59,688 bases of DNA from Anaeromonas frigoriresistens (GTDB lineage: Bacteria > Bacillota > Clostridia > Tissierellales > SIT17): positions 1 to 59,688 of the forward strand of contig NZ_WSFT01000044.1 of NCBI RefSeq assembly GCF_016820655.1, given 5' to 3'. Numbering within the stretch: position 1 is the stretch's first letter; every line of letters begins with the position of its first letter. The notes below the pieces were generated by a model. That model saw only the letters and a program-made list of their open reading frames with translations. It ran no database searches and was not told the DNA's origin. The translations under genes and the position numbers were made by a program. Shown in pieces: positions 1 through 59,688 of this stretch.

Positions 1-61
1 GAATCGAACCACCGACACGGGGATTTTCAGTCCCCTGCTCTACCGACTGAGCTATCTGGGC
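1..61 (-). tRNA. tRNA-Phe (GAA), 3' end cut by window edge
   Basis: Read on the minus strand, the sequence starts GCCCAGA (acceptor 5' arm) at 61, followed by the D arm TAGCTCAGTCGGTAGAGC. The anticodon arm GGGGA-CTGAAAA-TCCCC has a 7-base loop with anticodon GAA. The T arm GGTTCGATTC reaches position 1. The 3' acceptor strand lies outside the window, so the gene is partial here. It is probably part of a larger tRNA cluster continuing leftwards, which is inference. Confidence 0.93.
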
Positions 62-90
62 AATATGTCGTACTTTTGACGACAAAATTT

Positions 91-119
91 AGTATACTAC
101 ATTTTTCTTCTGTAGTCAA
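91..119 (-). promoter_or_regulatory. Sigma-A promoter of the tRNA-Phe gene
   Basis: On the minus strand there is a -35 TTGACT (119-114), a 17-base spacer and a -10 TATACT (96-91). Transcription would start near 84, about 23 bases before the tRNA 5' end. It lies just past the stop codon of the M24 peptidase gene. Confidence 0.75.
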
Positions 120-131
120 TAGTTTCATAAA

Positions 132-1508
132 TTATTTCACCATAAATTTTTCAATTTCCTCTACTGATTTTATTATATCTTCAGATAAATTAATATACCC
201 ATCTTTAGTAACTAAAATATTATCCTCAATTCTAATTCCTATTTTCTCATCTTCAATATATATTCCTGGTTCAATTGTTATAACCATATTCTCTTTTAAG
301 ATATCACCCTCCCCATATAGATCATGAGTATCTAATCCTAATTGGTGACCAATAAAATGAGGATAGTATTCATTTAAATTCTCATTAAATCCCATATTAG
401 ACAACCCCCTAGATAAGTTTATTTTTGCTATCTCGTTTAATTGTTTAAAACTCACTCCAGGTTTTATGTTATCCAATACTTGTTTTTGTGCATTTAATAC
501 AATATTATACATTTCTTTTTGACGATCAGTAAATTTTCCATTCGAAGGAATAGTTCTAGTTATATCACTACAGTATTGATTATAAACCACCCCTACATCA
601 ATCAAAACTAATTCATTTTCATTAATCTTCGAATCATTATCACTATAATGTAGAATAGTAGCATTTTGACCTGAGGCTATAATAGATTCAAATGATGTTC
701 TCTTTATACCATTCATATCTAAAATAAAATTATAATAAGCTTCCAATTGATATTCCCATATATTGGGTTTTGTATTTTTCATAATATTTTCTAACCCTAA
801 TTTAGTTATTTTAATAGCTGATTTTACTTTTTCTATTTCTTTGGCATTTTTAATCATCCTGCTATTTCCTAAAATATTATTTATATTGTTTATATAAATT
901 TCATCATTTTTCTCATGAAGTTCTAAAGCAAAAGATTGATCAATAGTAGGTTTAAAGCTAATAAATTTATTACTCCTCTCCATAGCTTTTATTGCATCAA
1001 AATTATAATTCTCTAAATCAATATATGCATTATCTACATCTTTAATAATTTGATTAATATAATCCATAAAACTATTATTATATTCTACATTATTAATCCC
1101 AGATATAGCTGAAACTTCTTCTATAGATAGAGACTTGCCTATCCATCTATCTCTATTAGAATCCGGTGGATTAATAAATATCACTTCTTCTATTTTAGAA
1201 TCTATTTTAGTAATTACTAAAATAGAATTTTCTTCTTCTATTCCTGTAAGATAATATAAATTTCTATTTGATATAAACTCTCCTTCTCCAATACCTGCAA
1301 AAAGTAGTACCATAGAATTTTCTTCTATGTTTTCGTATAATAACTTTCTATTATTATTAAAAAAATCCTCATCTTTAATCTCTTTATTCTTTACTTCCTT
1401 AGAAATATGTTTATTGTCTATATTATTAGATTTCTCTAATTTACATCCACTAAAAATAAAAGAAAACATTATTATGCAAATCATAATCACTGGAACTTTA
1501 TATCTCAT
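132..1508 (-). CDS. Lipoprotein M24-family aminopeptidase (Xaa-Pro aminopeptidase-like)
   Basis: A 458-residue M24 (pita-bread fold) metallopeptidase. The five expected metal ligands are visible: D304 (LIDVG), D315 (CSDITRT), H388 (FIGHQLGLDTHD), E413 (TIEPGIY) and E428 (RIED). Residues 60-220 fit the creatinase-like N-terminal domain of Xaa-Pro peptidases. Unlike typical cytoplasmic PepP, the N terminus has a hydrophobic stretch ending FSGC, a lipobox with Cys22, so the enzyme is probably anchored outside the membrane and trims proline-containing peptides there. The start has GGGGTGAT upstream. It lies 41 bases downstream of the LURP-one-like gene on the same strand, perhaps co-transcribed. 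The fold is certain; substrate is inferred. Confidence 0.85.
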   Translation of the reverse strand: MRYKVPVIMICIIMFSFIFSGCKLEKSNNIDNKHISKEVKNKEIKDEDFFNNNRKLLYENIEENSMVLLFAGIGEGEFISNRNLYYLTGIEEENSILVITKIDSKIEEVIFINPPDSNRDRWIGKSLSIEEVSAISGINNVEYNNSFMDYINQIIKDVDNAYIDLENYNFDAIKAMERSNKFISFKPTIDQSFALELHEKNDEIYINNINNILGNSRMIKNAKEIEKVKSAIKITKLGLENIMKNTKPNIWEYQLEAYYNFILDMNGIKRTSFESIIASGQNATILHYSDNDSKINENELVLIDVGVVYNQYCSDITRTIPSNGKFTDRQKEMYNIVLNAQKQVLDNIKPGVSFKQLNEIAKINLSRGLSNMGFNENLNEYYPHFIGHQLGLDTHDLYGEGDILKENMVITIEPGIYIEDEKIGIRIEDNILVTKDGYINLSEDIIKSVEEIEKFMVK

Positions 1509-1549
1509 ATTATCACCCCATGAATACTATTTAAAAATACGAATTATAA

Positions 1550-2041
1550 TCAATATTGATTAGCATTTCCAATATCATACAATAGATAGTCTATAGTAAT
1601 GATAACAGCCAATAGAAACTTTTCATCTTCTCTACTCAAAATATCTATCTCATATGCTTCAGAAAGTAATATTGATCGTTTGCTCACTTCAGCAACTTTT
1701 GACTCATCTTTAAATATTATAAATTCCATAGAGGAACAATCCCCTTCTATTTGGAATTGTATATTATTTTTATTAATATCAAAATTATATTTAAAAAACA
1801 ACATGTTATAATTCAAATTTCCTACTAACGCTTCATTAATATATATATTATATGTATGTAAATTCATATTATTTTCTTCTTCTATATATATGGTTTTATT
1901 TTTATTTATATCAAAAAAACTCAATATCTTTTTATTGAAATAAATTCCTTCATTAACAATATATACAAGTTCATCTTTTTCGTTTTTTATAGTAATTTCA
2001 ATACCATGAGTATGAATATTCTTTTCAATTTTATAAATCAT
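1550..2041 (-). CDS. LURP-one-related / YxjI-type protein
   Basis: 163 residues with no signal peptide or membrane segment. The alternating beta-strand pattern, and an ending with an acidic turn plus a hydrophobic helix (residues 135-155, EDEKFLLAVIITIDYLLYD), resemble the LURP-one/Tubby C-terminal-like family (PF04525, B. subtilis YxjI). That is family recall, not a search. Members are small, beta-barrel-like proteins of unclear function, possibly membrane-lipid associated. The start has an AGGAGTG site, and an extended -10 (TGGTATAAT, minus strand) lies about 45 bases upstream. The gene is divergent from the DUF3787-like gene. Confidence 0.6.
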   Translation of the reverse strand: MIYKIEKNIHTHGIEITIKNEKDELVYIVNEGIYFNKKILSFFDINKNKTIYIEEENNMNLHTYNIYINEALVGNLNYNMLFFKYNFDINKNNIQFQIEGDCSSMEFIIFKDESKVAEVSKRSILLSEAYEIDILSREDEKFLLAVIITIDYLLYDIGNANQY

Positions 2042-2126
2042 ATTTTCACTCCTTTATGTAGTTTAGGATTATTATACCATACAAGTATATATCAAAAATG
2101 CTAATACTATTAATAGAGGTGATTAA

Positions 2127-2291
2127 ATGAAAAATCAAAGTAAAGAAAATATTAACACTGAACCTATTGAAAGGAATATAACTGCTGCCTGGGCAAACAT
2201 TGAAACATTAAAAAAAGTTTCAAGAGTTCCAATTCCTAGTGTTGATCAAGTTAAAGATGCAAAGGATTGGGTAGATAAAAATCAAAAATAA
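2127..2291 (+). CDS. DUF3787-type small protein (putative spore surface protein)
   Basis: 54 residues. The start at 2127 has an AGAGGTGAT site 5 bases upstream. The central part (NITAAWANIETLKKVSRV, roughly residues 18-35) followed by an IPS...VKDAKDWVDKNQ tail matches, from memory, the DUF3787 / CDIF630_02480-like family, annotated in C. difficile as a spore-surface protein. No signal peptide or membrane segment is present. The stop codon lies inside the 5' arm of the following terminator. The role on the spore surface is family-level inference. Confidence 0.65.
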   Translation: MKNQSKENINTEPIERNITAAWANIETLKKVSRVPIPSVDQVKDAKDWVDKNQK

Positions 2292-2326
2292 AGACAAATC
2301 CCTAGGGATTTGTCTTTATTTTTGAT
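2281..2326. terminator. Perfect 46-bp palindrome, two-way terminator
   Basis: Two 23-base arms meet at 2303/2304 (CCCT|AGGG) with A/T-rich outer ends, so both strands give a hairpin followed by a U-rich tract. It contains the stop codon of the DUF3787-like gene, and nifJ ends 1 base beyond it. Confidence 0.9.
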
Positions 2327-5300
2327 TTACTTACTATAGTCCATATCTGCAAGTCTTTTATAGTGTTTATAAGTTTTCATAGCATCATCTTCTGCTTTAC
2401 TGTATAAATCCTCTGCAATTTCTGGGAAAGTAGTCTGAATTTGCGAGAATCTAATTTCATTCATAATAAACTCTCTAAATGATTCTCTAGGCTCTTTAGA
2501 GTCTAATACAAATGGATTCTGTCCCGATGTCTCTAAGTCTGGATTATATCTATATAGATGCCAATATCCTGAGTCCACAGCTTCCTTTTCTCTATTAACT
2601 GATACTCCCATACCATTTTTAATTCCATGGCTTACACAAGGAGCATAGCATATAATCACAGAAGGTCCTTTATACTTTTCAGCTTCTACAATAGCTTTAA
2701 TAGTATGATTCATATTAGCTCCTAAAGCTACTTGAGCAACGTACACATATCCATAGCTCATCGCCATCAATCCTAAATTTTTCTTTCTTATCTTTTTACC
2801 TGCAGCAGCAAACTTTGCAGCAGATGCTGTAGGTGTAGCTTTAGATGCTTGACCTCCAGTATTAGAATATACCTCTGTGTCAAATACTAATATATTTACA
2901 TCTTCACCAGAAGCTATTACATGGTCTAATCCACCATATCCGATATCATATGCCCAACCATCTCCACCTATTATCCATTGAGATTTCTTTGTTAAAAACT
3001 CTTTGTTATTTAATATCTCTCTTGCATAACTATTACCTTCTTTTACTTGCTCAAGAGCCTTAACTAACTCTTGGGAAACTTCTATAGACTCTTCTCCATT
3101 ATCATACTTTTCAATCCATTGTGTAATGATAGTTTTCAATTCAGAGGATATGGTATTCTCCGACACTTTATTCTCCATCAATTTTTTCAATCTTGATCTA
3201 ATTTGCTCAGTTCCTAAATAAATCCCTAACCCAAATTCAGCATTATCTTCAAAAAGAGAATTAGCCCAAGCTGGACCCTTTCCATCCTTAGTAGTATAAG
3301 CCATAGATGGAGCACTAGCTCCCCATATAGAAGAACATCCAGTGGCATTTGCTATAAGCATTCTCTCGCCAAACAATTGAGTAATCAGTTTAACATATGC
3401 AGTTTCTCCACAACCTGCACAAGCTCCATGAAATTCTAATAAAGGCTTCTCAAATTGACTACCTTTAACAGTTTCCTTTTTCATAGGATTTTCTTTCATC
3501 TTTACATTATTGATAGCATACTCCCAATTACCCACTTGTCTGGGTATTTCTTTTTCTGCTTCAACCATAACTAAAGCCTTTCCAGGAGCAGGACAAATAT
3601 CCGCACAATTACCACATCCTGTACAATCCAGAGGACTAATTTGGATTCTATATTCATAATCTTCCAGTCCTTTACCTACTGCTATTTTGGTTTCAAAAGT
3701 ATCATCTGGTACATTTTCTTTTTCTGATTTATTAAGTAAGAATGGTCTAATTACAGCATGAGGACAAACATAAGAACACCTATTGCATTGAATACATTTA
3801 TCAGTTTGCCATTCAGGTACTAGAACTGCGATACCTCTTTTTTCATATGCTGTAGTTCCCATTGGAAAAGTCCCATCTTCCATATCTTTAAAAGCACTTA
3901 CAGGAAGATCATCTCCTTCATGCCGGGCCATAGATATTTGAATCTCTTCAACAAATTTATTATCACGTTTCATATGAGTTTCTAACGGTCCACCTTCTAA
4001 AGCTTTCCATTCTTTTGGTATTATTACCTTTATTAATTCCTTATATCCTTTATCAAGAGCATCATAATTCATTTGTACAATCTTTTCACCCTTTTTACCA
4101 TAGGTTTTATAAATTTCATCTTTTAAGTATTCAATTGCTTTTTCCATAGGCAATACTTCAACTAGCTTAAAGAATACAGATTGCATTATCATATTTATTC
4201 TTCCGCCTAATCCTACTTCACCGGCAATTTTCACTGCATCAATTATATAAAAATCTATATCATTATTGGCAATATAGCTCTTTAAAGGTGCAGGTAGTTT
4301 TTCATCTAACTCTGCTTCATCCCAAGGACAATTCAAAACAAATTTACCATTCTTCTTTAGTCCATTTAAAAGATCATAATGATAAACAAAGGACTTGTTA
4401 TGGCATGCTATATAGTCTGCATCACTGACAAGATAAGTAGATCTTATCTTGTTCTTACTAAATCTTAAGTGAGATATTGTAGTTCCTCCTGACTTCTTGC
4501 TATCATAAGAGAAGTACCCTTGAGCATAATTGTCAGTCTTGTTACCAATTATTTTAATGGCCATTTTATTTGCCCCTACAGTACCATCAGATCCTAACCC
4601 CCATAATTTACAACTTACAGTATCCTTATCAGATAAATCAATTTTTATTGGTTCTAAAGATTTATTTGAGATATCGTCAATAATTCCAATAGTGAAGTCA
4701 TTCCTTGGATTTTCAGATTTTAAATTTTCATATACTGATAATATCTGAGAAGGAGTAGTATCTTTAGAACCTAAACCATACCTACCTCCCACTATTAAGG
4801 GTCTATTTTCTTTTTCATAAAATAAACTAAGGATATCTTCATGAAGTGGTTCAGCTATGGAACCAGCTTCCTTTGTTCTATCTAATACTGCAATCTTACC
4901 TACACTTTTTGGTAAAACATTTAAAAAGTATTTTATTGAAAAAGGTCTATAAAGTCGAACCTTTATTAAACCTACTTTTTCTCCTTTTTCTAATAAATAA
5001 TCTATCGTTTCTTCAATAGCTTCACAAACCGAACCCATAGCTACTATAACTCTTTCAGCATCTTCAGCTCCATAATAATCAAAAGGATGATATTCTCTTC
5101 CTATTTCTTTAGATAACTTACCCATATATTCTTCTACTATATCCGGAACTCTATCATAAAATTGATTTGAAGATTCCCTTCCTTGAAAATAGATATCAGG
5201 ATTTTGTGCGGTTCCTCTCATAACAGGTCTTTCTGGATTCAAGGAATTTTTCCTAAATTCATCAATTTTCTTATGATTAACCAATTTATCAAATACATCA

Positions 5301-5863
5301 TAGTCTATTACTTCTATTTTTTGAACTTCATGGGAAGTTCTAAATCCATCAAAGAAATGTAAAAATGGTATCCTAGACTCAATTGATGCCATATGTGCTA
5401 TACCAGATAAATCCATTACCTCTTGTACACTACCTGCCGCTAATAAAGCAAAACCTGTCTGTCTAGTAGCCATAACATCTTGATGATCACCAAATATTGA
5501 TAAGGCATGAGTAGCTAAAGCTCTAGCACTTACATGAAATACTCCCGGTAGTAATTCTCCAGCTACTTTATACATATTAGGAATCATTAATAACAACCCT
5601 TGGGAAGCTGTATATGTAGTAGTCAAAGCTCCACCTTGCAATGATCCATGGAATGTTCCAGCAGCTCCTGCTTCTGATTGCATCTCAATAACCTTTACTT
5701 CTTGCCCAAACATATTTTTCTTTCCATGAGCAGAGAATAAGTCCACTTTTTCCGCCATAGGCGAGGATGGAGTTATTGGATAGATAGCTGCAACTTCTGT
5801 AAATGCATAGGAGACATATGCTGCCGCTTCATTTCCATCCATAGTTCTCATGTTTCTTTCCAT
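2327..5863 (-). CDS. nifJ: Pyruvate:ferredoxin (flavodoxin) oxidoreductase
   Basis: About 1,178 residues, the usual length of single-chain PFOR, which converts pyruvate and CoA to acetyl-CoA, CO2 and reduced ferredoxin in anaerobes. Visible features in order are: the N-terminal pyrimidine-binding domain (AAAYVSYAFTEVAAIYPITP), the gamma domain, two 4Fe-4S motifs (CIQCNRCSYVCP and CTGCGNCADICP), the proximal-cluster CAGCGET motif, and the TPP-binding GGDGWAYDIGYGG. I chose the ATG at 5863 because AAAGGAGG lies just before it; an in-frame codon 30 bases upstream lacks a site. It ends at a shared terminator and looks monocistronic. It is the main energy-metabolism gene of the window. Confidence 0.97.
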   Translation of the reverse strand: MERNMRTMDGNEAAAYVSYAFTEVAAIYPITPSSPMAEKVDLFSAHGKKNMFGQEVKVIEMQSEAGAAGTFHGSLQGGALTTTYTASQGLLLMIPNMYKVAGELLPGVFHVSARALATHALSIFGDHQDVMATRQTGFALLAAGSVQEVMDLSGIAHMASIESRIPFLHFFDGFRTSHEVQKIEVIDYDVFDKLVNHKKIDEFRKNSLNPERPVMRGTAQNPDIYFQGRESSNQFYDRVPDIVEEYMGKLSKEIGREYHPFDYYGAEDAERVIVAMGSVCEAIEETIDYLLEKGEKVGLIKVRLYRPFSIKYFLNVLPKSVGKIAVLDRTKEAGSIAEPLHEDILSLFYEKENRPLIVGGRYGLGSKDTTPSQILSVYENLKSENPRNDFTIGIIDDISNKSLEPIKIDLSDKDTVSCKLWGLGSDGTVGANKMAIKIIGNKTDNYAQGYFSYDSKKSGGTTISHLRFSKNKIRSTYLVSDADYIACHNKSFVYHYDLLNGLKKNGKFVLNCPWDEAELDEKLPAPLKSYIANNDIDFYIIDAVKIAGEVGLGGRINMIMQSVFFKLVEVLPMEKAIEYLKDEIYKTYGKKGEKIVQMNYDALDKGYKELIKVIIPKEWKALEGGPLETHMKRDNKFVEEIQISMARHEGDDLPVSAFKDMEDGTFPMGTTAYEKRGIAVLVPEWQTDKCIQCNRCSYVCPHAVIRPFLLNKSEKENVPDDTFETKIAVGKGLEDYEYRIQISPLDCTGCGNCADICPAPGKALVMVEAEKEIPRQVGNWEYAINNVKMKENPMKKETVKGSQFEKPLLEFHGACAGCGETAYVKLITQLFGERMLIANATGCSSIWGASAPSMAYTTKDGKGPAWANSLFEDNAEFGLGIYLGTEQIRSRLKKLMENKVSENTISSELKTIITQWIEKYDNGEESIEVSQELVKALEQVKEGNSYAREILNNKEFLTKKSQWIIGGDGWAYDIGYGGLDHVIASGEDVNILVFDTEVYSNTGGQASKATPTASAAKFAAAGKKIRKKNLGLMAMSYGYVYVAQVALGANMNHTIKAIVEAEKYKGPSVIICYAPCVSHGIKNGMGVSVNREKEAVDSGYWHLYRYNPDLETSGQNPFVLDSKEPRESFREFIMNEIRFSQIQTTFPEIAEDLYSKAEDDAMKTYKHYKRLADMDYSK

Positions 5864-5940
5864 AATTAAACCTCCTTTTAAATATGATATCAAGTATTAT
5901 TATTTTCCAAACCCTGCTAATAATATACTTAATTTGAGCA

Positions 5941-5967
5941 AAATAAAAAGGCCACATAAGTGACCTT
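5941..5967 (-). terminator. Terminator of the ferritin-like gene
   Basis: On the minus strand AAGGTCAC-TTAT-GTGGCCTT is followed by TTTTATTTT. The stop codon of the ferritin-like gene sits at its 5' foot. It separates that gene from nifJ. Confidence 0.8.
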
Positions 5968-6487
5968 AATAATCTTCTATGTGATTAAATCTTGCATCTT
6001 CTAACCATCTTTCAGATTTTGTTACATGATCTAATATATTATCTATAGCTTCATAATGCTTTTTCTCTTCTTTAGCTAAACGTTCAAATATCTTTTTATC
6101 ACATTCGCTTTTTGCATTTTCTACTTGCTTTTTATAATAATCTATACTTTCCTGTTCTAATTTTAAAGCATGTCTATATGCCTTTACTGTATCATCAATA
6201 TTTATTTTACCAAAACGGAAATCTTTTTCATCTACTTCATCAGTGAAATAATTGTTGTTTTCTAGCCTCTGTGTAAATATAGTATCAACTTCTTCTATTT
6301 CTATATCTGAGTCACAATCTAAATAATTTTCTTTAATATTTTTTATTATTTCATAATGTTTTCTCTCATCATCTGCCATCATTTTAAAGATACTTTTTAT
6401 ACCTTCACTTTCTGCCATATCCATTTGCTTCTTATAGTATTCTTCACCTTCTAATTCCATTTTCATAGCTACTTCATAAATATCCAT
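5966..6487 (-). CDS. Ferritin-like (rubrerythrin-type) diiron protein
   Basis: 173 residues from the ATG at 6487, which has AGGGGAGG upstream; a longer reading frame to 6577 has no site. Two similar helical halves each carry a Glu in the first helix (MELEGEEYYKKQ and LEQESIDYYKKQ) and an Asp/Glu-Glu-x-x-His turn (DDERKHYE and KEEKKHYE). This is the ExnExxH signature of rubrerythrin/ferritin-like four-helix bundles. No rubredoxin CxxC tail is present. It probably binds two irons and handles peroxide or iron in the cytoplasm. It follows hslO by 77 bases, and the pairing with a redox chaperone fits an oxidative-stress role (inference). Confidence 0.8.
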   Translation of the reverse strand: MDIYEVAMKMELEGEEYYKKQMDMAESEGIKSIFKMMADDERKHYEIIKNIKENYLDCDSDIEIEEVDTIFTQRLENNNYFTDEVDEKDFRFGKINIDDTVKAYRHALKLEQESIDYYKKQVENAKSECDKKIFERLAKEEKKHYEAIDNILDHVTKSERWLEDARFNHIEDY

Positions 6488-6563
6488 AATAAAACCTCCC
6501 CTTATATTAATTAATTTACTTATACCCGAGTAAATATAATAATAACAGGAGAGGTAATTTTTA

Positions 6564-7442
6564 TTATAGAGAATCAATTATATTTTTCAAATCATCTTTA
6601 TCAAATTTATGTTTTTCATTACAGAAATGACAAACCAATTCTGCTTCCCCATCTTCTTCCATTATCTCAGTAATTTCTTTTTTACCTAGGCTAATTAATG
6701 CTTCTTCCATTCGTTCTCTACTACAATCGCATATGAATTCTATTTCTTTTTTCTCTGTTATTTTCATATTAAATTCTCCAAAAACTTGATTTAATATATC
6801 TTCAGGAGTAGAGCCTTCATCTATTAAAGAAGATATAAAAGATAATATATTAATATTTTTTTCTAATTTATCTAAAACTTCTTCCTCAATATTTGGAAGC
6901 ACCTGTACTATCACTCCACCTGATGCTTTTACACTGGTATCTTTATCTACTAGAACTCCCAATGCTACTGCCGATGGTTGTTGCTCTGATACAGTAAAAT
7001 AGTTTGCTAAATCCTCTGCTATTTCTCCACTCACTAAATTAGATTGTCCTACGTATGGTTCCTTGAGACCCATATCTCTAATAACTATGAGCTTTCCTTT
7101 TTTACCTACCGCAGCCCCAACATTCAGCTTACCATCCCATCTATTGGGCAAATCAACATTAGGATTAGAGACATATCCTTTAACTTTTCCTTTATTATTA
7201 GCTACTGCTAATATATTTTTAATAGGTCCATCTCCCTTAAATTGGAGAGTTATCTTATCTTTATCTCCTTTAAGCATTAAACCCATCATGGCTGCTCCAG
7301 TTATAGTTCTACCTAAAGCTGCAGTAGCTATAGGGCTAGTATTATGAGTTTTCCTTGCTTCTTCTACCATATGTGTTGACGTTGCAATAAATACTCTAAA
7401 GGATTTATTCTCATCCATTGCTCTAATTATATAATCTCTCAT
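6564..7442 (-). CDS. hslO: Hsp33 redox-regulated chaperone
   Basis: 292 residues from the ATG at 7442 (GGAGGATTTGATA upstream), matching the family length. The N-terminal domain starts RDYIIRAMDENKSFRVFIA. The C-terminal zinc centre has CDC at about 241-243 and CHFC at about 274-277. Zinc is released when these cysteines oxidise, which turns on the holdase activity; that is known for the family. An in-frame codon 15 bases upstream (7457) lies inside the ribosome site region and is less likely. The ferritin-like gene follows on the same strand. Confidence 0.96.
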   Translation of the reverse strand: MRDYIIRAMDENKSFRVFIATSTHMVEEARKTHNTSPIATAALGRTITGAAMMGLMLKGDKDKITLQFKGDGPIKNILAVANNKGKVKGYVSNPNVDLPNRWDGKLNVGAAVGKKGKLIVIRDMGLKEPYVGQSNLVSGEIAEDLANYFTVSEQQPSAVALGVLVDKDTSVKASGGVIVQVLPNIEEEVLDKLEKNINILSFISSLIDEGSTPEDILNQVFGEFNMKITEKKEIEFICDCSRERMEEALISLGKKEITEIMEEDGEAELVCHFCNEKHKFDKDDLKNIIDSL

Positions 7443-7539
7443 TATCAAATCCTCCATTACTATATATTGTTCATAACTATTATACCCTAAAATATAATAA
7501 TATCCATTTTATAAAATATTAATAAAATTCTAATTAATT

Positions 7540-7579
7540 ATAAATAAAAAATTAAGACTCCATAAAATGGAGTCTTAAT
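7540..7579 (-). terminator. Terminator of the cold-shock gene
   Basis: Thirteen-base arms (7551-7563 and 7567-7579) with an AAA loop; on the minus strand the hairpin is followed by a TTTTTATTTA tract. It separates the cold-shock gene from hslO. Confidence 0.85.
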
Positions 7580-7617
7580 TGCTACGTTAACTATATGTTA
7601 AATATTAATATATTTTC

Positions 7618-7818
7618 TTATAGTTTAGTGATGTTTGTAGCTTGTGGGCCTTTTTCGCCTTCAACTATTTCAAATTCAACTTCTTGACCTTCTTCTAAAG
7701 TCTTGAATCCGTCACCTTGGATTGCTGAATAGTGTACAAATACGTCTTCTCCATTCTCTCTTGTTACGAATCCGTATCCTTTAGTTGCATTAAACCACTT
7801 TACTGTTCCCTTTTCCAT
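7618..7818 (-). CDS. cspA: Cold-shock protein (CSD family)
   Basis: 66 residues starting [10 protein letters not shown]. It has the RNA-binding motifs KGYGFV (RNP1) and VFVHYS (RNP2), binds single-stranded nucleic acid and acts as an RNA chaperone. The start at 7818 is preferred over an ATG at 7827, because AGGAGG lies 10 bases before 7818 but directly abuts 7827. A sigma-A promoter lies about 60 bases upstream, leaving a leader of about 50 bases, shorter than the long regulatory leaders of some cold-shock genes. Confidence 0.96.
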
Positions 7819-7876
7819 TAAAAACATTCCTCCTAAAATCTATTGCTAGTAGATATGTATTACCTACCATATGAAC

Positions 7877-7905
7877 AGTTTATCATAGGGTTATACCCAT
7901 GTCAA
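7877..7905 (-). promoter_or_regulatory. Sigma-A promoter of the cold-shock gene
   Basis: Minus strand -35 TTGACA (7905-7900), 17-base spacer, -10 TAAACT (7882-7877). The start would be near 7870. The spacer contains a small inverted repeat, GGGT-ATA-ACCC. Confidence 0.75.
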
Positions 7906-7924
7906 ATAATATTTCCAATTAAAT

Positions 7925-8656
7925 CTATTTAATTACTAAAAAATTTAATCTTGTACTTTGATCATTAGGCAATTCCTGAGATAAACCATCATAAACTAAT
8001 ATTTTTGTGAAACCTATTTCTTTTAATAATTCCTTAATTTCCTTTTCTTGATAAGCCCTCTCTTGATGAAACTCATCAAATCTTTTATACATTCCATCTC
8101 CATTAACAAAGAAAGTAAGATAAAAATTTGCAATATTATCTTCAAATGTATTTTCCCAAATATAAAAGACATCATCTTTATCATATACAAATGTATTATC
8201 CCCTATAACCTTTGATAATTTATAATAGGAATTGATATCAAAAATGAAAATCCCATCATTTTGTAAATGATTGTATACATTAAGAAATACTTTTTTTAAG
8301 TCTTCTTTATCTATAATATAGTTAATACTATCACATATACTTATGATAGAATCAAACTTCTTATTAAATTTAAAGTTCCTCATATCCATATGTCGAATAG
8401 ATACATTCTTATACTTTCTAAGTTTTTTATATGCTATAGATAACATATCCTCTGATAAATCAAAACAAGTCATATTATAATTATCTTCAGCAAAGTGCTT
8501 CGTGAGATTTCCTGTACCACAGGCCATTTCTAAGATGGTATTAGGATTTATATTATTTTTATTATAAACATTTTTTATAAAATTATACCATTTTTCATAA
8601 TTAATATCCTCAGTCATTAATCTATCATATATTTCGGCAAATTCTTGATAAGCCAA
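7925..8656 (-). CDS. Class I SAM-dependent methyltransferase
   Basis: 243 residues starting with TTG at 8656, with AAAGGGGGAAG upstream; no ATG fits the frame nearby. Motif I is ILEMACGTGNLTKHFA (about residues 41-56), motif II ends in CFDLSEDML, and a post-I DMRNF and a motif IV region SIISICDSINYI follow. This is the Methyltransf_25/11 fold. The substrate cannot be told from sequence. It lies 31 bases downstream of the SASP gene, so the two could share a spore-phase transcript. Its ribosome site is perfectly complementary over 8 bases to the C-rich loop of the small RNA candidate at 9029-9110. Confidence 0.8.
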   Translation of the reverse strand: MAYQEFAEIYDRLMTEDINYEKWYNFIKNVYNKNNINPNTILEMACGTGNLTKHFAEDNYNMTCFDLSEDMLSIAYKKLRKYKNVSIRHMDMRNFKFNKKFDSIISICDSINYIIDKEDLKKVFLNVYNHLQNDGIFIFDINSYYKLSKVIGDNTFVYDKDDVFYIWENTFEDNIANFYLTFFVNGDGMYKRFDEFHQERAYQEKEIKELLKEIGFTKILVYDGLSQELPNDQSTRLNFLVIK

Positions 8657-8687
8657 TACTACTTCCCCCTTTTCTTTAGTTATTCAA

Positions 8688-8876
8688 TCACTTCTCTTCT
8701 ACCTTCTTTTTACTTTGTCTTTTTCTCACAGTCATAATCCCACCAATTTTACCAGTTTCTTTAGCAGTTAGTCCTCCCCATCCTAATTCTTTTACCTTGT
8801 CAGTTAAACCAAGCTCTTCTGCTATTTCATATTTCATTTTATCTTCAGGTCTATCTTTCTTTTTTTTAGTTGCCAT
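8688..8876 (-). CDS. Small acid-soluble spore protein, alpha/beta type (SspF-like)
   Basis: 62 residues. KYEIAEELGL (15-24) carries the germination-protease site, with cleavage expected between E17 and I18. GWGGLTAKETGKIGG is the variant of the conserved DNA-binding helix seen in SspF-like members. Lysine-rich ends are unusual for classical SASPs and suggest strong DNA binding. Such proteins coat spore DNA and are degraded at germination. The ribosome site AAGGAGGG overlaps the 3' arm of a leader stem-loop (8886-8913). Confidence 0.85.
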   Translation of the reverse strand: MATKKKKDRPEDKMKYEIAEELGLTDKVKELGWGGLTAKETGKIGGIMTVRKRQSKKKVEEK

Positions 8877-8885
8877 ACAATCCCT

Positions 8886-8913
8886 CCTTAGCTTTATTAT
8901 TGGAATGCTAAGG
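8886..8913 (-). promoter_or_regulatory. Leader stem-loop abutting the SASP ribosome site
   Basis: On the minus strand CCTTAGC (8913-8907) pairs with GCTAAGG (8892-8886), and the second arm runs directly into AGGAGGG. Folding would place the ribosome site at the helix edge. The other SASP gene in the window has a similar arrangement. Confidence 0.5.
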
Positions 8914-8992
8914 AAAAATATTCATTATTTTTTTGGATCTATTTCCAAAAAGAAATATTTTTTTTAACTTTTTTTAAAATAACATCCAGCTG

Positions 8993-9022
8993 TTGACTTT
9001 ATATATTAGGAAGTGTTAAACT
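8993..9022 (+). promoter_or_regulatory. Putative promoter of small RNA candidate
   Basis: -35 TTGACT at 8993-8998, 18-base spacer, -10 TAAACT at 9017-9022 (TATACT at 9022-9027 is an alternative with a longer spacer). No gene follows on this strand, only a structured segment and a terminator. Confidence 0.5.
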
Positions 9023-9028
9023 ATACTT

Positions 9029-9110
9029 CGTTGGAAAATTACAACTTTCCCACTCCCCCTTTAATAGCTTTAAGCTATTAGGGCCAACTTCCCCCAAGTT
9101 GGCCTTTTTT
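9029..9110 (+). ncRNA. Candidate C-rich small RNA, about 82 nt
   Basis: The segment between a plausible promoter and a strong terminator holds three hairpins. They are GGAAA/TTTCC (9033-9037, 9046-9050), AATAGCTT/AAGCTATT (9063-9070, 9072-9079), and GGCCAACTT/AAGTTGGCC (9082-9090, 9096-9104). C-rich unpaired stretches lie at 9049-9059 (CCCACTCCCCC) and in the terminator loop at 9091-9095 (CCCCC). Firmicute regulatory RNAs often use such C-rich loops to block ribosome sites. No open frame of note is present. I do not recognise a known RNA family. The alternative is that this is only the readthrough terminator of an unseen element. Confidence 0.5.
9082..9110 (+). terminator. Intrinsic terminator, plus strand only
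   Basis: A 9-bp stem GGCCAACTT/AAGTTGGCC, loop CCCCC, followed by TTTTTT (9105-9110). The minus strand lacks a T tract after the stem, so it does not serve the convergent CPBP gene well. Confidence 0.85.
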
Positions 9111-9115
9111 AATAC

Positions 9116-10051
9116 CTAAATATAAACAAGTACATTCAAAACAATAAAACCTATTACTGTTATTATTATAGGTATATATTTTATTATTCCTTTTGACTCC
9201 CTATCATTTCTCATATCCTTTTCATTTTCACTGTCTAGCATCATCACTCTTCTATTTGGTAATTTCTTATATAAGTAATATGCTAATATACTAGTAAAAA
9301 AGGCAATACCTAGTAGAACAATTGTAGTTATTACTATACTCATTGTCTCAGATATTTCTATACTAGCCTCTTGGGTTTGTTCTATAGGTATATTTAATTT
9401 ACTAACTAAATACGTAAGAGTCCAAGCAAATGCATTATTTGTAGCATGACCAATTATACCTGCTATCAAAGAGTTTGTTCTATATACCATAAAACCAAAT
9501 AAAACACCCAAAAATATAGGACCTAAAAGATTTTGAAGATTAAAATGAAATATTCCAAAAAGTATTGCGGAAATGAAAATTGCTTTTTTATATCCTTTAT
9601 TTCCATAGGCTTTCATAATGAAGCCTCTAAACATTACTTCTTCACATATGCCAGGGGTTATAGCAATAATTAACAACCCTATTAAATATGATCCACCTGT
9701 AGATGGAGTAGGCAGTGGCGGGGCTTTGATTTCTCCAAAAAAGCTTATTATTATCATCATTAGAGCATTTAAAAATGCTCCTATTGGATATGCTAATAAT
9801 GTAATAGCTGGAATTAATAATACTTCTTTAAAACTTAATTTATTTAATTTTAAAACTTGTTTTAAACTATATCCTCTAACTTTTAAAAATATCAATACTG
9901 GCGCTAAGACTAAAATATATTCTGTTATTAAAAGTCCCGAGAAAATTTCTCTTTGCTGAGCTATTCCTCCTATTGTTATTAATAAAATAGCAATAACCAA
10001 ATATAAAATATTAGCCTCTAAAATTTTAGGCTTACTTTTAACAATACTCAC
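9116..10051 (-). CDS. CPBP-family intramembrane glutamic protease
   Basis: 311 residues with about eight hydrophobic segments. The Abi/CAAX-type catalytic motifs are visible: EEVMFRG (the EExxxR motif, about residues 137-143), FGIFHFN and IGHATNN. These enzymes cleave substrates in the membrane; targets are unknown here. The start is GTG at 10051 with GGGGAG 7 bases upstream. It begins 14 bases after the M20 gene ends, so the two are probably one transcript. Confidence 0.88.
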   Translation of the reverse strand: MSIVKSKPKILEANILYLVIAILLITIGGIAQQREIFSGLLITEYILVLAPVLIFLKVRGYSLKQVLKLNKLSFKEVLLIPAITLLAYPIGAFLNALMMIIISFFGEIKAPPLPTPSTGGSYLIGLLIIAITPGICEEVMFRGFIMKAYGNKGYKKAIFISAILFGIFHFNLQNLLGPIFLGVLFGFMVYRTNSLIAGIIGHATNNAFAWTLTYLVSKLNIPIEQTQEASIEISETMSIVITTIVLLGIAFFTSILAYYLYKKLPNRRVMMLDSENEKDMRNDRESKGIIKYIPIIITVIGFIVLNVLVYI

Positions 10052-10065
10052 TTACATCTCCCCTT

Positions 10066-11214
10066 TTATAATACAAAAAATTTATTACATATATTTATAT
10101 ATGTTTTAACTCCTTCTATAAGTATGTGTTCGTTGAAATTAAACTTACTACTATGTAAAGAATTAATATAATTTTCATCTTCATTCCCAGATCCTAGCAT
10201 AAAGAAAAAACCAGGTACTCTTTGTTGATAGAATGCAAAATCTTCTGCAATCATCATAGGTTTTAAATGAATAATATCATCTTTATTAAACACATCAATA
10301 ACTTCATCAAATAACTTTGCATCATTATTAACAGCTGGATACATATCTCTAATTTCAGTTTTTATCTTCACATTATACATTTTTTCTAATCCTTCATTTA
10401 TCTCATTTATTCTTCCTTTTATATTCGAATATATTTGATTATTAAAAGTTCTTATAATACCTTCTAATTGTATATCTTCTGCAATAATATTTCTAGCCTC
10501 TCCTCCCTTTATTTTCCCTATAGTTAACACTCCACTATCTATAGGATCAGTATTTCTGCTAATTATAGATTGATAGCTAGTTATCAACTGACTTGCTACA
10601 TATATTCCATCTATAGCTTTATGAGGTATAGCGCCGTGACCACTTTTAGCCATTATTTTGATGTCTAATTCACCAGTTTGTGCCATCATAGGACCTTTGC
10701 ATACCCCTACCTTTCCTTCTTTTATCTCAGGGAAAATATGAAGTCCAAATATATATTCAATATTATATTTTTCTAATAACCCGTCATCTACTATTACTTT
10801 TGCTCCTCCAGGACCTTCTTCTGCCGGTTGAAATATAAGAACAATATCCCTCTTTATATTATCTACTTGAGAAAGATATTTTGCAAATCCTAATAATATA
10901 GCCATATGACCATCATGTCCACAAGCATGCATTTTATCAGTATGTTTAGATTTGTACTCTATATCATTTTTTTCCACCATTTTAAGTCCATCTATATCTG
11001 ATCTAAAAGCTATTGCTCTGTCTTTGCTGTTTCCCTTTATATGTACTATCAATCCAGTCTTTGCAACTTTTATAGGTTTATAGCCATATTCTATAAGTCT
11101 TTCTTCAATATATCTTGAAGTTTTAACTTCTTCAAATCCCACCTCTGGAATTTGGTGTAAATCCCTTCTTATTTTTATTACTTCTTCTTCTAACTTCATT
11201 CTATTAAGTATCAT
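10066..11214 (-). CDS. M20-family amidohydrolase, possibly N-acetyldiaminopimelate deacetylase
   Basis: 382 residues of the M20D peptidase/amidohydrolase family. Visible features are the RRDLHQIPEVGFEE start region, the metal-binding HACGHDGHM (about 97-105), the catalytic PAEEGPGGA, and HIFPEIKEGKVG. The start at 11214 has AGGAGG. Family members remove acyl groups from hippurate, N-acetyl-DAP, indole-acetyl amino acids and others. It is divergent from an operon that encodes the acetylated DAP route but lacks its deacetylase, so an N-acetyl-LL-DAP deacetylase role is a reasonable inference, not shown by motifs. Confidence 0.8.
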   Translation of the reverse strand: MILNRMKLEEEVIKIRRDLHQIPEVGFEEVKTSRYIEERLIEYGYKPIKVAKTGLIVHIKGNSKDRAIAFRSDIDGLKMVEKNDIEYKSKHTDKMHACGHDGHMAILLGFAKYLSQVDNIKRDIVLIFQPAEEGPGGAKVIVDDGLLEKYNIEYIFGLHIFPEIKEGKVGVCKGPMMAQTGELDIKIMAKSGHGAIPHKAIDGIYVASQLITSYQSIISRNTDPIDSGVLTIGKIKGGEARNIIAEDIQLEGIIRTFNNQIYSNIKGRINEINEGLEKMYNVKIKTEIRDMYPAVNNDAKLFDEVIDVFNKDDIIHLKPMMIAEDFAFYQQRVPGFFFMLGSGNEDENYINSLHSSKFNFNEHILIEGVKTYINICNKFFVL

Positions 11215-11300
11215 TTTTAGACCTCCTAGATTAATTTTTCCTTTTATACCCTATTATTGTTTACTCACTCTATATCTAGTATCACTTAATATTATAAAAA

Positions 11301-11324
11301 TTAAAATGTTAAAATGTTAAAATG
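11301..11324 (+). repeat. Short tandem repeat, 3 x TTAAAATG
   Basis: Three perfect 8-bp units in the divergent intergenic region between the M20 gene and asd. No function is evident. The 228-base region shows no L-box (lysine riboswitch) structure. Confidence 0.7.
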
Positions 11325-11442
11325 TTTAAAAAAATCATTATTTAATATAGAATAGAGGTAAATATAATATGACTTGAATTATTAATATATCTGTTTAATA
11401 TATTATATTAAGAAAGTAAAGATTTTGAAAGGAGTCGATTTT

Positions 11443-12438
11443 ATGATTAATGTAGCAATAGTTGGAGCCACTGGTATGGTGGGAAGAACTTTTCTTAAAA
11501 TTTTAGAAGAAAGGGATTTTCCTATAGATAAACTTTATCTATTTGCATCTAAAAAATCTAAGGGTAATAAGCTAATATTTAAAAATAAAGAATATACAGT
11601 AGAAGAATTAACTGAAGATTCTTTTAGAAAGGATATTCAGATAGCACTTTTTTCTGCAGGAGGAGAAATAAGTAAAAAGTTTGCACCAATAGCAAAAGAT
11701 AATGGAGTCATAGTGGTTGATAATAGTAGTGCATGGAGAATGTATGAAGATGTACCTTTAATTGTTCCTGAGGTAAATCCTGAAGAAATTAAAAATCATA
11801 ATGGAATAATTGCAAATCCTAATTGTTCTACTATACAGAGTGTTCTTCCATTAAAACCTATTGATGATATATATGGTATAAAAAGAGTAATCTATTCTAC
11901 ATACCAAGCTGTATCTGGTTCAGGGTTAGGAGGCATTAAAGATTTAGAAGAAGGTGTTAAGGGTTCCTCTCCCAAAAAATATCCTCACCCAATAGCTTAT
12001 AACTGCTTACCCCATATAGATGTATTTATGGATAATGGTTATACAAAAGAAGAAATGAAAATGATTAATGAAACTCAAAAGATCTTAAATAAAAAAGATT
12101 TAGCAGTTACTGCTACCACTGTAAGAATACCGGTTCGATATGGTCACTGTGTTTCTATTAATATAGAATTAGAAAAAGATTTTGAAATAAATGATTTAGT
12201 TAATCACTTAATGAACTTCGAAGGAATAAAAATAATGGATGATATATCTCAAAATATTTATCCTACCGCTCTTCATGTGGAAGGAAAAGACGAAGTATAT
12301 ATCGGAAGAATACGTATAGATTATAGTGTGAAACATGGAGTAAACTTATGGGTAGCAGCAGATAATATTCGAAAAGGAGCTGCTACAAACACAGTACAAA
12401 TTGCTGAGTTATTAGTAAAAGAATATTTTAATAATTAG
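11443..12438 (+). CDS. asd: Aspartate-semialdehyde dehydrogenase
   Basis: 331 residues. NADP-binding [11 protein letters not shown] is at the N terminus, the active-site cysteine is in NPNCSTIQ, and [13 protein letters not shown] holds the catalytic His region. It reduces aspartyl phosphate to the semialdehyde, the branch point of lysine/DAP and threonine/methionine synthesis. The start at 11443 is chosen for GAAAGGAG 7 bases before; an ATG-type codon at 11425 has no site. It is the first gene of a five-gene operon; dapA follows after 11 bases. Confidence 0.97.
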
Positions 12439-12449
12439 GAGGTTATTTT

Positions 12450-13334
12450 ATGTCATTGTTTAAAGGATCCGGAGTAGCAATAATTACACCTTTCACTAAA
12501 GATGTAATAGACTTTGATAAACTAGGAGAATTAATAGACTGGCAAATCAACGAAAATACAGATGCTATCATTGTTTGTGGTACCACAGGAGAAGCTTCAA
12601 CCATGTCTGATGATGAAAAGAAATCTGCAATAAAGTATACAGTTGAAAAAGTTAATGGAAGAGTTCCTGTTATTGCAGGTACAGGGAGTAATAATACTCT
12701 TCATGCTATAGAGCTTAGTAAAGAGTCAGAGTCTATAGGAGTTGATGGTTTATTAGTAGTTACTCCTTATTACAACAAAACTACTCAAAAAGGTTTAATT
12801 GAACATTATACTAAAATTGCTGATAGCGTAAACATTCCTATCATAGTATATAATGTTCCTGGAAGAACAGGATTAAATGTTGCACCTAAAACATTAAAAG
12901 AATTATCTAAACACAAAAATATAGTGGCTGTAAAAGAAGCAAGTGGAAATATCAGTCAAGTAGTTGAGATTGCAAGTATAGTTGATGAGGATTTTGATAT
13001 ATATTCTGGAAATGATGATATGGTCATTCCTTTACTTTCAGTTGGTGGAAAAGGGGTTATTTCTGTAGTTGCAAATATTTTACCTAAAGATACTCACGAT
13101 ATGGTTATGGAGTATTTAGAAGGAGATATAAACAAAGGTATTAAATTACAGCTTGAAATGAAATCATTAATAGATTCATTGTTTATAGAGACAAATCCAA
13201 TTCCAATTAAAACAGCATTGAATCTAATTGGAAAAAATGTAGGTACTTTAAGATTACCTTTAGTTGATATGTCTGAAGAAAATTTAAATATACTTAAAAA
13301 TGAACTAAATAACTATGGTTTAGAAATTAGGTGA
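12450..13334 (+). CDS. dapA: 4-hydroxy-tetrahydrodipicolinate synthase
   Basis: 294 residues. [18 protein letters not shown] and the Schiff-base lysine in AVKEASG mark the DapA family of class I aldolases. It condenses pyruvate with aspartate semialdehyde, the first committed step to diaminopimelate, lysine and dipicolinate. AGGAGG lies before the ATG. Its stop overlaps the region just ahead of dapB. Confidence 0.97.
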
Positions 13335-13339
13335 TAAAA

Positions 13340-14098
13340 ATGATAAATATTATTGTAAATGGTTGCAATGGAGCAATGGGGCAAGTTCTTTGTAATGAAA
13401 TTATTAATAATGAGGAAATGAATATAATAGCTGGTGTAGATAGAAATCCTAATAAGCTTGATAATCCTTTTTCAGTTTATCAAAGTATCTTGAATGTAGA
13501 TGATATATGTGATGTAATAATTGACTTTTCAAACCCTTCTCATTTAAATGATTTGTTAGAATACTCTCAGGATAAAAAAGTTCCATTAGTAATAGCTACT
13601 ACAGGCTATTCTGAAGAAGAACTTATTAAAATAGAAAATTCTTCAGAGACAGTACCTATATTCCTTTCTTCTAACATGTCCTTAGGAGTAAATGTACTGT
13701 TAAGTATGGTAAGAAAAGCTGCCAATATATTATCATCATCTTTTGATATAGAAATAATAGAAAAACATCATAATAAAAAAGTTGATGCTCCTAGTGGCAC
13801 TGCTCTTATGATAGCTAATACAATAAATGATGAATTAGATAATACAAAGGATTTTGTTTATGGTAGATATACAAAAAAAGATAAAAGACAGCCAAAAGAA
13901 GTTGGTATACATGCAATAAGAGGTGGGAATATTGTAGGAGAACATACAGTTATATTTGCTGGGGATGATGAAGTTGTTGAAATTAAACACACAGCTAATT
14001 CAAAGAAAATATTTGCAAAAGGCTCATTAGAAGCAGCACAGTATATAATTAATCAAAAACCTGGTCTTTATACAATGGATAACCTGTTAAATAAATAG
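13340..14098 (+). CDS. dapB: 4-hydroxy-tetrahydrodipicolinate reductase
   Basis: 252 residues. The N-terminal NCNGAMGQ nucleotide-binding turn and the signature EIIEKHHNKKVDAPSGTAL (about 147-165) identify DapB, which makes tetrahydrodipicolinate with NAD(P)H. I chose ATG 13340, with AGGTG 7 bases before it, over an in-frame GTG at 13331 that lacks a site. The ribosome site overlaps the end of dapA, so translation is probably coupled. Confidence 0.96.
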   Translation: MINIIVNGCNGAMGQVLCNEIINNEEMNIIAGVDRNPNKLDNPFSVYQSILNVDDICDVIIDFSNPSHLNDLLEYSQDKKVPLVIATTGYSEEELIKIENSSETVPIFLSSNMSLGVNVLLSMVRKAANILSSSFDIEIIEKHHNKKVDAPSGTALMIANTINDELDNTKDFVYGRYTKKDKRQPKEVGIHAIRGGNIVGEHTVIFAGDDEVVEIKHTANSKKIFAKGSLEAAQYIINQKPGLYTMDNLLNK

Positions 14099-14114
14099 AG
14101 AGGATGAATAACTA

Positions 14115-14834
14115 ATGCAAAAAGAAAATACAGAACTACAAGATGCTTATGAAATAGCTAATTTTATTAAAAATGCATCAAAAACTACACCAGTCAAATT
14201 ATATATAAAAGGAAACTTAAAAAATATTAATTTCACTGATTGTAAAAACTTTGGTGATGATAATTTTAGAATCGTTTTTGGTGAATATTCAATAATAAAG
14301 AATTTATTGGATAGATATGAGGATTTAATAGAAGATTATACTATGGAATCGGATAGAAGAAATTCTGCAATTCCTCTATTAGATACTAATAATGTAAATG
14401 CTAGAATAGAACCTGGTTCAATCATTAGAGATAAAGTTAAAGTAGGAGATAAAGCAGTCATAATGATGGGAGCAGTTATAAACATCGGAGCAGAAATTGG
14501 TGAAAACACTATGATTGATATGAATGCAGTAGTTGGAGCTAGAGGTATGATTGGTAAAAATGTTCATGTTGGAGCAGGAGCTGTTATAGCGGGAGTGTTA
14601 GAGCCACCTAGTAAGACTCCTGTGATTATAGAAGATGATGTACTAATAGGGGCAAATGTAGTAGTACTAGAAGGGGTAAAAATAGGTAGAGGAGCCGTGG
14701 TTGCTGCAGGATCTGTTGTTACTAAAGATGTACCTAATAATACAGTTGTAGCAGGAACTCCAGCAAGAATCATTAAACAAAAAGATAGCAAGACTATTGA
14801 TAAAGTCAAAATATTAGACGAATTAAGAGGATAA
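14115..14834 (+). CDS. dapD: Tetrahydrodipicolinate N-acetyltransferase
   Basis: 239 residues, the DapH/DapD-acetyl type. The N-terminal 90 residues form the family-specific cap. From about residue 90 the chain shows hexapeptide repeats of a left-handed beta-helix ([19 protein letters not shown], then [17 protein letters not shown], and so on). It transfers acetyl from acetyl-CoA to tetrahydrodipicolinate, so this organism uses the acetylase variant of DAP synthesis. It lies 16 bases after dapB. Confidence 0.95.
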
Positions 14835-14843
14835 GGTGATAAT

Positions 14844-16028
14844 ATGGATGACTTATTGTTAAGAGATAAAAAGTATATTCTAAATCTATACAACCGTATA
14901 GATTTAGAAATTGCTTATGGTAAGGGATCTTACCTTTATGATAAAGATGGGAATAAATATTTAGATATGTTCAGTGGGCTTTCAGTAAATAGCTTTGGTC
15001 ATAATAATAAAGAAATTATAAAAACAATAACTGATCAAGCAACTAAATACATACATTTATCTAATTATTTTGCTTCAGAACCTACTGTTAGACTAGCAGA
15101 GTCACTAATAAATAGAACAAAATTTGATAAAGTATTTTTTTCAAATTCAGGTACCGAATCAATTGAAGGAGCAATAAAATTTTCAAGAAAGTTTGGTTTA
15201 TCCCAAGATAAGAATAAATACAAGATATTATCTGCACAAAACTCATTTCATGGTAGAACTTTTGGTGCTTTATCCTTAACAGGACAAGAAAAGTTTCATA
15301 GAAACTTTGAACCAATACTCCCTGGATTTGATTATTTCAACTTTAATGATATCGAAGACTTACAAAACAAATGTGATGACAGTGTTTGCGCAATATTTCT
15401 AGAATTTATTCAAGGAGAAGGAGGCGTTAGATTATTATCTGATGAATTTATTGAAAATCTAATAAACCTTTCTGAAAAGTATAATTTTCTTATTGTAGCA
15501 GATGAAATTCAAGCAGGTCTTGGTCGCACTGGGAAATTTCTTTCCTATGAACACTATAATGTTGATCCTGATTTAGTTTGTATATCTAAATCCTTAGGAG
15601 GTGGCCTACCTTTAGGGGCTATCTTAGTTGACAAGACTTTGAGTGACCTATTACAACCTGGAGACCATGGATCTACTTTTGGTGGTAATCCAGTTTCTTG
15701 TGCTTCTGGTTATTTAACTTTAAAAACCCTGGATGATAAATTACTAAAAGATGTTGAAAAAAAGGGAAAATATTTACTAAAAGAATTAGAGCTTATTAAA
15801 AATAGTTATCCCAATATAATCAGTGAGATAAGAGGAAGAGGTTTAATGATTGGTATTGAATGTGGTGAATATGCTAATGAAATAAAGAAATTAGCTTTAG
15901 AACAAAATTTATTATTAAATGTAACCAATAAAACAGTAATTAGACTATTACCCCCTCTTAATATAACTCCTGATGATTTAGATATATTTTTAAACACTTT
16001 TAAATCTATATTTTCTAAAATTTCATAA
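14844..16028 (+). CDS. Class III aminotransferase, probable N-acetyl-DAP aminotransferase (ArgD-like)
   Basis: 394 residues of the acetylornithine/succinyl-DAP aminotransferase family. ADEIQAGLGRTGKF holds the PLP-binding Asp, and SKSLGGGLPLGAIL contains the PLP lysine. DHGSTFGGNPVSCASG is also visible. As the last gene of the dap operon (9 bases after dapD) it most likely makes N-acetyl-LL-DAP from the keto precursor. Acetylornithine aminotransferase in arginine synthesis is the alternative, but no arg genes are near. AAGGTGATA precedes the ATG. Confidence 0.88.
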   Translation: MDDLLLRDKKYILNLYNRIDLEIAYGKGSYLYDKDGNKYLDMFSGLSVNSFGHNNKEIIKTITDQATKYIHLSNYFASEPTVRLAESLINRTKFDKVFFSNSGTESIEGAIKFSRKFGLSQDKNKYKILSAQNSFHGRTFGALSLTGQEKFHRNFEPILPGFDYFNFNDIEDLQNKCDDSVCAIFLEFIQGEGGVRLLSDEFIENLINLSEKYNFLIVADEIQAGLGRTGKFLSYEHYNVDPDLVCISKSLGGGLPLGAILVDKTLSDLLQPGDHGSTFGGNPVSCASGYLTLKTLDDKLLKDVEKKGKYLLKELELIKNSYPNIISEIRGRGLMIGIECGEYANEIKKLALEQNLLLNVTNKTVIRLLPPLNITPDDLDIFLNTFKSIFSKIS

Positions 16029-16033
16029 TAAAT

Positions 16034-16065
16034 AAAATGATGGAAGCTTAAGCTTCCATCATTTT
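16034..16065. terminator. Perfect palindromic two-way terminator (dap operon / hpt)
   Basis: Two 16-base arms meet at 16049/16050 within AAGCTTAAGCTT. The hpt stop codon starts at its right edge, and the dap operon ends 6 bases to the left. Confidence 0.88.
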
Positions 16066-16588
16066 ACTTATTTTCAAAAACAAATATATCTGGTACATTT
16101 CTATAATAATCTCCATAATTAAGGCCATAACCCGCAATAAATAAATCTGGGATTGTAAAACCGCAATAATCAGGTTCTATTTCTACTTCTCTTCTTTCAG
16201 GTTTATCAAGTAACACGCATGATTTAACCGATTTTGGTCCTAAGTCTTTTAAATAATTCACTATAAATTTCATAGTATTACCTGAGTCCACTATATCATC
16301 TACAATAAGAATATCATAATCCTTAACGTCAACTTTTAAATCATTTACTATCTTAACTTTCCCAGAGGATTGTTCCCCATGACCATAGCTTGACGTTGTC
16401 ATAAACTCAATTCGAGTCATTAGATCTATTGATCTAACTAAATCAGCTGTAAATACAAAACTACCTTTAAGTAATGATACAACTAAAAGTTTTTTATCTT
16501 TATAATCTTTTGTTATTTCTTCTCCTAGTTCTTTAACCTTACTAGAAATTTCTTCCTTAGAAATTACGACCTTTCTTTCATCCGTCAT
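16064..16588 (-). CDS. hpt: Hypoxanthine phosphoribosyltransferase
   Basis: 174 residues. The PRPP-binding loop ILIVDDIVDSGNTM (about residues 97-110) is diagnostic. SLLKGSFVFTADLVR and the C-terminal PDIFVFENK region fit Hpt, the purine-salvage enzyme converting hypoxanthine or guanine to the nucleotide. Start at ATG 16588 with AAGGAG 9 bases before; a TTG at 16597 abuts that site and is unlikely. Confidence 0.96.
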   Translation of the reverse strand: MTDERKVVISKEEISSKVKELGEEITKDYKDKKLLVVSLLKGSFVFTADLVRSIDLMTRIEFMTTSSYGHGEQSSGKVKIVNDLKVDVKDYDILIVDDIVDSGNTMKFIVNYLKDLGPKSVKSCVLLDKPERREVEIEPDYCGFTIPDLFIAGYGLNYGDYYRNVPDIFVFENK

Positions 16589-16685
16589 ATATATCAACTC
16601 CTTAGTAGAACTTATTAATTTATGTCCAGTTATTTAATGACTATTCTAATTCAATTAGTTTCTTATGTCAATAGATACTCCTGGT

Positions 16686-18545
16686 TTATGTATTACTAAT
16701 TATTTTTTTTATTTCAATCCTTTCTTTATTACCCACCTCATATATGTCATATATTAAATGATCGATTTGAGATAATTTATTATTTATATATAATTCCTTA
16801 CCTTTTGAACTAATATTTCCCTCTTTATAAACTTGTAAAATTTCATCTACAATTCTCACAATGATTTCCTGATCTGAATAAGGTATTATTCTTAATGGAG
16901 TTTCTTTTATATGAAAAATTTTAACTTGAGGAAATAGTTTTCCATCCTCCATAGTTATACTTCTATATATAGCACTAAATAAACTAGAGTTTAGTAGGGC
17001 TAATATAAATTTAATAGATAAATCTTTTCGACTTATATCTTTAATTATTAATGAATATAAAGTGTTTAAGATATAGTAATTTTCTTCATCATAAGAACAT
17101 ATAAATTTATCTGCAGTTTGTCTTATTAATATTTTCTTATTATATATAAGGTCCTTTCTCATAAATGTAGCATACTCACCTTTACTTTTATCTATTAAGG
17201 ATTTATCAGTTCTAATATACAGTCCATTCCATTTATGATTATACCTATGTATATTCTTACCTTCTAAAACTTTCTCAGCATTTACATCTTGATCTCTTGT
17301 TAGTAATTTATTTCTTACATTACCTGTAGCTATACCAGCTACGACATTACAATAGTCTTTAACTTTGCTATTAGATTCTTTGAATATTCTATTTCTCATT
17401 TTAAAAAATACATCAGATGAGTTTATATCAAAAACATTATTTAATAATTGATTGTAATAATTTTGATTTATCTTTCTATAAGGTTCTAAGTATAATTTTT
17501 CTTTTTTGTATTTAGAATGAGATATATTTTTGGTCATTATTAATCCCTTTAAGGAAGTTTTCTTCATAATGATCATACTCATACTCATATCAACTTCATT
17601 AAATATTCCATCACCTAAATTAATAATCTTTTCAATACTACAGTTTTGCAAGATAACCTCTCGTAATTTACAAAAGTTATTATTAGCTAAAATACTTGAG
17701 GGAACTATATATCCAACTCGACCTTTTTGTTTTAATATTTTTAGAGACTTTTCAATAAAAAGAGCATATATATCGAATCTACCTACAGCAGTTTGGTATA
17801 TTTTTTTTAAATAATCCTTTTGGTAATACTTATTTATTTTTCTATTTTCTAAATATGGAGGATTACCTAAAATAAAATCAAATTTTATATTATCAATTTT
17901 ACCTTTACTTAAAAAATCTAAGTTCATTAAATTTAAGTTTAAATCATATTCTTCCCCTGTTAACTTATATATTTTTAAGATCAATGAATACTTACAGTAC
18001 CTTAATGAATTGTTATCCTTATCTACACCATAAATATTTTCATTAATTATTCTATATATAATTTCCCTTTTTGTAAGATTAGTATTCTCTTTATAATAAA
18101 AATATAATCTTTCTACAATGGAAATTAGAAAATTACCGCTTCCACAGGATGGTTCTAGTATTTTTAAATTTTCCATATTATCATTTATAAAATAATCTAT
18201 TAATGTATTATCTAGTATGTAATCTATTATCCATTGAGATGTATAATAAACTGCTAATTTTTCCTTATCTTTTTTTCTATATTGTATGATATATTCATAT
18301 GTATTTGAAATAATATGATCATTAACTAATAGATGCTGTGGAATTGCCATTTCAATTTTTGATAATATTTCATTACCCAACATTTCTTGGATCTTATCAT
18401 TTAATTCAGAGTCATAATCTATACCATGTTTCTTAAATACTAATAAAATAATAGAGTTCATTATAGAATCTTCTATATTTCTGATACTATACTTATATGA
18501 ATATTCTTTATAAATATAATCAACAACTTTATAGAATTTTTCCAT
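16686..18545 (-). CDS. Solitary N6-adenine DNA methyltransferase (Eco57I/CamA-like)
   Basis: 619 residues. The order is: an N-terminal helical region (1-95), motif X VYYTSQWIIDYIL (99-111), SAM-binding motif I EPSCGSGNF (131-139), catalytic motif IV NPPY (228-231), and a C-terminal TaqI-type specificity region (about 390-590). The N-terminal part is too short for the PD-(D/E)XK nuclease of type IIG enzymes, and no endonuclease or specificity gene flanks it. Layout and motif order resemble CamA, the orphan methyltransferase that affects C. difficile sporulation; that comparison is from memory. GGAGGACA precedes the ATG. It is flanked by hpt and ssb-like housekeeping genes, not mobile DNA. Confidence 0.85.
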   Translation of the reverse strand: MEKFYKVVDYIYKEYSYKYSIRNIEDSIMNSIILLVFKKHGIDYDSELNDKIQEMLGNEILSKIEMAIPQHLLVNDHIISNTYEYIIQYRKKDKEKLAVYYTSQWIIDYILDNTLIDYFINDNMENLKILEPSCGSGNFLISIVERLYFYYKENTNLTKREIIYRIINENIYGVDKDNNSLRYCKYSLILKIYKLTGEEYDLNLNLMNLDFLSKGKIDNIKFDFILGNPPYLENRKINKYYQKDYLKKIYQTAVGRFDIYALFIEKSLKILKQKGRVGYIVPSSILANNNFCKLREVILQNCSIEKIINLGDGIFNEVDMSMSMIIMKKTSLKGLIMTKNISHSKYKKEKLYLEPYRKINQNYYNQLLNNVFDINSSDVFFKMRNRIFKESNSKVKDYCNVVAGIATGNVRNKLLTRDQDVNAEKVLEGKNIHRYNHKWNGLYIRTDKSLIDKSKGEYATFMRKDLIYNKKILIRQTADKFICSYDEENYYILNTLYSLIIKDISRKDLSIKFILALLNSSLFSAIYRSITMEDGKLFPQVKIFHIKETPLRIIPYSDQEIIVRIVDEILQVYKEGNISSKGKELYINNKLSQIDHLIYDIYEVGNKERIEIKKIISNT

Positions 18546-18559
18546 AGTTGTCCTCCGAC

Positions 18560-18700
18560 TTAATCATCATCAACACTGCTAAGATATCTTATTATTTTTC
18601 TTAATTCATATAACATTTTATTTAAGGTGTATTGTATAGATCCTAATATAATAATTACTATTATTCCAAAAATTATTTTAAATTGTAAGTTAAAATCCAT
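18560..18700 (-). CDS. 46-residue single-span membrane protein, unknown
   Basis: Translation runs MDFNLQFKIIFGIIVIIILG, then a basic stretch, ending LSSVDDD. One membrane helix (about residues 8-22) is followed by an amphipathic basic helix and an acidic tail. The ATG at 18700 has GGAGGGGAT 6 bases before it, a strong ribosome site, and the stop is 14 bases before the methyltransferase start, so the two are very likely co-translated. No family recognised. Confidence 0.7.
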   Translation of the reverse strand: MDFNLQFKIIFGIIVIIILGSIQYTLNKMLYELRKIIRYLSSVDDD

Positions 18701-18767
18701 AATATCCCCTCCAATCTATATATATATTATACCAAATATAATCATATCTAAAAAATATTTAATAATT

Positions 18768-18808
18768 AGTATGAAAAAAAGTGGTCATATGACCACTTTT
18801 TTCATACT
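18768..18808. terminator. Long palindromic terminator after the SSB-like gene
   Basis: Arms of about 20 bases (AGTATG, A-run, GTGGTCAT and its reverse complement). The minus strand ends in a T tract and serves the SSB-like gene, whose stop begins at 18811. Confidence 0.85.
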
Positions 18809-18810
18809 AA

Positions 18811-19509
18811 TTAATATGCTTCTGCTTCAATCTCATCCCCATTTTCATCTTCTTTACCTTCTCTATTATTATCATCTTTTACATACTCTAACTTAGATAT
18901 AGACACTTCATATGCCATTTTATTCTCTACTCCCCCATCTGCTAATCGCTTTTGGTATTCTCTACTTTGGATTCTTCCCCATGTCTTTATATGATCTCCA
19001 ACTTCTAAATTCTCACAGAATCGAGCATTTCTTCCCCAAGCAATACATGGTATATAATCTGATTTGTTATAAGCTCTATTTACGGCTATCAATAAATCAG
19101 TTATTTCTCTACCAAAAGGTGTCGTTCTATAAATTGGTTTTTTACAAATAAACCCATCTAAATAAATTTCATTAGGCTTCTTTATTTTTTCTTCATACTC
19201 TTCTTCACTAGGCATATATGCATCCCTTGCAAAAATAGTTAATACTAGCTTATTATGCCCATTATGGTATCTGTTATAAGATCTTAGTTGTCCTTCAACA
19301 ATAACATTCTTTCCTACAGTGATATCCATATCCACTAATAATCTTTCTGATATAGTAATTGGTAATATATCAGAACAATCACTTAATCTAGGAATTTCCA
19401 TTTTAAATACATAAAATCCCTCACCATACATTTCATGACTAAATTCTTTTTCACCAACTACCTTCCCAATGATAATTACTGAATTGTTATTAATTACCTT
19501 GTCAATCAA
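18811..19509 (-). CDS. ssb: Two-OB-fold single-stranded DNA-binding protein
   Basis: 232 residues starting with TTG at 19509, with GGGAG/GGGG sites upstream; no better start in frame. Two OB-fold halves are visible: residues 1-105 and 110-212 (the second with DGFICKKPIYRTTPFGREI, typical of bacterial SSB/PriB). The tail (213-232) is strongly acidic (EGKEDENGDEIEAEAY) but lacks the usual DDDIPF-like tip used to recruit partners. A clostridial duplicated-OB SSB paralogue fits best. It could serve replication or repair, perhaps in a special growth phase. Confidence 0.75.
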   Translation of the reverse strand: MIDKVINNNSVIIIGKVVGEKEFSHEMYGEGFYVFKMEIPRLSDCSDILPITISERLLVDMDITVGKNVIVEGQLRSYNRYHNGHNKLVLTIFARDAYMPSEEEYEEKIKKPNEIYLDGFICKKPIYRTTPFGREITDLLIAVNRAYNKSDYIPCIAWGRNARFCENLEVGDHIKTWGRIQSREYQKRLADGGVENKMAYEVSISKLEYVKDDNNREGKEDENGDEIEAEAY

Positions 19510-19716
19510 GTCCCCACTCCCTTTCCTATTCTTATGTGTTTTTTTAGATATCTAAGATAATATTATTCATTTAAATGATATAATATGAATAGTTTTGTAA
19601 ATTATTTATATTAATCTTTTGTTTTAAAAATAAATATTTAGCTATAAATATTTATTAGACAAATATCTTAAAACTCCTTTTTTTTACGATATTTTAAATT
19701 AACTTTCTTTTGCATC

Positions 19717-19740
19717 AAAAAAAGGACTCTAAGAGTCCTT
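19717..19740 (-). terminator. Terminator embedded in the 3' end of the Mur ligase gene
   Basis: On the minus strand AAGGACT-CTTAG-AGTCCTT followed by TTTTT. The last codons and the TAG stop of the Mur ligase form the 5' arm and loop. The 219 bases from here to the SSB-like gene contain nothing else I can support. Confidence 0.85.
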
Positions 19741-21183
19741 AAGTAAACGATAAAATGTTTCTTTTCCTTTATTCATACCTTGAGGACCTAATAAAAGAAT
19801 TATATCCCCTTTGGATGCATATTTTATAGACTGCTTTATTGAATCATTTAAATTTTCATAAACTTCATATTCTATACTATTATTATTAAACATATTTCTA
19901 TATTGTTCTAATTCCTCATTCTTAACCCCATCTTTTTCTTCAACAACATCCTTACTCAATGATAGAATAACCCTAGGATAATTAAGGGTATGATGCCAGG
20001 CTGAAAACACTGAAGCATTATGATTATTTATCTCAATTCCCCTATTCCCCCTTATTGCATTTACTATTATTAATTTATTATAATTTAGACCTCGTACAGT
20101 ATCTAGAACTGCTTGATAACTAGCTGGATTATGACAAAAATCATCTATAACTGTATAATCCTTTTCATATATTTTTTCAAATCTACGAGAAATATCTTTG
20201 ACTTCTTTCAGGGCTTTTTGAATAACATCTATATCAATTCCAAAATATAAAGCACAGGATATTGCTGCAAGGCTATTATATACATTATATAAACCTGATA
20301 AATTCATTGAAATATTAAATTCTTGGGGTTCATATACTTTTCCATTATAAGTTGAAATATTCCTTTGCAAACATACAGTGAAATCAAGTGTTTCTTGAAC
20401 ATTAATACTAGATGCTGTTATAGATGACTTAGAATTTAACCCATAAGTAAGTGTTAATACATTTCTATTACCTTCTAATAGTTTAGTAGCGTTTTCATCA
20501 TCTATATTTAAAATAGCTAATCTATTTCTTCGCAATGAATCAAATAGCATTTTTTTAGTTTTTAAATAGTTTTCAAAGCTCTTGTGAAAATCTAAGTGAT
20601 CTATTTCTATGTTTGTATGAATAGCTACATCAAAATCTACTCCATAGGTTCTATGAAATTTCAACCCATGAGATGATACCTCCATTATAACTACTTCAAC
20701 ATTTCTTTCTTTGAATTCATTAAATAATCCATATAACTTCTCTGAATCCGGTGTTGTCAATGTAGAATCAGATGTTGTAAGTACTGATGATTCATATTGA
20801 TCATTTATTTTTACTCCTAAAGTACCTATAAGAGCTGTTTTATATCCAGCCTTTCTAAATATACTTTCAATAATATGGGTAGTTGTAGTCTTACCGTTTG
20901 TTCCTGTAACTCCAATAATAGTTAAATCTTCGGTAGGATACCCATAAAATTCATTTAGTAATTTAGCCAATTCCTTCCTTGGATCATCCACTTTAATTAT
21001 TGAAACTCTATCATCAGAGATATCTTTATTAGTATATATTATAACTGCTCCATTTTCTATTGACTCTTCTATAAAATCATTACCATCTATACTTTCTCCT
21101 TTTATTGCTACAAATACGAAACCATCTTTTACTTTTTTTGAATTACAAGTAATCCCTTTTACTTTTTTATCCATTATGTGCAT
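19729..21183 (-). CDS. MurE-like Mur ligase paralogue with atypical C-terminal domain
   Basis: 484 residues. The P-loop VTGTNGKTTTTHII (about 92-105), TTPDS, EVSSHGL and NIEIDHLDFH (catalytic and Mg sites) are intact Mur-ligase features. The C-terminal domain departs from MurE: IDDFCHNPASYQAV replaces VDYAHTP, and AIRGNRGIEINNHNA replaces GGDRD. No DNPR meso-DAP specificity motif is present. It should ligate an amino acid to a carboxyl using ATP, but the acceptor is open, so I do not call it murE. The start at 21183 has GGGGAG 9 bases upstream. Confidence 0.75.
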   Translation of the reverse strand: MHIMDKKVKGITCNSKKVKDGFVFVAIKGESIDGNDFIEESIENGAVIIYTNKDISDDRVSIIKVDDPRKELAKLLNEFYGYPTEDLTIIGVTGTNGKTTTTHIIESIFRKAGYKTALIGTLGVKINDQYESSVLTTSDSTLTTPDSEKLYGLFNEFKERNVEVVIMEVSSHGLKFHRTYGVDFDVAIHTNIEIDHLDFHKSFENYLKTKKMLFDSLRRNRLAILNIDDENATKLLEGNRNVLTLTYGLNSKSSITASSINVQETLDFTVCLQRNISTYNGKVYEPQEFNISMNLSGLYNVYNSLAAISCALYFGIDIDVIQKALKEVKDISRRFEKIYEKDYTVIDDFCHNPASYQAVLDTVRGLNYNKLIIVNAIRGNRGIEINNHNASVFSAWHHTLNYPRVILSLSKDVVEEKDGVKNEELEQYRNMFNNNSIEYEVYENLNDSIKQSIKYASKGDIILLLGPQGMNKGKETFYRLLKDS

Positions 21184-21336
21184 TTATTAAAACTCCCCTA
21201 TAAAACAAATTAAAATTAAGTTATATACTATTATTCTTATCCATTATATCCTTATCAAATCAATTAGTTTATAATTATTATCTGTTAATATATAGGTTTA
21301 ATATTCACCTGGAAATATTAACATATTATTTTAAAA

Positions 21337-22107
21337 TTATTTTTTAAATTGTCTTCCTTCATGATCAATATAATAGTCATCTTTATATATTAGCTTTGAA
21401 ATTGGAGTCACTTCATATCCTTTATTTTTTAATTCTTTTAAAACTATTGGTAAGTATTCAGTAACATATTTTGCATTATTGTGAAATAAAATTATTGATC
21501 CATCATCAACATTTTTTATAACCCTATCAACTACTGGCTGAACTCCTCTTTCCTTCCAATCTAATGAATCTATATTCCATTGAATAACATGATATCCATT
21601 CTCCTTACATACATTAATTAATCTATCATTATAATCTCCAAAAGGTGGTCTAAATAATGTAGTTCTTTTACCAATCAATTCATAAACTTTATCTTCTGTT
21701 CTTTCTAACTCATCAATTATTTGTATATCATTGAGTTTTGACATATAAGGATGATTAGAAGAATGATTTCCAATTTCATGTCCCCTTGCATCAATTTCCT
21801 TTACTAGGTCAGGGTACTTTTCTACCCAAAATTCCACTAGAAAGAATGTAGTTTTAACATTGTGCTCATCAAGTATATCCAATATTTCTCTAGTAAATTT
21901 GTCACCCCAAGCTGCATCAAAACTTATTGATACTTTCTTATCTTGTCTATCTACACTGTAGATAGGTAATTCTTTGTTTGGTGAAAGTACTTGATAGATG
22001 TTTGTATTCTCAGATTTAACCCATAAAGCTGAAATAGATAATAAAAAGAGTACCAAAGTAATTTTAATAAGATTATTTTTATTTTTCTTAAATAGATAAT
22101 TTTTCAT
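21337..22107 (-). CDS. PdaB-like polysaccharide deacetylase
   Basis: 256 residues with one N-terminal membrane segment (about 14-30). The NodB domain carries motif 1 as SFDAAWGD (the PdaB form of TFDDG), motif 2 HSSNHP and motif 3 RPPFGDYN. PdaB-type proteins are needed for stable spores in Bacillus and act on peptidoglycan glycans outside the inner membrane. GGGGTGAAA precedes the ATG. Whether the altered motif 1 supports catalysis is uncertain. Confidence 0.85.
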   Translation of the reverse strand: MKNYLFKKNKNNLIKITLVLFLLSISALWVKSENTNIYQVLSPNKELPIYSVDRQDKKVSISFDAAWGDKFTREILDILDEHNVKTTFFLVEFWVEKYPDLVKEIDARGHEIGNHSSNHPYMSKLNDIQIIDELERTEDKVYELIGKRTTLFRPPFGDYNDRLINVCKENGYHVIQWNIDSLDWKERGVQPVVDRVIKNVDDGSIILFHNNAKYVTEYLPIVLKELKNKGYEVTPISKLIYKDDYYIDHEGRQFKK

Positions 22108-22173
22108 ATATTTTCACCCCATATAATATCGTTTATATATTATATTAATTAAAGGTATAAAATAGAAACAATT

Positions 22174-22220
22174 ATAATAAAAATCAAGCGGACATATTCT
22201 GTCCGCTTGATTTTTATTAT
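22174..22220. terminator. Palindromic terminator, 21-bp arms
   Basis: Perfect arms 22174-22194 and 22200-22220 around TATTC, with AAAATCAAGCGGACA and its complement. The YibE/F stop codon lies in the right arm. The minus strand read ends in T-rich sequence, so it terminates YibE/F. Confidence 0.9.
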
Positions 22221-23353
22221 TCTTCTATTTTTTTTGATTTATCTATTTTATTATATAAACTTGAAGCTACTAATGCAGTTATGGGGATTGTAAATATCAA
22301 TCCTATACTTCCTGCTAATGCTCTTACAATTTCTGATGCAATCATATCTCGATTTATAATTTCAACTAAACTAAAATCATGAGCCATAAATAAAAGCATT
22401 AAATGAATAGATCCTCCTGAGTAAGCCAAGATTAAAGTATTTGACATCGTCCCCATTATATCCTTACCTACATTCATACCAGACTTAATTAGCTCTTTAT
22501 TAGTTATACTCGGATTTGCTATTTTAATTTCATTCATTGAGGATGCTATAGACATGCTTACATCCATAACCGCCCCCAAAGCTCCTAAAATTATACCAGC
22601 AAATAATATTCCTTTAAAATTAAAGGTTTCTCCTTGAGGTATCAGACTAAGCATTTGAGCTTCTTCAGAACCTAGCCCAGTTAAATTAGCTAACTGTCCT
22701 ATAATCAATGTTATTATCCCCGCTATAAGCACTCCACCGCTTGTCCCTATAATAGCTGCAAATGCTTTTCTGTTAAATCCTGAAATTATTAGAAGTGTTA
22801 GTGCTATCACGATAATACTTACTCCAATAGATAAGTAAATAGGATTATATCCTTTAAGTATAAGAGGTAACATAACTTTAAGTACAGCAAAAGCAGTTAT
22901 AAGTAATGTTATAATTGATTTAACTCCTTTTAATCCTCCTACTATTACTAATAATAAAAAGAATATCATAACTAAATAAATTAAATATTTATCCCTCACT
23001 ATTTCTGATATATATCCCTTTATAATCTCACCATTTTCATCCTTTTCTAAATATACTAAAACATTATCTCCTTCTTCTACCTCTATATTATAAGCAAACA
23101 TACTATCAATATAGTTTTCAACTATTAATTTTTCGCCTTTATGATCTCCACTAGTCATTTTTAATTCAATAACTTGTACTGTTGTAGTCTGCCCTTCTGC
23201 GTAAGTTGTTTCTTCTTCTTCCTCAGAAATAATCTCTAAAACTTTTCCTCTCACTGGTTTAGGATTTTCAATATTATCTTCTCCAAAAACACTACTACAG
23301 TTTAAAAAAGTTAATACTACTATAATAAAAAATACAATAGTTTTTTTACTCAT
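22217..23353 (-). CDS. YibE/F family membrane protein
   Basis: 378 residues. A signal sequence (about 1-24, ending SSVFG), then an extracytoplasmic beta domain (25-125), then seven or eight membrane helices. The DVSMSIASSMNEI region (about 268-280) and GKDIMGTMSNTLILAYSGG are hallmarks of the YibE/F family as I recall it. Function is unknown; transport is a guess. GGGTGGAG precedes the ATG. It is divergent from the Na/Pi-type gene. Confidence 0.88.
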   Translation of the reverse strand: MSKKTIVFFIIVVLTFLNCSSVFGEDNIENPKPVRGKVLEIISEEEEETTYAEGQTTTVQVIELKMTSGDHKGEKLIVENYIDSMFAYNIEVEEGDNVLVYLEKDENGEIIKGYISEIVRDKYLIYLVMIFFLLLVIVGGLKGVKSIITLLITAFAVLKVMLPLILKGYNPIYLSIGVSIIVIALTLLIISGFNRKAFAAIIGTSGGVLIAGIITLIIGQLANLTGLGSEEAQMLSLIPQGETFNFKGILFAGIILGALGAVMDVSMSIASSMNEIKIANPSITNKELIKSGMNVGKDIMGTMSNTLILAYSGGSIHLMLLFMAHDFSLVEIINRDMIASEIVRALAGSIGLIFTIPITALVASSLYNKIDKSKKIEE

Positions 23354-23518
23354 CTTACTCCACCCTTCTATTTTACAAATTAACTTTTATTCTAATACTT
23401 ATTAAATCATCGATTTTTACATTAGTCAATGGAACGATTTTACGTTTCTCAACTAATATATAGAATAATTTAAGGTTAGTTATTAATATATTTATTATAG
23501 AGCTAAAGGAGGTATATT

Positions 23519-24466
23519 ATGGAGATTTTTTATAATGATAATTTAAAGATTTTAATAGAATTTATATCTGGATTAATCGTTTTTCTCTTTTCAATTAGGT
23601 TACTGTCCCTTACTTTAGAAGAAAATATATCCTTTAAATGGAAAACACTTATAGAGAGATTCACATCTATGAGGATCAATGGACTAATACTCGGAATTGT
23701 TGTTACTGCTTTACTTCAAAGCAGTAGCTTAGTTATCATTATTATTATTACATTAGTTCATAGTAGGCTTATTAATGTAAATAAGGCTATTCCCCTTATT
23801 TTAGGCTCTAATATAGGTACTACTTTCACGGGTCAATTGACGGCATTCAATATAAACAGTTTGCTATCCTATTTAATTATACTTGGAATCGTCCTTTATC
23901 TATATACTACAAACTACCACATTCAAATCACCTCAATATTTATTCTTTCTATAGCTTTGATATTTATAGGTATAGAACTAATGGGTGGATCTGTAGCATC
24001 ATTTACCAATTCTCCTGAATTACTTAAATACGTTTATTATATATATGATAGTAACTTTAATGGAGTTATTTTCGGTGCAGCTTTTAGTGCTTTGATTCAT
24101 AGTAGTAGTACCTCTGTAGTTTTACTTCAACTTATAGCAAAATCCGGAATGATACCTCTTATATCAGCTATATATATATTATTTGGTTTAAATATAGGCA
24201 CTTGTATTGATGCTGTAATAGGAGGTATAGCTACCAACTCCTATGGAAAAAGAATAGCATTATTCCATGTTTTATTTAATATATTAGGAGTTTTAGTATT
24301 CTTCTACTTAGGTAATATTTTAGCTAAAGTAGTTGTATATATATCACCCAATAATATACCTAGACAAATCGCAAATGCTCATACAATTTTTAATGTAATC
24401 ATGGCTTTGTTAGTACTACCTTTCACTTACAATATATCTTGCTTCCTTAAAAAAGTAATTAGGTAG
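23519..24466 (+). CDS. Na/Pi-cotransporter II-related protein
   Basis: 315 residues, about eight membrane helices. The duplicated signature LLQSSSLV (about 61-68) and LIHSSSTSVV (about 197-206), each followed by a GSNIGTTFT/GLNIGTCID-like turn, marks the NptA/SLC34 family. It lacks the C-terminal PhoU domain of longer bacterial members. Sodium-coupled phosphate uptake is the family role. AAAGGAGG is 7 bases before the ATG. The second repeat has His for Gln, which could alter selectivity. Confidence 0.88.
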   Translation: MEIFYNDNLKILIEFISGLIVFLFSIRLLSLTLEENISFKWKTLIERFTSMRINGLILGIVVTALLQSSSLVIIIIITLVHSRLINVNKAIPLILGSNIGTTFTGQLTAFNINSLLSYLIILGIVLYLYTTNYHIQITSIFILSIALIFIGIELMGGSVASFTNSPELLKYVYYIYDSNFNGVIFGAAFSALIHSSSTSVVLLQLIAKSGMIPLISAIYILFGLNIGTCIDAVIGGIATNSYGKRIALFHVLFNILGVLVFFYLGNILAKVVVYISPNNIPRQIANAHTIFNVIMALLVLPFTYNISCFLKKVIR

Positions 24467-24486
24467 TAATATTACTACCTAATTAC
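24455..24486. terminator. Palindromic terminator containing both convergent stop codons
   Basis: Two perfect 16-base arms (GTAATTAGGTAGTAAT and complement). The stop of the Na/Pi gene (24464-24466) is in the left arm, and the stop of the deacetylase lipoprotein (24479-24481) in the right. T tracts are short, so efficiency is uncertain. Confidence 0.75.
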
Positions 24487-25588
24487 TTTCATAAATATAT
24501 AACTCTTTATTATCTAATTTATCTTTATCTATCTTTTCTTCTTCATTTTTAGGAATAGTTACTATATCTTTATTTCCATCACTAATAAATCTTCTAGATG
24601 GATTTTTATCAAAACTTTCAATCCAATCATACATTCCAACTCCATCAACTTGAGTCTCACTAGCTCTTACCCTTTGAATAGATAGAGGGTTAAAATCACT
24701 GCTGATAGGTGAAACATTTGGCTTCCATCCTACATTTAAAATAGCAATGTTTTTATAGCTTGTACCTTCATAGGTTCCTTCTTCTAAATATTTTTCATAT
24801 TTCTCATCAGGTCTTCCTCCATTACATAATGCATAAGTATTCACATTATACTCAGAAATTATTGAGTTAATAAACTCTACCTCTTTTCCTATATACTCTT
24901 GTATTTTTTCAGGATCTTGATTTTTTTTATCTGACATGTCATTATGATTTATTGTATGATTTCCAATATCCATTCCTTTATCAATTATGTAATTTAATTT
25001 ATACTCAATTAATTCAGGTTGTCTAAATGGATTAGTACCATTAATAAAAAATGTTGCTTCTAATGGAAAGTTTGTATGGTCTTTATGGAATTCTTCCAAA
25101 ATCCCTACAGCACTATTAGGGTCAACTATTTTGTCTCCATTTTCTTCTATTATATTAAAATTATTTTGTCTCCCATCATCAAATGTCAAAACTATAGGAG
25201 TATATCCTGCTTCAGTTGTTATATTATTATTAACAAAGTCTTCTAAACTAATAGGTCTATATCCCTTCTCATATAACACTTTCAAATCTTTCTTAAAGTT
25301 ATCATAAGTTCTATCCCAAACATCCTCCGTCTCAGTTATCCCATGATACATTAATACCATAACCTCGCCATTCTCATTTGGCTTTAGTGAAAGATCAATC
25401 TGCTCTTTGGGATCAGCTATCTCTTCAATTTCTTCATCATTTTTCTCTTCATCTAACTTATCTCTTTTACTTTCTTCCTCTACCACTTCATTGCTATCTA
25501 GTGATTTGTCAGCTTCTTTAGATTGGTTACATCCGGAAACAGAAATAATAGTTAGTATCAAAACTAGTATGCTTAAAAATCTTTTCAT
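24479..25588 (-). CDS. Polysaccharide deacetylase lipoprotein
   Basis: 369 residues. A signal peptide ends SVSGC (Cys20), so it is a lipoprotein; an acidic, low-complexity linker follows (23-65). The NodB-type domain shows VLMYHGI (about 79-85), TFDDG (motif 1) and HTINH (motif 2), with an inserted region before the C-terminal part. It probably deacetylates cell-wall or exopolysaccharide glycans at the outer face of the membrane. GAGGGGGAA precedes the ATG. Confidence 0.85.
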   Translation of the reverse strand: MKRFLSILVLILTIISVSGCNQSKEADKSLDSNEVVEEESKRDKLDEEKNDEEIEEIADPKEQIDLSLKPNENGEVMVLMYHGITETEDVWDRTYDNFKKDLKVLYEKGYRPISLEDFVNNNITTEAGYTPIVLTFDDGRQNNFNIIEENGDKIVDPNSAVGILEEFHKDHTNFPLEATFFINGTNPFRQPELIEYKLNYIIDKGMDIGNHTINHNDMSDKKNQDPEKIQEYIGKEVEFINSIISEYNVNTYALCNGGRPDEKYEKYLEEGTYEGTSYKNIAILNVGWKPNVSPISSDFNPLSIQRVRASETQVDGVGMYDWIESFDKNPSRRFISDGNKDIVTIPKNEEEKIDKDKLDNKELYIYESN

Positions 25589-25761
25589 TTGTTTTCCCCC
25601 TCTTTAGATAAAATCTATTGTCTACCTATATTATAATAAACTTTACTAGAAATAAAAAATATATTTTTTTCCTAAATTTTTAATTATATGTAATATGTCT
25701 ACTTTATATACAATGTATCATTATATTCCAGCATTTTTTTTATTATTTAGGTTATATTAAT

Positions 25762-25785
25762 ATTACAACATAAAAATGTTGTAAT
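25762..25785 (+). promoter_or_regulatory. Leader stem-loop before the second SASP gene
   Basis: Perfect 10-bp arms ATTACAACAT / ATGTTGTAAT around AAAA, 6 bases before the AAGGAGG ribosome site. It could protect the 5' end of the spore-phase mRNA or act as an operator. Confidence 0.6.
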
Positions 25786-25806
25786 AAAATTAAGGAGGTT
25801 TCTTAA

Positions 25807-26010
25807 ATGGCTAATAGAAATAGAATAGTAGTACCTGAAGCTCGTCAAGCTCTTAATCAAATGAAAGCAGAAATAGCTAGTGAATTAGGATTAGCTAATT
25901 ATGAAAGTATAGATAAAGGAACTTTAACTTCTAGAGAAAATGGTTATGTTGGTGGATACATGACTAAAAGATTAGTAGAAACAGCTCAAAGACAAATGTC
26001 AGGTAAATAA
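25807..26010 (+). CDS. Small acid-soluble spore protein, alpha/beta type
   Basis: 67 residues. ALNQMKAEIASELGL (15-29) has the canonical germination-protease site between E22 and I23, and ENGYVGGYMTKRLVETAQ is the conserved DNA-binding part. It binds spore DNA in the forespore and is broken down at germination. AAGGAGG precedes the ATG. It is monocistronic between the leader hairpin and a strong terminator. More classical than the lysine-rich SASP at 8688-8876. Confidence 0.97.
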   Translation: MANRNRIVVPEARQALNQMKAEIASELGLANYESIDKGTLTSRENGYVGGYMTKRLVETAQRQMSGK

Positions 26011-26015
26011 TATAT

Positions 26016-26051
26016 AAAAAAAGAGAAGTGGTTAACCACTTCTCTTTTTTT
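26016..26051. terminator. Terminator of the SASP gene
   Basis: Perfect palindrome with AAGAGAAGTGGTT / AACCACTTCTCTT arms and T7 tail on the plus strand. Confidence 0.92.
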
Positions 26052-26092
26052 ATGTTATAATTTTATATAATAGTCTATTAAAGGGTGATTAA

Positions 26093-26629
26093 ATGTTTAT
26101 AGAAAACAGTAACGAATTAGCTCAAAACAAACTAATACTTATATATATTTTTGATAAAGTAGATTATCCTATGACAAATAGTGAGATTACTCAATTTGTA
26201 TTAGAAAATAATCATATGAACTATTTTGTAGTGCAACAATATCTAAGTGAATTGGTTGATTCAGAATTTTTATCTATTGTTACTAAAGATGGTAATGAGT
26301 ATTATAATATAACTTCAAAAGGCAGAGAGGTATTAAACTATTTTTCTGAAAGAATTCCTAATGATACTAAGAATATCATTCAAGAAAAATACTTAATTAA
26401 ACAAAAAGAAAAAATTAAAGAAACTCAAATTTTAGGCAACTATTATAAGAAAAATGAATCCGAGTTTATAGTTAATCTTAAAGTTATTGAAAATGAAATA
26501 ACTTTATTTAATCTTTCATTAAACGTGGTGTCCAAAAAACAAGCTAAAATGATATGTAATAATTGGAAAGAAAACCCCGAAAACATCTATAAACAATTCA
26601 TAGATTTACTTACAGAAGATAAAAATTAA
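26093..26629 (+). CDS. DUF4364 family protein (winged-helix-like)
   Basis: 178 residues. The N-terminal 90 residues look like a winged helix of the PadR/MarR kind (ITQFVLENNHMNYFVVQQYLSELVDSEFL, then YYNITSKGREVLNYF). The C-terminal half forms a beta-rich domain. This fits DUF4364, common in clostridia, from memory. It may be a transcription regulator, target unknown. AAAGGGTGA lies 5 bases before the ATG. Confidence 0.75.
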   Translation: MFIENSNELAQNKLILIYIFDKVDYPMTNSEITQFVLENNHMNYFVVQQYLSELVDSEFLSIVTKDGNEYYNITSKGREVLNYFSERIPNDTKNIIQEKYLIKQKEKIKETQILGNYYKKNESEFIVNLKVIENEITLFNLSLNVVSKKQAKMICNNWKENPENIYKQFIDLLTEDKN

Positions 26630-26653
26630 TGTCGAGATAATTCTCTCGACATT
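26626..26653. terminator. Terminator between DUF4364 and YVTN genes
   Basis: Ten-base arms TAATGTCGAG / CTCGACATTA with an 8-base loop. The minus-strand read is followed by ATTTTTAT, so it mainly serves the YVTN gene, whose stop lies in the right arm. Confidence 0.75.
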
Positions 26654-27593
26654 ATATAAATATAAGACCATTGGGATCCTTTCCCACTGGTATTTGTTTT
26701 ACTATTTTACTCTCATTTATATCAAATACTACAACACAATCATCTAAAGAGTTTGTTATATATAATAATTTGTTTTTATCCCATAGTACATTATTTGGCA
26801 TTCCTCCAATATTTATTTTATCTATAATTTCCTGATTCTCATAATCTATCTTATATAAACACCCATCTCCAGCATTTGTAGTAAATATTATGTTTCTTTC
26901 TACTAATACTGTCATATCTAATAAAGACTCATCAATATAGATTCTTCTAAAGACTTTCTTGCTATCTAGATTAAATAGTGATATTGAGCTTTTTCTTTCT
27001 CCATTACACTGACATGATAATATAAACATGTTTTCATCTAGTATATAAAAATGTAATGGATGTATATCCATTAAAATCCTTTCATCTTTATTATTTAATA
27101 GGTCTATAATAGTTATACTATATCCATTGCTATTAGCTATATATAACTTATCCCTTAATCTATCTATTTTTAAATCGTGAGGCTTTTCCCCCACGGGAAT
27201 ATTTGTAATTAAATCAAAATCTTTTTCCTCTATTATTGATATAGAATTAGAGTCACTATTAGTAACATAAATATTTCCTTTATATAGTTCTATATGATTA
27301 GGACAACATCCTACATAAACTACATCTAATATCTGTTTAGATGATATGTCAATTTTAAATATACTATTACTATATGAATTGACTGTATATATTATATTTG
27401 ATATAGAACTATTAAATATTTGATGGGTTCCGATATTAAATGTTTTCTCATCTATTTTAGACCTAATATTGGGTGAAATCATATCACTATATTTAAACTC
27501 GATAGACTTATGACCATTTAATATATCTATGCATGTTAAAGAATTACTAGCTGTATTCGCCACTAAAAGTTTCGAAAAATCTTCTGAACCCAT
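26652..27593 (-). CDS. YncE-like YVTN beta-propeller protein
   Basis: 313 residues built of repeats of about 42 residues: LLVANTASNSLTCIDIL, then NIYVTNSDSNSISII, KLYIANSNGYSITIIDLL and LLYITNSLDDCVVVFDI. These are seven-blade YVTN propeller units. No signal peptide is seen, so it is either cytoplasmic or exported another way. Family members are surface or periplasmic proteins of varied function. GGGGTGAT precedes the ATG. Confidence 0.85.
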   Translation of the reverse strand: MGSEDFSKLLVANTASNSLTCIDILNGHKSIEFKYSDMISPNIRSKIDEKTFNIGTHQIFNSSISNIIYTVNSYSNSIFKIDISSKQILDVVYVGCCPNHIELYKGNIYVTNSDSNSISIIEEKDFDLITNIPVGEKPHDLKIDRLRDKLYIANSNGYSITIIDLLNNKDERILMDIHPLHFYILDENMFILSCQCNGERKSSISLFNLDSKKVFRRIYIDESLLDMTVLVERNIIFTTNAGDGCLYKIDYENQEIIDKINIGGMPNNVLWDKNKLLYITNSLDDCVVVFDINESKIVKQIPVGKDPNGLIFI

Positions 27594-27667
27594 AGCATCA
27601 CCCCATTCATTTCTATATAACAGTTTATGCGATTAATTAAACTATGGTGAATTCAGAAATTTAATTA

Positions 27668-27868
27668 TTAAAAAAGAATTTTATGTAAAAAATCGTCATA
27701 TGATAATTTTAGATTCCTATGTTTTAATTCTTTTATCATTTCATTGATTTCATATTTAATTTCTTCAGAACTACTAATTGTATTGTACTCTTCCGTTTTA
27801 ATCCAAAAGGTTTTTATTAAGTTGTGATCATTCATTTTTATATATGGTCTAAAGGGTGTAATAGACAT
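27668..27868 (-). CDS. Small hypothetical protein
   Basis: 66 residues with AGGAGG 7 bases before the ATG, so translation is likely. Starts MSITPFRPYIKMNDHNLIK and has a helical middle (SSSEEIKYEINEMIKELKHR). No membrane segment or family recognised. It lies between the YVTN gene and folC on the same strand. Confidence 0.65.
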   Translation of the reverse strand: MSITPFRPYIKMNDHNLIKTFWIKTEEYNTISSSEEIKYEINEMIKELKHRNLKLSYDDFLHKILF

Positions 27869-27925
27869 AAAAAACCTCCTAAATAATATATATTATAATG
27901 TATTATTAATAGGAGGTAAAAAGTA

Positions 27926-29221
27926 CTATTTATTCATTATTGTTCTTCTAGCTTCTCCTATTAAATATAAAGATCCTGCTATTACTATCAAATCATTATC
28001 TTTATACTCTTTATAGGATAACTCAATTACATTTTTAATATTCTCTGTATAACTAACATTATCATTATATTTACACACTATCTTAGATAATTCACTTGCT
28101 GCTAACTTCCTAGGGCTTTCTGGTTCAGTTACTAATACTTTATCTGCTTTAGGTGCAATTACCGAAATAATTTCTTCTACATCTTTATCCCTTAATAATC
28201 CCACTACTAAAATCAATCTATCATATCTAAATATATTCTCAATACTATCAACCAAAGCTTTAATACCTTGAATATTGTGAGCTCCATCAATTAATACTCT
28301 AGGATTTTCACTAATTATTTCTAATCTTCCCATCCATCTAGATTTTTCTAATCCTTTTTTTATACTATATTCTGAGACCTTTATATCACCAAATTCATTC
28401 AATAATAATATAGTTTTAAGAGCTAAACTAGCATTATATATTTGATGTTTTCCAATTAAATTTATCTTTATATTCTCATACTTTATTCCTTTATAATTGA
28501 AATCAAATACAGATCCCCTATCACTACACTCTTTAATATTAATATTATCAAATTTCATAAAATCCAAAGAAGCTTGTTTTTCTTTTGATACTTTAAAAAT
28601 AACCTCTTCTGCCAATTTTTGTTGAGGGTATGATATTACCCTACTATTTCTTTTTATAATCCCTGCTTTCTCATATGCAATTTTCTCTATAGTATCTCCT
28701 AAAATATCCATATGATCTAAAGATATAGATGTGATCACTGAAATGAGAGGTTTTCCTATAACATTTGTTGAATCAAATCTACCTCCTAACCCTACTTCTA
28801 GTACTACAGCATCTACATTTTGTTCAAAGTAATATACAAAGGCTATAGCAGTGACTATTTCAAACTCAGTAGGATGGTTATATCCTTCTTCAATCATCTC
28901 ATCTACTTTAGATTTAACTCTTTCAGTAATATCTGCTAATTGATTATCAAGAATGTTCTTATTATTTATTCTTATTCTTTCATTAAATACTTCTAAATAT
29001 GGTGATGTAAATAAGCCTACCTTGTAACCCTGTTCAATTAAAACATTAGATATAAATGATGAAGTAGATCCTTTCCCATTAGTACCTGCCACATGAATAA
29101 ATCTTAATTTGTCATGTGGATTATCTAATAAATTAAGAAGTTTTGATATGTTTTTTAAACCAAGTTTACTTCCAAATTTTCTAGTCCCATGTATATATTC
29201 TAAAGCTTCGCTATAATTCAT
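27926..29221 (-). CDS. folC: Folylpolyglutamate synthase / dihydrofolate synthase
   Basis: 431 residues. The Mur-ligase-like P-loop HVAGTNGKGSTSSFIS (about 43-58), TSPYLEVFNERIRIN and the later SISLDHMDILGDT define FolC, which adds glutamate to folates. GGGGTGATA precedes the ATG. It follows valS by 62 bases with a hairpin between, a valS-folC order common in Firmicutes. Confidence 0.95.
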   Translation of the reverse strand: MNYSEALEYIHGTRKFGSKLGLKNISKLLNLLDNPHDKLRFIHVAGTNGKGSTSSFISNVLIEQGYKVGLFTSPYLEVFNERIRINNKNILDNQLADITERVKSKVDEMIEEGYNHPTEFEIVTAIAFVYYFEQNVDAVVLEVGLGGRFDSTNVIGKPLISVITSISLDHMDILGDTIEKIAYEKAGIIKRNSRVISYPQQKLAEEVIFKVSKEKQASLDFMKFDNINIKECSDRGSVFDFNYKGIKYENIKINLIGKHQIYNASLALKTILLLNEFGDIKVSEYSIKKGLEKSRWMGRLEIISENPRVLIDGAHNIQGIKALVDSIENIFRYDRLILVVGLLRDKDVEEIISVIAPKADKVLVTEPESPRKLAASELSKIVCKYNDNVSYTENIKNVIELSYKEYKDNDLIVIAGSLYLIGEARRTIMNK

Positions 29222-29251
29222 ATTATCACCCCAGTGTTTTAAGTATGTATG

Positions 29252-29283
29252 ATGGAAAAGACACCCATAGGTGTCTTTTCCAT
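29252..29283. terminator. Hairpin between valS and folC
   Basis: Perfect 14-base arms ATGGAAAAGACACC / GGTGTCTTTTCCAT, loop CATA. The T-rich part lies inside the stem and no T tract follows on the minus strand, so it may attenuate rather than stop valS-folC readthrough. Confidence 0.65.
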
Positions 29284-31929
29284 TTATTTATTTGTTAACT
29301 TATTAAGTCTATCCATCACTTTATTCATCATATCTTCGTATTTAATTTTCTTTTGTCTCTCTTCTTCAACTACTTTTTCAGGTGCTTTTTTGATGAAACC
29401 TTCATTAGATAGCTTACCATTTACTCTTTTTATTTCTTGATTTAACCTATCTTTTTCTTTATTCAATCTTTCAATTTCTTTTTCCATATCTACTAATTCT
29501 TCTAAAGGAAGGAATATCTCACAATTCTCTACCACTGCACTCATTGCATCTTCTCCTATGCCAGACTTAGTATCTTTAACTTCAATAGAACTTGCAGATG
29601 CTAATGTTTTAAAGAATATTTCATTACCTTCTAATATTTCTTTTAAATTATTATTCTTCGTTACAAAAATAATCTTTGCTTTTTTAGATGGTATAACATT
29701 CATCTCGGCTCTTATGTTTCTTACATTCCTTATAGCTTCCATAATAAAACTAATTTTATTTTCATCATTATCGAAATTATATTTTTCATCGTATTGTGGC
29801 CAATCAGCTATTATTAAGCTTTTACTACCATCACTTATATAACTATAAATCTCTTCTGTTACAAAAGGCATAAATGGATGAAGAAGTTTATTTATATTTG
29901 ATAATACATGAATTAATACATTCTTAACTGTATTCTTATCATTTTCATTTTCACCATATAATCTTGGTTTTACCATTTCTATATACCAGTCACAATACTC
30001 ATTCCATGTGAAATCATAGATTTTTTGAGCAGCCATACCTAATTCAAATTTATCTAGGTTATAACTTACATCTTTTATAACATTATTTAATCTAGAGATA
30101 ATCCACTTGTCCTCTGTATTTAAATCTAGTTTTTCAATACCTTCAAATTTAAACTCCTCACCTAAATTCATTATCACAAATCTAGATGCATTCCATAATT
30201 TATTTGCGAAGTTTCTGCTAGCTTCAACTCGTTCTATATGGAACCTCATATCATTTCCTGGTGTATTACCAGTAACTAAAGAAAATCTTAATGCATCTGA
30301 TCCATATTCATCTATTATTTCTAATGGATCTATTCCATTTCCTAAGGACTTACTCATCTTTCTTCCTTGGGAGTCCCTAACAAGACCAGTAAAAAATACA
30401 TTTTCAAAAGGTACTTCTCCCATATGTTCTAGTCCTGAGAAAACCATCCTTACAACCCAGAAGAATATAATATCGTATCCAGTAACTAATACATCTGTTG
30501 GATAGAAATACTCTAACTCTTTTGTGTTTTCAGGCCATCCTAATGTAGAGAAAGGCCATAAAGCAGATGAAAACCATGTATCTAAAGTATCTTCATCCTG
30601 TACTATATTTTCAGAATTACACTTTGCACATTCTGTAGGTCTAATTTTAGAAATGATCACTTCATCACAATCATTGCAATAATAAACCGGTAATCTATGT
30701 CCCCACCATAATTGTCTAGATATGCACCAATCTCTTATATTTTCTAACCAATTAAGATATATCTTGCCAAATCTTTCAGGAACAAAGTTAAATTTTCCTT
30801 CTTTATATGCTTCTATTGCTGGCTCTGCTAAAGGTTTCATCTCTACAAACCATTGTTTAGATATTATTGGCTCTACAGTAGTATCACATCTTTCACAATG
30901 TCCTACATTATGTTTATGATCTTCAATATTTACCAAGAATCCTTTTTCCTCTAGATCTTTCACAATCTTTTTTCTTGCCTCATATCTTTCTAGTCCTTTA
31001 TATTCTCCGCCCTTATTATTAATCTTAGCCTCATCATCCATAATCTTAAGATTTTCTAATTCATGTCTTAGTCCAATTTCAAAATCATTAGGATCATGGG
31101 CTGGGGTAATTTTTACTGCTCCAGTACCGAATTCCATCTCCACATACTCATCTTCAATAATTGGTATTTCTCTATTTACTAATGGTAATATAAGAGTTTT
31201 TCCTACTAAGTCTCTATATCTGTCATCTTTAGGATTTACTGCAACAGCTACATCTCCTAACATTGTTTCTGGTCTAGTTGTAGCTATTTCTATAAATTTA
31301 TCTTCGCCCTTTACAGGATACTTAACATGCCAAAGCTTTCCGTTTTCTTCTATATGTTCAACCTCTGCATCTGAAATGGCTGTTCCACAGCTAGGACACC
31401 AATTTATTATTCTATCTCCTCTATAAACTAATCCTTTTTCATGAAGTCTTATAAATACTTCTTCTACTGCATCACTTAAACCTTCATCTAATGTGAATCT
31501 CTCCTTAGACCAGTCACAAGAAACCCCTAATTTTCTAAGTTGTCCTCTAATATTTCCTCCATATTCTTCTGTCCATTCCCATGCTTTTTCTAAGAACTTT
31601 TCTCTACCTAATCCTTCCTTAGTATTTCCTTCCTCTTTAATACGAGCCACTACTTTAGCTTCAGTGGATATACTAGCATGATCTGTACCAGGTAACCATA
31701 AAGCTTCATAACCATCCATTCTTTTCCATCTTATTAATATATCTTGGATTGTATGGTTAAGGGCATGACCCATGTGTAAATTTCCTGTTACATTAGGAGG
31801 AGGCATCATGATTGTAAAGGGCTCCTTATCTTTATTTACATCTGCTTTAAAATATCCTTCTTCATTCCAATAATTATATAGTCTGTCTTCAAATTCTTTA
31901 GGATTATAAGTCTTTGATAAATTTTCCAT
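29284..31929 (-). CDS. valS: Valyl-tRNA synthetase
   Basis: 881 residues, family length. [18 protein letters not shown] holds the HIGH motif (HMGH), and KMSKSLGNG is the KMSKS loop. Zinc-type cysteines occur at CPSCG, CERC, CNDC and CAKC. The C-terminal coiled coil (about 810-880, rich in E/K) binds tRNA. GGAGTGAA precedes the ATG. A T-box leader and a 56-residue membrane protein gene lie upstream in the same transcript. Confidence 0.98.
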
Positions 31930-31945
31930 TTAGTTCACTCCTTTG

Positions 31946-32116
31946 TTATTTTCCATAAATCATAAATATAACCGAAACTACTGTAATACCTAACCCTACT
32001 AATTTAACCTTTAATAAGGACTTTAAATCTGTTATCTTTCCCTTTCTATATTGCCTATCAGCTCCTAACACTAAACTTGTGCTTATTAAAAATAATAATA
32101 CTCCTAATTTAAACAT
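31946..32116 (-). CDS. 56-residue membrane protein between T-box and valS
   Basis: Translation starts MFKLGVLLFLISTSLVLGAD, then a basic cytoplasmic linker (RQYRKGKITDLKSLLK), then a second hydrophobic helix and the end IYGK. It is a two-span small membrane protein. AAAGGAGTGAT lies before the ATG, and the stop is 16 bases before valS. Family not recognised. It would be induced by valine starvation through the T-box. Confidence 0.7.
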   Translation of the reverse strand: MFKLGVLLFLISTSLVLGADRQYRKGKITDLKSLLKVKLVGLGITVVSVIFMIYGK

Positions 32117-32140
32117 AGGTATCACTCCTTTTACACAATA

Positions 32141-32390
32141 AAAAAATACCTTCGCCTTATAATAAGGACGAAGGTATCCGCGTTACCACCTTAATTTCAA
32201 GAAAATCTTGACTCTCAATCAATTTAACGAACTCTGTCCGTTCAGATTTACTACTACTTCAACCTGAAAGCTCAGAAGCTACCTTCAACAAAAGTTTACT
32301 TTTGGATCCTTTCAGCCAAGGGATACCATTCTCTATAAGTTCTTTTGTCTACTCCTCTTCTTCATAGCCTATAATTATTTTATTTTATTA
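32141..32390 (-). promoter_or_regulatory. T-box leader of the valS transcript
   Basis: On the minus strand the conserved T-box core AAGGTGGTAACGCGG lies at about 32193-32179. It is followed by a terminator (ATACCTTCG / CGAAGGTAT, 32146-32177, then TTTTTT). Stem I holds GAAG...AGTA on one side and GAAGGTAG on the other (specifier loop), with ACAAAAG/CTTTTGT above it. The specifier is GTA (32282-32280, valine) or, one base earlier, GGT. Uncharged tRNA-Val should stabilise the antiterminator. With its promoter, this fills most of the gene-free stretch 32117-32620. Confidence 0.93.
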
Positions 32391-32396
32391 TATTTA

Positions 32397-32426
32397 ATTA
32401 TATATATATAATATCAACTTTGTCAA
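32397..32426 (-). promoter_or_regulatory. Sigma-A promoter of the valS leader
   Basis: Minus strand -35 TTGACA (32426-32421), 18-base spacer, -10 TATAAT (32402-32397), start near 32390. Confidence 0.8.
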
Positions 32427-32525
32427 TATATTATCCACACCTAGTAACTTTTACTTTATTATTTCGACCTTTTATTATAATAATGTTCTATTGTCTACAT
32501 TAAATATAAACTTATAAGGCTAAAC

Positions 32526-32595
32526 ATTACATTATAACTGATATTGTTATTTCATTAACAGTAACATTTTCATGGCTTAAAAAATATAATGTAAT
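32526..32595 (+). promoter_or_regulatory. Inverted-repeat leader of the substrate-binding lipoprotein
   Basis: ATTACATTATA (32526-32536) and TATAATGTAAT (32585-32595) are perfect 11-bp arms. The enclosed 48 bases hold a second hairpin (TTGTTA...TAACAG). The right arm ends 13 bases before GGAGGTG. It may be a structured leader; AT richness makes chance possible. Confidence 0.35.
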
Positions 32596-32620
32596 TATAT
32601 CTTATTATGGAGGTGTTTAT

Positions 32621-33616
32621 ATGAAGTTAAAATTGATTTCAATAATTTTAGTGCTTATTATGTTGATTTTACCCATTCTGTCAGGTTGTCAGCAGGATGA
32701 ATTAGAAACTGTAAGACTTATAGAAGTTACTCACTCTGTTTTTTATGCTCCTCAATACGTAGCAATAACCCAAGGCTTTTTTGAAGAAGAAGGCTTAGAG
32801 ATTGAACTTACTAATGGTAAAGGTGCAGATAAGTGTATGACTGCGTTACTCTCAGGTCAAGCAGATATTGGATTTATGGGTCCAGAAGCCACAGTATATG
32901 TTTATAACCAAGGAAAAGAAGACTTTGCAGTCAATTTCGCTCAACTAACTCAAAAGGATGGATCCTTTCTAGTTGCTAGAGAGGCAGATGAAAATTTTGA
33001 ATTTGATAAATTAAAGGGTAAAACAGTTATTGGCGGAAGAAAAGGCGGTATGCCAGAAATGACTTTAGAATATGTACTTAAATCTAATGGATTAGTTCTA
33101 GGAGAAGATGTAAATGTGAGAACTGACATTCAGTTTGCTGCAATGGCTGGAGCATTTTTAGGTGGAGAAGGAGACTATGTAACACTATTTGAGCCCGTTG
33201 CATCAGAATTAGAAAAAGAAGGAAAGGGTCATATAGTAGCTTCTATAGGAGCAGAAGCAGGATATATTCCTTATACTTGCTATAGTGCTACTAAAAGCTT
33301 TATAGCAGAGAATCCTAAAATGATACAAAAATTTACTAATGCAATTTATAAAGGTATGGTATGGGTAAATGAACATTCTTCAGAAGAAGTAGCAGAAGCT
33401 TTACAACCTCAATTTCCTGATACTGATAAAGAAATTCTAATTTCTCTAATAGATAGATACAGAGATCAAGATACTTGGAAACCAGACTTGATTTTAACAC
33501 AAGAAGGTTTAGCTCATATGATGGATATTATGGAACTGGCAGGAGAACTTAATGAAAGAGCACCTTACAAGAAAATTGTAAATACTGAATTTGCTGAGAA
33601 GGCAATGAAAAAATAA
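32621..33616 (+). CDS. ABC transporter substrate-binding lipoprotein (NMT1/SsuA-like)
   Basis: 331 residues. Signal peptide ending LSGC (Cys23). THSVFYAPQYVAITQGFFEEEGLEIEL, LLSGQADIGFMGPEA and LKGKTVIGGRKGGMPEM are the periplasmic-binding pattern for nitrate, sulfonate and pyrimidine-precursor uptake. No permease or ATPase gene is next to it, so it must work with a transporter encoded elsewhere. Ligand unknown. GGAGGTG precedes the ATG. Confidence 0.85.
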   Translation: MKLKLISIILVLIMLILPILSGCQQDELETVRLIEVTHSVFYAPQYVAITQGFFEEEGLEIELTNGKGADKCMTALLSGQADIGFMGPEATVYVYNQGKEDFAVNFAQLTQKDGSFLVAREADENFEFDKLKGKTVIGGRKGGMPEMTLEYVLKSNGLVLGEDVNVRTDIQFAAMAGAFLGGEGDYVTLFEPVASELEKEGKGHIVASIGAEAGYIPYTCYSATKSFIAENPKMIQKFTNAIYKGMVWVNEHSSEEVAEALQPQFPDTDKEILISLIDRYRDQDTWKPDLILTQEGLAHMMDIMELAGELNERAPYKKIVNTEFAEKAMKK

Positions 33617-33637
33617 ACCCTAAGGGTTTATTTTTTT
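33608..33637. terminator. Two-way terminator, lipoprotein / EAL gene
   Basis: AAAAATAAACCC-TAA-GGGTTTATTTTTTT. It contains the stop of the lipoprotein gene and lies over the stop of the EAL gene. Confidence 0.88.
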
Positions 33638-35376
33638 ATTCCATATATTTTTTCTATTTTATCTGCAGGTATAGGTGGATTATAGTAGTATCCTTGAACC
33701 ATATCACATTCTAGTTCTCTTAATATATCTAATTGTTCTTTTGTTTCTACACCCTCTGCAATCACATTCATTTTCAAACTATTAGCCATAGCTATAATAC
33801 CTTTAACTATTTCTATCCCCCTACTACCCTTTGAAATATTATCAATAAAAGATTTATCTATTTTTATGGTATCAAATGGTAAGTTTATTAAATAACTTAA
33901 AGATGAGTAACCGGTACCAAAGTCATCAATAGCAAATTTTATTCCTAACTCAGTCAGTTCTGTCATTAAATCTAAAGTATACTCTTCTGATTCAATTGCA
34001 GCTGTTTCTGTTATTTCAAATTCTATGTATTTACTTTCAAGCTTTGATTTAGATAATAGGAGTAAAATTTCTGTTTTTATATCTTTATTTTTAAACTGTT
34101 TTGGAGATAGATTTATTGATATAGCTCCAAACTTATATCCCATGTTGATCCACTTTTCTTGTTGATATATAGCTTCATTTAATATCCATTTTCCTAAAGA
34201 GTCTATAAGACCTGTCTCTTCAGCTATAGGTATAAACTCGTCTGGTGAAACTGACCCTCTTAACGGATGATTCCATCTTATAAGAGCTTCTAATCCCATT
34301 ATTCCTTCATTTTTAATATTAATCTTTGGTTGATAATATAATTCAAATTCTCTCTCTTCAATCCCTCTTCTGATATCATTTTCAATAATAATTTTTTCAT
34401 TTGATAATTCATTCATTTTTGAGTTATATAATGTATATTTATTACCAGAAATATCCTTTGATATACTCATTGCAGTTTCTGCATTCTTAATTAAAACATT
34501 TTCCGTTACTCCATCTTCAGGATATATACTTATACCTATGCTAGTAGTCATATATATTGTGTATTTGTTGACATTAAAAGGTTCATTAAATATATTTCCT
34601 ATATTATTTGCTAATTCTAATACCTTTTTTTCATCATTCACAAAGGGTATTAAGACCAAAAATTGATCTGCGCCCATTCTAGCTAAAGTTTGATTTTCAT
34701 TTAAGGAATATAATATCCTATTGGACACTTTTTTCAATAGTTCATCTCCAATATCATGTCCAAGACCATCATTAACTCTTTTAAAACTATCTAAATCAAT
34801 ATATATTAGTGCAACCATATTCTTAGTTTTCTTAGCTTGATTTAATGATGATTTAAGCCTATCCTTTATTAAAAATCTATTAGGTAATCCTGTTAAGAAA
34901 TCATAATTAGCATTATATTTAATATAGGCTTTATTTCTCTCTTTTTGAGTTAAATCATTAAATATGGCAACATATTTTAATTTGTTATAACTATTTTTTA
35001 TAGATGTTATCCTAAGATGCTCTGGATATGCCTCTCCATTTTTCCTTCTGTTCCATATCTCTCCTTCCCATTCTCCTTCATACTTTAAAGATTTCCACAT
35101 CTTTTCATAGAATTTATAATCATGTTTATTAGATTTGAATAAGGAAGGCTTATTACCTATTACTTCTTTTTTTGAATATCCTGTTATATTCACTACAGCT
35201 GAATTGGTCCATTCTATTACTCCATTTTCATCAGTTACTACTATCCCCTCGGTTATATTAGAGATTATCTTATAGGCTAATTCATTAATTTCTATATTTG
35301 GACTAAATTCATAGTCACTATGTGCTAATTTGTATTCTTTTAAGGAAGTCACATCCGATTTTGATATATCTTTCAT
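33628..35376 (-). CDS. PAS-GGDEF-EAL protein, probable c-di-GMP phosphodiesterase
   Basis: 582 residues from ATG 35376 (AAAGGAG upstream; a TTG at 35397 lacks a site). Order: PAS domain (about 37-150), GGDEF domain (about 160-315), EAL domain (about 325-575). The GGDEF active site reads GADQF, so cyclase activity is doubtful, though it may bind GTP. The EAL domain keeps GLEALIRW, ITETAA, DDFGTGYSS, IKIDKSFI and AEGVET, so phosphodiesterase activity is likely. No membrane segment, so it is a soluble sensor that probably lowers c-di-GMP. Confidence 0.92.
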   Translation of the reverse strand: MKDISKSDVTSLKEYKLAHSDYEFSPNIEINELAYKIISNITEGIVVTDENGVIEWTNSAVVNITGYSKKEVIGNKPSLFKSNKHDYKFYEKMWKSLKYEGEWEGEIWNRRKNGEAYPEHLRITSIKNSYNKLKYVAIFNDLTQKERNKAYIKYNANYDFLTGLPNRFLIKDRLKSSLNQAKKTKNMVALIYIDLDSFKRVNDGLGHDIGDELLKKVSNRILYSLNENQTLARMGADQFLVLIPFVNDEKKVLELANNIGNIFNEPFNVNKYTIYMTTSIGISIYPEDGVTENVLIKNAETAMSISKDISGNKYTLYNSKMNELSNEKIIIENDIRRGIEEREFELYYQPKINIKNEGIMGLEALIRWNHPLRGSVSPDEFIPIAEETGLIDSLGKWILNEAIYQQEKWINMGYKFGAISINLSPKQFKNKDIKTEILLLLSKSKLESKYIEFEITETAAIESEEYTLDLMTELTELGIKFAIDDFGTGYSSLSYLINLPFDTIKIDKSFIDNISKGSRGIEIVKGIIAMANSLKMNVIAEGVETKEQLDILRELECDMVQGYYYNPPIPADKIEKIYGIKK

Positions 35377-35490
35377 ATAATTCTCCTTTAGATACAATCT
35401 ATTCTAATTGAATTATACACTAGACCACAATTATCGACAAACAAAATATATGTAATAATTCCTTTATTTACTAATATTTGTAGAAAATAT

Positions 35491-35533
35491 AAAGCCTAGG
35501 AGAATTATAATCAGCCCAGGCTTTATATTTTTT
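35491..35533. terminator. Terminator-like hairpin downstream of trpS
   Basis: AAAGCCT...AGGCTTT arms around an about 20-base loop, followed by TATATTTTTT on the plus strand and TATATTTTC on the minus. It lies 112 bases past trpS. The rest of 35377-35644 shows no gene. Confidence 0.55.
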
Positions 35534-35644
35534 CTTTTAATATACTAATATCCAAGAAGTTATAAGGTTAAATATACCTACAACAGTCATCGTAAAGAAA
35601 ATCATAACACAAGCATAACTAGATTAGTCAATATTTTTAAAACT

Positions 35645-36640
35645 TTATCTAGGAATAAATCCGGTCTTTTTATAGACCTTTCTTAATGTTTTTCTAGCAG
35701 TTTTCTCAGCCTTATCTGCTCCATCTTTATATACTTTTTCCAAATATTTTTTATCATTCATATATTGTAAATACTTTTCTCTAATAGGTCTTAATCCTTC
35801 AATAATTACTTCTGCTGTATCAGCTTTAAACTCTTTATAGCCTTTATCTTTATATTTTGCTTCAATAGCTTCTATCTTCTCCCCAGTTATTTTAGAATAA
35901 ATAGTCAATAGATTTTTAATTCCTGGTTGTTCATCACTATAATTTACCCTATTTAATGAATCTGTTACACTTCTTTTAATTTTTCTTCTTATAGTGTCAG
36001 GATCGTCCTTCAATAAAATATAACCATTTTCATTTTCGGCTGATTTAGACATTTTAACTGTAGGATCCTGTAAGTCCATAATCCTTGCCCCCACCTTCGA
36101 AATCATTGGTTCAGGTATTTTAAATGTTTCACTGTATCTATTATTAAATCTTGGAGCTAAATCTCTAGCTAATTCTAAATGTTGTTTTTGGTCATCCCCA
36201 ACTGGCACTAAATCTGTTTGATATAGAAGAATATCTGCAGCCATTAAAACAGGATAAGTAAATAAACCTGCATTTAAATTTTTCTCATTCTTTTGAATTT
36301 TATCTTTAAATTGAGTCATTCTATTAAGTTCACCTAAGTAAGTCATTGTATTAAGTACCCAAGATAATTCCACATGCTGAGGTACATGAGATTGAATAAA
36401 TATAGTAGATTTTTCAGGGTCTATTCCTGCTGCCATATATAATGCAATAACTTCCAATGTCCTTCTTCTTAAATCTTTAGGCTCTTGAGGTACTGTAATA
36501 GAATGCAAATTCACTACACAATAATAACATTCATATTCATCCTGTAGTTTTACCCAATTTTTTATAGCCCCTAAATAATTTCCTAAAGTTAAGTCTCCTG
36601 AAGGCTGTACACCACTAAATATTACTTTCTTATCACTCAT
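35645..36640 (-). CDS. trpS: Tryptophanyl-tRNA synthetase
   Basis: 331 residues. GVQPSGDLTLGNYLGAI is the HIGH-equivalent region of class Ic synthetases, and KMSKS is intact. MAADILLYQTDLVPVGDDQ binds the adenylate. AAGGGATGA precedes the ATG. It is controlled by its own T-box leader. Confidence 0.98.
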   Translation of the reverse strand: MSDKKVIFSGVQPSGDLTLGNYLGAIKNWVKLQDEYECYYCVVNLHSITVPQEPKDLRRRTLEVIALYMAAGIDPEKSTIFIQSHVPQHVELSWVLNTMTYLGELNRMTQFKDKIQKNEKNLNAGLFTYPVLMAADILLYQTDLVPVGDDQKQHLELARDLAPRFNNRYSETFKIPEPMISKVGARIMDLQDPTVKMSKSAENENGYILLKDDPDTIRRKIKRSVTDSLNRVNYSDEQPGIKNLLTIYSKITGEKIEAIEAKYKDKGYKEFKADTAEVIIEGLRPIREKYLQYMNDKKYLEKVYKDGADKAEKTARKTLRKVYKKTGFIPR

Positions 36641-36669
36641 TTCATCCCTTCTTTCACTATTTATAAAAT

Positions 36670-36907
36670 AAAAAAACCACCATCTCTAATAAATAGAGAC
36701 GATGGGTAAAATCGCGGTACCACTCTAGTTGACCAAAAGGTCCTCTTAAGTCCTTTAACGGAGGATGCCGTCAAGTTCTACTATTATTCAAACTTAATCT
36801 CCTAAGTCCATTCAGAAAAGTCTTAACACTGATCTTTCACCGTCATCAGCTCGCTATAGTTAGTATCTTAACCTACTAATCTTAGTCACAGATTTATCTT
36901 TATTTAA
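36670..36907 (-). promoter_or_regulatory. T-box leader of trpS
   Basis: Minus-strand AGAGTGGTACCGCGA (about 36725-36711) is the T-box core. It is followed by a terminator hairpin (36676-36707) and a T tract. In Stem I the specifier loop reads GAATGGA, giving TGG (36810-36808), the tryptophan codon. It takes up most of the 328-base gene-free stretch 36641-36968. Confidence 0.95.
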
Positions 36908-36913
36908 TTACTA

Positions 36914-36942
36914 ATTATATATTATAATAATATCTTTGTAAA
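36914..36942 (-). promoter_or_regulatory. Sigma-A promoter of the trpS leader
   Basis: Minus strand -35 TTTACA (36942-36937), 17-base spacer, -10 TATAAT (36919-36914), start near 36907. Confidence 0.8.
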
Positions 36943-36968
36943 TATACTACTCTAATATATAATGCAAT

Positions 36969-37484
36969 CTATACTAACTTTTTCACTTCTTCTAATGCCT
37001 TATCATAGTTTGGATGATTAGTTACCTCATCAAGATATTCAATATATTCTACTTCATTATCTTGATTTATTACAACTATTCCTCTAGATAAAAGTCTAAA
37101 TTCTTCTATAGTAAATCCATATTTATTACCAAAATCTAAATCCTTATGGTCAGATACTACTTCAATATTATCTATCCCTTCTGCTCCACAAAATCTTTTT
37201 TGGGCAAAGGGTAGGTCCACACTAATTGTAACAATAAATACTTCATCTGATAATCTAGTGGATTCTTCATTAAATCTCTGAGTCTGTAATGAACATACTC
37301 CAGTATCTATTGATGGAACCACACTTATAACCTTTATTTTTCCTTCTGTCTCATTATAAAAGTCAAATTCTGATAAATCTTGTTTTATTGCTTTAAAATT
37401 TTCTGCAATATCACCTTTCTTTATTTCTTTACCCATTAATGTAACAGGTTTGCCTCCAAAGTTTACTCTTCTCTCATTTGACAT
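36969..37484 (-). CDS. tpx: Thiol peroxidase
   Basis: 171 residues. The peroxidatic cysteine is in SIDTGVCSLQTQRFN (about 57-71), and the resolving cysteine in RFCGAEG (about 97-103), as in Tpx. It reduces hydrogen and alkyl peroxides with thioredoxin. AGGGATATT precedes the ATG. Together with hslO, the ferritin-like protein and hcp it adds to the window's oxidant and nitrosative defences. Confidence 0.96.
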   Translation of the reverse strand: MSNERRVNFGGKPVTLMGKEIKKGDIAENFKAIKQDLSEFDFYNETEGKIKVISVVPSIDTGVCSLQTQRFNEESTRLSDEVFIVTISVDLPFAQKRFCGAEGIDNIEVVSDHKDLDFGNKYGFTIEEFRLLSRGIVVINQDNEVEYIEYLDEVTNHPNYDKALEEVKKLV

Positions 37485-37619
37485 AATATCCCTCCAATGA
37501 TAATTATATTTATCTATCTCATCTATATTAATTACCCAGTATCACTATATAATAACAATTAATAGAGAAAAATATGTATAGTTAATTAAAGGGCTCAGGT
37601 CTAATTATATAAACAATGA

Positions 37620-37648
37620 AAAAGTCATAAACATAATTTATGACTTTT
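37620..37648 (-). terminator. Terminator of the minus-strand DegV gene
   Basis: AAAAGTCATAAA / TTTATGACTTTT, loop CATAA. It contains the edge of the DegV stop codon. Confidence 0.75.
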
Positions 37649-38483
37649 AAAAGGCTAAAACTATTCCACCATCATTTGCATATACAGAGCTTATTCCTCC
37701 AGCTTCTACAATGATAATGTCTTTAAAACTATATTGATTCATTATATCTTCTTTTAGTTTTTCTGCCCTCTCTTTACAATTCACATGAGTTATGCCTAAT
37801 ACTTTTTCTTCAAATTTACAACTATTTTCTTCTTCTCCTATTACATCTACTAATTTACTCAAAGCTTTATTAATACCTCTAACTTTTTTAACTAATCTAA
37901 TATTACCATCATCTGTAGAACCCATAATAGGTTTTATAGAAAGGGCCGATGCTAACTTCCCTTGTATTTTACTCATTCTTCCTGCCTTTATTAAATTGTC
38001 TAAAGATTCTAAAACAAAAAACGTCTTCATTTCTCCTATGTATTCATTAGTCTTTTCTATTATTTCACTTTCATGTAATCCTTTATTTATCAATTCATTT
38101 AATTTAATACAAATCAGTGTTTCTCCTGCAGCAGCACTAACAGAATCAAAAACGTGAATGAATTTATTTCCCGCTTCTTCCAGTATCATATTCTTTGCCA
38201 TCATTGCATGATTATATGTACTACTTAAAGCCGATGATAAAGTAACAACAAAACTTTTGTCATTTTTCTTATATTTCTCTATAAAGCTCCCCGGAGAAGG
38301 ACTTGCTGTTTTAGGAGAATCTTCATTATTTTTCATTACTTTTAATAATTCTTTTGTATCTAAGCTCTCATCATCTAAAAACTCTTGATTACCAATTCGT
38401 ATGGTAAGAGGAACTAATTCTATATCTAATTGTTTTTTTAGTTCTGTATTTAAATCACAGCAACTATCTGATATTATTTTCAT
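37647..38483 (-). CDS. DegV family fatty-acid-binding protein (first copy)
   Basis: 278 residues from ATG 38483 (AAGGGG upstream; longer N-terminal readings have no site). KIISDSCCDLN opens the DegV fold, and TASPSPGSF and LSSALSSTYNHA line the lipid pocket. DegV/FakB proteins bind fatty acids for FakA phosphorylation. No fakA is near. The partner gene at 38718 is divergent, suggesting shared control. Confidence 0.9.
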   Translation of the reverse strand: MKIISDSCCDLNTELKKQLDIELVPLTIRIGNQEFLDDESLDTKELLKVMKNNEDSPKTASPSPGSFIEKYKKNDKSFVVTLSSALSSTYNHAMMAKNMILEEAGNKFIHVFDSVSAAAGETLICIKLNELINKGLHESEIIEKTNEYIGEMKTFFVLESLDNLIKAGRMSKIQGKLASALSIKPIMGSTDDGNIRLVKKVRGINKALSKLVDVIGEEENSCKFEEKVLGITHVNCKERAEKLKEDIMNQYSFKDIIIVEAGGISSVYANDGGIVLAF

Positions 38484-38717
38484 TCTAATGCCCCTTTTCA
38501 TTATTATAATATTAATTATATGATACCATATTATTTTGAAATTTGTTATAAATAATATGGATTTAAATAAAGACAATTTCTCATAATATACTAAAAAATC
38601 TACAGTTAACTCTTATAATTAGATTATATTGTGATTTTGCTTTATAAATTAATGTATATTTAGTAATATATATATATGACCTTATATTTTGACTCATGTA
38701 ATGAAAGGAGTAAATTA

Positions 38718-39569
38718 ATGAATAATATTAAACTGTTTTCAGATAGTACTTGTGATTTATCAATAGATATATTAAATAAATATGATATCTCTATAATACC
38801 TTTGTACGTAGTTTTTAATGAAAAATCTTTTAAAGATGGCGTTGATATTAAAACAAAAGAGTTATATAACAAAGTGGATGAATTAAATGCACTACCTAAA
38901 ACTTCTGCACCATCCCCTAGGGACTTCTATGATGCTTTTAAACCCTTTGTAGAAAGAGGAGACGATATAATATATATTGGACTGTCATCTGAATTATCCT
39001 CAACGATACAAAATGCTAAATTAGCTGCTGAAGAGTTTGAGGATGCTAATATACATATTATAGATTCCAAAAACCTTTCTGCAGGTATCGGTCTCTTATT
39101 ATTAAAAGCAAATGACCTCATTCATTTGGGAATGTCTAGTGATAAAATAGTTGATGAAATAAACAATACTATTCCTATGATTAGAACATCTTTTATAGTG
39201 GATACCTTTGATTTTCTGTATAAAGGTGGACGTTGTAATAGCATCCAAAGTTTAGTAGGTGGATTTTTCAAAGTTAAACCAATCATAAAAGTAAGTGAAG
39301 GTAAAATCATCCTTGGTCAGAAACCAAGAGGTAAAAAAAAGAAAGCTTTAGATCTAGTATTAAGTCATATTCTTAAAAATAAAAACCATATTGATTTAGA
39401 TAGAATAATAATCGGTGAATCAATATCATTGGAAGATTCATTGTACTTAAAAAATAAATTAGAAAAAAATAATTTATTTAAAGAAATTATACTTATAGAA
39501 GCAGGATGTGTTATATCAAGTCATTGTGGTAAAAATACTACAGGAATATATTATATAGAAAACAAATAA
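38718..39569 (+). CDS. DegV family fatty-acid-binding protein (second copy)
   Basis: 283 residues. Start at ATG 38718 with AAAGGAG 6 bases before. KLFSDSTCDLS, KTSAPSPRDFYDA and LSSELSSTIQNAK parallel the first copy, but the sequences differ widely, so this is an old duplication. Two FakB types often prefer different fatty acids; that is family knowledge. The 234-base gap between the two genes is very AT-rich, with no structure I trust. Confidence 0.9.
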   Translation: MNNIKLFSDSTCDLSIDILNKYDISIIPLYVVFNEKSFKDGVDIKTKELYNKVDELNALPKTSAPSPRDFYDAFKPFVERGDDIIYIGLSSELSSTIQNAKLAAEEFEDANIHIIDSKNLSAGIGLLLLKANDLIHLGMSSDKIVDEINNTIPMIRTSFIVDTFDFLYKGGRCNSIQSLVGGFFKVKPIIKVSEGKIILGQKPRGKKKKALDLVLSHILKNKNHIDLDRIIIGESISLEDSLYLKNKLEKNNLFKEIILIEAGCVISSHCGKNTTGIYYIENK

Positions 39570-39605
39570 TAAAAATGAGGCCTTAAGGCCTCATTTTTAT
39601 TATTT
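39564..39605. terminator. Palindromic terminator, 21-bp arms, with both stop codons
   Basis: Perfect arms 39564-39584 and 39585-39605 (AATGAGGCCTT|AAGGCCTCATT core). Holds the DegV stop (39567-39569) and the dehydrogenase stop (39600-39602). Confidence 0.92.
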
Positions 39606-40556
39606 CTCTATGTTCAATTTTTCTTTCAATTTTTCTAACATATCTTTTGTCATTGCATCCAAATCATATTGTGGATTCCAGCCCCATTCTTCCTTAGCTG
39701 CTGAATCATCTAAAGAATTTGGCCATGAATTAGCAATCTTTTGTAGTGTAGGGTTTACATCATAATCCATAGTGAAATCTGGGATGTGTTTTTTAATAGA
39801 ATTAAATATTCCTTCTGGATTAAAGCTCATTGCAGTTACATTAAATGCATTTCTATGCTTAAGCTTTGATCCATCAGCTTCTATTAAATCAATAATTGCA
39901 TTTATTGCATCTGGCATATACATCATATCCATATAAGTATCTTGATCTAATGGACAAGTAAATTCTCCTTTTTGTAAAGCATCATAATAAATATGTACTG
40001 CATAGTCAGTAGTTCCGCCACCTGGAAGGGTTGCATAGGATATTAAACCTGGGAATCTAACACCTCTAGTATCTACTCCAAACTTCTCATAGTAATAATC
40101 ACATAATAACTCTCCAGCTACTTTAGTTACTCCATACATAGTATTTGGTCTCTGGATTGTATCTTGTGGTGTATCATCTTTTGGAGTATTTGGACCAAAG
40201 GCTGCTATAGAACTTGGTGTAAATACTGCACATTTATGCTCTCTCGCTACTTCTAATATATTAAATAAACCATTCATATTAACTTCCCATGCCAAGCTTG
40301 GTTTTTGTTCTCCTACTGCAGATAATATAGCAGCTAGATTTATTATCCAGTCTATATCATGCTTTTTAACTGCCTCAGCAACTTGATCATAGTTAGCTAT
40401 GTCAACGATTTCAAAAGGACCAGATTCTACTACTATTGAATCTTCCTTTCTAAGTCCACTGGCTACTACATTTTCATTACCATAACGTTTTCTTAATTCC
40501 ATAGTTAACTCAGATCCTATTTGTCCTAAAGCTCCTGTAATAAGAAATTTTTTCAT
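39600..40556 (-). CDS. SDR-type L-threonine 3-dehydrogenase
   Basis: 318 residues. Extended short-chain dehydrogenase with ITGALGQIGSEL (NAD-binding), the catalytic YGVTK, and TPKDDTPQDTIQRPNTMYG plus the FPGLISYATLPGGGTTDYA segment. These match the NAD-dependent threonine dehydrogenase branch of the UDP-galactose-4-epimerase family. It forms 2-amino-3-ketobutyrate from threonine. No kbl gene is adjacent. AGGTGCCATT with GGAGG is the ribosome site. Confidence 0.88.
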   Translation of the reverse strand: MKKFLITGALGQIGSELTMELRKRYGNENVVASGLRKEDSIVVESGPFEIVDIANYDQVAEAVKKHDIDWIINLAAILSAVGEQKPSLAWEVNMNGLFNILEVAREHKCAVFTPSSIAAFGPNTPKDDTPQDTIQRPNTMYGVTKVAGELLCDYYYEKFGVDTRGVRFPGLISYATLPGGGTTDYAVHIYYDALQKGEFTCPLDQDTYMDMMYMPDAINAIIDLIEADGSKLKHRNAFNVTAMSFNPEGIFNSIKKHIPDFTMDYDVNPTLQKIANSWPNSLDDSAAKEEWGWNPQYDLDAMTKDMLEKLKEKLNIEK

Positions 40557-40701
40557 AATGGCACCTCCATATTAAAATAAATTTTCACATATCTAAAATA
40601 TTGTATTTTCTACATAAAGGATATACTATTCTTTCCTAAAAATCAAGTTACACTTCTGTCATTGTTAATTATTATTCAATTAATAATTAACCTTATTAAA
40701 A

Positions 40702-40735
40702 TTAATAGACTAGATAAATTTATCTAGTCTATTAA
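40702..40735. terminator. Palindromic terminator after opuAC
   Basis: Perfect 17-base arms (TTAATAGACTAGATAAA and complement). The minus-strand read is followed by TTTTAAT. Confidence 0.88.
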
Positions 40736-40741
40736 GAATTA

Positions 40742-41641
40742 CTATTTACTTTCTGGTAACCAGCTATTCACTAAATCTTCATTCTCATTCATCCATTTTT
40801 TAGCTATTTCTGTAGGTTCTTTATCACTATCTGCTATTTGTCCCATTAATGAACCTAATTCTTGGTCATTCATATTAAAATTCTCTAAGAATTGAGCAAC
40901 CTCTGGCATATCTTCTTTAAGCCCTTTTCTAGCAATCGTATGAATATTTTCAGATTCTCCATATATTTTCTTACTATCTTCTAAGAATTTTAAATCATAT
41001 CTAGCAAATTTCCAGTGAGGTTTCCATCCTGTTACAATTACAGGTTCTTCGTTATCTATTGAGCTTGCTAGTTCAGCAGTCATAACTGGTCCACTACTTT
41101 CCATAAGCTCATAATCTAAATCATATTCTTCAATTGCATTTTCTGTTGCTTTCATTATTCCAGCTCCAGAACCAATCCCAACTATTTTTCCTTCAAACTG
41201 ATCTTTGTTTTCATTTAATTCTTCTATACTATCCACATCAACATAAGAAGGTACTACTAAACCGATCTTTGCTCCTTCATAATTATATCCTAAATCATCA
41301 ATCTTCTCTCCAAACTTATCCATATAACTTTGATGAGTTAAAGGTAACCATGCATCTAAAAATGCATCATAATCCCCTTCAGCAACTGATGTAAATATAA
41401 GTCCAGGCTCAGCTGTTGTCGATTCTACATCATATCCCATTTTCTCTTCTAGCACTACTTCTGCTAAACTTGTCATTGCAATTCCTTCCGCCCAATTTAC
41501 TACTCCAAACTTAACTTCACCTTTACTCTCATTATTTGAATCATTAGTACCTTCCGAATCATTAGTATCTTCACCACATGCTGTTAACACTAAACTCATC
41601 GCCAATAAAATAACTAATAATATACTTCCTAATTTCTTCAT
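40742..41641 (-). CDS. opuAC: Glycine betaine ABC transporter, substrate-binding lipoprotein
   Basis: 299 residues. Lipobox VLTAC (Cys22), then an acidic linker. GVVNWAEGIAMTSLAEVVLEE, YDAFLDAWLPLTHQSYMDK and VTGWKPHWKFARYDL match OpuAC/ProX binding proteins, where aromatic residues cage the quaternary ammonium. Third gene of opuA. AGGAGG precedes the ATG. Confidence 0.94.
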   Translation of the reverse strand: MKKLGSILLVILLAMSLVLTACGEDTNDSEGTNDSNNESKGEVKFGVVNWAEGIAMTSLAEVVLEEKMGYDVESTTAEPGLIFTSVAEGDYDAFLDAWLPLTHQSYMDKFGEKIDDLGYNYEGAKIGLVVPSYVDVDSIEELNENKDQFEGKIVGIGSGAGIMKATENAIEEYDLDYELMESSGPVMTAELASSIDNEEPVIVTGWKPHWKFARYDLKFLEDSKKIYGESENIHTIARKGLKEDMPEVAQFLENFNMNDQELGSLMGQIADSDKEPTEIAKKWMNENEDLVNSWLPESK

Positions 41642-41657
41642 AATCTACCTCCTAATT

Positions 41658-42488
41658 TTATTTGTTTTTATTTAAATCCCCAAATCCTTGGGTTATTCTA
41701 TCTAATATCATGGCTAGTATTACTACAGCTACTCCACCCTCAAAACCTAAACCTATTTTATACTCTTGTATACCTCGTAGAACTACTTTCCCTAATCCAC
41801 CAGAACCTATCATTGCAGATATTACTACCATAGATAAAGCTAGCATAATTGTTTGATTGATACCTGCTAGAATAGTTGGTAATGCAATAGGCAACTGTAC
41901 TTTAAATAACATTTGTTTTGATGTAGATCCAAAAGATCTAGCTGCTTCAACTACTTCTGTAGGTACTTGTCTTATAGCTAGATTAGTAAGTCTAACAACC
42001 GGGGGCATAGAGAATATTATTGTTGCAAATGCTCCTGGCACCTTACCTAAACTAAAAAATAAAACTGCTGGTATAAGATATACAAATGCAGGCATAGTCT
42101 GCATGAAGTCAAGTATAGGTCGTAATATTCTATCAAACCTATCATTTTTAGAAGCTAGAATACCTAAAGGGATACCTATCAATAATGTAATTAAAGATGA
42201 ACTCAATACTAAAGCTAGTGTAGATATTGTAGCTTGCCATAGCTCCATAGCATCAATTAAAAGTAATCCTAGTATAGTAAATATTGCCACACCTTTAGAA
42301 GTTACTTTCCATGCAAGTAATCCAATTAATAATATTAAAACTATGCTAGGCAAGAAATTTAATAATGCTTCTAACCCGTCAATAGATCCTTCTAATATAT
42401 TTTTAATAAAGTCGAATATAAAATCGAAATTATCTTTAAGCCATAATACAAAATCTTCAAAATATGATCCTATATGAAATTTAAACAT
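41658..42488 (-). CDS. opuAB: Glycine betaine ABC transporter permease
   Basis: 276 residues, six or so membrane helices. The permease-ATPase contact loop EAARSFGSTSKQMLFKVQLPIALP is clear (about 176-199). AGGAGG precedes the ATG, and the gene starts 1 base before the ATPase stop, so translation is coupled. Transports glycine betaine or proline betaine for osmotic protection. Confidence 0.95.
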   Translation of the reverse strand: MFKFHIGSYFEDFVLWLKDNFDFIFDFIKNILEGSIDGLEALLNFLPSIVLILLIGLLAWKVTSKGVAIFTILGLLLIDAMELWQATISTLALVLSSSLITLLIGIPLGILASKNDRFDRILRPILDFMQTMPAFVYLIPAVLFFSLGKVPGAFATIIFSMPPVVRLTNLAIRQVPTEVVEAARSFGSTSKQMLFKVQLPIALPTILAGINQTIMLALSMVVISAMIGSGGLGKVVLRGIQEYKIGLGFEGGVAVVILAMILDRITQGFGDLNKNK

Positions 42489-42489
42489 C

Positions 42490-43674
42490 TTAAGCCTCCT
42501 CCCCTACTATTCCTAATATAATAGATGCTCTTACTATAATACCTAACAAGTGATCTTCTTTATCTGTTACTGCAATAGGATAATCTGCCGTCTTAGCCAT
42601 TGGTAACAAATCAATTATCTGCTGTTGAGGAGTGGCTCTAGGAACATCTCTTATTAATATTTCATCCAATGATTTTTGTCCTTTTTCTATAGCTTTACTT
42701 GCATCTTCAATTGTAACTATTCCTAATAATTTTTTATTCTTATCAGTCACATAAACACTACTAAATTCATTTTCTTTCATCTTCCTAATTGCTACTCTAG
42801 GACCATCCTTAGAAGATATTAGAGCTTCAGGCTTTCTCATTATAGCTTCCGCTGTTACAACCCTTGATCTATCCACATCCTGAACAAATTCTTTAACATA
42901 GTCATTGGCAGGATTGGTCAATATATCTTCAGCTGTCCCTATTTGAACGATCTTACCGTCTTTCATTACAGCAATTCTATCCCCTAACTTTAAAGCTTCA
43001 TCTAAATCATGGGTGATAAAAATAATTGTCTTATGCATTTTTGATTGTAAATCTAAAAGCTCATCTTGCATTTCTTTTCTAATAAGTGGATCTAAAGCAC
43101 TGAAGGCTTCATCCATAAGTAAAACATCTGGATCATTAGCTAAAGCTCTAGCTAGCCCTACTCTCTGTTGCATACCACCACTCAACTCATTAGGCATACT
43201 ATTTTCATATCCCTTTAACCCCACAAGTTTAATAGATTCCATGGCTTTTTTTGTTCTTTCTTCAGGATCTACTCCCTGTATTTCTAATCCATATTCTACA
43301 TTATCTAATACAGTTCTATGGGGAAATAGACCAAAATGTTGAAATACCATTGAAATTTTCTTTCTTCGTATGTCCCTTAGATTATCTTTATCAGCTTTTA
43401 CAATATCCTCTCCATCTATCAATATTTGTCCAGCTGTTGGCTCAATCAATCTATTTAGACAACGTATCAATGTAGATTTACCACTTCCGGATAAACCCAT
43501 TACTACAAAAAACTCACCTTTTTCGACTTCAAAACTGGCATTATTAATTCCGATCGTATTTCCCGTTTTATTTAAAATTTCATCTTTAGACATGCCTTTT
43601 TCTAATAAAGGAAATACCTTTTTAGGTTTATGTCCAAATACTTTATATAAGTCCTTAACTTCAATTAATGACAT
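42490..43674 (-). CDS. opuAA: Glycine betaine ABC transporter ATPase with CBS pair
   Basis: 394 residues from ATG 43674 (AGGAGGAG upstream). Walker A GLSGSGKST (60-68), signature LSGGMQQR, Walker B VLLMDEAFSALD, and a C-terminal pair of CBS domains (about 275-394). In OpuA-type transporters the CBS module senses ionic strength. First gene of the operon; a promoter with a 16-bp palindrome lies upstream. Confidence 0.96.
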   Translation of the reverse strand: MSLIEVKDLYKVFGHKPKKVFPLLEKGMSKDEILNKTGNTIGINNASFEVEKGEFFVVMGLSGSGKSTLIRCLNRLIEPTAGQILIDGEDIVKADKDNLRDIRRKKISMVFQHFGLFPHRTVLDNVEYGLEIQGVDPEERTKKAMESIKLVGLKGYENSMPNELSGGMQQRVGLARALANDPDVLLMDEAFSALDPLIRKEMQDELLDLQSKMHKTIIFITHDLDEALKLGDRIAVMKDGKIVQIGTAEDILTNPANDYVKEFVQDVDRSRVVTAEAIMRKPEALISSKDGPRVAIRKMKENEFSSVYVTDKNKKLLGIVTIEDASKAIEKGQKSLDEILIRDVPRATPQQQIIDLLPMAKTADYPIAVTDKEDHLLGIIVRASIILGIVGEEA

Positions 43675-43726
43675 TTGACTCCTCCTAATTTTTCTCATTT
43701 TTCGATCACTTAGCATACGGTTATTT

Positions 43727-43764
43727 ATGGTAACAAAACAAATGAATATTGTCAAATTTGACAA
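43727..43764 (-). promoter_or_regulatory. opuA promoter with palindromic operator over the -35
   Basis: Minus strand -35 TTGACA (43755-43750), 17-base spacer, -10 TACCAT (43732-43727). The -35 sits inside the perfect 16-bp palindrome TTGTCAAATTTGACAA (43749-43764), a likely repressor or activator site. Confidence 0.6.
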
Positions 43765-43835
43765 GCTCAGAATAAACGTTTTCCACTTATTCTTTTATTA
43801 AAATATTATCTCTAAATTGCAATAATAAATACATA

Positions 43836-43877
43836 AAATAAAGGACTCAATCTATTTATGATTGAATCCTTTATTTT
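43836..43877. terminator. Terminator of the unknown gene 43871-44518
   Basis: AATAAAGGACTCAATC / GATTGAATCCTTTATT with one mismatch and loop TATTTAT. The minus-strand read ends in TTATTTTATG. The stop lies in the right arm. Confidence 0.8.
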
Positions 43878-44518
43878 ATTAACTCTCGCCGCTGTTTATA
43901 TCTATCTTTCATAAGTTCTACATCAATATCAATTTTAGTACCATCTATGTGTAATTTATCAAGGGCTTCATCTAATTTTTTATCTAAAAATTTCATTGCT
44001 TCATTTTTATCTTTATTTTTTAAAAATTCAGGAGCTTTTAAAGAAAGATATTTGATTGATTCTTTTATCTCATTATTAATAAAACCATTTTCAGATTTAT
44101 ATTTACGAGCTTTTCTATCTAATTTCTTTCTATATATTTTTTTTAATATATCTCTATGATAGTACTTAAATAATTTAATAAAATCCTCAGTTAATGCAAA
44201 TACAGATATTCTTTCATCATACCTTTTATTCACAAACTTACTTTCTAATTTTTCTGGTATTTTTTCTTTATTGTTTGTTCTTTCAATTACATATTTTTTC
44301 CCCCTATAATTATATGTTTCAATCAATATCATGGGACTTATTTTTCGTTTTAGGTTTTGATCTATATTAAATTCTTTATCATTGAATATCACTCCAGAAT
44401 AATATTTACACTTATAAACTATAACTCCATTTGTTATAGTTTTCTTTTTTTTAATTTCTCCCCACATTTCTTCTGCTAAATTATCACTTATAATCTCTAA
44501 TTTAAATTTCTTTCTCAT
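43871..44518 (-). CDS. Unknown highly basic protein
   Basis: 215 residues, no membrane segment. The N-terminal half looks beta-rich (VIVYKCKYYSGVIFN, ISPMILIETYNYRGKKYVIER), and the C-terminal half helical and very lysine-rich (LKKIYRKKLDRKARKYK). I recognise no family. The basic helices could bind nucleic acid or spore polymers. GGAGATGGAGGG precedes the ATG. It sits between opuA and the coat genes. Confidence 0.7.
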   Translation of the reverse strand: MRKKFKLEIISDNLAEEMWGEIKKKKTITNGVIVYKCKYYSGVIFNDKEFNIDQNLKRKISPMILIETYNYRGKKYVIERTNNKEKIPEKLESKFVNKRYDERISVFALTEDFIKLFKYYHRDILKKIYRKKLDRKARKYKSENGFINNEIKESIKYLSLKAPEFLKNKDKNEAMKFLDKKLDEALDKLHIDGTKIDIDVELMKDRYKQRRELIK

Positions 44519-44586
44519 GCTATTCCCTCCATCTCCTCATACATATAAGATAGAACATATATTCGTTGATGTCAAGAAAACAATAA

Positions 44587-44611
44587 AAAAAGAGGAATAT
44601 TTCCTCTTTTT
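44587..44611 (-). terminator. Terminator of the CotF-type gene
   Basis: AAAAAGAGGAA-TAT-TTCCTCTTTTT; T tract on the minus strand. The stop of the CotF-type gene overlaps its right edge. Confidence 0.85.
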
Positions 44612-44867
44612 ATGACATAGTTCCTTGGGTTAATTTATTTTTGATTTGTTGTCTATCTTGATGATTTGCTATTTCTGGAGATGGGTAGTATCCTTTTTGA
44701 TTTGCTATTTTACCTAATTCATATTGAAATTGTTCAGCTTCATTTCTTAATTGCTCTAATGACGTTCTAAGTTCCATATTCGATGTAGCAGCAATAGCAT
44801 TAGTGTATGCTCCTATACTTGCTTTAGTCATAGATAGTACATCATTTACCATATCTTTTTCTTTCAT
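44610..44867 (-). CDS. CotF-type spore coat protein, C-terminal half family
   Basis: 85 residues. The helical start KASIGAYTNAIAAT and the ending YPSPEIANHQDRQQIKN match the Coat F domain (PF07875). These are helical proteins of the outer spore layers. AAGGAGGATAT precedes the ATG. It follows the companion at 44882 by 14 bases; together the two are about the size of one CotF chain. Confidence 0.85.
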   Translation of the reverse strand: MKEKDMVNDVLSMTKASIGAYTNAIAATSNMELRTSLEQLRNEAEQFQYELGKIANQKGYYPSPEIANHQDRQQIKNKLTQGTMS

Positions 44868-44881
44868 AGATATCCTCCTTC

Positions 44882-45088
44882 TTATAGTGATTGTATTAAA
44901 ATATTAACAGTCTGTTGAGCCGATTGAGCCGATTGAGAAAACATTTGTTGTATTTGTGGATCTTGACATTTGCTTGAATATTCGTTAAATTTACTAATCA
45001 TAACTTGATGACTATTCACTATTTCTCTTATGTTTTGTAATTCCATATCACTTATTTGGTCTAATTTTAATGAATTTGTTAAAGTCAT
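44882..45088 (-). CDS. CotF-related small spore coat protein
   Basis: 68 residues from ATG 45088 (TTGGAGGTGAT upstream; a longer reading frame has no site). Helical, with LQNIREIVNSHQVMISKFN and QQMFSQSAQSAQQTVN, resembling the N-terminal helices of CotF-type coat proteins. Paired with the next gene. Confidence 0.7.
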   Translation of the reverse strand: MTLTNSLKLDQISDMELQNIREIVNSHQVMISKFNEYSSKCQDPQIQQMFSQSAQSAQQTVNILIQSL

Positions 45089-45247
45089 TAAATCACCTCC
45101 AATATTTTTCTTTATTATTTTTCCATTAGAATCTATTTTTAAGTAAAGCAAAAAAATCATATTAATCCATAAAAATTTGTTTATTGAATTTTTTTCTAAA
45201 TTATTATAAAATTTTTATTAACTAATATAATAATAATGGAGGTTAAT

Positions 45248-45556
45248 ATGGATACATTAAATTATTTTTTAAAATACATAAAACTTGATGAAGAAAAAAG
45301 AATATTGATTTCAGTACAAAATCAATATGAATCATATTTACTAGAAAAAGAAAGTAAAAAGATGATATTAGACGGATTAAAGTCCATATTAGGAGAAGAC
45401 TTTAAAACATTAGAAATCGGTAAAAACATCTGTAGAGTAACAGTATTAGAAGGAAAAGAAGAGGAGTCTAAAGAAAAAATTGAAACAGAGCTAGTAAAGG
45501 GTTTAGAAATGGCTATGGCTTTTATGAGTCAAATGCAAAACAAGGATAATCAATAG
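45248..45556 (+). CDS. Hypothetical protein
   Basis: 102 residues from ATG 45248; GGAGG is part of an upstream ATG at 45236, which is therefore not the start. The alpha/beta pattern (ILISVQNQYESYLLEKESKKMILDGLKSIL) loosely recalls the small C-terminal domain of DNA polymerase III gamma/tau, too weak to name. Ends in a Met/Gln-rich tail (MAMAFMSQMQNKDNQ). Confidence 0.6.
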   Translation: MDTLNYFLKYIKLDEEKRILISVQNQYESYLLEKESKKMILDGLKSILGEDFKTLEIGKNICRVTVLEGKEEESKEKIETELVKGLEMAMAFMSQMQNKDNQ

Positions 45557-45573
45557 ATTATCCTTGTTTTTTT
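45541..45573 (+). terminator. Terminator of 45248-45556
   Basis: CAAGGATAATC-AATA-GATTATCCTTG followed by TTTTTTT. It includes the stop codon. Confidence 0.92.
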
Positions 45574-45579
45574 ATTCTT

Positions 45580-46209
45580 TCAATAGGATGCTTTGTCTAG
45601 TGCAATAAGAGCTTGTAGTGGCTTATTACCGCCAACTGTCCCTACTGCATATATTGTATAATATTTACCTGGCTTTAACATTACATTTGGAACTGTTAAT
45701 ACTATATTATCAGTTCCTGCAACTCTAACTTGGATTGTGTATTTTCCAGGGTCTACTAATAGTTTTTTACTTACCTCTCTAAAAGCTATATTTTTAAATA
45801 GCTTTTTACCATCAGGTAATGTTACATCTACCCTGGGAGCATCTGGTACTAAATGAACAAATTTCACTTGAGACATATTAGGTGAAATTCTAGCAGATGT
45901 ATCATTTATAACTAAAGGTTGTATATCCTTTAAGAATCCTGTAGCTGCAATAGTATAATCTGAATCAGGCATTATATTTACTACAGTATCAATAACTGGA
46001 TTAGATGTAGTACCTGTTGCAAATACTTTAACATTATATCTACCTTCCATTAAAGGTAAATACTCTGTAAAATTTTGATAAGTTAGATTTCTTGCAATTA
46101 AAGCATTATTTAAATATACATCTACACCTGGAGCATCAGGAGAAGCATGTAATACTCTCGCATAAGAAGTATTATATCCATAAGGATAATTATTTATCTC
46201 ATAATACAT
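45580..46209 (-). CDS. DUF4397 domain protein, two repeats
   Basis: 209 residues from ATG 46209 (AAAGGGTGG upstream; GTG at 46218 overlaps that site). Two DUF4397 units: YARVLHASPDAPGVDVYLN (about 14-100) and VKFVHLVPDAPRVDVTLP (about 115-200). Each is a small beta-sandwich. No signal peptide, odd for this usually secreted domain; a spore-coat or exosporium location would explain it. Confidence 0.85.
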   Translation of the reverse strand: MYYEINNYPYGYNTSYARVLHASPDAPGVDVYLNNALIARNLTYQNFTEYLPLMEGRYNVKVFATGTTSNPVIDTVVNIMPDSDYTIAATGFLKDIQPLVINDTSARISPNMSQVKFVHLVPDAPRVDVTLPDGKKLFKNIAFREVSKKLLVDPGKYTIQVRVAGTDNIVLTVPNVMLKPGKYYTIYAVGTVGGNKPLQALIALDKASY

Positions 46210-46381
46210 ATTTACCACCCTTTTTAAGTGTTTTTTTATTTTTACTCACTTTATAATATTCAATTAATTTTATAAAGTTACAATCTCTGAGTTTATAATA
46301 ATTTAATCAAATGTATAATAAATACAAATAACAGCAATACTATTGATAAACAAAACTCAATTGTATTTAAGGAGGTATATA

Positions 46382-46582
46382 ATGGACAGATTTGCTCTAA
46401 TTCTTGTCATTATAGGAGCGTTAAATTGGGGATTAATTGCATTATTCCAATTTGACCTAGTGGCTTCTTTATTTGGTGGTCAATCTGCTTTTTTAAGTAG
46501 AGTAGTATACGGTTTAGTAGGCTTAGCAGGACTATATTGTATTACTCTATTATTTAAAGAAAGAGATAGAACCGCCGAATAA
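46382..46582 (+). CDS. DUF378 (YuzA-like) membrane protein
   Basis: 66 residues from ATG 46382 (AAGGAGG). Two membrane helices (about 3-21 and 37-57), with IGALNWGLIALFQFDLV, the family signature. Function unknown. Confidence 0.9.
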   Translation: MDRFALILVIIGALNWGLIALFQFDLVASLFGGQSAFLSRVVYGLVGLAGLYCITLLFKERDRTAE

Positions 46583-46587
46583 ATAAG

Positions 46588-46617
46588 TAAGGGATTAGAC
46601 TTTAAAGTCTAATCCCT
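46588..46617. terminator. Two-way terminator, DUF378 / nitrilase genes
   Basis: Perfect 15-base arms AAGGGATTAGACTTT / AAAGTCTAATCCCTT. The nitrilase stop is in the right arm. Confidence 0.9.
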
Positions 46618-47433
46618 TTTATCTACAACTCCATATAAATCTAACCTTCTATGTTTCAATAAAGGAAGTTGCTCTCTAATTTCATTTATTTTATCTAAAT
46701 CAATTTCTTCAATTATAATTCCTTCTTCAAATTCTAAATTGTTAATTATATCTCCCCATGGACTTACAATGATTGAATGTCCATAAGAGTTATACGATGC
46801 CTCCTTATTTAAGGCCCCACTGCACCCAAGAGTATATACTTGATTATCAAGAGCTCTAACCTTAAATAAATCCTTCCAATGAGCTGGTCCAGTGGTCATA
46901 TTAAATGAGGCTGGGGTGATTATAAGTTTTGCTCCCTCTTCTACCATAAGTCTTGATAATTCAGGAAATCTAATATCATAACATATTTGTAGTCCTATCT
47001 TGCAGTACTCTGTTTCAAATACAGTATACTCATTACCTCTACTCAAAACATCAGATTCTTTAAAAGTAACTCCACCTTTTACATCAATATCAAACAAATG
47101 TACCTTTCTATGTTTTGCTATTATGTTTCCTTCCCTATCAAAGGCATAGCTAGTATTATATACCTTGCCATCCTCATTCTCTGGAATTGAACCAGCAATT
47201 ATATATTTACTTATTTCTTGAGCAATATTAGAAATGAATTTCAATGTCTTACTATTTTTCTCATTCTCACTATATTCTTCAAAAAAAGTATTATCGTAGG
47301 GACAATTAAACATTTCTGGTAAGATTATAATATCTGCCCCTAATTCTGAGGCTTCATTAATCAGTTGTTTTGCTTTCAATAGATTTTTTTTCTTCTCTTC
47401 TTGAACTTTCATTTGACATAACCCAACTTTCAT
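46609..47433 (-). CDS. Carbon-nitrogen hydrolase, probable omega-amidase
   Basis: 274 residues from ATG 47433 (AGGAGG). Nitrilase-fold triad: Glu in LPEMFNCPYD, Lys in KHRKVHLFDIDV, Cys in LQICYDIRFPEL. The overall pattern fits Nit2/omega-amidase (alpha-ketoglutaramate hydrolysis) more than N-carbamoylputrescine amidase. Cytoplasmic. Confidence 0.88.
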   Translation of the reverse strand: MKVGLCQMKVQEEKKKNLLKAKQLINEASELGADIIILPEMFNCPYDNTFFEEYSENEKNSKTLKFISNIAQEISKYIIAGSIPENEDGKVYNTSYAFDREGNIIAKHRKVHLFDIDVKGGVTFKESDVLSRGNEYTVFETEYCKIGLQICYDIRFPELSRLMVEEGAKLIITPASFNMTTGPAHWKDLFKVRALDNQVYTLGCSGALNKEASYNSYGHSIIVSPWGDIINNLEFEEGIIIEEIDLDKINEIREQLPLLKHRRLDLYGVVDKRD

Positions 47434-47509
47434 TATATACCTCCTCATAGAATAACCACATTATTACTTTAATTATCTCTTATAATCAAATTATAATCAA
47501 ATTTCACTA

Positions 47510-47535
47510 TAAATAAAAAGAGACCCAAGGTCTCT
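47510..47535 (-). terminator. Terminator of 47557-48147
   Basis: AGAGACC / GGTCTCT arms with a 3-base loop, TTTTTATTT on the minus strand. Confidence 0.8.
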
Positions 47536-47556
47536 CAAAGTATATATGATATCATC

Positions 47557-48147
47557 TTACATATTTTCATAAGGGATAGTTAATGCTTCTATAACTTTCT
47601 CAACTTTTTTTACCTTTTTATTCATATCATCCCTTAATATAGGCTTAAAGCAATTCATAAATAGTACAATTGACTCTAATGTACTCATTGATTGACTTTG
47701 TACTAGCTGTCTATGGTTTTCAATATTATTTTTAGTTTTGAACATATTTCTTTTTGTATCAACTACTTTATCTATAAGTTCTTTATTCTTACCATCACTA
47801 TATCTTCCTATTTCTGCTAGGATTTTTTCTCTTTTGTCTATAGGTGCTAAACTACTCTGACTTTGTATTACTCCATCGTATTTGTCTAATCGTATTCTAT
47901 TAACTTTATTTAAAACATCAAAAACATCTTGAATTTTTGATAAAATAACCTGTTGATCTTCAGAAAAATATCCTTTTATACCCCTCATCATTTGCACTTG
48001 GTTTTCAAAATCTCTATCTAGATTCAATTTTTTAATGTCCAATTTAAAATTATTATCTTTCGTCAACAATAAAAGGATAGGAACCATAATTCCTAAAAGC
48101 TTGGGAAAAGAGGGTTCTTCAGTGGTGATAGACAATTTATCATTCAA
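47557..48147 (-). CDS. Hypothetical helical protein
   Basis: 196 residues, TTG start at 48147 with AGAGGTGA 7 bases before; the nearby ATG is out of frame. One hydrophobic stretch (about 17-29, LLGIMVPILLLLT), then a long helical, charged region likely to form coiled coil (about 75-190). No family recognised. Confidence 0.6.
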   Translation of the reverse strand: MNDKLSITTEEPSFPKLLGIMVPILLLLTKDNNFKLDIKKLNLDRDFENQVQMMRGIKGYFSEDQQVILSKIQDVFDVLNKVNRIRLDKYDGVIQSQSSLAPIDKREKILAEIGRYSDGKNKELIDKVVDTKRNMFKTKNNIENHRQLVQSQSMSTLESIVLFMNCFKPILRDDMNKKVKKVEKVIEALTIPYENM

Positions 48148-48227
48148 TAATATTCACCTCTATTCTTTAAATAATTTCTCATACAAATATAGTATGCTTA
48201 TTATTAATAAAGGTGAATACTAAGGAT

Positions 48228-48773
48228 CTATTTCATTTCTTTTTCTTTTCTTAGTTCTGATATAGACTTTGTAGTAATATACTTTCTGTCTAAATCCAAT
48301 AATTCAATAGCTCTATCTAAATCCTCAGATTTTTGTATTTCTATCTCCATATATGTTTCTGGATATGTATCTTTATCCCATGTATCAATCTCAAAAAGAA
48401 TATCATTATATTTATAAGAGATTCTTTCTTTATATCCTATATATTTAGTTTCCAGCCCTAATGTATTAAAGATTTCTAGTATAGCTTCCGGATTATCTAT
48501 AGAGGATTCTATCTCTTTATTTTTACGATAGCTATCTTCAGATAATATTTTCTTTAATGTTACTTTTATAGATTTATTATAATTAACATTATCTGTTGTT
48601 TCTCTTACTCTTAAATATCCATTATGTTTTTTTTCAATCATATTATCCTTAGTATCTACTATTGTATTCTTTTGGTGTTCATTCTTAACTTTTATAGCAC
48701 CAATTTTGCTTAATTTTTCTTCCATTTGTTCTTTATTAATACCTAACACCTTTACTTCAAGTTCATTACACAT
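48228..48773 (-). CDS. CYTH domain protein (class IV adenylate cyclase/ThTPase-like)
   Basis: 181 residues from ATG 48773 (AAAGGAGTGA). It begins NELEVKVLGI (the ExExK motif) and carries GYLRVRE, SIKVTLKK, YKERISYKYN and FEIDTWDKDTYPETYMEIEI, the strands of the CYTH tunnel fold. It may be a class IV cyclase-type or triphosphatase enzyme; cyclase activity is not assured. Cytoplasmic. Confidence 0.85.
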   Translation of the reverse strand: MCNELEVKVLGINKEQMEEKLSKIGAIKVKNEHQKNTIVDTKDNMIEKKHNGYLRVRETTDNVNYNKSIKVTLKKILSEDSYRKNKEIESSIDNPEAILEIFNTLGLETKYIGYKERISYKYNDILFEIDTWDKDTYPETYMEIEIQKSEDLDRAIELLDLDRKYITTKSISELRKEKEMK

Positions 48774-48834
48774 AGATTCACTCCTTTGAATAATAATATA
48801 AAATGAGACAATAATAACCATGGGAGGTATAGCC

Positions 48835-49125
48835 ATGATTAAATTAGTATTGATATTTTTCCTTATATCATTAATAATCTTTATAATAAAACCAAAAAAA
48901 TTCACGCCTTATACCAGTAGTGTTCAGCTACCACTAATTTTAGTGAAGAACGGTAGTATTGTAAATCATAACCTTTATGCTATAAAAAAAGATGAAAACT
49001 GGTTAAATAACACACTAAATAAAAAAGGTATATATAACTTATCCAATATAGAACAAGCAATTATTCTAACTACTGGAATTTTAGATGTTCAATTGTACTC
49101 CAAATATGAAGAAAAAAGGACCTAA
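48835..49125 (+). CDS. DUF421/YetF C-terminal-like protein with one membrane helix
   Basis: 97 residues from ATG 48835 (GGGAGG). One N-terminal membrane helix (3-20), then VQLPLILVKNGSIVNHNLYA and SNIEQAIILTTGILDVQLYS, which resemble the cytosolic tail domain of DUF421 (YetF). The usual three-helix membrane part is reduced to one. A stand-alone relic or a distinct subfamily; function unknown. Confidence 0.65.
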   Translation: MIKLVLIFFLISLIIFIIKPKKFTPYTSSVQLPLILVKNGSIVNHNLYAIKKDENWLNNTLNKKGIYNLSNIEQAIILTTGILDVQLYSKYEEKRT

Positions 49126-49134
49126 TAGTCCTTT
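49115..49134. terminator. Two-way terminator
   Basis: AAAGGAC / GTCCTTT with loop CTAATA; T tract TTTTTTC on the minus strand for the phosphoesterase. Confidence 0.75.
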
Positions 49135-49819
49135 AATCTAAAATTTTAATAGGATCAAAATCGATAAAATCACTAGCTATACATATATAATTTATTCCAT
49201 TATACATACCTTCTTTTACATGCTTATGTCCTTCTGCATGTAAATGACCATAAACACATATTTCCACATTGTATTCTTTCATAATATGGGTGAACTCATT
49301 AGGGGCTCCATCAGAATTAAAGGGTGGATAATGAATCATTACTATTTTTCTATCAATATCCTTTATTTTTTCTAAAGATAATTTTAATCTATTTAATTCT
49401 CTATCAAATATTTTAATATCTTTTTCCTTAAACTCATCACTATCCTTTGGGCACCATCCCCTAGTCCCTGCTATACCGAAATTTTTATACTTATAACCAT
49501 CATTATATAAAAAGTGAATATCCTCTAATCCTAGCTTATCAAGTTTTGACTTTGTCTCCCACCAATAATCATGATTACCCTTGCCTATTATTTTATAACC
49601 TGGCAGTTTCTCTATTTTTTTCAAGTCTATAAGTGCATCTTTTAGCTTCAATGCCCAACTAATATCTCCTGGAATTAATACAATATCATCATCAGTGATT
49701 TTATTTATCCAGTTATTGAATATATTCTCTTCATGATTTATCCATTTATCACTAAATACATCCATAGGTTTATCACCTATAGGGTCTAAATGTAAATCAG
49801 CAATACCATATATAGCCAT
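49133..49819 (-). CDS. Calcineurin-like metallophosphoesterase
   Basis: 228 residues. The metal sites appear in order: ADLHLD (5-12), PGDISWAL, KGNHDYWW, MIHYPPF and GHLHAEGH. Cytoplasmic, substrate unknown; resembles the YmdB/YpgH-type stand-alone enzymes. GAGGTGAAAG precedes the ATG. It is 21 bases after yhaN and may be in the same transcript. Confidence 0.9.
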   Translation of the reverse strand: MAIYGIADLHLDPIGDKPMDVFSDKWINHEENIFNNWINKITDDDIVLIPGDISWALKLKDALIDLKKIEKLPGYKIIGKGNHDYWWETKSKLDKLGLEDIHFLYNDGYKYKNFGIAGTRGWCPKDSDEFKEKDIKIFDRELNRLKLSLEKIKDIDRKIVMIHYPPFNSDGAPNEFTHIMKEYNVEICVYGHLHAEGHKHVKEGMYNGINYICIASDFIDFDPIKILD

Positions 49820-49840
49820 TCTTTCACCTCAGTATTTCAT

Positions 49841-52078
49841 TTAAATTTCAATATAGTTGAAACTATATTTTTTATCATTCAGTATTTTTTGTTCCCTCTT
49901 TTGACATGTAAATAAGATTATTTGTCTATCCATAGACTGTTCATATATATAGTCTAATATATTTGATAACCTTTGATCGTCATATTGTATAAAACAATCA
50001 TCTAATATAAGAGGAATATTTTTATCTTCTTTTATTATATCAATAATCCCAAATCTAAGGGAGAAATATATTTGATCTATAGTTCCATAGCTCAAAGATT
50101 CAATATCTATAAGATTATTATTTTGATCTACAATTTTCATTTCTAAATTCTCAGTTATTTTAATTTCTTTATATTTTCCATGGGTAATATCACTAATTAT
50201 TTGAGACACTTTTTTGTTTAGTTTAGGAGCAAAATCTCGATGAATATTTTTTGATATTTTCTCTATAGTAGCTTTAGCAATCTCAATAGAGTTAAGTTCA
50301 TTTTCATATTTATCTATCATTTCCTGTTTTATAGATATTTCTTCATCTATCTCTTGAATAGGCCTAAATAATGAATTCATAGTATTAATTTTTTCTTCTA
50401 GGTTAGATATCTCTTTATCTTTGTTTACAATGTTCTCTTTTATAACATTCAACTTTTCTACAATATCCTCTTCAATATCTATATCGTCTAAGGAAACTTT
50501 ATTGCATTCTTTCATTTTCTCTTCTAATTCTTCAATAGTTTCCTTCATCAAAATATTACTTAATATTTCTCTTTGATAATTAATTCTATTAATTATTTCT
50601 TCATATAATCTTTTCTTTTCTATTCCCAATTTTAGTTCATCTACATCGTCAAATTTATTTTTACTTAATATGAATTTAATACCCATATTCTCTTCATTTA
50701 ATTTAGTCTTTAATCTTTGTATTTCTGTATTTTTTTCAAGTAATTGATTTTGTAGAAATCGCTCTGTATCCCTTAATTCATTGTTTTTTTTAATTTTTTC
50801 ATTCTCCAATTCGTCTAATATAACTTTTTTATCTATAATTGAACAATTGATACTTTTGGTTTTAATAACTAAATATAGATCTGAAAACACCATAAAAACT
50901 GATAAAAAATAAAATATATAATTATACGAGTAACCTAAAACTAATCCTATTACTATACTTATAGTAGAAAATAAGAGGAGTAATTTATTTATCTTTTTCT
51001 TGTTTTTTAGTTTCTCATATATAGTAAGTTTTTCTTTATAATTAATATTTTCAATCAGGATATTTTTTTGATCTAGTTGAGAGTTTACATCATCTAACTT
51101 TTGTTGAATTAAAGATATATTTTCTTCAATTCTAGACATATTCTCAACTATTGTTTCAACACTATTTTCATGTTTTATTATGTCACCATAATCCTTTATT
51201 TTAATATCCTTAAACCTTCTTAACTTATAGGATTGTTTATGTAGAGAATCAATTTCTTTTAATAAACCCTTAGCTTTTATATATTTATCATTTATTTCTT
51301 TACATCTATATTTATATATATCTTTTTCTAATTTATCCTTTTTTCTTACTAATTCATTTAGTTCTTTTTTTAATTCATTGATTTTATACTGAAACTCCTT
51401 AGTTTCTTCAAACATTTTATGGGATTTATCCCTTTGTTTACTTAGTTTATTTAATTCTTCAATAATCTTTCCATAGGGAGAAGTTTTTAACCTATTTTTT
51501 GTACCAATATCATTTATTCTCTTTTCTAACCTTTCTATTACATTTTTAATCGATATTTCATTATCTAAAGTTCCCCCCAGATTTATTAAGTTATCCTTTA
51601 CCTCTTTGGCAAAATTACTATCAGTTTTACTCTCTAATTGAGCAATACTTATAGTATTTTGATAAATACTTTTATTAATTCCAAAATGTAAAGATGTAGG
51701 TTCTATTACTCTAGCAACAGGATTATATTCGTACATGTGAGTAAGTTCTTCTCCAGTTTCCTCATCAAAAACTGCTACTTCATCATTACCTTTTTCAAAG
51801 TTACGCTCAATTCTATAAATTTCATTATCATAAGAATATTTTAATACTCCTTTATATTGGTTATTATTCCATGGAAAATACTTTTCATAATCCTCAGTAT
51901 ATCTCTTAGTTTTTGTATATTTCTTATTAAAACCATATAACATACCTTCTATAAACTTATGGATAGTACTCTTACCTGCTTCGTTATCACCATAAATAAG
52001 ATTTAATCCATCAGATAATTTAATATTTTTGCCATTGAATTTACCAAAAGAAAGAATGATAAGCTCTTCAATTATCAT
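49841..52078 (-). CDS. yhaN: YhaN/SbcC-like AAA ATPase
   Basis: 745 residues. Walker A YGDNEAGKST (about 29-38), long coiled-coil arms (about 190-330 and 420-600), and Walker B LILDDCFIQYDD (about 674-685). Between the arms, residues 364-402 form two membrane-type helices (LLLLFSTISIVIGLVLGYSY), as in B. subtilis YhaN. No zinc-hook CxxC is seen. With YhaO it should form an SbcCD-like complex handling DNA ends. Start overlaps yhaO stop by 4 bases. Confidence 0.87.
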   Translation of the reverse strand: MIIEELIILSFGKFNGKNIKLSDGLNLIYGDNEAGKSTIHKFIEGMLYGFNKKYTKTKRYTEDYEKYFPWNNNQYKGVLKYSYDNEIYRIERNFEKGNDEVAVFDEETGEELTHMYEYNPVARVIEPTSLHFGINKSIYQNTISIAQLESKTDSNFAKEVKDNLINLGGTLDNEISIKNVIERLEKRINDIGTKNRLKTSPYGKIIEELNKLSKQRDKSHKMFEETKEFQYKINELKKELNELVRKKDKLEKDIYKYRCKEINDKYIKAKGLLKEIDSLHKQSYKLRRFKDIKIKDYGDIIKHENSVETIVENMSRIEENISLIQQKLDDVNSQLDQKNILIENINYKEKLTIYEKLKNKKKINKLLLLFSTISIVIGLVLGYSYNYIFYFLSVFMVFSDLYLVIKTKSINCSIIDKKVILDELENEKIKKNNELRDTERFLQNQLLEKNTEIQRLKTKLNEENMGIKFILSKNKFDDVDELKLGIEKKRLYEEIINRINYQREILSNILMKETIEELEEKMKECNKVSLDDIDIEEDIVEKLNVIKENIVNKDKEISNLEEKINTMNSLFRPIQEIDEEISIKQEMIDKYENELNSIEIAKATIEKISKNIHRDFAPKLNKKVSQIISDITHGKYKEIKITENLEMKIVDQNNNLIDIESLSYGTIDQIYFSLRFGIIDIIKEDKNIPLILDDCFIQYDDQRLSNILDYIYEQSMDRQIILFTCQKREQKILNDKKYSFNYIEI

Positions 52079-53178
52079 TTTAGCTTCACCTTCTCCCTAA
52101 GTAATTCTTCCAACCCAATATATAAGCCTCTATTCATGACCTCATCATTTAAATCATTCTCGATCATCTCTTTAATGAATTCTCCTATTATATTATTTTC
52201 ATTTTCAAGTAATAATTGATTTATATCATAGTCTGGTTCAGTTTTATCTATTATTTGTATAAAATAAAACTCATTATCTAATTTAGATTCTATATCAATA
52301 ATCTTATCTTTTATATCTCGATCTATATACCCTTTTATAATTATACGGAAAAAATTTTTTTTTCTTACCTCTTCAGATTCTATATCTAATATCCTAGCCA
52401 AGATAGAATTATAACTCATTTTTTCATTAATTTCTATATTAATAATATTATACTTTCTTTTACTTATAGGAATGAACTTAGTTGTTAATCCCTTATCGTC
52501 TATTAAACCTTCTATAACTCCATGTTCTCCTAATTCTCCGAAATCTAATGGCTCAGGACTCCCAGGATAACATATACTGTCAGTTATATATTGATGCTTA
52601 TGTATATGTCCCAATCCAATATAATCAAATCCAAACTTATCAATATCTTTTCTATCAATGGGTAAATATTTAGAGTTTTTATCGAAAATATCTCCATGAA
52701 GAAGTAAAACATTAAATTTATTTATATCTAAATCTATTTTAGAAAAATCTTGTTTTCCCTTTTCTTTTTCTTGCCAACTAACACCCCATATATCAATATT
52801 ATCTTCTTCAAAGCTTAATTTATCTATTTCATTATAATCTAATATATATACATTTTCATTCCAATCTATCAATTTGTATAATGACTTTTCATTTAAATAA
52901 TCATGATTCCCTGTAATCATAATTACCTTTGTTTTATATAACAACTTAAATCTATCATTAATTATTTTTAATTCTGCTATAGAGCATAACTCATCCTCAA
53001 AAAGATCTCCTGCTATAAATAGATAATCCACATTTCTTTCTTTACATCTATCTAAAATTTTTAGAAAAGTATCTATTATTTCGTCTCTTCTGTTCTTCCC
53101 TTGTTCTCCAGTTATTTTTCCTTTTGTAAATTTCATACCAATATGGACATCCGCGGTATGAATAAATGAAATACTCAT
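52075..53178 (-). CDS. yhaO: YhaO/SbcD-like DNA repair nuclease
   Basis: 367 residues. Mre11-type motifs: HTADVHIGMKF (7-17), FIAGDLFED, MITGNHDYL, LLHGDIF and GLGHIHKHQ. The C-terminal 130 residues form the capping and partner-binding domain. AGGTGTAATA with GGAGG is the ribosome site. Upstream lies a LexA-like box (53196-53209), which would place the pair in the SOS response, as reported for B. subtilis yhaONM. Confidence 0.88.
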   Translation of the reverse strand: MSISFIHTADVHIGMKFTKGKITGEQGKNRRDEIIDTFLKILDRCKERNVDYLFIAGDLFEDELCSIAELKIINDRFKLLYKTKVIMITGNHDYLNEKSLYKLIDWNENVYILDYNEIDKLSFEEDNIDIWGVSWQEKEKGKQDFSKIDLDINKFNVLLLHGDIFDKNSKYLPIDRKDIDKFGFDYIGLGHIHKHQYITDSICYPGSPEPLDFGELGEHGVIEGLIDDKGLTTKFIPISKRKYNIINIEINEKMSYNSILARILDIESEEVRKKNFFRIIIKGYIDRDIKDKIIDIESKLDNEFYFIQIIDKTEPDYDINQLLLENENNIIGEFIKEMIENDLNDEVMNRGLYIGLEELLREKVKLK

Positions 53179-53195
53179 TATTACACCTCCATTAT

Positions 53196-53209
53196 AGAAC
53201 GTATATTCG
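53196..53209 (-). promoter_or_regulatory. Putative LexA (SOS) box before yhaO-yhaN
   Basis: Minus strand CGAATATACGTTCT fits the Firmicute consensus CGAACRNRYGTTYG at 12 of 14 positions; mismatches are at position 5 and the last base. It lies 18-31 bases before the yhaO start codon. Confidence 0.5.
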
Positions 53210-53249
53210 ATAAAAGTAATTAAAATCCTTTATTTTATTTACTTTTATC
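53209..53249. repeat. Inverted repeat, 11-bp arms, upstream of yhaO
   Basis: GATAAAAGTAA (53209-53219) and TTACTTTTATC (53239-53249), 19 bases apart. It may be an operator or an mRNA leader hairpin. Confidence 0.5.
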
Positions 53250-53307
53250 AGAATAAATTTTATTCTCAATCAAATACTATCACTATTATAACAATGGGGG
53301 TGTTATT

Positions 53308-54870
53308 ATTTTTAATAAATTTAATAGATTCTTAAAAAAAGTAGCTTTAAAAGATCAAATAAAGGGAAATGATAATTCTTTTAAAGGAAAAACTAGGATA
53401 CCAACAAATATTGATAAAGTAACTTCTATTCTCAACTCAGTACTCTGGGAGTCTAGTGACTTTGAAATGAGAAGAGTTAAGTTCAACAATAGGATATTGT
53501 TGGTAACATACTTTGATGGTTTAGCGGACACTCAAAATATTAGTAAAGAGGTAATTCAACCTCTTATGATGGATGATAAAAAAACAAATCCAGATAATTA
53601 CATAATTGAAGAGATAAAGGAAAAATATCTCTATTCAGCAGAAATTGGAGATTCTAAATATATCGAAAACTGTATAGATTCCTTAGTGTCTGGAGATACA
53701 GTAGTCTTTGTAGAGGGAGTTTCAGAGGCTATTTTAGTAGGCTCAAAAGGTTTTGAAGTAAGAAAAATTGATACTCCAGATACCGAAACTACAATAAGAG
53801 GCTCTAAAGAAGGTTTTAATGAATCCTTAAGAACTAATATCACATTAATTAGAAGAAGAATAAAAAACCCTAATTTAGTTTTTGAATCAATGAAATTAGG
53901 TAAACAAACTAATACAGAAATATGTATAGCATATATAAATGGCATCGTAAATGAAGATATTTTAAAAACTGTTAAAAGGAGAATAAAAAAAGTAGATGTT
54001 GATGCTATTTTGGAATCAGGATATATTGAAGATTTTATTCAAGATTCTACTTTTTCATTATTCCCTACAGTTGGAAATAATGAAAAACCGGATATAGTAG
54101 CTTCAAAGCTATTAGAAGGTAGAGTAGCTATTATAACAGATGGTACTCCCTTTGTACTTACTGTTCCTTATTTATTTATTGAATCATTACAAACATCAGA
54201 AGATTATTATTCTAGATCTATTCTTTCTATGATTATACGAATATTAAGATTTTCAGCATTACTTATATCAATACTTCTACCAGCTTTGTATGTGGCAGGA
54301 GTAAATTTTCATAAAGATTTTATTCCTTTTGAGTTACTACTATCTATATCGGCTTCTAGGGAAGGTATACCCTTTAGTCCTTTGACAGAGTCTATTCTGA
54401 TGCTTACCGCATTTGAGTTTTTAAAAGAAGCTGGTGTAAGAATGCCAAGACCCTCAGGTCAAGCAGTAAGTATAGTTGGTGCCTTAATACTAGGAGAGGC
54501 AGCAGTAAATGCGGGTTTTGTTAGTAATCCCATGATTATAGTAGTAGCCCTTACAGCTATCACATCATTTTTGGCTTTACCAATAAGTGCTGCTTTACCT
54601 ATCATGAGATTAGTATTTCTTCTTTCAGCTAATGTAGTTGGATTTTTAGGAATTTTATTTATATTGTTACTATTTTTAATTCATCTTTGTAGTTTAAGAT
54701 CCTTTGGTGTTCCTTATTTAACACCTATTTCTCCTTTAATAACAAAAGATTTAAAGGACTCATTCATAAAAGCACCAATGTGGATGATGTTTACCAGACC
54801 TAAATCTATAATTTCAAACCAGGATAAATACTATAGAATGAAGATTAATCATATAAAGAAAGAGGATTAA
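53308..54870 (+). CDS. gerKA: Spore germination receptor A subunit (GerA/GerKA), probable ATT start
   Basis: 520 residues if started at ATT 53308, the family's usual length. The first ATG in frame (53467) would remove the conserved start of the domain (SSDFEMRRVKF), has no ribosome site, and no ATG, GTG or TTG precedes it, whereas GGGGGTG lies 6 bases before ATT 53308. The N-terminal soluble part (1-260) has the ND1/ND2 domains (for example DTVVFVEGVSEAILVGSKGFEVR), followed by about five membrane helices (for example SASREGIPFSPLTE and RMPRPSGQAVSIVG). It senses germinants in the spore inner membrane. Confidence 0.88.
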   Translation: MFNKFNRFLKKVALKDQIKGNDNSFKGKTRIPTNIDKVTSILNSVLWESSDFEMRRVKFNNRILLVTYFDGLADTQNISKEVIQPLMMDDKKTNPDNYIIEEIKEKYLYSAEIGDSKYIENCIDSLVSGDTVVFVEGVSEAILVGSKGFEVRKIDTPDTETTIRGSKEGFNESLRTNITLIRRRIKNPNLVFESMKLGKQTNTEICIAYINGIVNEDILKTVKRRIKKVDVDAILESGYIEDFIQDSTFSLFPTVGNNEKPDIVASKLLEGRVAIITDGTPFVLTVPYLFIESLQTSEDYYSRSILSMIIRILRFSALLISILLPALYVAGVNFHKDFIPFELLLSISASREGIPFSPLTESILMLTAFEFLKEAGVRMPRPSGQAVSIVGALILGEAAVNAGFVSNPMIIVVALTAITSFLALPISAALPIMRLVFLLSANVVGFLGILFILLLFLIHLCSLRSFGVPYLTPISPLITKDLKDSFIKAPMWMMFTRPKSIISNQDKYYRMKINHIKKED

Positions 54871-54871
54871 T

Positions 54872-56047
54872 ATGATAAAGAGAATTATATTATTAGTTAT
54901 AATTTTACTCTCTATTACAGGATGTTGGGATAATAAGGATATCACTAAACAAACTTTAGTTGTTGGAATGGGAATTGATAAAGGACAAGATAAAGAATAC
55001 AAAGTTACTTTACAACTGGTAAAACCTTCAGCCCTTCAACAAAATGGAAAAGATAAAAGTGAAAAACCTTACTTGGTTATTTCTGCTGAAGGAGATACTA
55101 TTTTTGAAGCAATAAGAGAGCATTTAAAAAAGACTGGTAGAAAAGCTTATTTTAGTCATAATAGAGTTATAGTTATTTGTGAGGATATAGCTAAAAAAGA
55201 GCTAAGTCCTCTTCTAGATTTCATAGATAGAGACCCAGAAACTCGATTGAGTCATCAAGTATTAATATCAAAAGATATGTGTGCTGAAGATGTATTGAAA
55301 TTAGAAAGCGACCTAGAGCCTTTACCTGCAATTGAAATATCTCAAATAATGGATAATAGTGAAACTACTAGTAAACTTATATCTGCTACAATTTTTGATA
55401 TTTTAAGCAGAACTGGAAATAAAGGATTTAATTCAGTTATAGGAGTCATTCAACCTAATAATAATAAAGTACCTAGTACAATTAAAGAATTAATAGATAC
55501 AAAAATACAAGGGGGAGCAGTATTTAAAGAAGATAAGCTTATAGCTTGGCTAGGCCCTATTGAAACTAGAGCTTTACAATTCATATCAGGATTTAACGGA
55601 GATATCAATTCGGGTTTATTAATAGAACCTTACCCTGGTGACCCTAAGAAAAGAGTTTCAATAGAACTGATAAGTTTGAGTACTGATTTAGAAACTAAGT
55701 TAATAGGTGAAGATTTAAAACTTTTTATAAATACTAAAAGCAAAGGTGTTTTGGCAGAGCAAGAAAGTGGTGAAAATTTAAATACAGAAGAAAATCTGCT
55801 TTTATTAGAACAAATCTCAGAAGAAAAAATCAAGTCAGAATTGGAAAATATAATTAATATTGCACAAAAAGAAATCAAAACTGATTTTTTGGGCATATCT
55901 GAGCAAATATTAAGGCAAGAACCAAAGTATTGGAAAAAAATTGAATCAGAGTGGGATGAGATATTTACAAAAATGGATGTAACTATAAATGTTGATTTCG
56001 AAATAAATAAAACAGGACTTACTAGTAGTCCAATAATTTCAAAGTAG
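54872..56047 (+). CDS. gerKC: Spore germination receptor C subunit (GerC lipoprotein)
   Basis: 391 residues. Lipobox SITGC (Cys18). GCWDNKDI is typical of Ger(x)C proteins, and the domain continues with VVGMGIDKG and YFSHNRVIVI. It lies in the outer face of the spore inner membrane. It starts 2 bases after the A gene; AAAGAGGAT is the ribosome site. Confidence 0.93.
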   Translation: MIKRIILLVIILLSITGCWDNKDITKQTLVVGMGIDKGQDKEYKVTLQLVKPSALQQNGKDKSEKPYLVISAEGDTIFEAIREHLKKTGRKAYFSHNRVIVICEDIAKKELSPLLDFIDRDPETRLSHQVLISKDMCAEDVLKLESDLEPLPAIEISQIMDNSETTSKLISATIFDILSRTGNKGFNSVIGVIQPNNNKVPSTIKELIDTKIQGGAVFKEDKLIAWLGPIETRALQFISGFNGDINSGLLIEPYPGDPKKRVSIELISLSTDLETKLIGEDLKLFINTKSKGVLAEQESGENLNTEENLLLLEQISEEKIKSELENIINIAQKEIKTDFLGISEQILRQEPKYWKKIESEWDEIFTKMDVTINVDFEINKTGLTSSPIISK

Positions 56048-56055
56048 GGATTTCT

Positions 56056-56271
56056 ATGCAGTTATTTATAACAATCTTTCTACACTTAGTAATAATATTG
56101 CTAACTTATGTTGATATTCAGCATTCAAATAAAAAGAAAAAAAATTTAATTGTCACATCCTTTTTTATCATTGGATCTTTTATTATATGTATAAATCTGA
56201 TATATGATTTAGGATTTATGAATCCTGCTAAAATGATGGATAAAATAATTAGTTTTCTTTTAATGAGGTGA
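56056..56271 (+). CDS. Small two-span protein of the ger operon (D-subunit-like)
   Basis: 71 residues. Helices at about 3-19 and 31-50, connected by a basic loop (HSNKKKKN). Position and size fit the small D subunits reported beside some GerA-type receptors, where they can tune germination. Ribosome site AGGGAT is weak. Assignment rests mainly on context. Confidence 0.7.
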   Translation: MQLFITIFLHLVIILLTYVDIQHSNKKKKNLIVTSFFIIGSFIICINLIYDLGFMNPAKMMDKIISFLLMR

Positions 56272-56275
56272 TTAG

Positions 56276-57358
56276 ATGATAACCAAAGAAAAAATATCAA
56301 CATTTCAACTAGGCACTCTAATTATAGGTTTTATTATAGGGGATTTTATTCTATTAATTCCTTCAAAAGTTGTTGGTCAAAATGCATGGATGCCAGTTTT
56401 AATTTCTGGAATTGGAGGCATTATACTTATTAGCCTTTATGTATTCATTTCTAAAATACATCCTCAAAGGACTTTAGTAGATATTATATATTTTTGTTTT
56501 GGTAAGTTTTTTGGTACAATTTTTATTGTTTTATATATCAATTATTTTCTCCAATTAGCAGCTATAATCGCTAGAACAATAGCTGACTATATGATTGTAG
56601 TGAACTATACTCGAACTCCTTTATTTTTTATATTATTACTTATACTTATTATTGTAAGTTATGATATAAGAAAGGGTATGGAAGTAGTTGGTAGATTAGC
56701 AGAAATATCAATACCTATAGTTCTAACTTTTATATTCCTTACAACCTTATTACTTATCCCAAAATATAAACTTGATAATATATATCCTATAATGGAAAAT
56801 GGAATCAAACCAATACTTAAGGAGAGTTTCTATACTTTAACCTTTCCCTTTGGTGAAACAGTAGTTTTTTTAATGATTTTTCCTTTTTTAAATGATAATA
56901 AAAAACTTTTAAAAACTTCAGTTCTATCTATGGGTATAGCAGTAATTATTCTTGTTATAGTAACTTTGCGAAATATTTTAGTTCTAGGTCACAATTTAAT
57001 GGTTAGATCTTCTTATCCAACCCATACAGTTGCGAGTCTAGTCCCCGAACTTGTTATAGAACCAATTGTTTCTATAAATTTACTGGTTAGTGGAGGAGCT
57101 CAAATAGTTGCTTTAGTTTTTGCTACTGTAATAGGGATAACACAATTGTTTAAATTAGATGACTATAAGCCAGTAGTACTCCCTGTAGGTTTATTTCTAG
57201 TACCCTTTGCTATGTGGTATTATGATTCTACTCCACAAATGGCTTATACTGCACGAGAGGTACTTCCTTATTTCGCTATATTCTTTCAAGTAGTAATACC
57301 CATACTCTTACTATTAATATCTCTGATAAAATTAAAGTTGAAAAAGAGTGGTAATTAA
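56276..57358 (+). CDS. gerKB: Spore germination receptor B subunit (GerB permease)
   Basis: 360 residues, ten membrane helices, amino-acid/polyamine/organocation permease-like fold of GerB (LGTLIIGFIIGDFILLIPS start, PHTVASLV-type middle segment YPTHTVASLVPELV). Likely binds the nutrient germinant. GAGGTGATT precedes the ATG. Completes the A-C-D-B operon, which ends at the palindrome 57363-57412. Confidence 0.93.
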   Translation: MITKEKISTFQLGTLIIGFIIGDFILLIPSKVVGQNAWMPVLISGIGGIILISLYVFISKIHPQRTLVDIIYFCFGKFFGTIFIVLYINYFLQLAAIIARTIADYMIVVNYTRTPLFFILLLILIIVSYDIRKGMEVVGRLAEISIPIVLTFIFLTTLLLIPKYKLDNIYPIMENGIKPILKESFYTLTFPFGETVVFLMIFPFLNDNKKLLKTSVLSMGIAVIILVIVTLRNILVLGHNLMVRSSYPTHTVASLVPELVIEPIVSINLLVSGGAQIVALVFATVIGITQLFKLDDYKPVVLPVGLFLVPFAMWYYDSTPQMAYTAREVLPYFAIFFQVVIPILLLLISLIKLKLKKSGN

Positions 57359-57362
57359 TATA

Positions 57363-57412
57363 GTTATATAAAAGATAGATTAGGATATATCCTAATCTAT
57401 CTTTTATATAAC
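57363..57412. terminator. Longest palindromic terminator, 25-bp arms
   Basis: Perfect self-complementary 50-mer around GGATA|TATCC. The HAD stop (57397-57399) lies in the right arm and the ger operon ends 4 bases to the left. Confidence 0.92.
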
Positions 57413-58089
57413 ATCTCTTTCAATTCTTTAAAGGTTTCTACTTCATATCTTGAAATAATATCAGTCTTATTTTCCTGTTTTTTGGGATTATACCAAATAG
57501 TATCTATTCCAAAATCATTTCCACCCTTTATATCTGACTTTAGACTATCTCCTATTATCACAATTTTATCCTTATCAATATATTTTATTTTTTCTAAGGT
57601 ATGAGAAAATATTTTTGTATTAGGCTTAGCAACACCTACCTCTTCAGATATAATTATATCTTCAAAATAATGGGCTATAGAAGAATTTCTTATTCTCACA
57701 TTTTGCACTGCCGATAGTCCATTAGTGAGCATTACCAACCTAAAATCTTTATGTAAATCTCTTACTAATTCAGCTGCTCCCTTTAATAAAAATGAACCTT
57801 CTTTGAGGAAATCCATATACTTAAGGCTAAAGGGACTTGGATCTATAGACATTCCCATTTCTTCAAAGAATCTTCGAAATCTTTCTATTTTTAAATCCTT
57901 TGCTGATATTCTTTCTTTCTCAAAATCATTCCAAACTGCATTATTATGCTTTTTATATTTTGATAAATGCTTCTTTTCGTCATACTCATACCTATAATGA
58001 TTCATAGACATCTCCAGTGCATATCTCTCTGCCTTTTCAAAGTCAAACAATGTTCCATCTGCATCAAATATGATTACTTCATATTTCAT
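57397..58089 (-). CDS. HAD hydrolase, YjjG-type nucleotidase
   Basis: 230 residues. HAD motifs: FDADGTLFD (8-16), MLTNGLS, KP(N)TKIF lysine and IGDSLKSDIKGG. Sequence pattern resembles TIGR02254/YjjG (pyrimidine 5'-nucleotidase, clears non-canonical nucleotides). GAGGAGAT precedes the ATG. Confidence 0.87.
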   Translation of the reverse strand: MKYEVIIFDADGTLFDFEKAERYALEMSMNHYRYEYDEKKHLSKYKKHNNAVWNDFEKERISAKDLKIERFRRFFEEMGMSIDPSPFSLKYMDFLKEGSFLLKGAAELVRDLHKDFRLVMLTNGLSAVQNVRIRNSSIAHYFEDIIISEEVGVAKPNTKIFSHTLEKIKYIDKDKIVIIGDSLKSDIKGGNDFGIDTIWYNPKKQENKTDIISRYEVETFKELKEMLYKR

Positions 58090-58190
58090 ATGATATCTCC
58101 TCTCTATTAAGCTATAATATAATTATACCCTTATTTCTTTTAAGTTTATCACAGGTATATATATCTACAAAGTGAAAAAAAGCAAAAAAT

Positions 58191-58232
58191 GTGATACGAA
58201 TCACTTATTTAATATTTTATTGAGGGTATAAT
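58191..58232 (+). promoter_or_regulatory. CRP/FNR-type operator and -10 of the DUF1858 operon
   Basis: GTGAT-ACGA-ATCAC (58191-58204) is a perfect inverted repeat of the CRP/FNR kind. A -10 TATAAT is at 58227-58232, so the start is near 58239 and the operator centre is at -41.5, the standard class II activation position. No good -35 is present, as expected for an activator-dependent promoter. Confidence 0.72.
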
Positions 58233-58260
58233 TATATTAAATACAAAAGGAGGTATTACA

Positions 58261-58911
58261 TTGAGTAGATTTTTAGGACCAATTCATCATTGGCTATATA
58301 ATAAAATAGCATTACATGAGGAATTAGAAAAAAACATATTAAACAGTTTAGAGCAAAAATACGGAATGGAAATAACTCAGACCCATGACTATTTTCTTAA
58401 TAAGTATGGTGATTTCCTTGAAGATAAACCTTTAGAAGAATTAATTGATACAAATAATATTCATGGATGGTTACAAAATAGAATCAATATAGCAGAGGGA
58501 AGGTTTGCTGATTTTGTAACTACAGTATTAACTAAATTTCAAGGGGAAACTTTTAGTATTATTGAAAAAGAATTCGAAAGACAAGGTACTGAATGTGGAA
58601 AGGATGCTAAGGATAAATACGAAGTTTCAAGTGCTCCTGATATATATAAGGCATTAAACAACTATATATTAGATGGAATGCCTTGTGACAATGTAAATAA
58701 TGTAGTTAAGACAGAAGCTAATGAGTTAGAATGGAAAGTAACAAATTGTCTTCATAAAAAATATTGGACATCAGTAAATGGAGATCTTGATATATACTAT
58801 AACTTAAGAAGTATATGGACTGAAAAATTTGTTGAAAATGCTAACAATGATTATAACTATGAATTCAAATTTGAAAGTAATGTATTAAAACATAAAATTA
58901 TTTCTAAATAA
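58261..58911 (+). CDS. Unknown protein of a putative nitrosative-stress operon
   Basis: 216 residues starting with TTG at 58261 (AGGAGG 7 bases before). No signal peptide or membrane helix; three cysteines (TECGKD, MPCDNV, NCLHKK) and the paired His in GPIHHWLY could bind metal. I recognise no family, although the pattern loosely recalls L-2-amino-thiazoline hydrolase-like proteins. Co-transcribed with DUF1858 and opposite hcp, which suggests a redox or NO role. Confidence 0.75.
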   Translation: MSRFLGPIHHWLYNKIALHEELEKNILNSLEQKYGMEITQTHDYFLNKYGDFLEDKPLEELIDTNNIHGWLQNRINIAEGRFADFVTTVLTKFQGETFSIIEKEFERQGTECGKDAKDKYEVSSAPDIYKALNNYILDGMPCDNVNNVVKTEANELEWKVTNCLHKKYWTSVNGDLDIYYNLRSIWTEKFVENANNDYNYEFKFESNVLKHKIISK

Positions 58912-58923
58912 GGAGGTATAGTA

Positions 58924-59112
58924 ATGGCTGAGATCACTAAAGATATGTTAATAGCAGAAATAATAAGAACTAAACCTGAGGCAGCAAATATACTAATGAG
59001 TCATGGAATGGGATGTATAGGTTGCCCTTCTAGTCAAATGGAAACTCTAGAACAAGCAGCTATGGTTCATGGAATGGATGTAGAAGTATTATTAAATGAT
59101 TTAAATAAGTAG
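58924..59112 (+). CDS. DUF1858 hybrid-cluster-protein-associated redox protein
   Basis: 62 residues. ILMSHGMGCIGCPSSQMETLEQAA matches DUF1858 / TIGR03980, the hybrid-cluster-associated redox disulfide domain; the CIGC is the redox pair. AAGGAGG precedes the ATG. Convergent with hcp. Confidence 0.92.
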   Translation: MAEITKDMLIAEIIRTKPEAANILMSHGMGCIGCPSSQMETLEQAAMVHGMDVEVLLNDLNK

Positions 59113-59142
59113 GACCCGATATTAATCGGGTCTTATTTTTTA
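59113..59142 (+). terminator. Terminator of the DUF1858 operon
   Basis: GACCCGAT-ATTA-ATCGGGTC followed by TTATTTTTTAT. Confidence 0.92.
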
Positions 59143-59157
59143 TCTCTAATTTTGGAT

Positions 59158-59195
59158 ATAATAAAAGGAGTAGAAATTTCTACTCCTTTTATTAT
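59158..59195. terminator. Palindromic terminator of hcp
   Basis: Perfect 19-base arms ending at 59176/59177. Minus-strand read ends in T-rich sequence after the hcp stop (59202). Confidence 0.9.
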
Positions 59196-59201
59196 ATATT
59201 A

Positions 59202-59688
59202 TTATGCTAATTCTTTTCTTCCATTCATGAACATATCTATATCACTTTCTACTTCTCCAATTCCAGCAATACCAAAGTTCTCAACCAATACATTAGCAAC
59301 ATTAGGTGATAAGAAAGCTGGTAAAGTAGGTCCTAAGTGTATATTTTTAACTCCTAGATGTAATAAAGCTAAAAGTACTATTACAGCCTTTTGCTCATAC
59401 CATGCAATATTATAAGATATAGGCAATTCATTTATATCGTTCATTTCAAATACTTCTTTTAATTTCAGAGCTATTACTGCTAAAGAATATGAATCATTAC
59501 ATTGACCTGCATCTAATACTCTTGGTATTCCACCGATATCTCCTAATTCTAACTTGTTATATTTATACTTTGCACATCCAGCTGTAAGAATAACTGTGTC
59601 TTGTGGAAGTTTATCAGCAAACTCAGTATAATAATCTCTTGATTTCATTCTTCCATCACAACCAGCCATTACAAAGAATCTCTTGATT
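59202..59688 (-). CDS. hcp: Hybrid cluster protein (hydroxylamine reductase), 3' part only
   Basis: 162 residues of the C-terminal part are inside the window; the N terminus lies beyond 59688. [24 protein letters not shown] and [14 protein letters not shown] contain ligands of the hybrid [Fe-S-O] cluster: the Cys, the CNDSY Cys and the Glu of YEQKA. Hcp reduces nitric oxide or hydroxylamine under anaerobic nitrosative stress. Convergent with the DUF1858 operon. Confidence 0.95.

Follow-up and report, generated by a model that had tools for sequence, protein, structure and literature searches.

Small RNAs (sRNAs) that use C-rich stretches to bind Shine-Dalgarno (SD) sequences are well studied in Bacilli. 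C-rich or CU-rich SD-binding motifs are established for RsaE, RoxS and LhrC (PMC8383071, PMC10433868). The C-runs of RoxS pair with SDs (PMC10433868), and roxS is controlled by Rex through an operator just downstream of its start (PMC5419742) and has a ResD/SrrA site near −65, with induction by NO (PMC4409812). LhrC of Listeria monocytogenes carries three CU-rich motifs, placed in a single-stranded part, in the terminator and in a further stem-loop, which act on a ribosome site (PMC8383071). FsrA and CsfG of Bacillus subtilis likewise have C- or CU-rich single-stranded regions, those of FsrA facing G-rich SDs (PMC8216469, PMC10433868, PMC3574147); these two RNAs are under the control of Fur or of sporulation sigma factors (PMC8216469), and the CsfG locus in B. 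subtilis lies between ylbG and ylbH (PMC3574147).

In the 59,688-nucleotide stretch of DNA analyzed here (the window), a first-pass annotation had proposed a C-rich regulatory RNA on the plus strand at 8993–9110, composed of a −35/−10 pair followed by about 82 bases that form three hairpins and end in a T6 terminator, in a gap free of genes on that strand, and all of these parts were borne out. A sigma-A-type promoter with an extended −10 box spans 8993–9022 (plus strand; TTGACT at 8993–8998, an 18-base spacer and TG-T-TAAACT, in which TAAACT occupies 9017–9022). Chance yields many promoter-like matches in a region as A+T-rich as this one, which contained 44 of them compared with 30.3 ± 5.1 in shuffled versions, so the sequence of one locus is insufficient to decide; the conservation described below raises the element above chance, and it is far more than a chance assembly. 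From the promoter spacing we infer the start of a C-rich RNA of ~82 nt at 9029–9110 (plus strand). These 82 bases fold into three plus-strand hairpins with a predicted energy of −26.6 kcal/mol (z −5.9), equaled by none of 200 shuffled sequences: a 5′ hairpin (9030–9053), in whose core GGAAA (9033–9037) pairs with UUUCC (9046–9050); an A+U-rich middle hairpin (9062–9080), which differs between families when the copies are compared; and an intrinsic terminator (9081–9110) with a CCCCC loop at 9091–9095 (CRR2) and six T residues at 9105–9110. The terminator stem has 10 pairs in the fold and 11 in a terminator scan, which found the element's terminator on the plus strand only. No ORF of at least 40 amino acids lies on the plus strand over 9029–9110.

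Two exposed CCCCC stretches had also been claimed, and in the computed ensemble both runs (9055–9059 and 9091–9095) are unpaired with a probability of 0.99–1.0. The first sits in a candidate SD-binding motif, CRR1 (ACUCCCCCUUU, 9052–9062, plus strand); the exposed C-rich patches are CACUCCCCCUUUA, which lies in the linker, and the CCCCC of the terminator loop. The further claim that this loop is perfectly complementary, over 8 bases, to the ribosome site of a nearby methyltransferase gene held for the complementarity and failed for the loop. The 8-mer CTTCCCCC occurs twice in the window, at 8662 and 9088, and within the RNA only its CCCCC forms the loop, the CUU being mostly stem-paired (unpaired probabilities of 0.00, 0.01 and 0.15).

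The element is present in 21 genomes from nine families of one order, which we assigned as Tissierellales from the two named carriers, Caloranaerobacter azorensis and Thermohalobacter berrensis, both placed there by the NCBI taxonomy. A DNA search matched 18 of 60 genomes, that of the window included, and yielded 17 real copies; the match in genome G033 (L018) spans a promoter-like stretch only and was dropped. At E ≤ 0.01, a structured RNA model (R2) matched 33 of 249 genomes of the order, and we counted 19 of these as carrying the RNA, a count judged without G036, G063, G225, the second match in G040 and L043; the other 14 matches were not members or were unsettled (five in family f3, four in f4, three in f19 and one each in f14 and f5). 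Two further genomes outside these 19, one from the DNA search (G020) and one from synteny (G013), bring the total to 21. An exact pattern run over the named genomes hit 24 stretches, of which by eye 20 are chance and four (L059, L060, L067 and L072) are members, the latter assigned from their promoter and terminator context. At E ≤ 0.005, a further model (R3), searched against 391 genomes sampled from the class, found the window's own genome alone; the 20 remaining known carriers were apparently either not drawn or missed.

Each of the 21 copies has a −35 box starting TTGA, a −10 box of the form TGnTAnAmT, CRR1 and the C-run in the terminator loop, a count that is partly built in, as most copies were chosen by similarity to the window sequence. 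The promoter is an independent confirmation in L028, L032 and L035, which came from an RNA model without a promoter, and in L147, which came from synteny. Conservation is not confined to the terminator: over 13 of the 17 copies (four near-duplicates left out), mean pairwise identity is 0.857 in a 20-nt block at CRR1 and 0.828 in the −35 box, with 0.378 over the 60 bases upstream and 0.339 over the 45 downstream; in the −10 region it is 0.559, where we think that the alignment anchor was poor.

The first-pass annotation had suggested looking for C-runs that are conserved while the stems covary, and the copies display this pattern in their C-runs and terminator stem. In an alignment of 20 distinct rows, 9 of the 11 pairs of the terminator stem carry compensatory changes and 91.6% of cells are paired, with the C-run in the loop kept. 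The 5′ hairpin (helix 1) has moderate support, with 78.1% of cells paired and two of seven pairs changed on both sides. Covariation over the whole structure was 0.306, compared with 0.144 ± 0.014 after shuffling and 0.046–0.101 after sliding by 1 to 3 columns, in an alignment that was fitted to the structure we named and favors that structure. We used such a model because a plain MAFFT alignment of 15 copies contained no consensus pair, which we think reflects stems displaced by loops of differing length. Conservation is poor in the middle hairpin and partly so in the 5′ hairpin. Wobble pairs gave no strand evidence, there being no excess of G-U cells (16) over A-C cells (25) in the tested helices. 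The strand assignment rests on the promoter and the T-run; the T-run is absent in L011 and L013 and broken in L012 and L014. The copy of genome G029 (L015, 1430–1598) has ~30 extra bases between the promoter and the 5′ hairpin.

The sRNA gene also keeps a fixed locus. In the window it is flanked by a divergent gene for an alpha/beta-type small acid-soluble spore protein (SASP; PF00269; 8688–8876, minus strand) and a convergent gene for a CPBP (Rce1-like) intramembrane protease (PF02517; 9116–10051, minus strand), and beyond SASP lies the gene for a class I SAM methyltransferase (MTase; Methyltransf_25; 7925–8656, minus strand), whose SD complement CTTCCCCC occupies 8662–8669. SASP and CPBP flank the sRNA from opposite sides in 20 of the 21 loci; in the exception, L016, the sRNA is kept beside MTase, and both SASP and CPBP are absent from the 3-kb locus. 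MTase lies beyond SASP in 20 of the 21, none having been identified in L085 (genome G014). Among 25 other genomes of the order searched for SASP, 18 contained it; 16 of these lack the sRNA within the 420 bases upstream of SASP, and one (G013) has the full RNA. SASP is directly followed by CPBP in 11 sRNA-lacking genomes. When mapped on an MTase tree with 37 rows, presence of the sRNA needs 4 changes compared with 12.6 when shuffled, and a single supported clade holds 12 of the 16 sRNA-lacking rows; the gene therefore appears to have been passed on vertically and, at a few points, to have been lost or not acquired at all. The region upstream of SASP in G033 (L153) retains a promoter and a TTCCCCC hairpin, with CRR1 gone and no T-run; it is apparently a remnant of the sRNA, and we kept it outside the 21 because only the promoter and terminator loop remain.

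In plan, the locus resembles the described systems. As in other C-rich SD-binding sRNAs, its sequence contains a dedicated promoter and an intrinsic terminator in an intergenic gap, and conserved, accessible C-runs lie in the loop and linker. Like RsaE/RoxS, it combines a C-rich core (UCCCA-x-CCCCUUU) with flanking hairpins, an intrinsic terminator and its own promoter; unlike them, it has a C-run in the terminator loop and was not found in Bacilli. Its closest anatomical counterpart is LhrC, with CU-rich motifs in a single-stranded part and the terminator, although LhrC has its additional motif in the further stem-loop. Rfam holds an LhrC family, which is absent from the seven Rfam matches at E ≤ 10 at the locus. 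The C-rich single-stranded regions are shared with FsrA and CsfG, which sit at other loci; control by a sporulation sigma factor, looked for as a sigma-G-like promoter, was not seen here. Unlike CsfG, the element has SASP and then the Methyltransf_25 protein as neighbors in one direction and CPBP in the opposite one.

Every Rfam 15 family falls short of its gathering threshold at the locus, and the best is RsaE/RoxS (RF01820), with a full-length match of 32.8 bits against a curated cut-off of 79. The element could thus be thought a distant true ortholog of RsaE/RoxS, from a family older than the split between Bacilli and Tissierellales: the match is also the best RsaE match in 100 genomes of the order, two other copies have weak matches at the right spot (31.4 bits, E 0.29, in L004 and 28.2 bits, E 1.4, in L008), and the core UUUCCCACUCCCCCUUU is similar to the RsaE consensus UUCUCCCAUCCCCUUU in the covariance-model alignment, such an RsaE-like core (UCCCA..CCCCUUU) being present in the linker here and in all 21 copies. 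We nonetheless consider orthology improbable. The score is far under the cut-off, which none of the 100 genomes passes, 18 of the 20 other copies have no RsaE match at E ≤ 2, and the match begins at 9007, which sets promoter DNA against the 5′ stem of RsaE. The C-bearing loop of the RsaE 5′ hairpin is missing, the 5′ loop here being A/U-rich, and a Rex operator is missing as well: the best site in 8930–9070 has 4 mismatches to either of two consensus sequences, and the window contains 45 equally good places for one consensus and 139 for the other. A Bacillus sRNA model, ncr1015, scores 34.6 bits (E 0.33) on another copy (L014), which points to a shared C-rich make-up. In a control on 14 genomes, the RsaE model matched in B. 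subtilis and L. lactis, with one match over the cut-off. Given the sub-cut-off score, the promoter DNA standing in for the 5′ stem and the lack of a visible Rex operator, we did not assign the element to RsaE/RoxS. A shared origin of the C-rich core with RsaE is possible, and so is convergence, because RsaE and the new RNA would both mimic the anti-SD sequence.

With a spore-protein gene next door, the element might instead be a CsfG-like sRNA of sporulation that is made in the forespore. SASP adjoins the sRNA in all loci except L016, and CsfG has conserved CU-rich loops (PMC3574147), but the promoter boxes are of the sigma-A type, the closest sigma-G-like site on the plus strand has 3 mismatches to the consensus, and in L016 the sRNA persists beside MTase, SASP and CPBP being absent from the 3-kb locus; we consider this reading distinctly improbable. 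That CPBP ends at 9116 on the opposite strand, just beyond the terminator, might suggest a terminator and nothing more, an element that arose by chance, or a structure in the 3′ UTR of CPBP on the minus strand; with a terminator detected on the plus strand only, promoter boxes in every copy, CRR1 outside the terminator, and SASP running directly into CPBP in 11 genomes that lack the sRNA, we regard this as highly improbable. Scarcely credible is the idea that the element encodes a micropeptide instead of acting as RNA: the window copy does contain a 16-codon TTG frame, but a frame of at least 9 codons within the RNA exists in only 7 of the 21 copies, with differing lengths and peptides.

The element is thus probably the gene of a C-rich, SD-blocking, trans-acting sRNA of a new family, the analogy with RsaE/RoxS, FsrA and LhrC making SD blocking the preferred mode. 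The initial proposal of a C-rich sRNA drew support, as to an independent gene and its C-rich loops, from conservation beyond the terminator, constant C-runs and a covarying stem. Its own vegetative-type promoter would drive synthesis of a plus-strand RNA of ~82 nt that ends at the intrinsic terminator, and CACUCCCCCUUUA and the loop CCCCC would mimic the ribosome's anti-SD sequence, CACUCCCCCUUUA resembling the 3′ end of 16S rRNA. CACUCCCCCUUUA could pair without wobble to UAAAGGGGGAGUG, GGGGG-type SDs, and this short seed pairing would block ribosome loading on mRNAs with G-rich SDs. Hfq, which might help in such pairing, is encoded in 10 of the 11 sRNA-bearing genomes searched, the exception being G032.

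Searching the window's own genome with a strict pattern for GGGGGA SDs gave 83 matches compared with 26 for the reversed pattern, a few sites being counted twice; we name no trans-target from the 30 of these 83 AAGGGGGA-type matches that we examined. A 19-nt pattern for long mRNA complementarity matched 15 sites in the same genome, the sRNA's own complement among them, compared with 12 in the control. Because no long complementarity rose above this control, any action would have to use a short seed. On contig C5 of G000 (~33.5–41.3 kb), six AAGGGGGA-type ribosome sites lie on one strand within 8 kb (L088–L093), a clustering that is unusual for this SD type.

As for candidate targets, the sRNA may act mainly on its neighbors, lowering the divergent MTase and/or the convergent CPBP, the second candidate local target, through their G-rich SDs, a possible but rather doubtful reading. 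In the window, the MTase (METHYLTRANSFERASE) SD gives the best predicted duplex, ranking first of 52 genes (ORFs of at least 100 amino acids from our own caller) at −18.4 kcal/mol. It is in the top three at 10 of the 13 loci with an identified MTase (L083 was left out and L085 has none identified), most of which offer only 8–12 genes, but in the other three it ranks eighth of 9, fifth of 11 and last of 11. GGGG occurs in the MTase leaders of 14 of 20 loci with the sRNA compared with 4 of 16 without it; for the CPBP leaders the counts are 13 of 20 and 2 of 11 (the missing rows being MTase in L085, and CPBP in L016 and five sRNA-lacking loci); the baseline, which includes these neighbors, is 45 of 175 genes, and GGGG is absent from the leaders of Hsp33, read in 6 sRNA-bearing and 8 sRNA-lacking loci, and from those of Csp, read in 17 and 3. 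A family-mean permutation gave p values of 0.025 and 0.045 for the neighbor leaders, uncorrected for the four genes tested and too good because a single clade accounts for 12 of the 16 sRNA-lacking rows, which makes the leader contrast nearly one event. Moreover, the neighbor duplex energies showed no significant difference between bearing and lacking loci (p 0.08 and 0.19), the GGGGG of L003 is replaced by GGAGG in its near-twin L004, the exact 8-mer occurs in only one of 20 MTase leaders, that of the window, and GGGGG SDs are common throughout the carrier genomes. The methyltransferase suggested in the first pass is thus a weakly supported candidate target, its top-ranked duplex and its GGGG contrast each being qualified by these points, and local targeting of MTase and CPBP by the predicted pairing is a reasonable hypothesis rather than a finding.

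At the other extreme, the RNA might be an anti-SD mimic that sorts the whole translatome, lowering the GGGGG-SD class together, its own neighbors included. A GGGGG SD would then pair perfectly with the sRNA and by G-U wobble with 16S rRNA, and the class would comprise ~80 strong sites in the window's genome instead of a few chosen mRNAs. We think this unlikely. A point against the SD-blocking reading in general is that GGGGG-SD usage had a median ratio of 0.49 in 21 sRNA-bearing and 0.55 in 16 sRNA-lacking genomes (p 0.89; 38 genomes searched and 37 compared, G033 being left out as degenerate), and this equal usage gives no sign of genome-wide SD co-evolution.

Other RNA elements came to light in the same searches. 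A C-rich RNA of family f3 (L042 1501–1581, plus strand; L045 1281–1361, minus strand; L046 1501–1581, plus strand; L047 1501–1584, minus strand) has a 5′ hairpin with a CCCCCC loop, a UUCCCAAUACCCCUUUUAAGC linker, a second hairpin and a C-bearing terminator loop; it has TATAAT-like promoters, lies between aminotransferase-like and cysteine-desulfurase-like genes (named by eye) and has no Rfam match at E ≤ 1. It is possibly a distant relative of the new sRNA, or a parallel invention. In family f19, a CU-rich element (ACUUACCCUCUCCCCCUUG) followed by a terminator (L036 1501–1587, minus strand; L037 1501–1587, plus strand; L038 650–727, minus strand) lies between urocanate-hydratase-like and transcription-activator-like genes (also named by eye), and the copies in L036 and L038 have no Rfam match. 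The window itself contains two T-box leaders over the Rfam cut-off, at 36692–36898 and 32161–32374 (minus strand).

In the open-access literature, as covered by titles and the beginnings of abstracts, which is weak evidence, we found no report of an sRNA in Tissierellales or Caloranaerobacter, and work on C-rich sRNAs in Clostridium and C. difficile, covered in the same way, contained nothing describing the new RNA. The fixed locus, the full promoter and terminator, and the covarying stem make the ends and the seed of the RNA predictable. The element would thus represent a new family built on the same C-rich logic in an anaerobic order on which we found no sRNA study in that literature, and it bears on the question of whether the C-run sRNAs of Firmicutes are of ancient origin or have arisen repeatedly.
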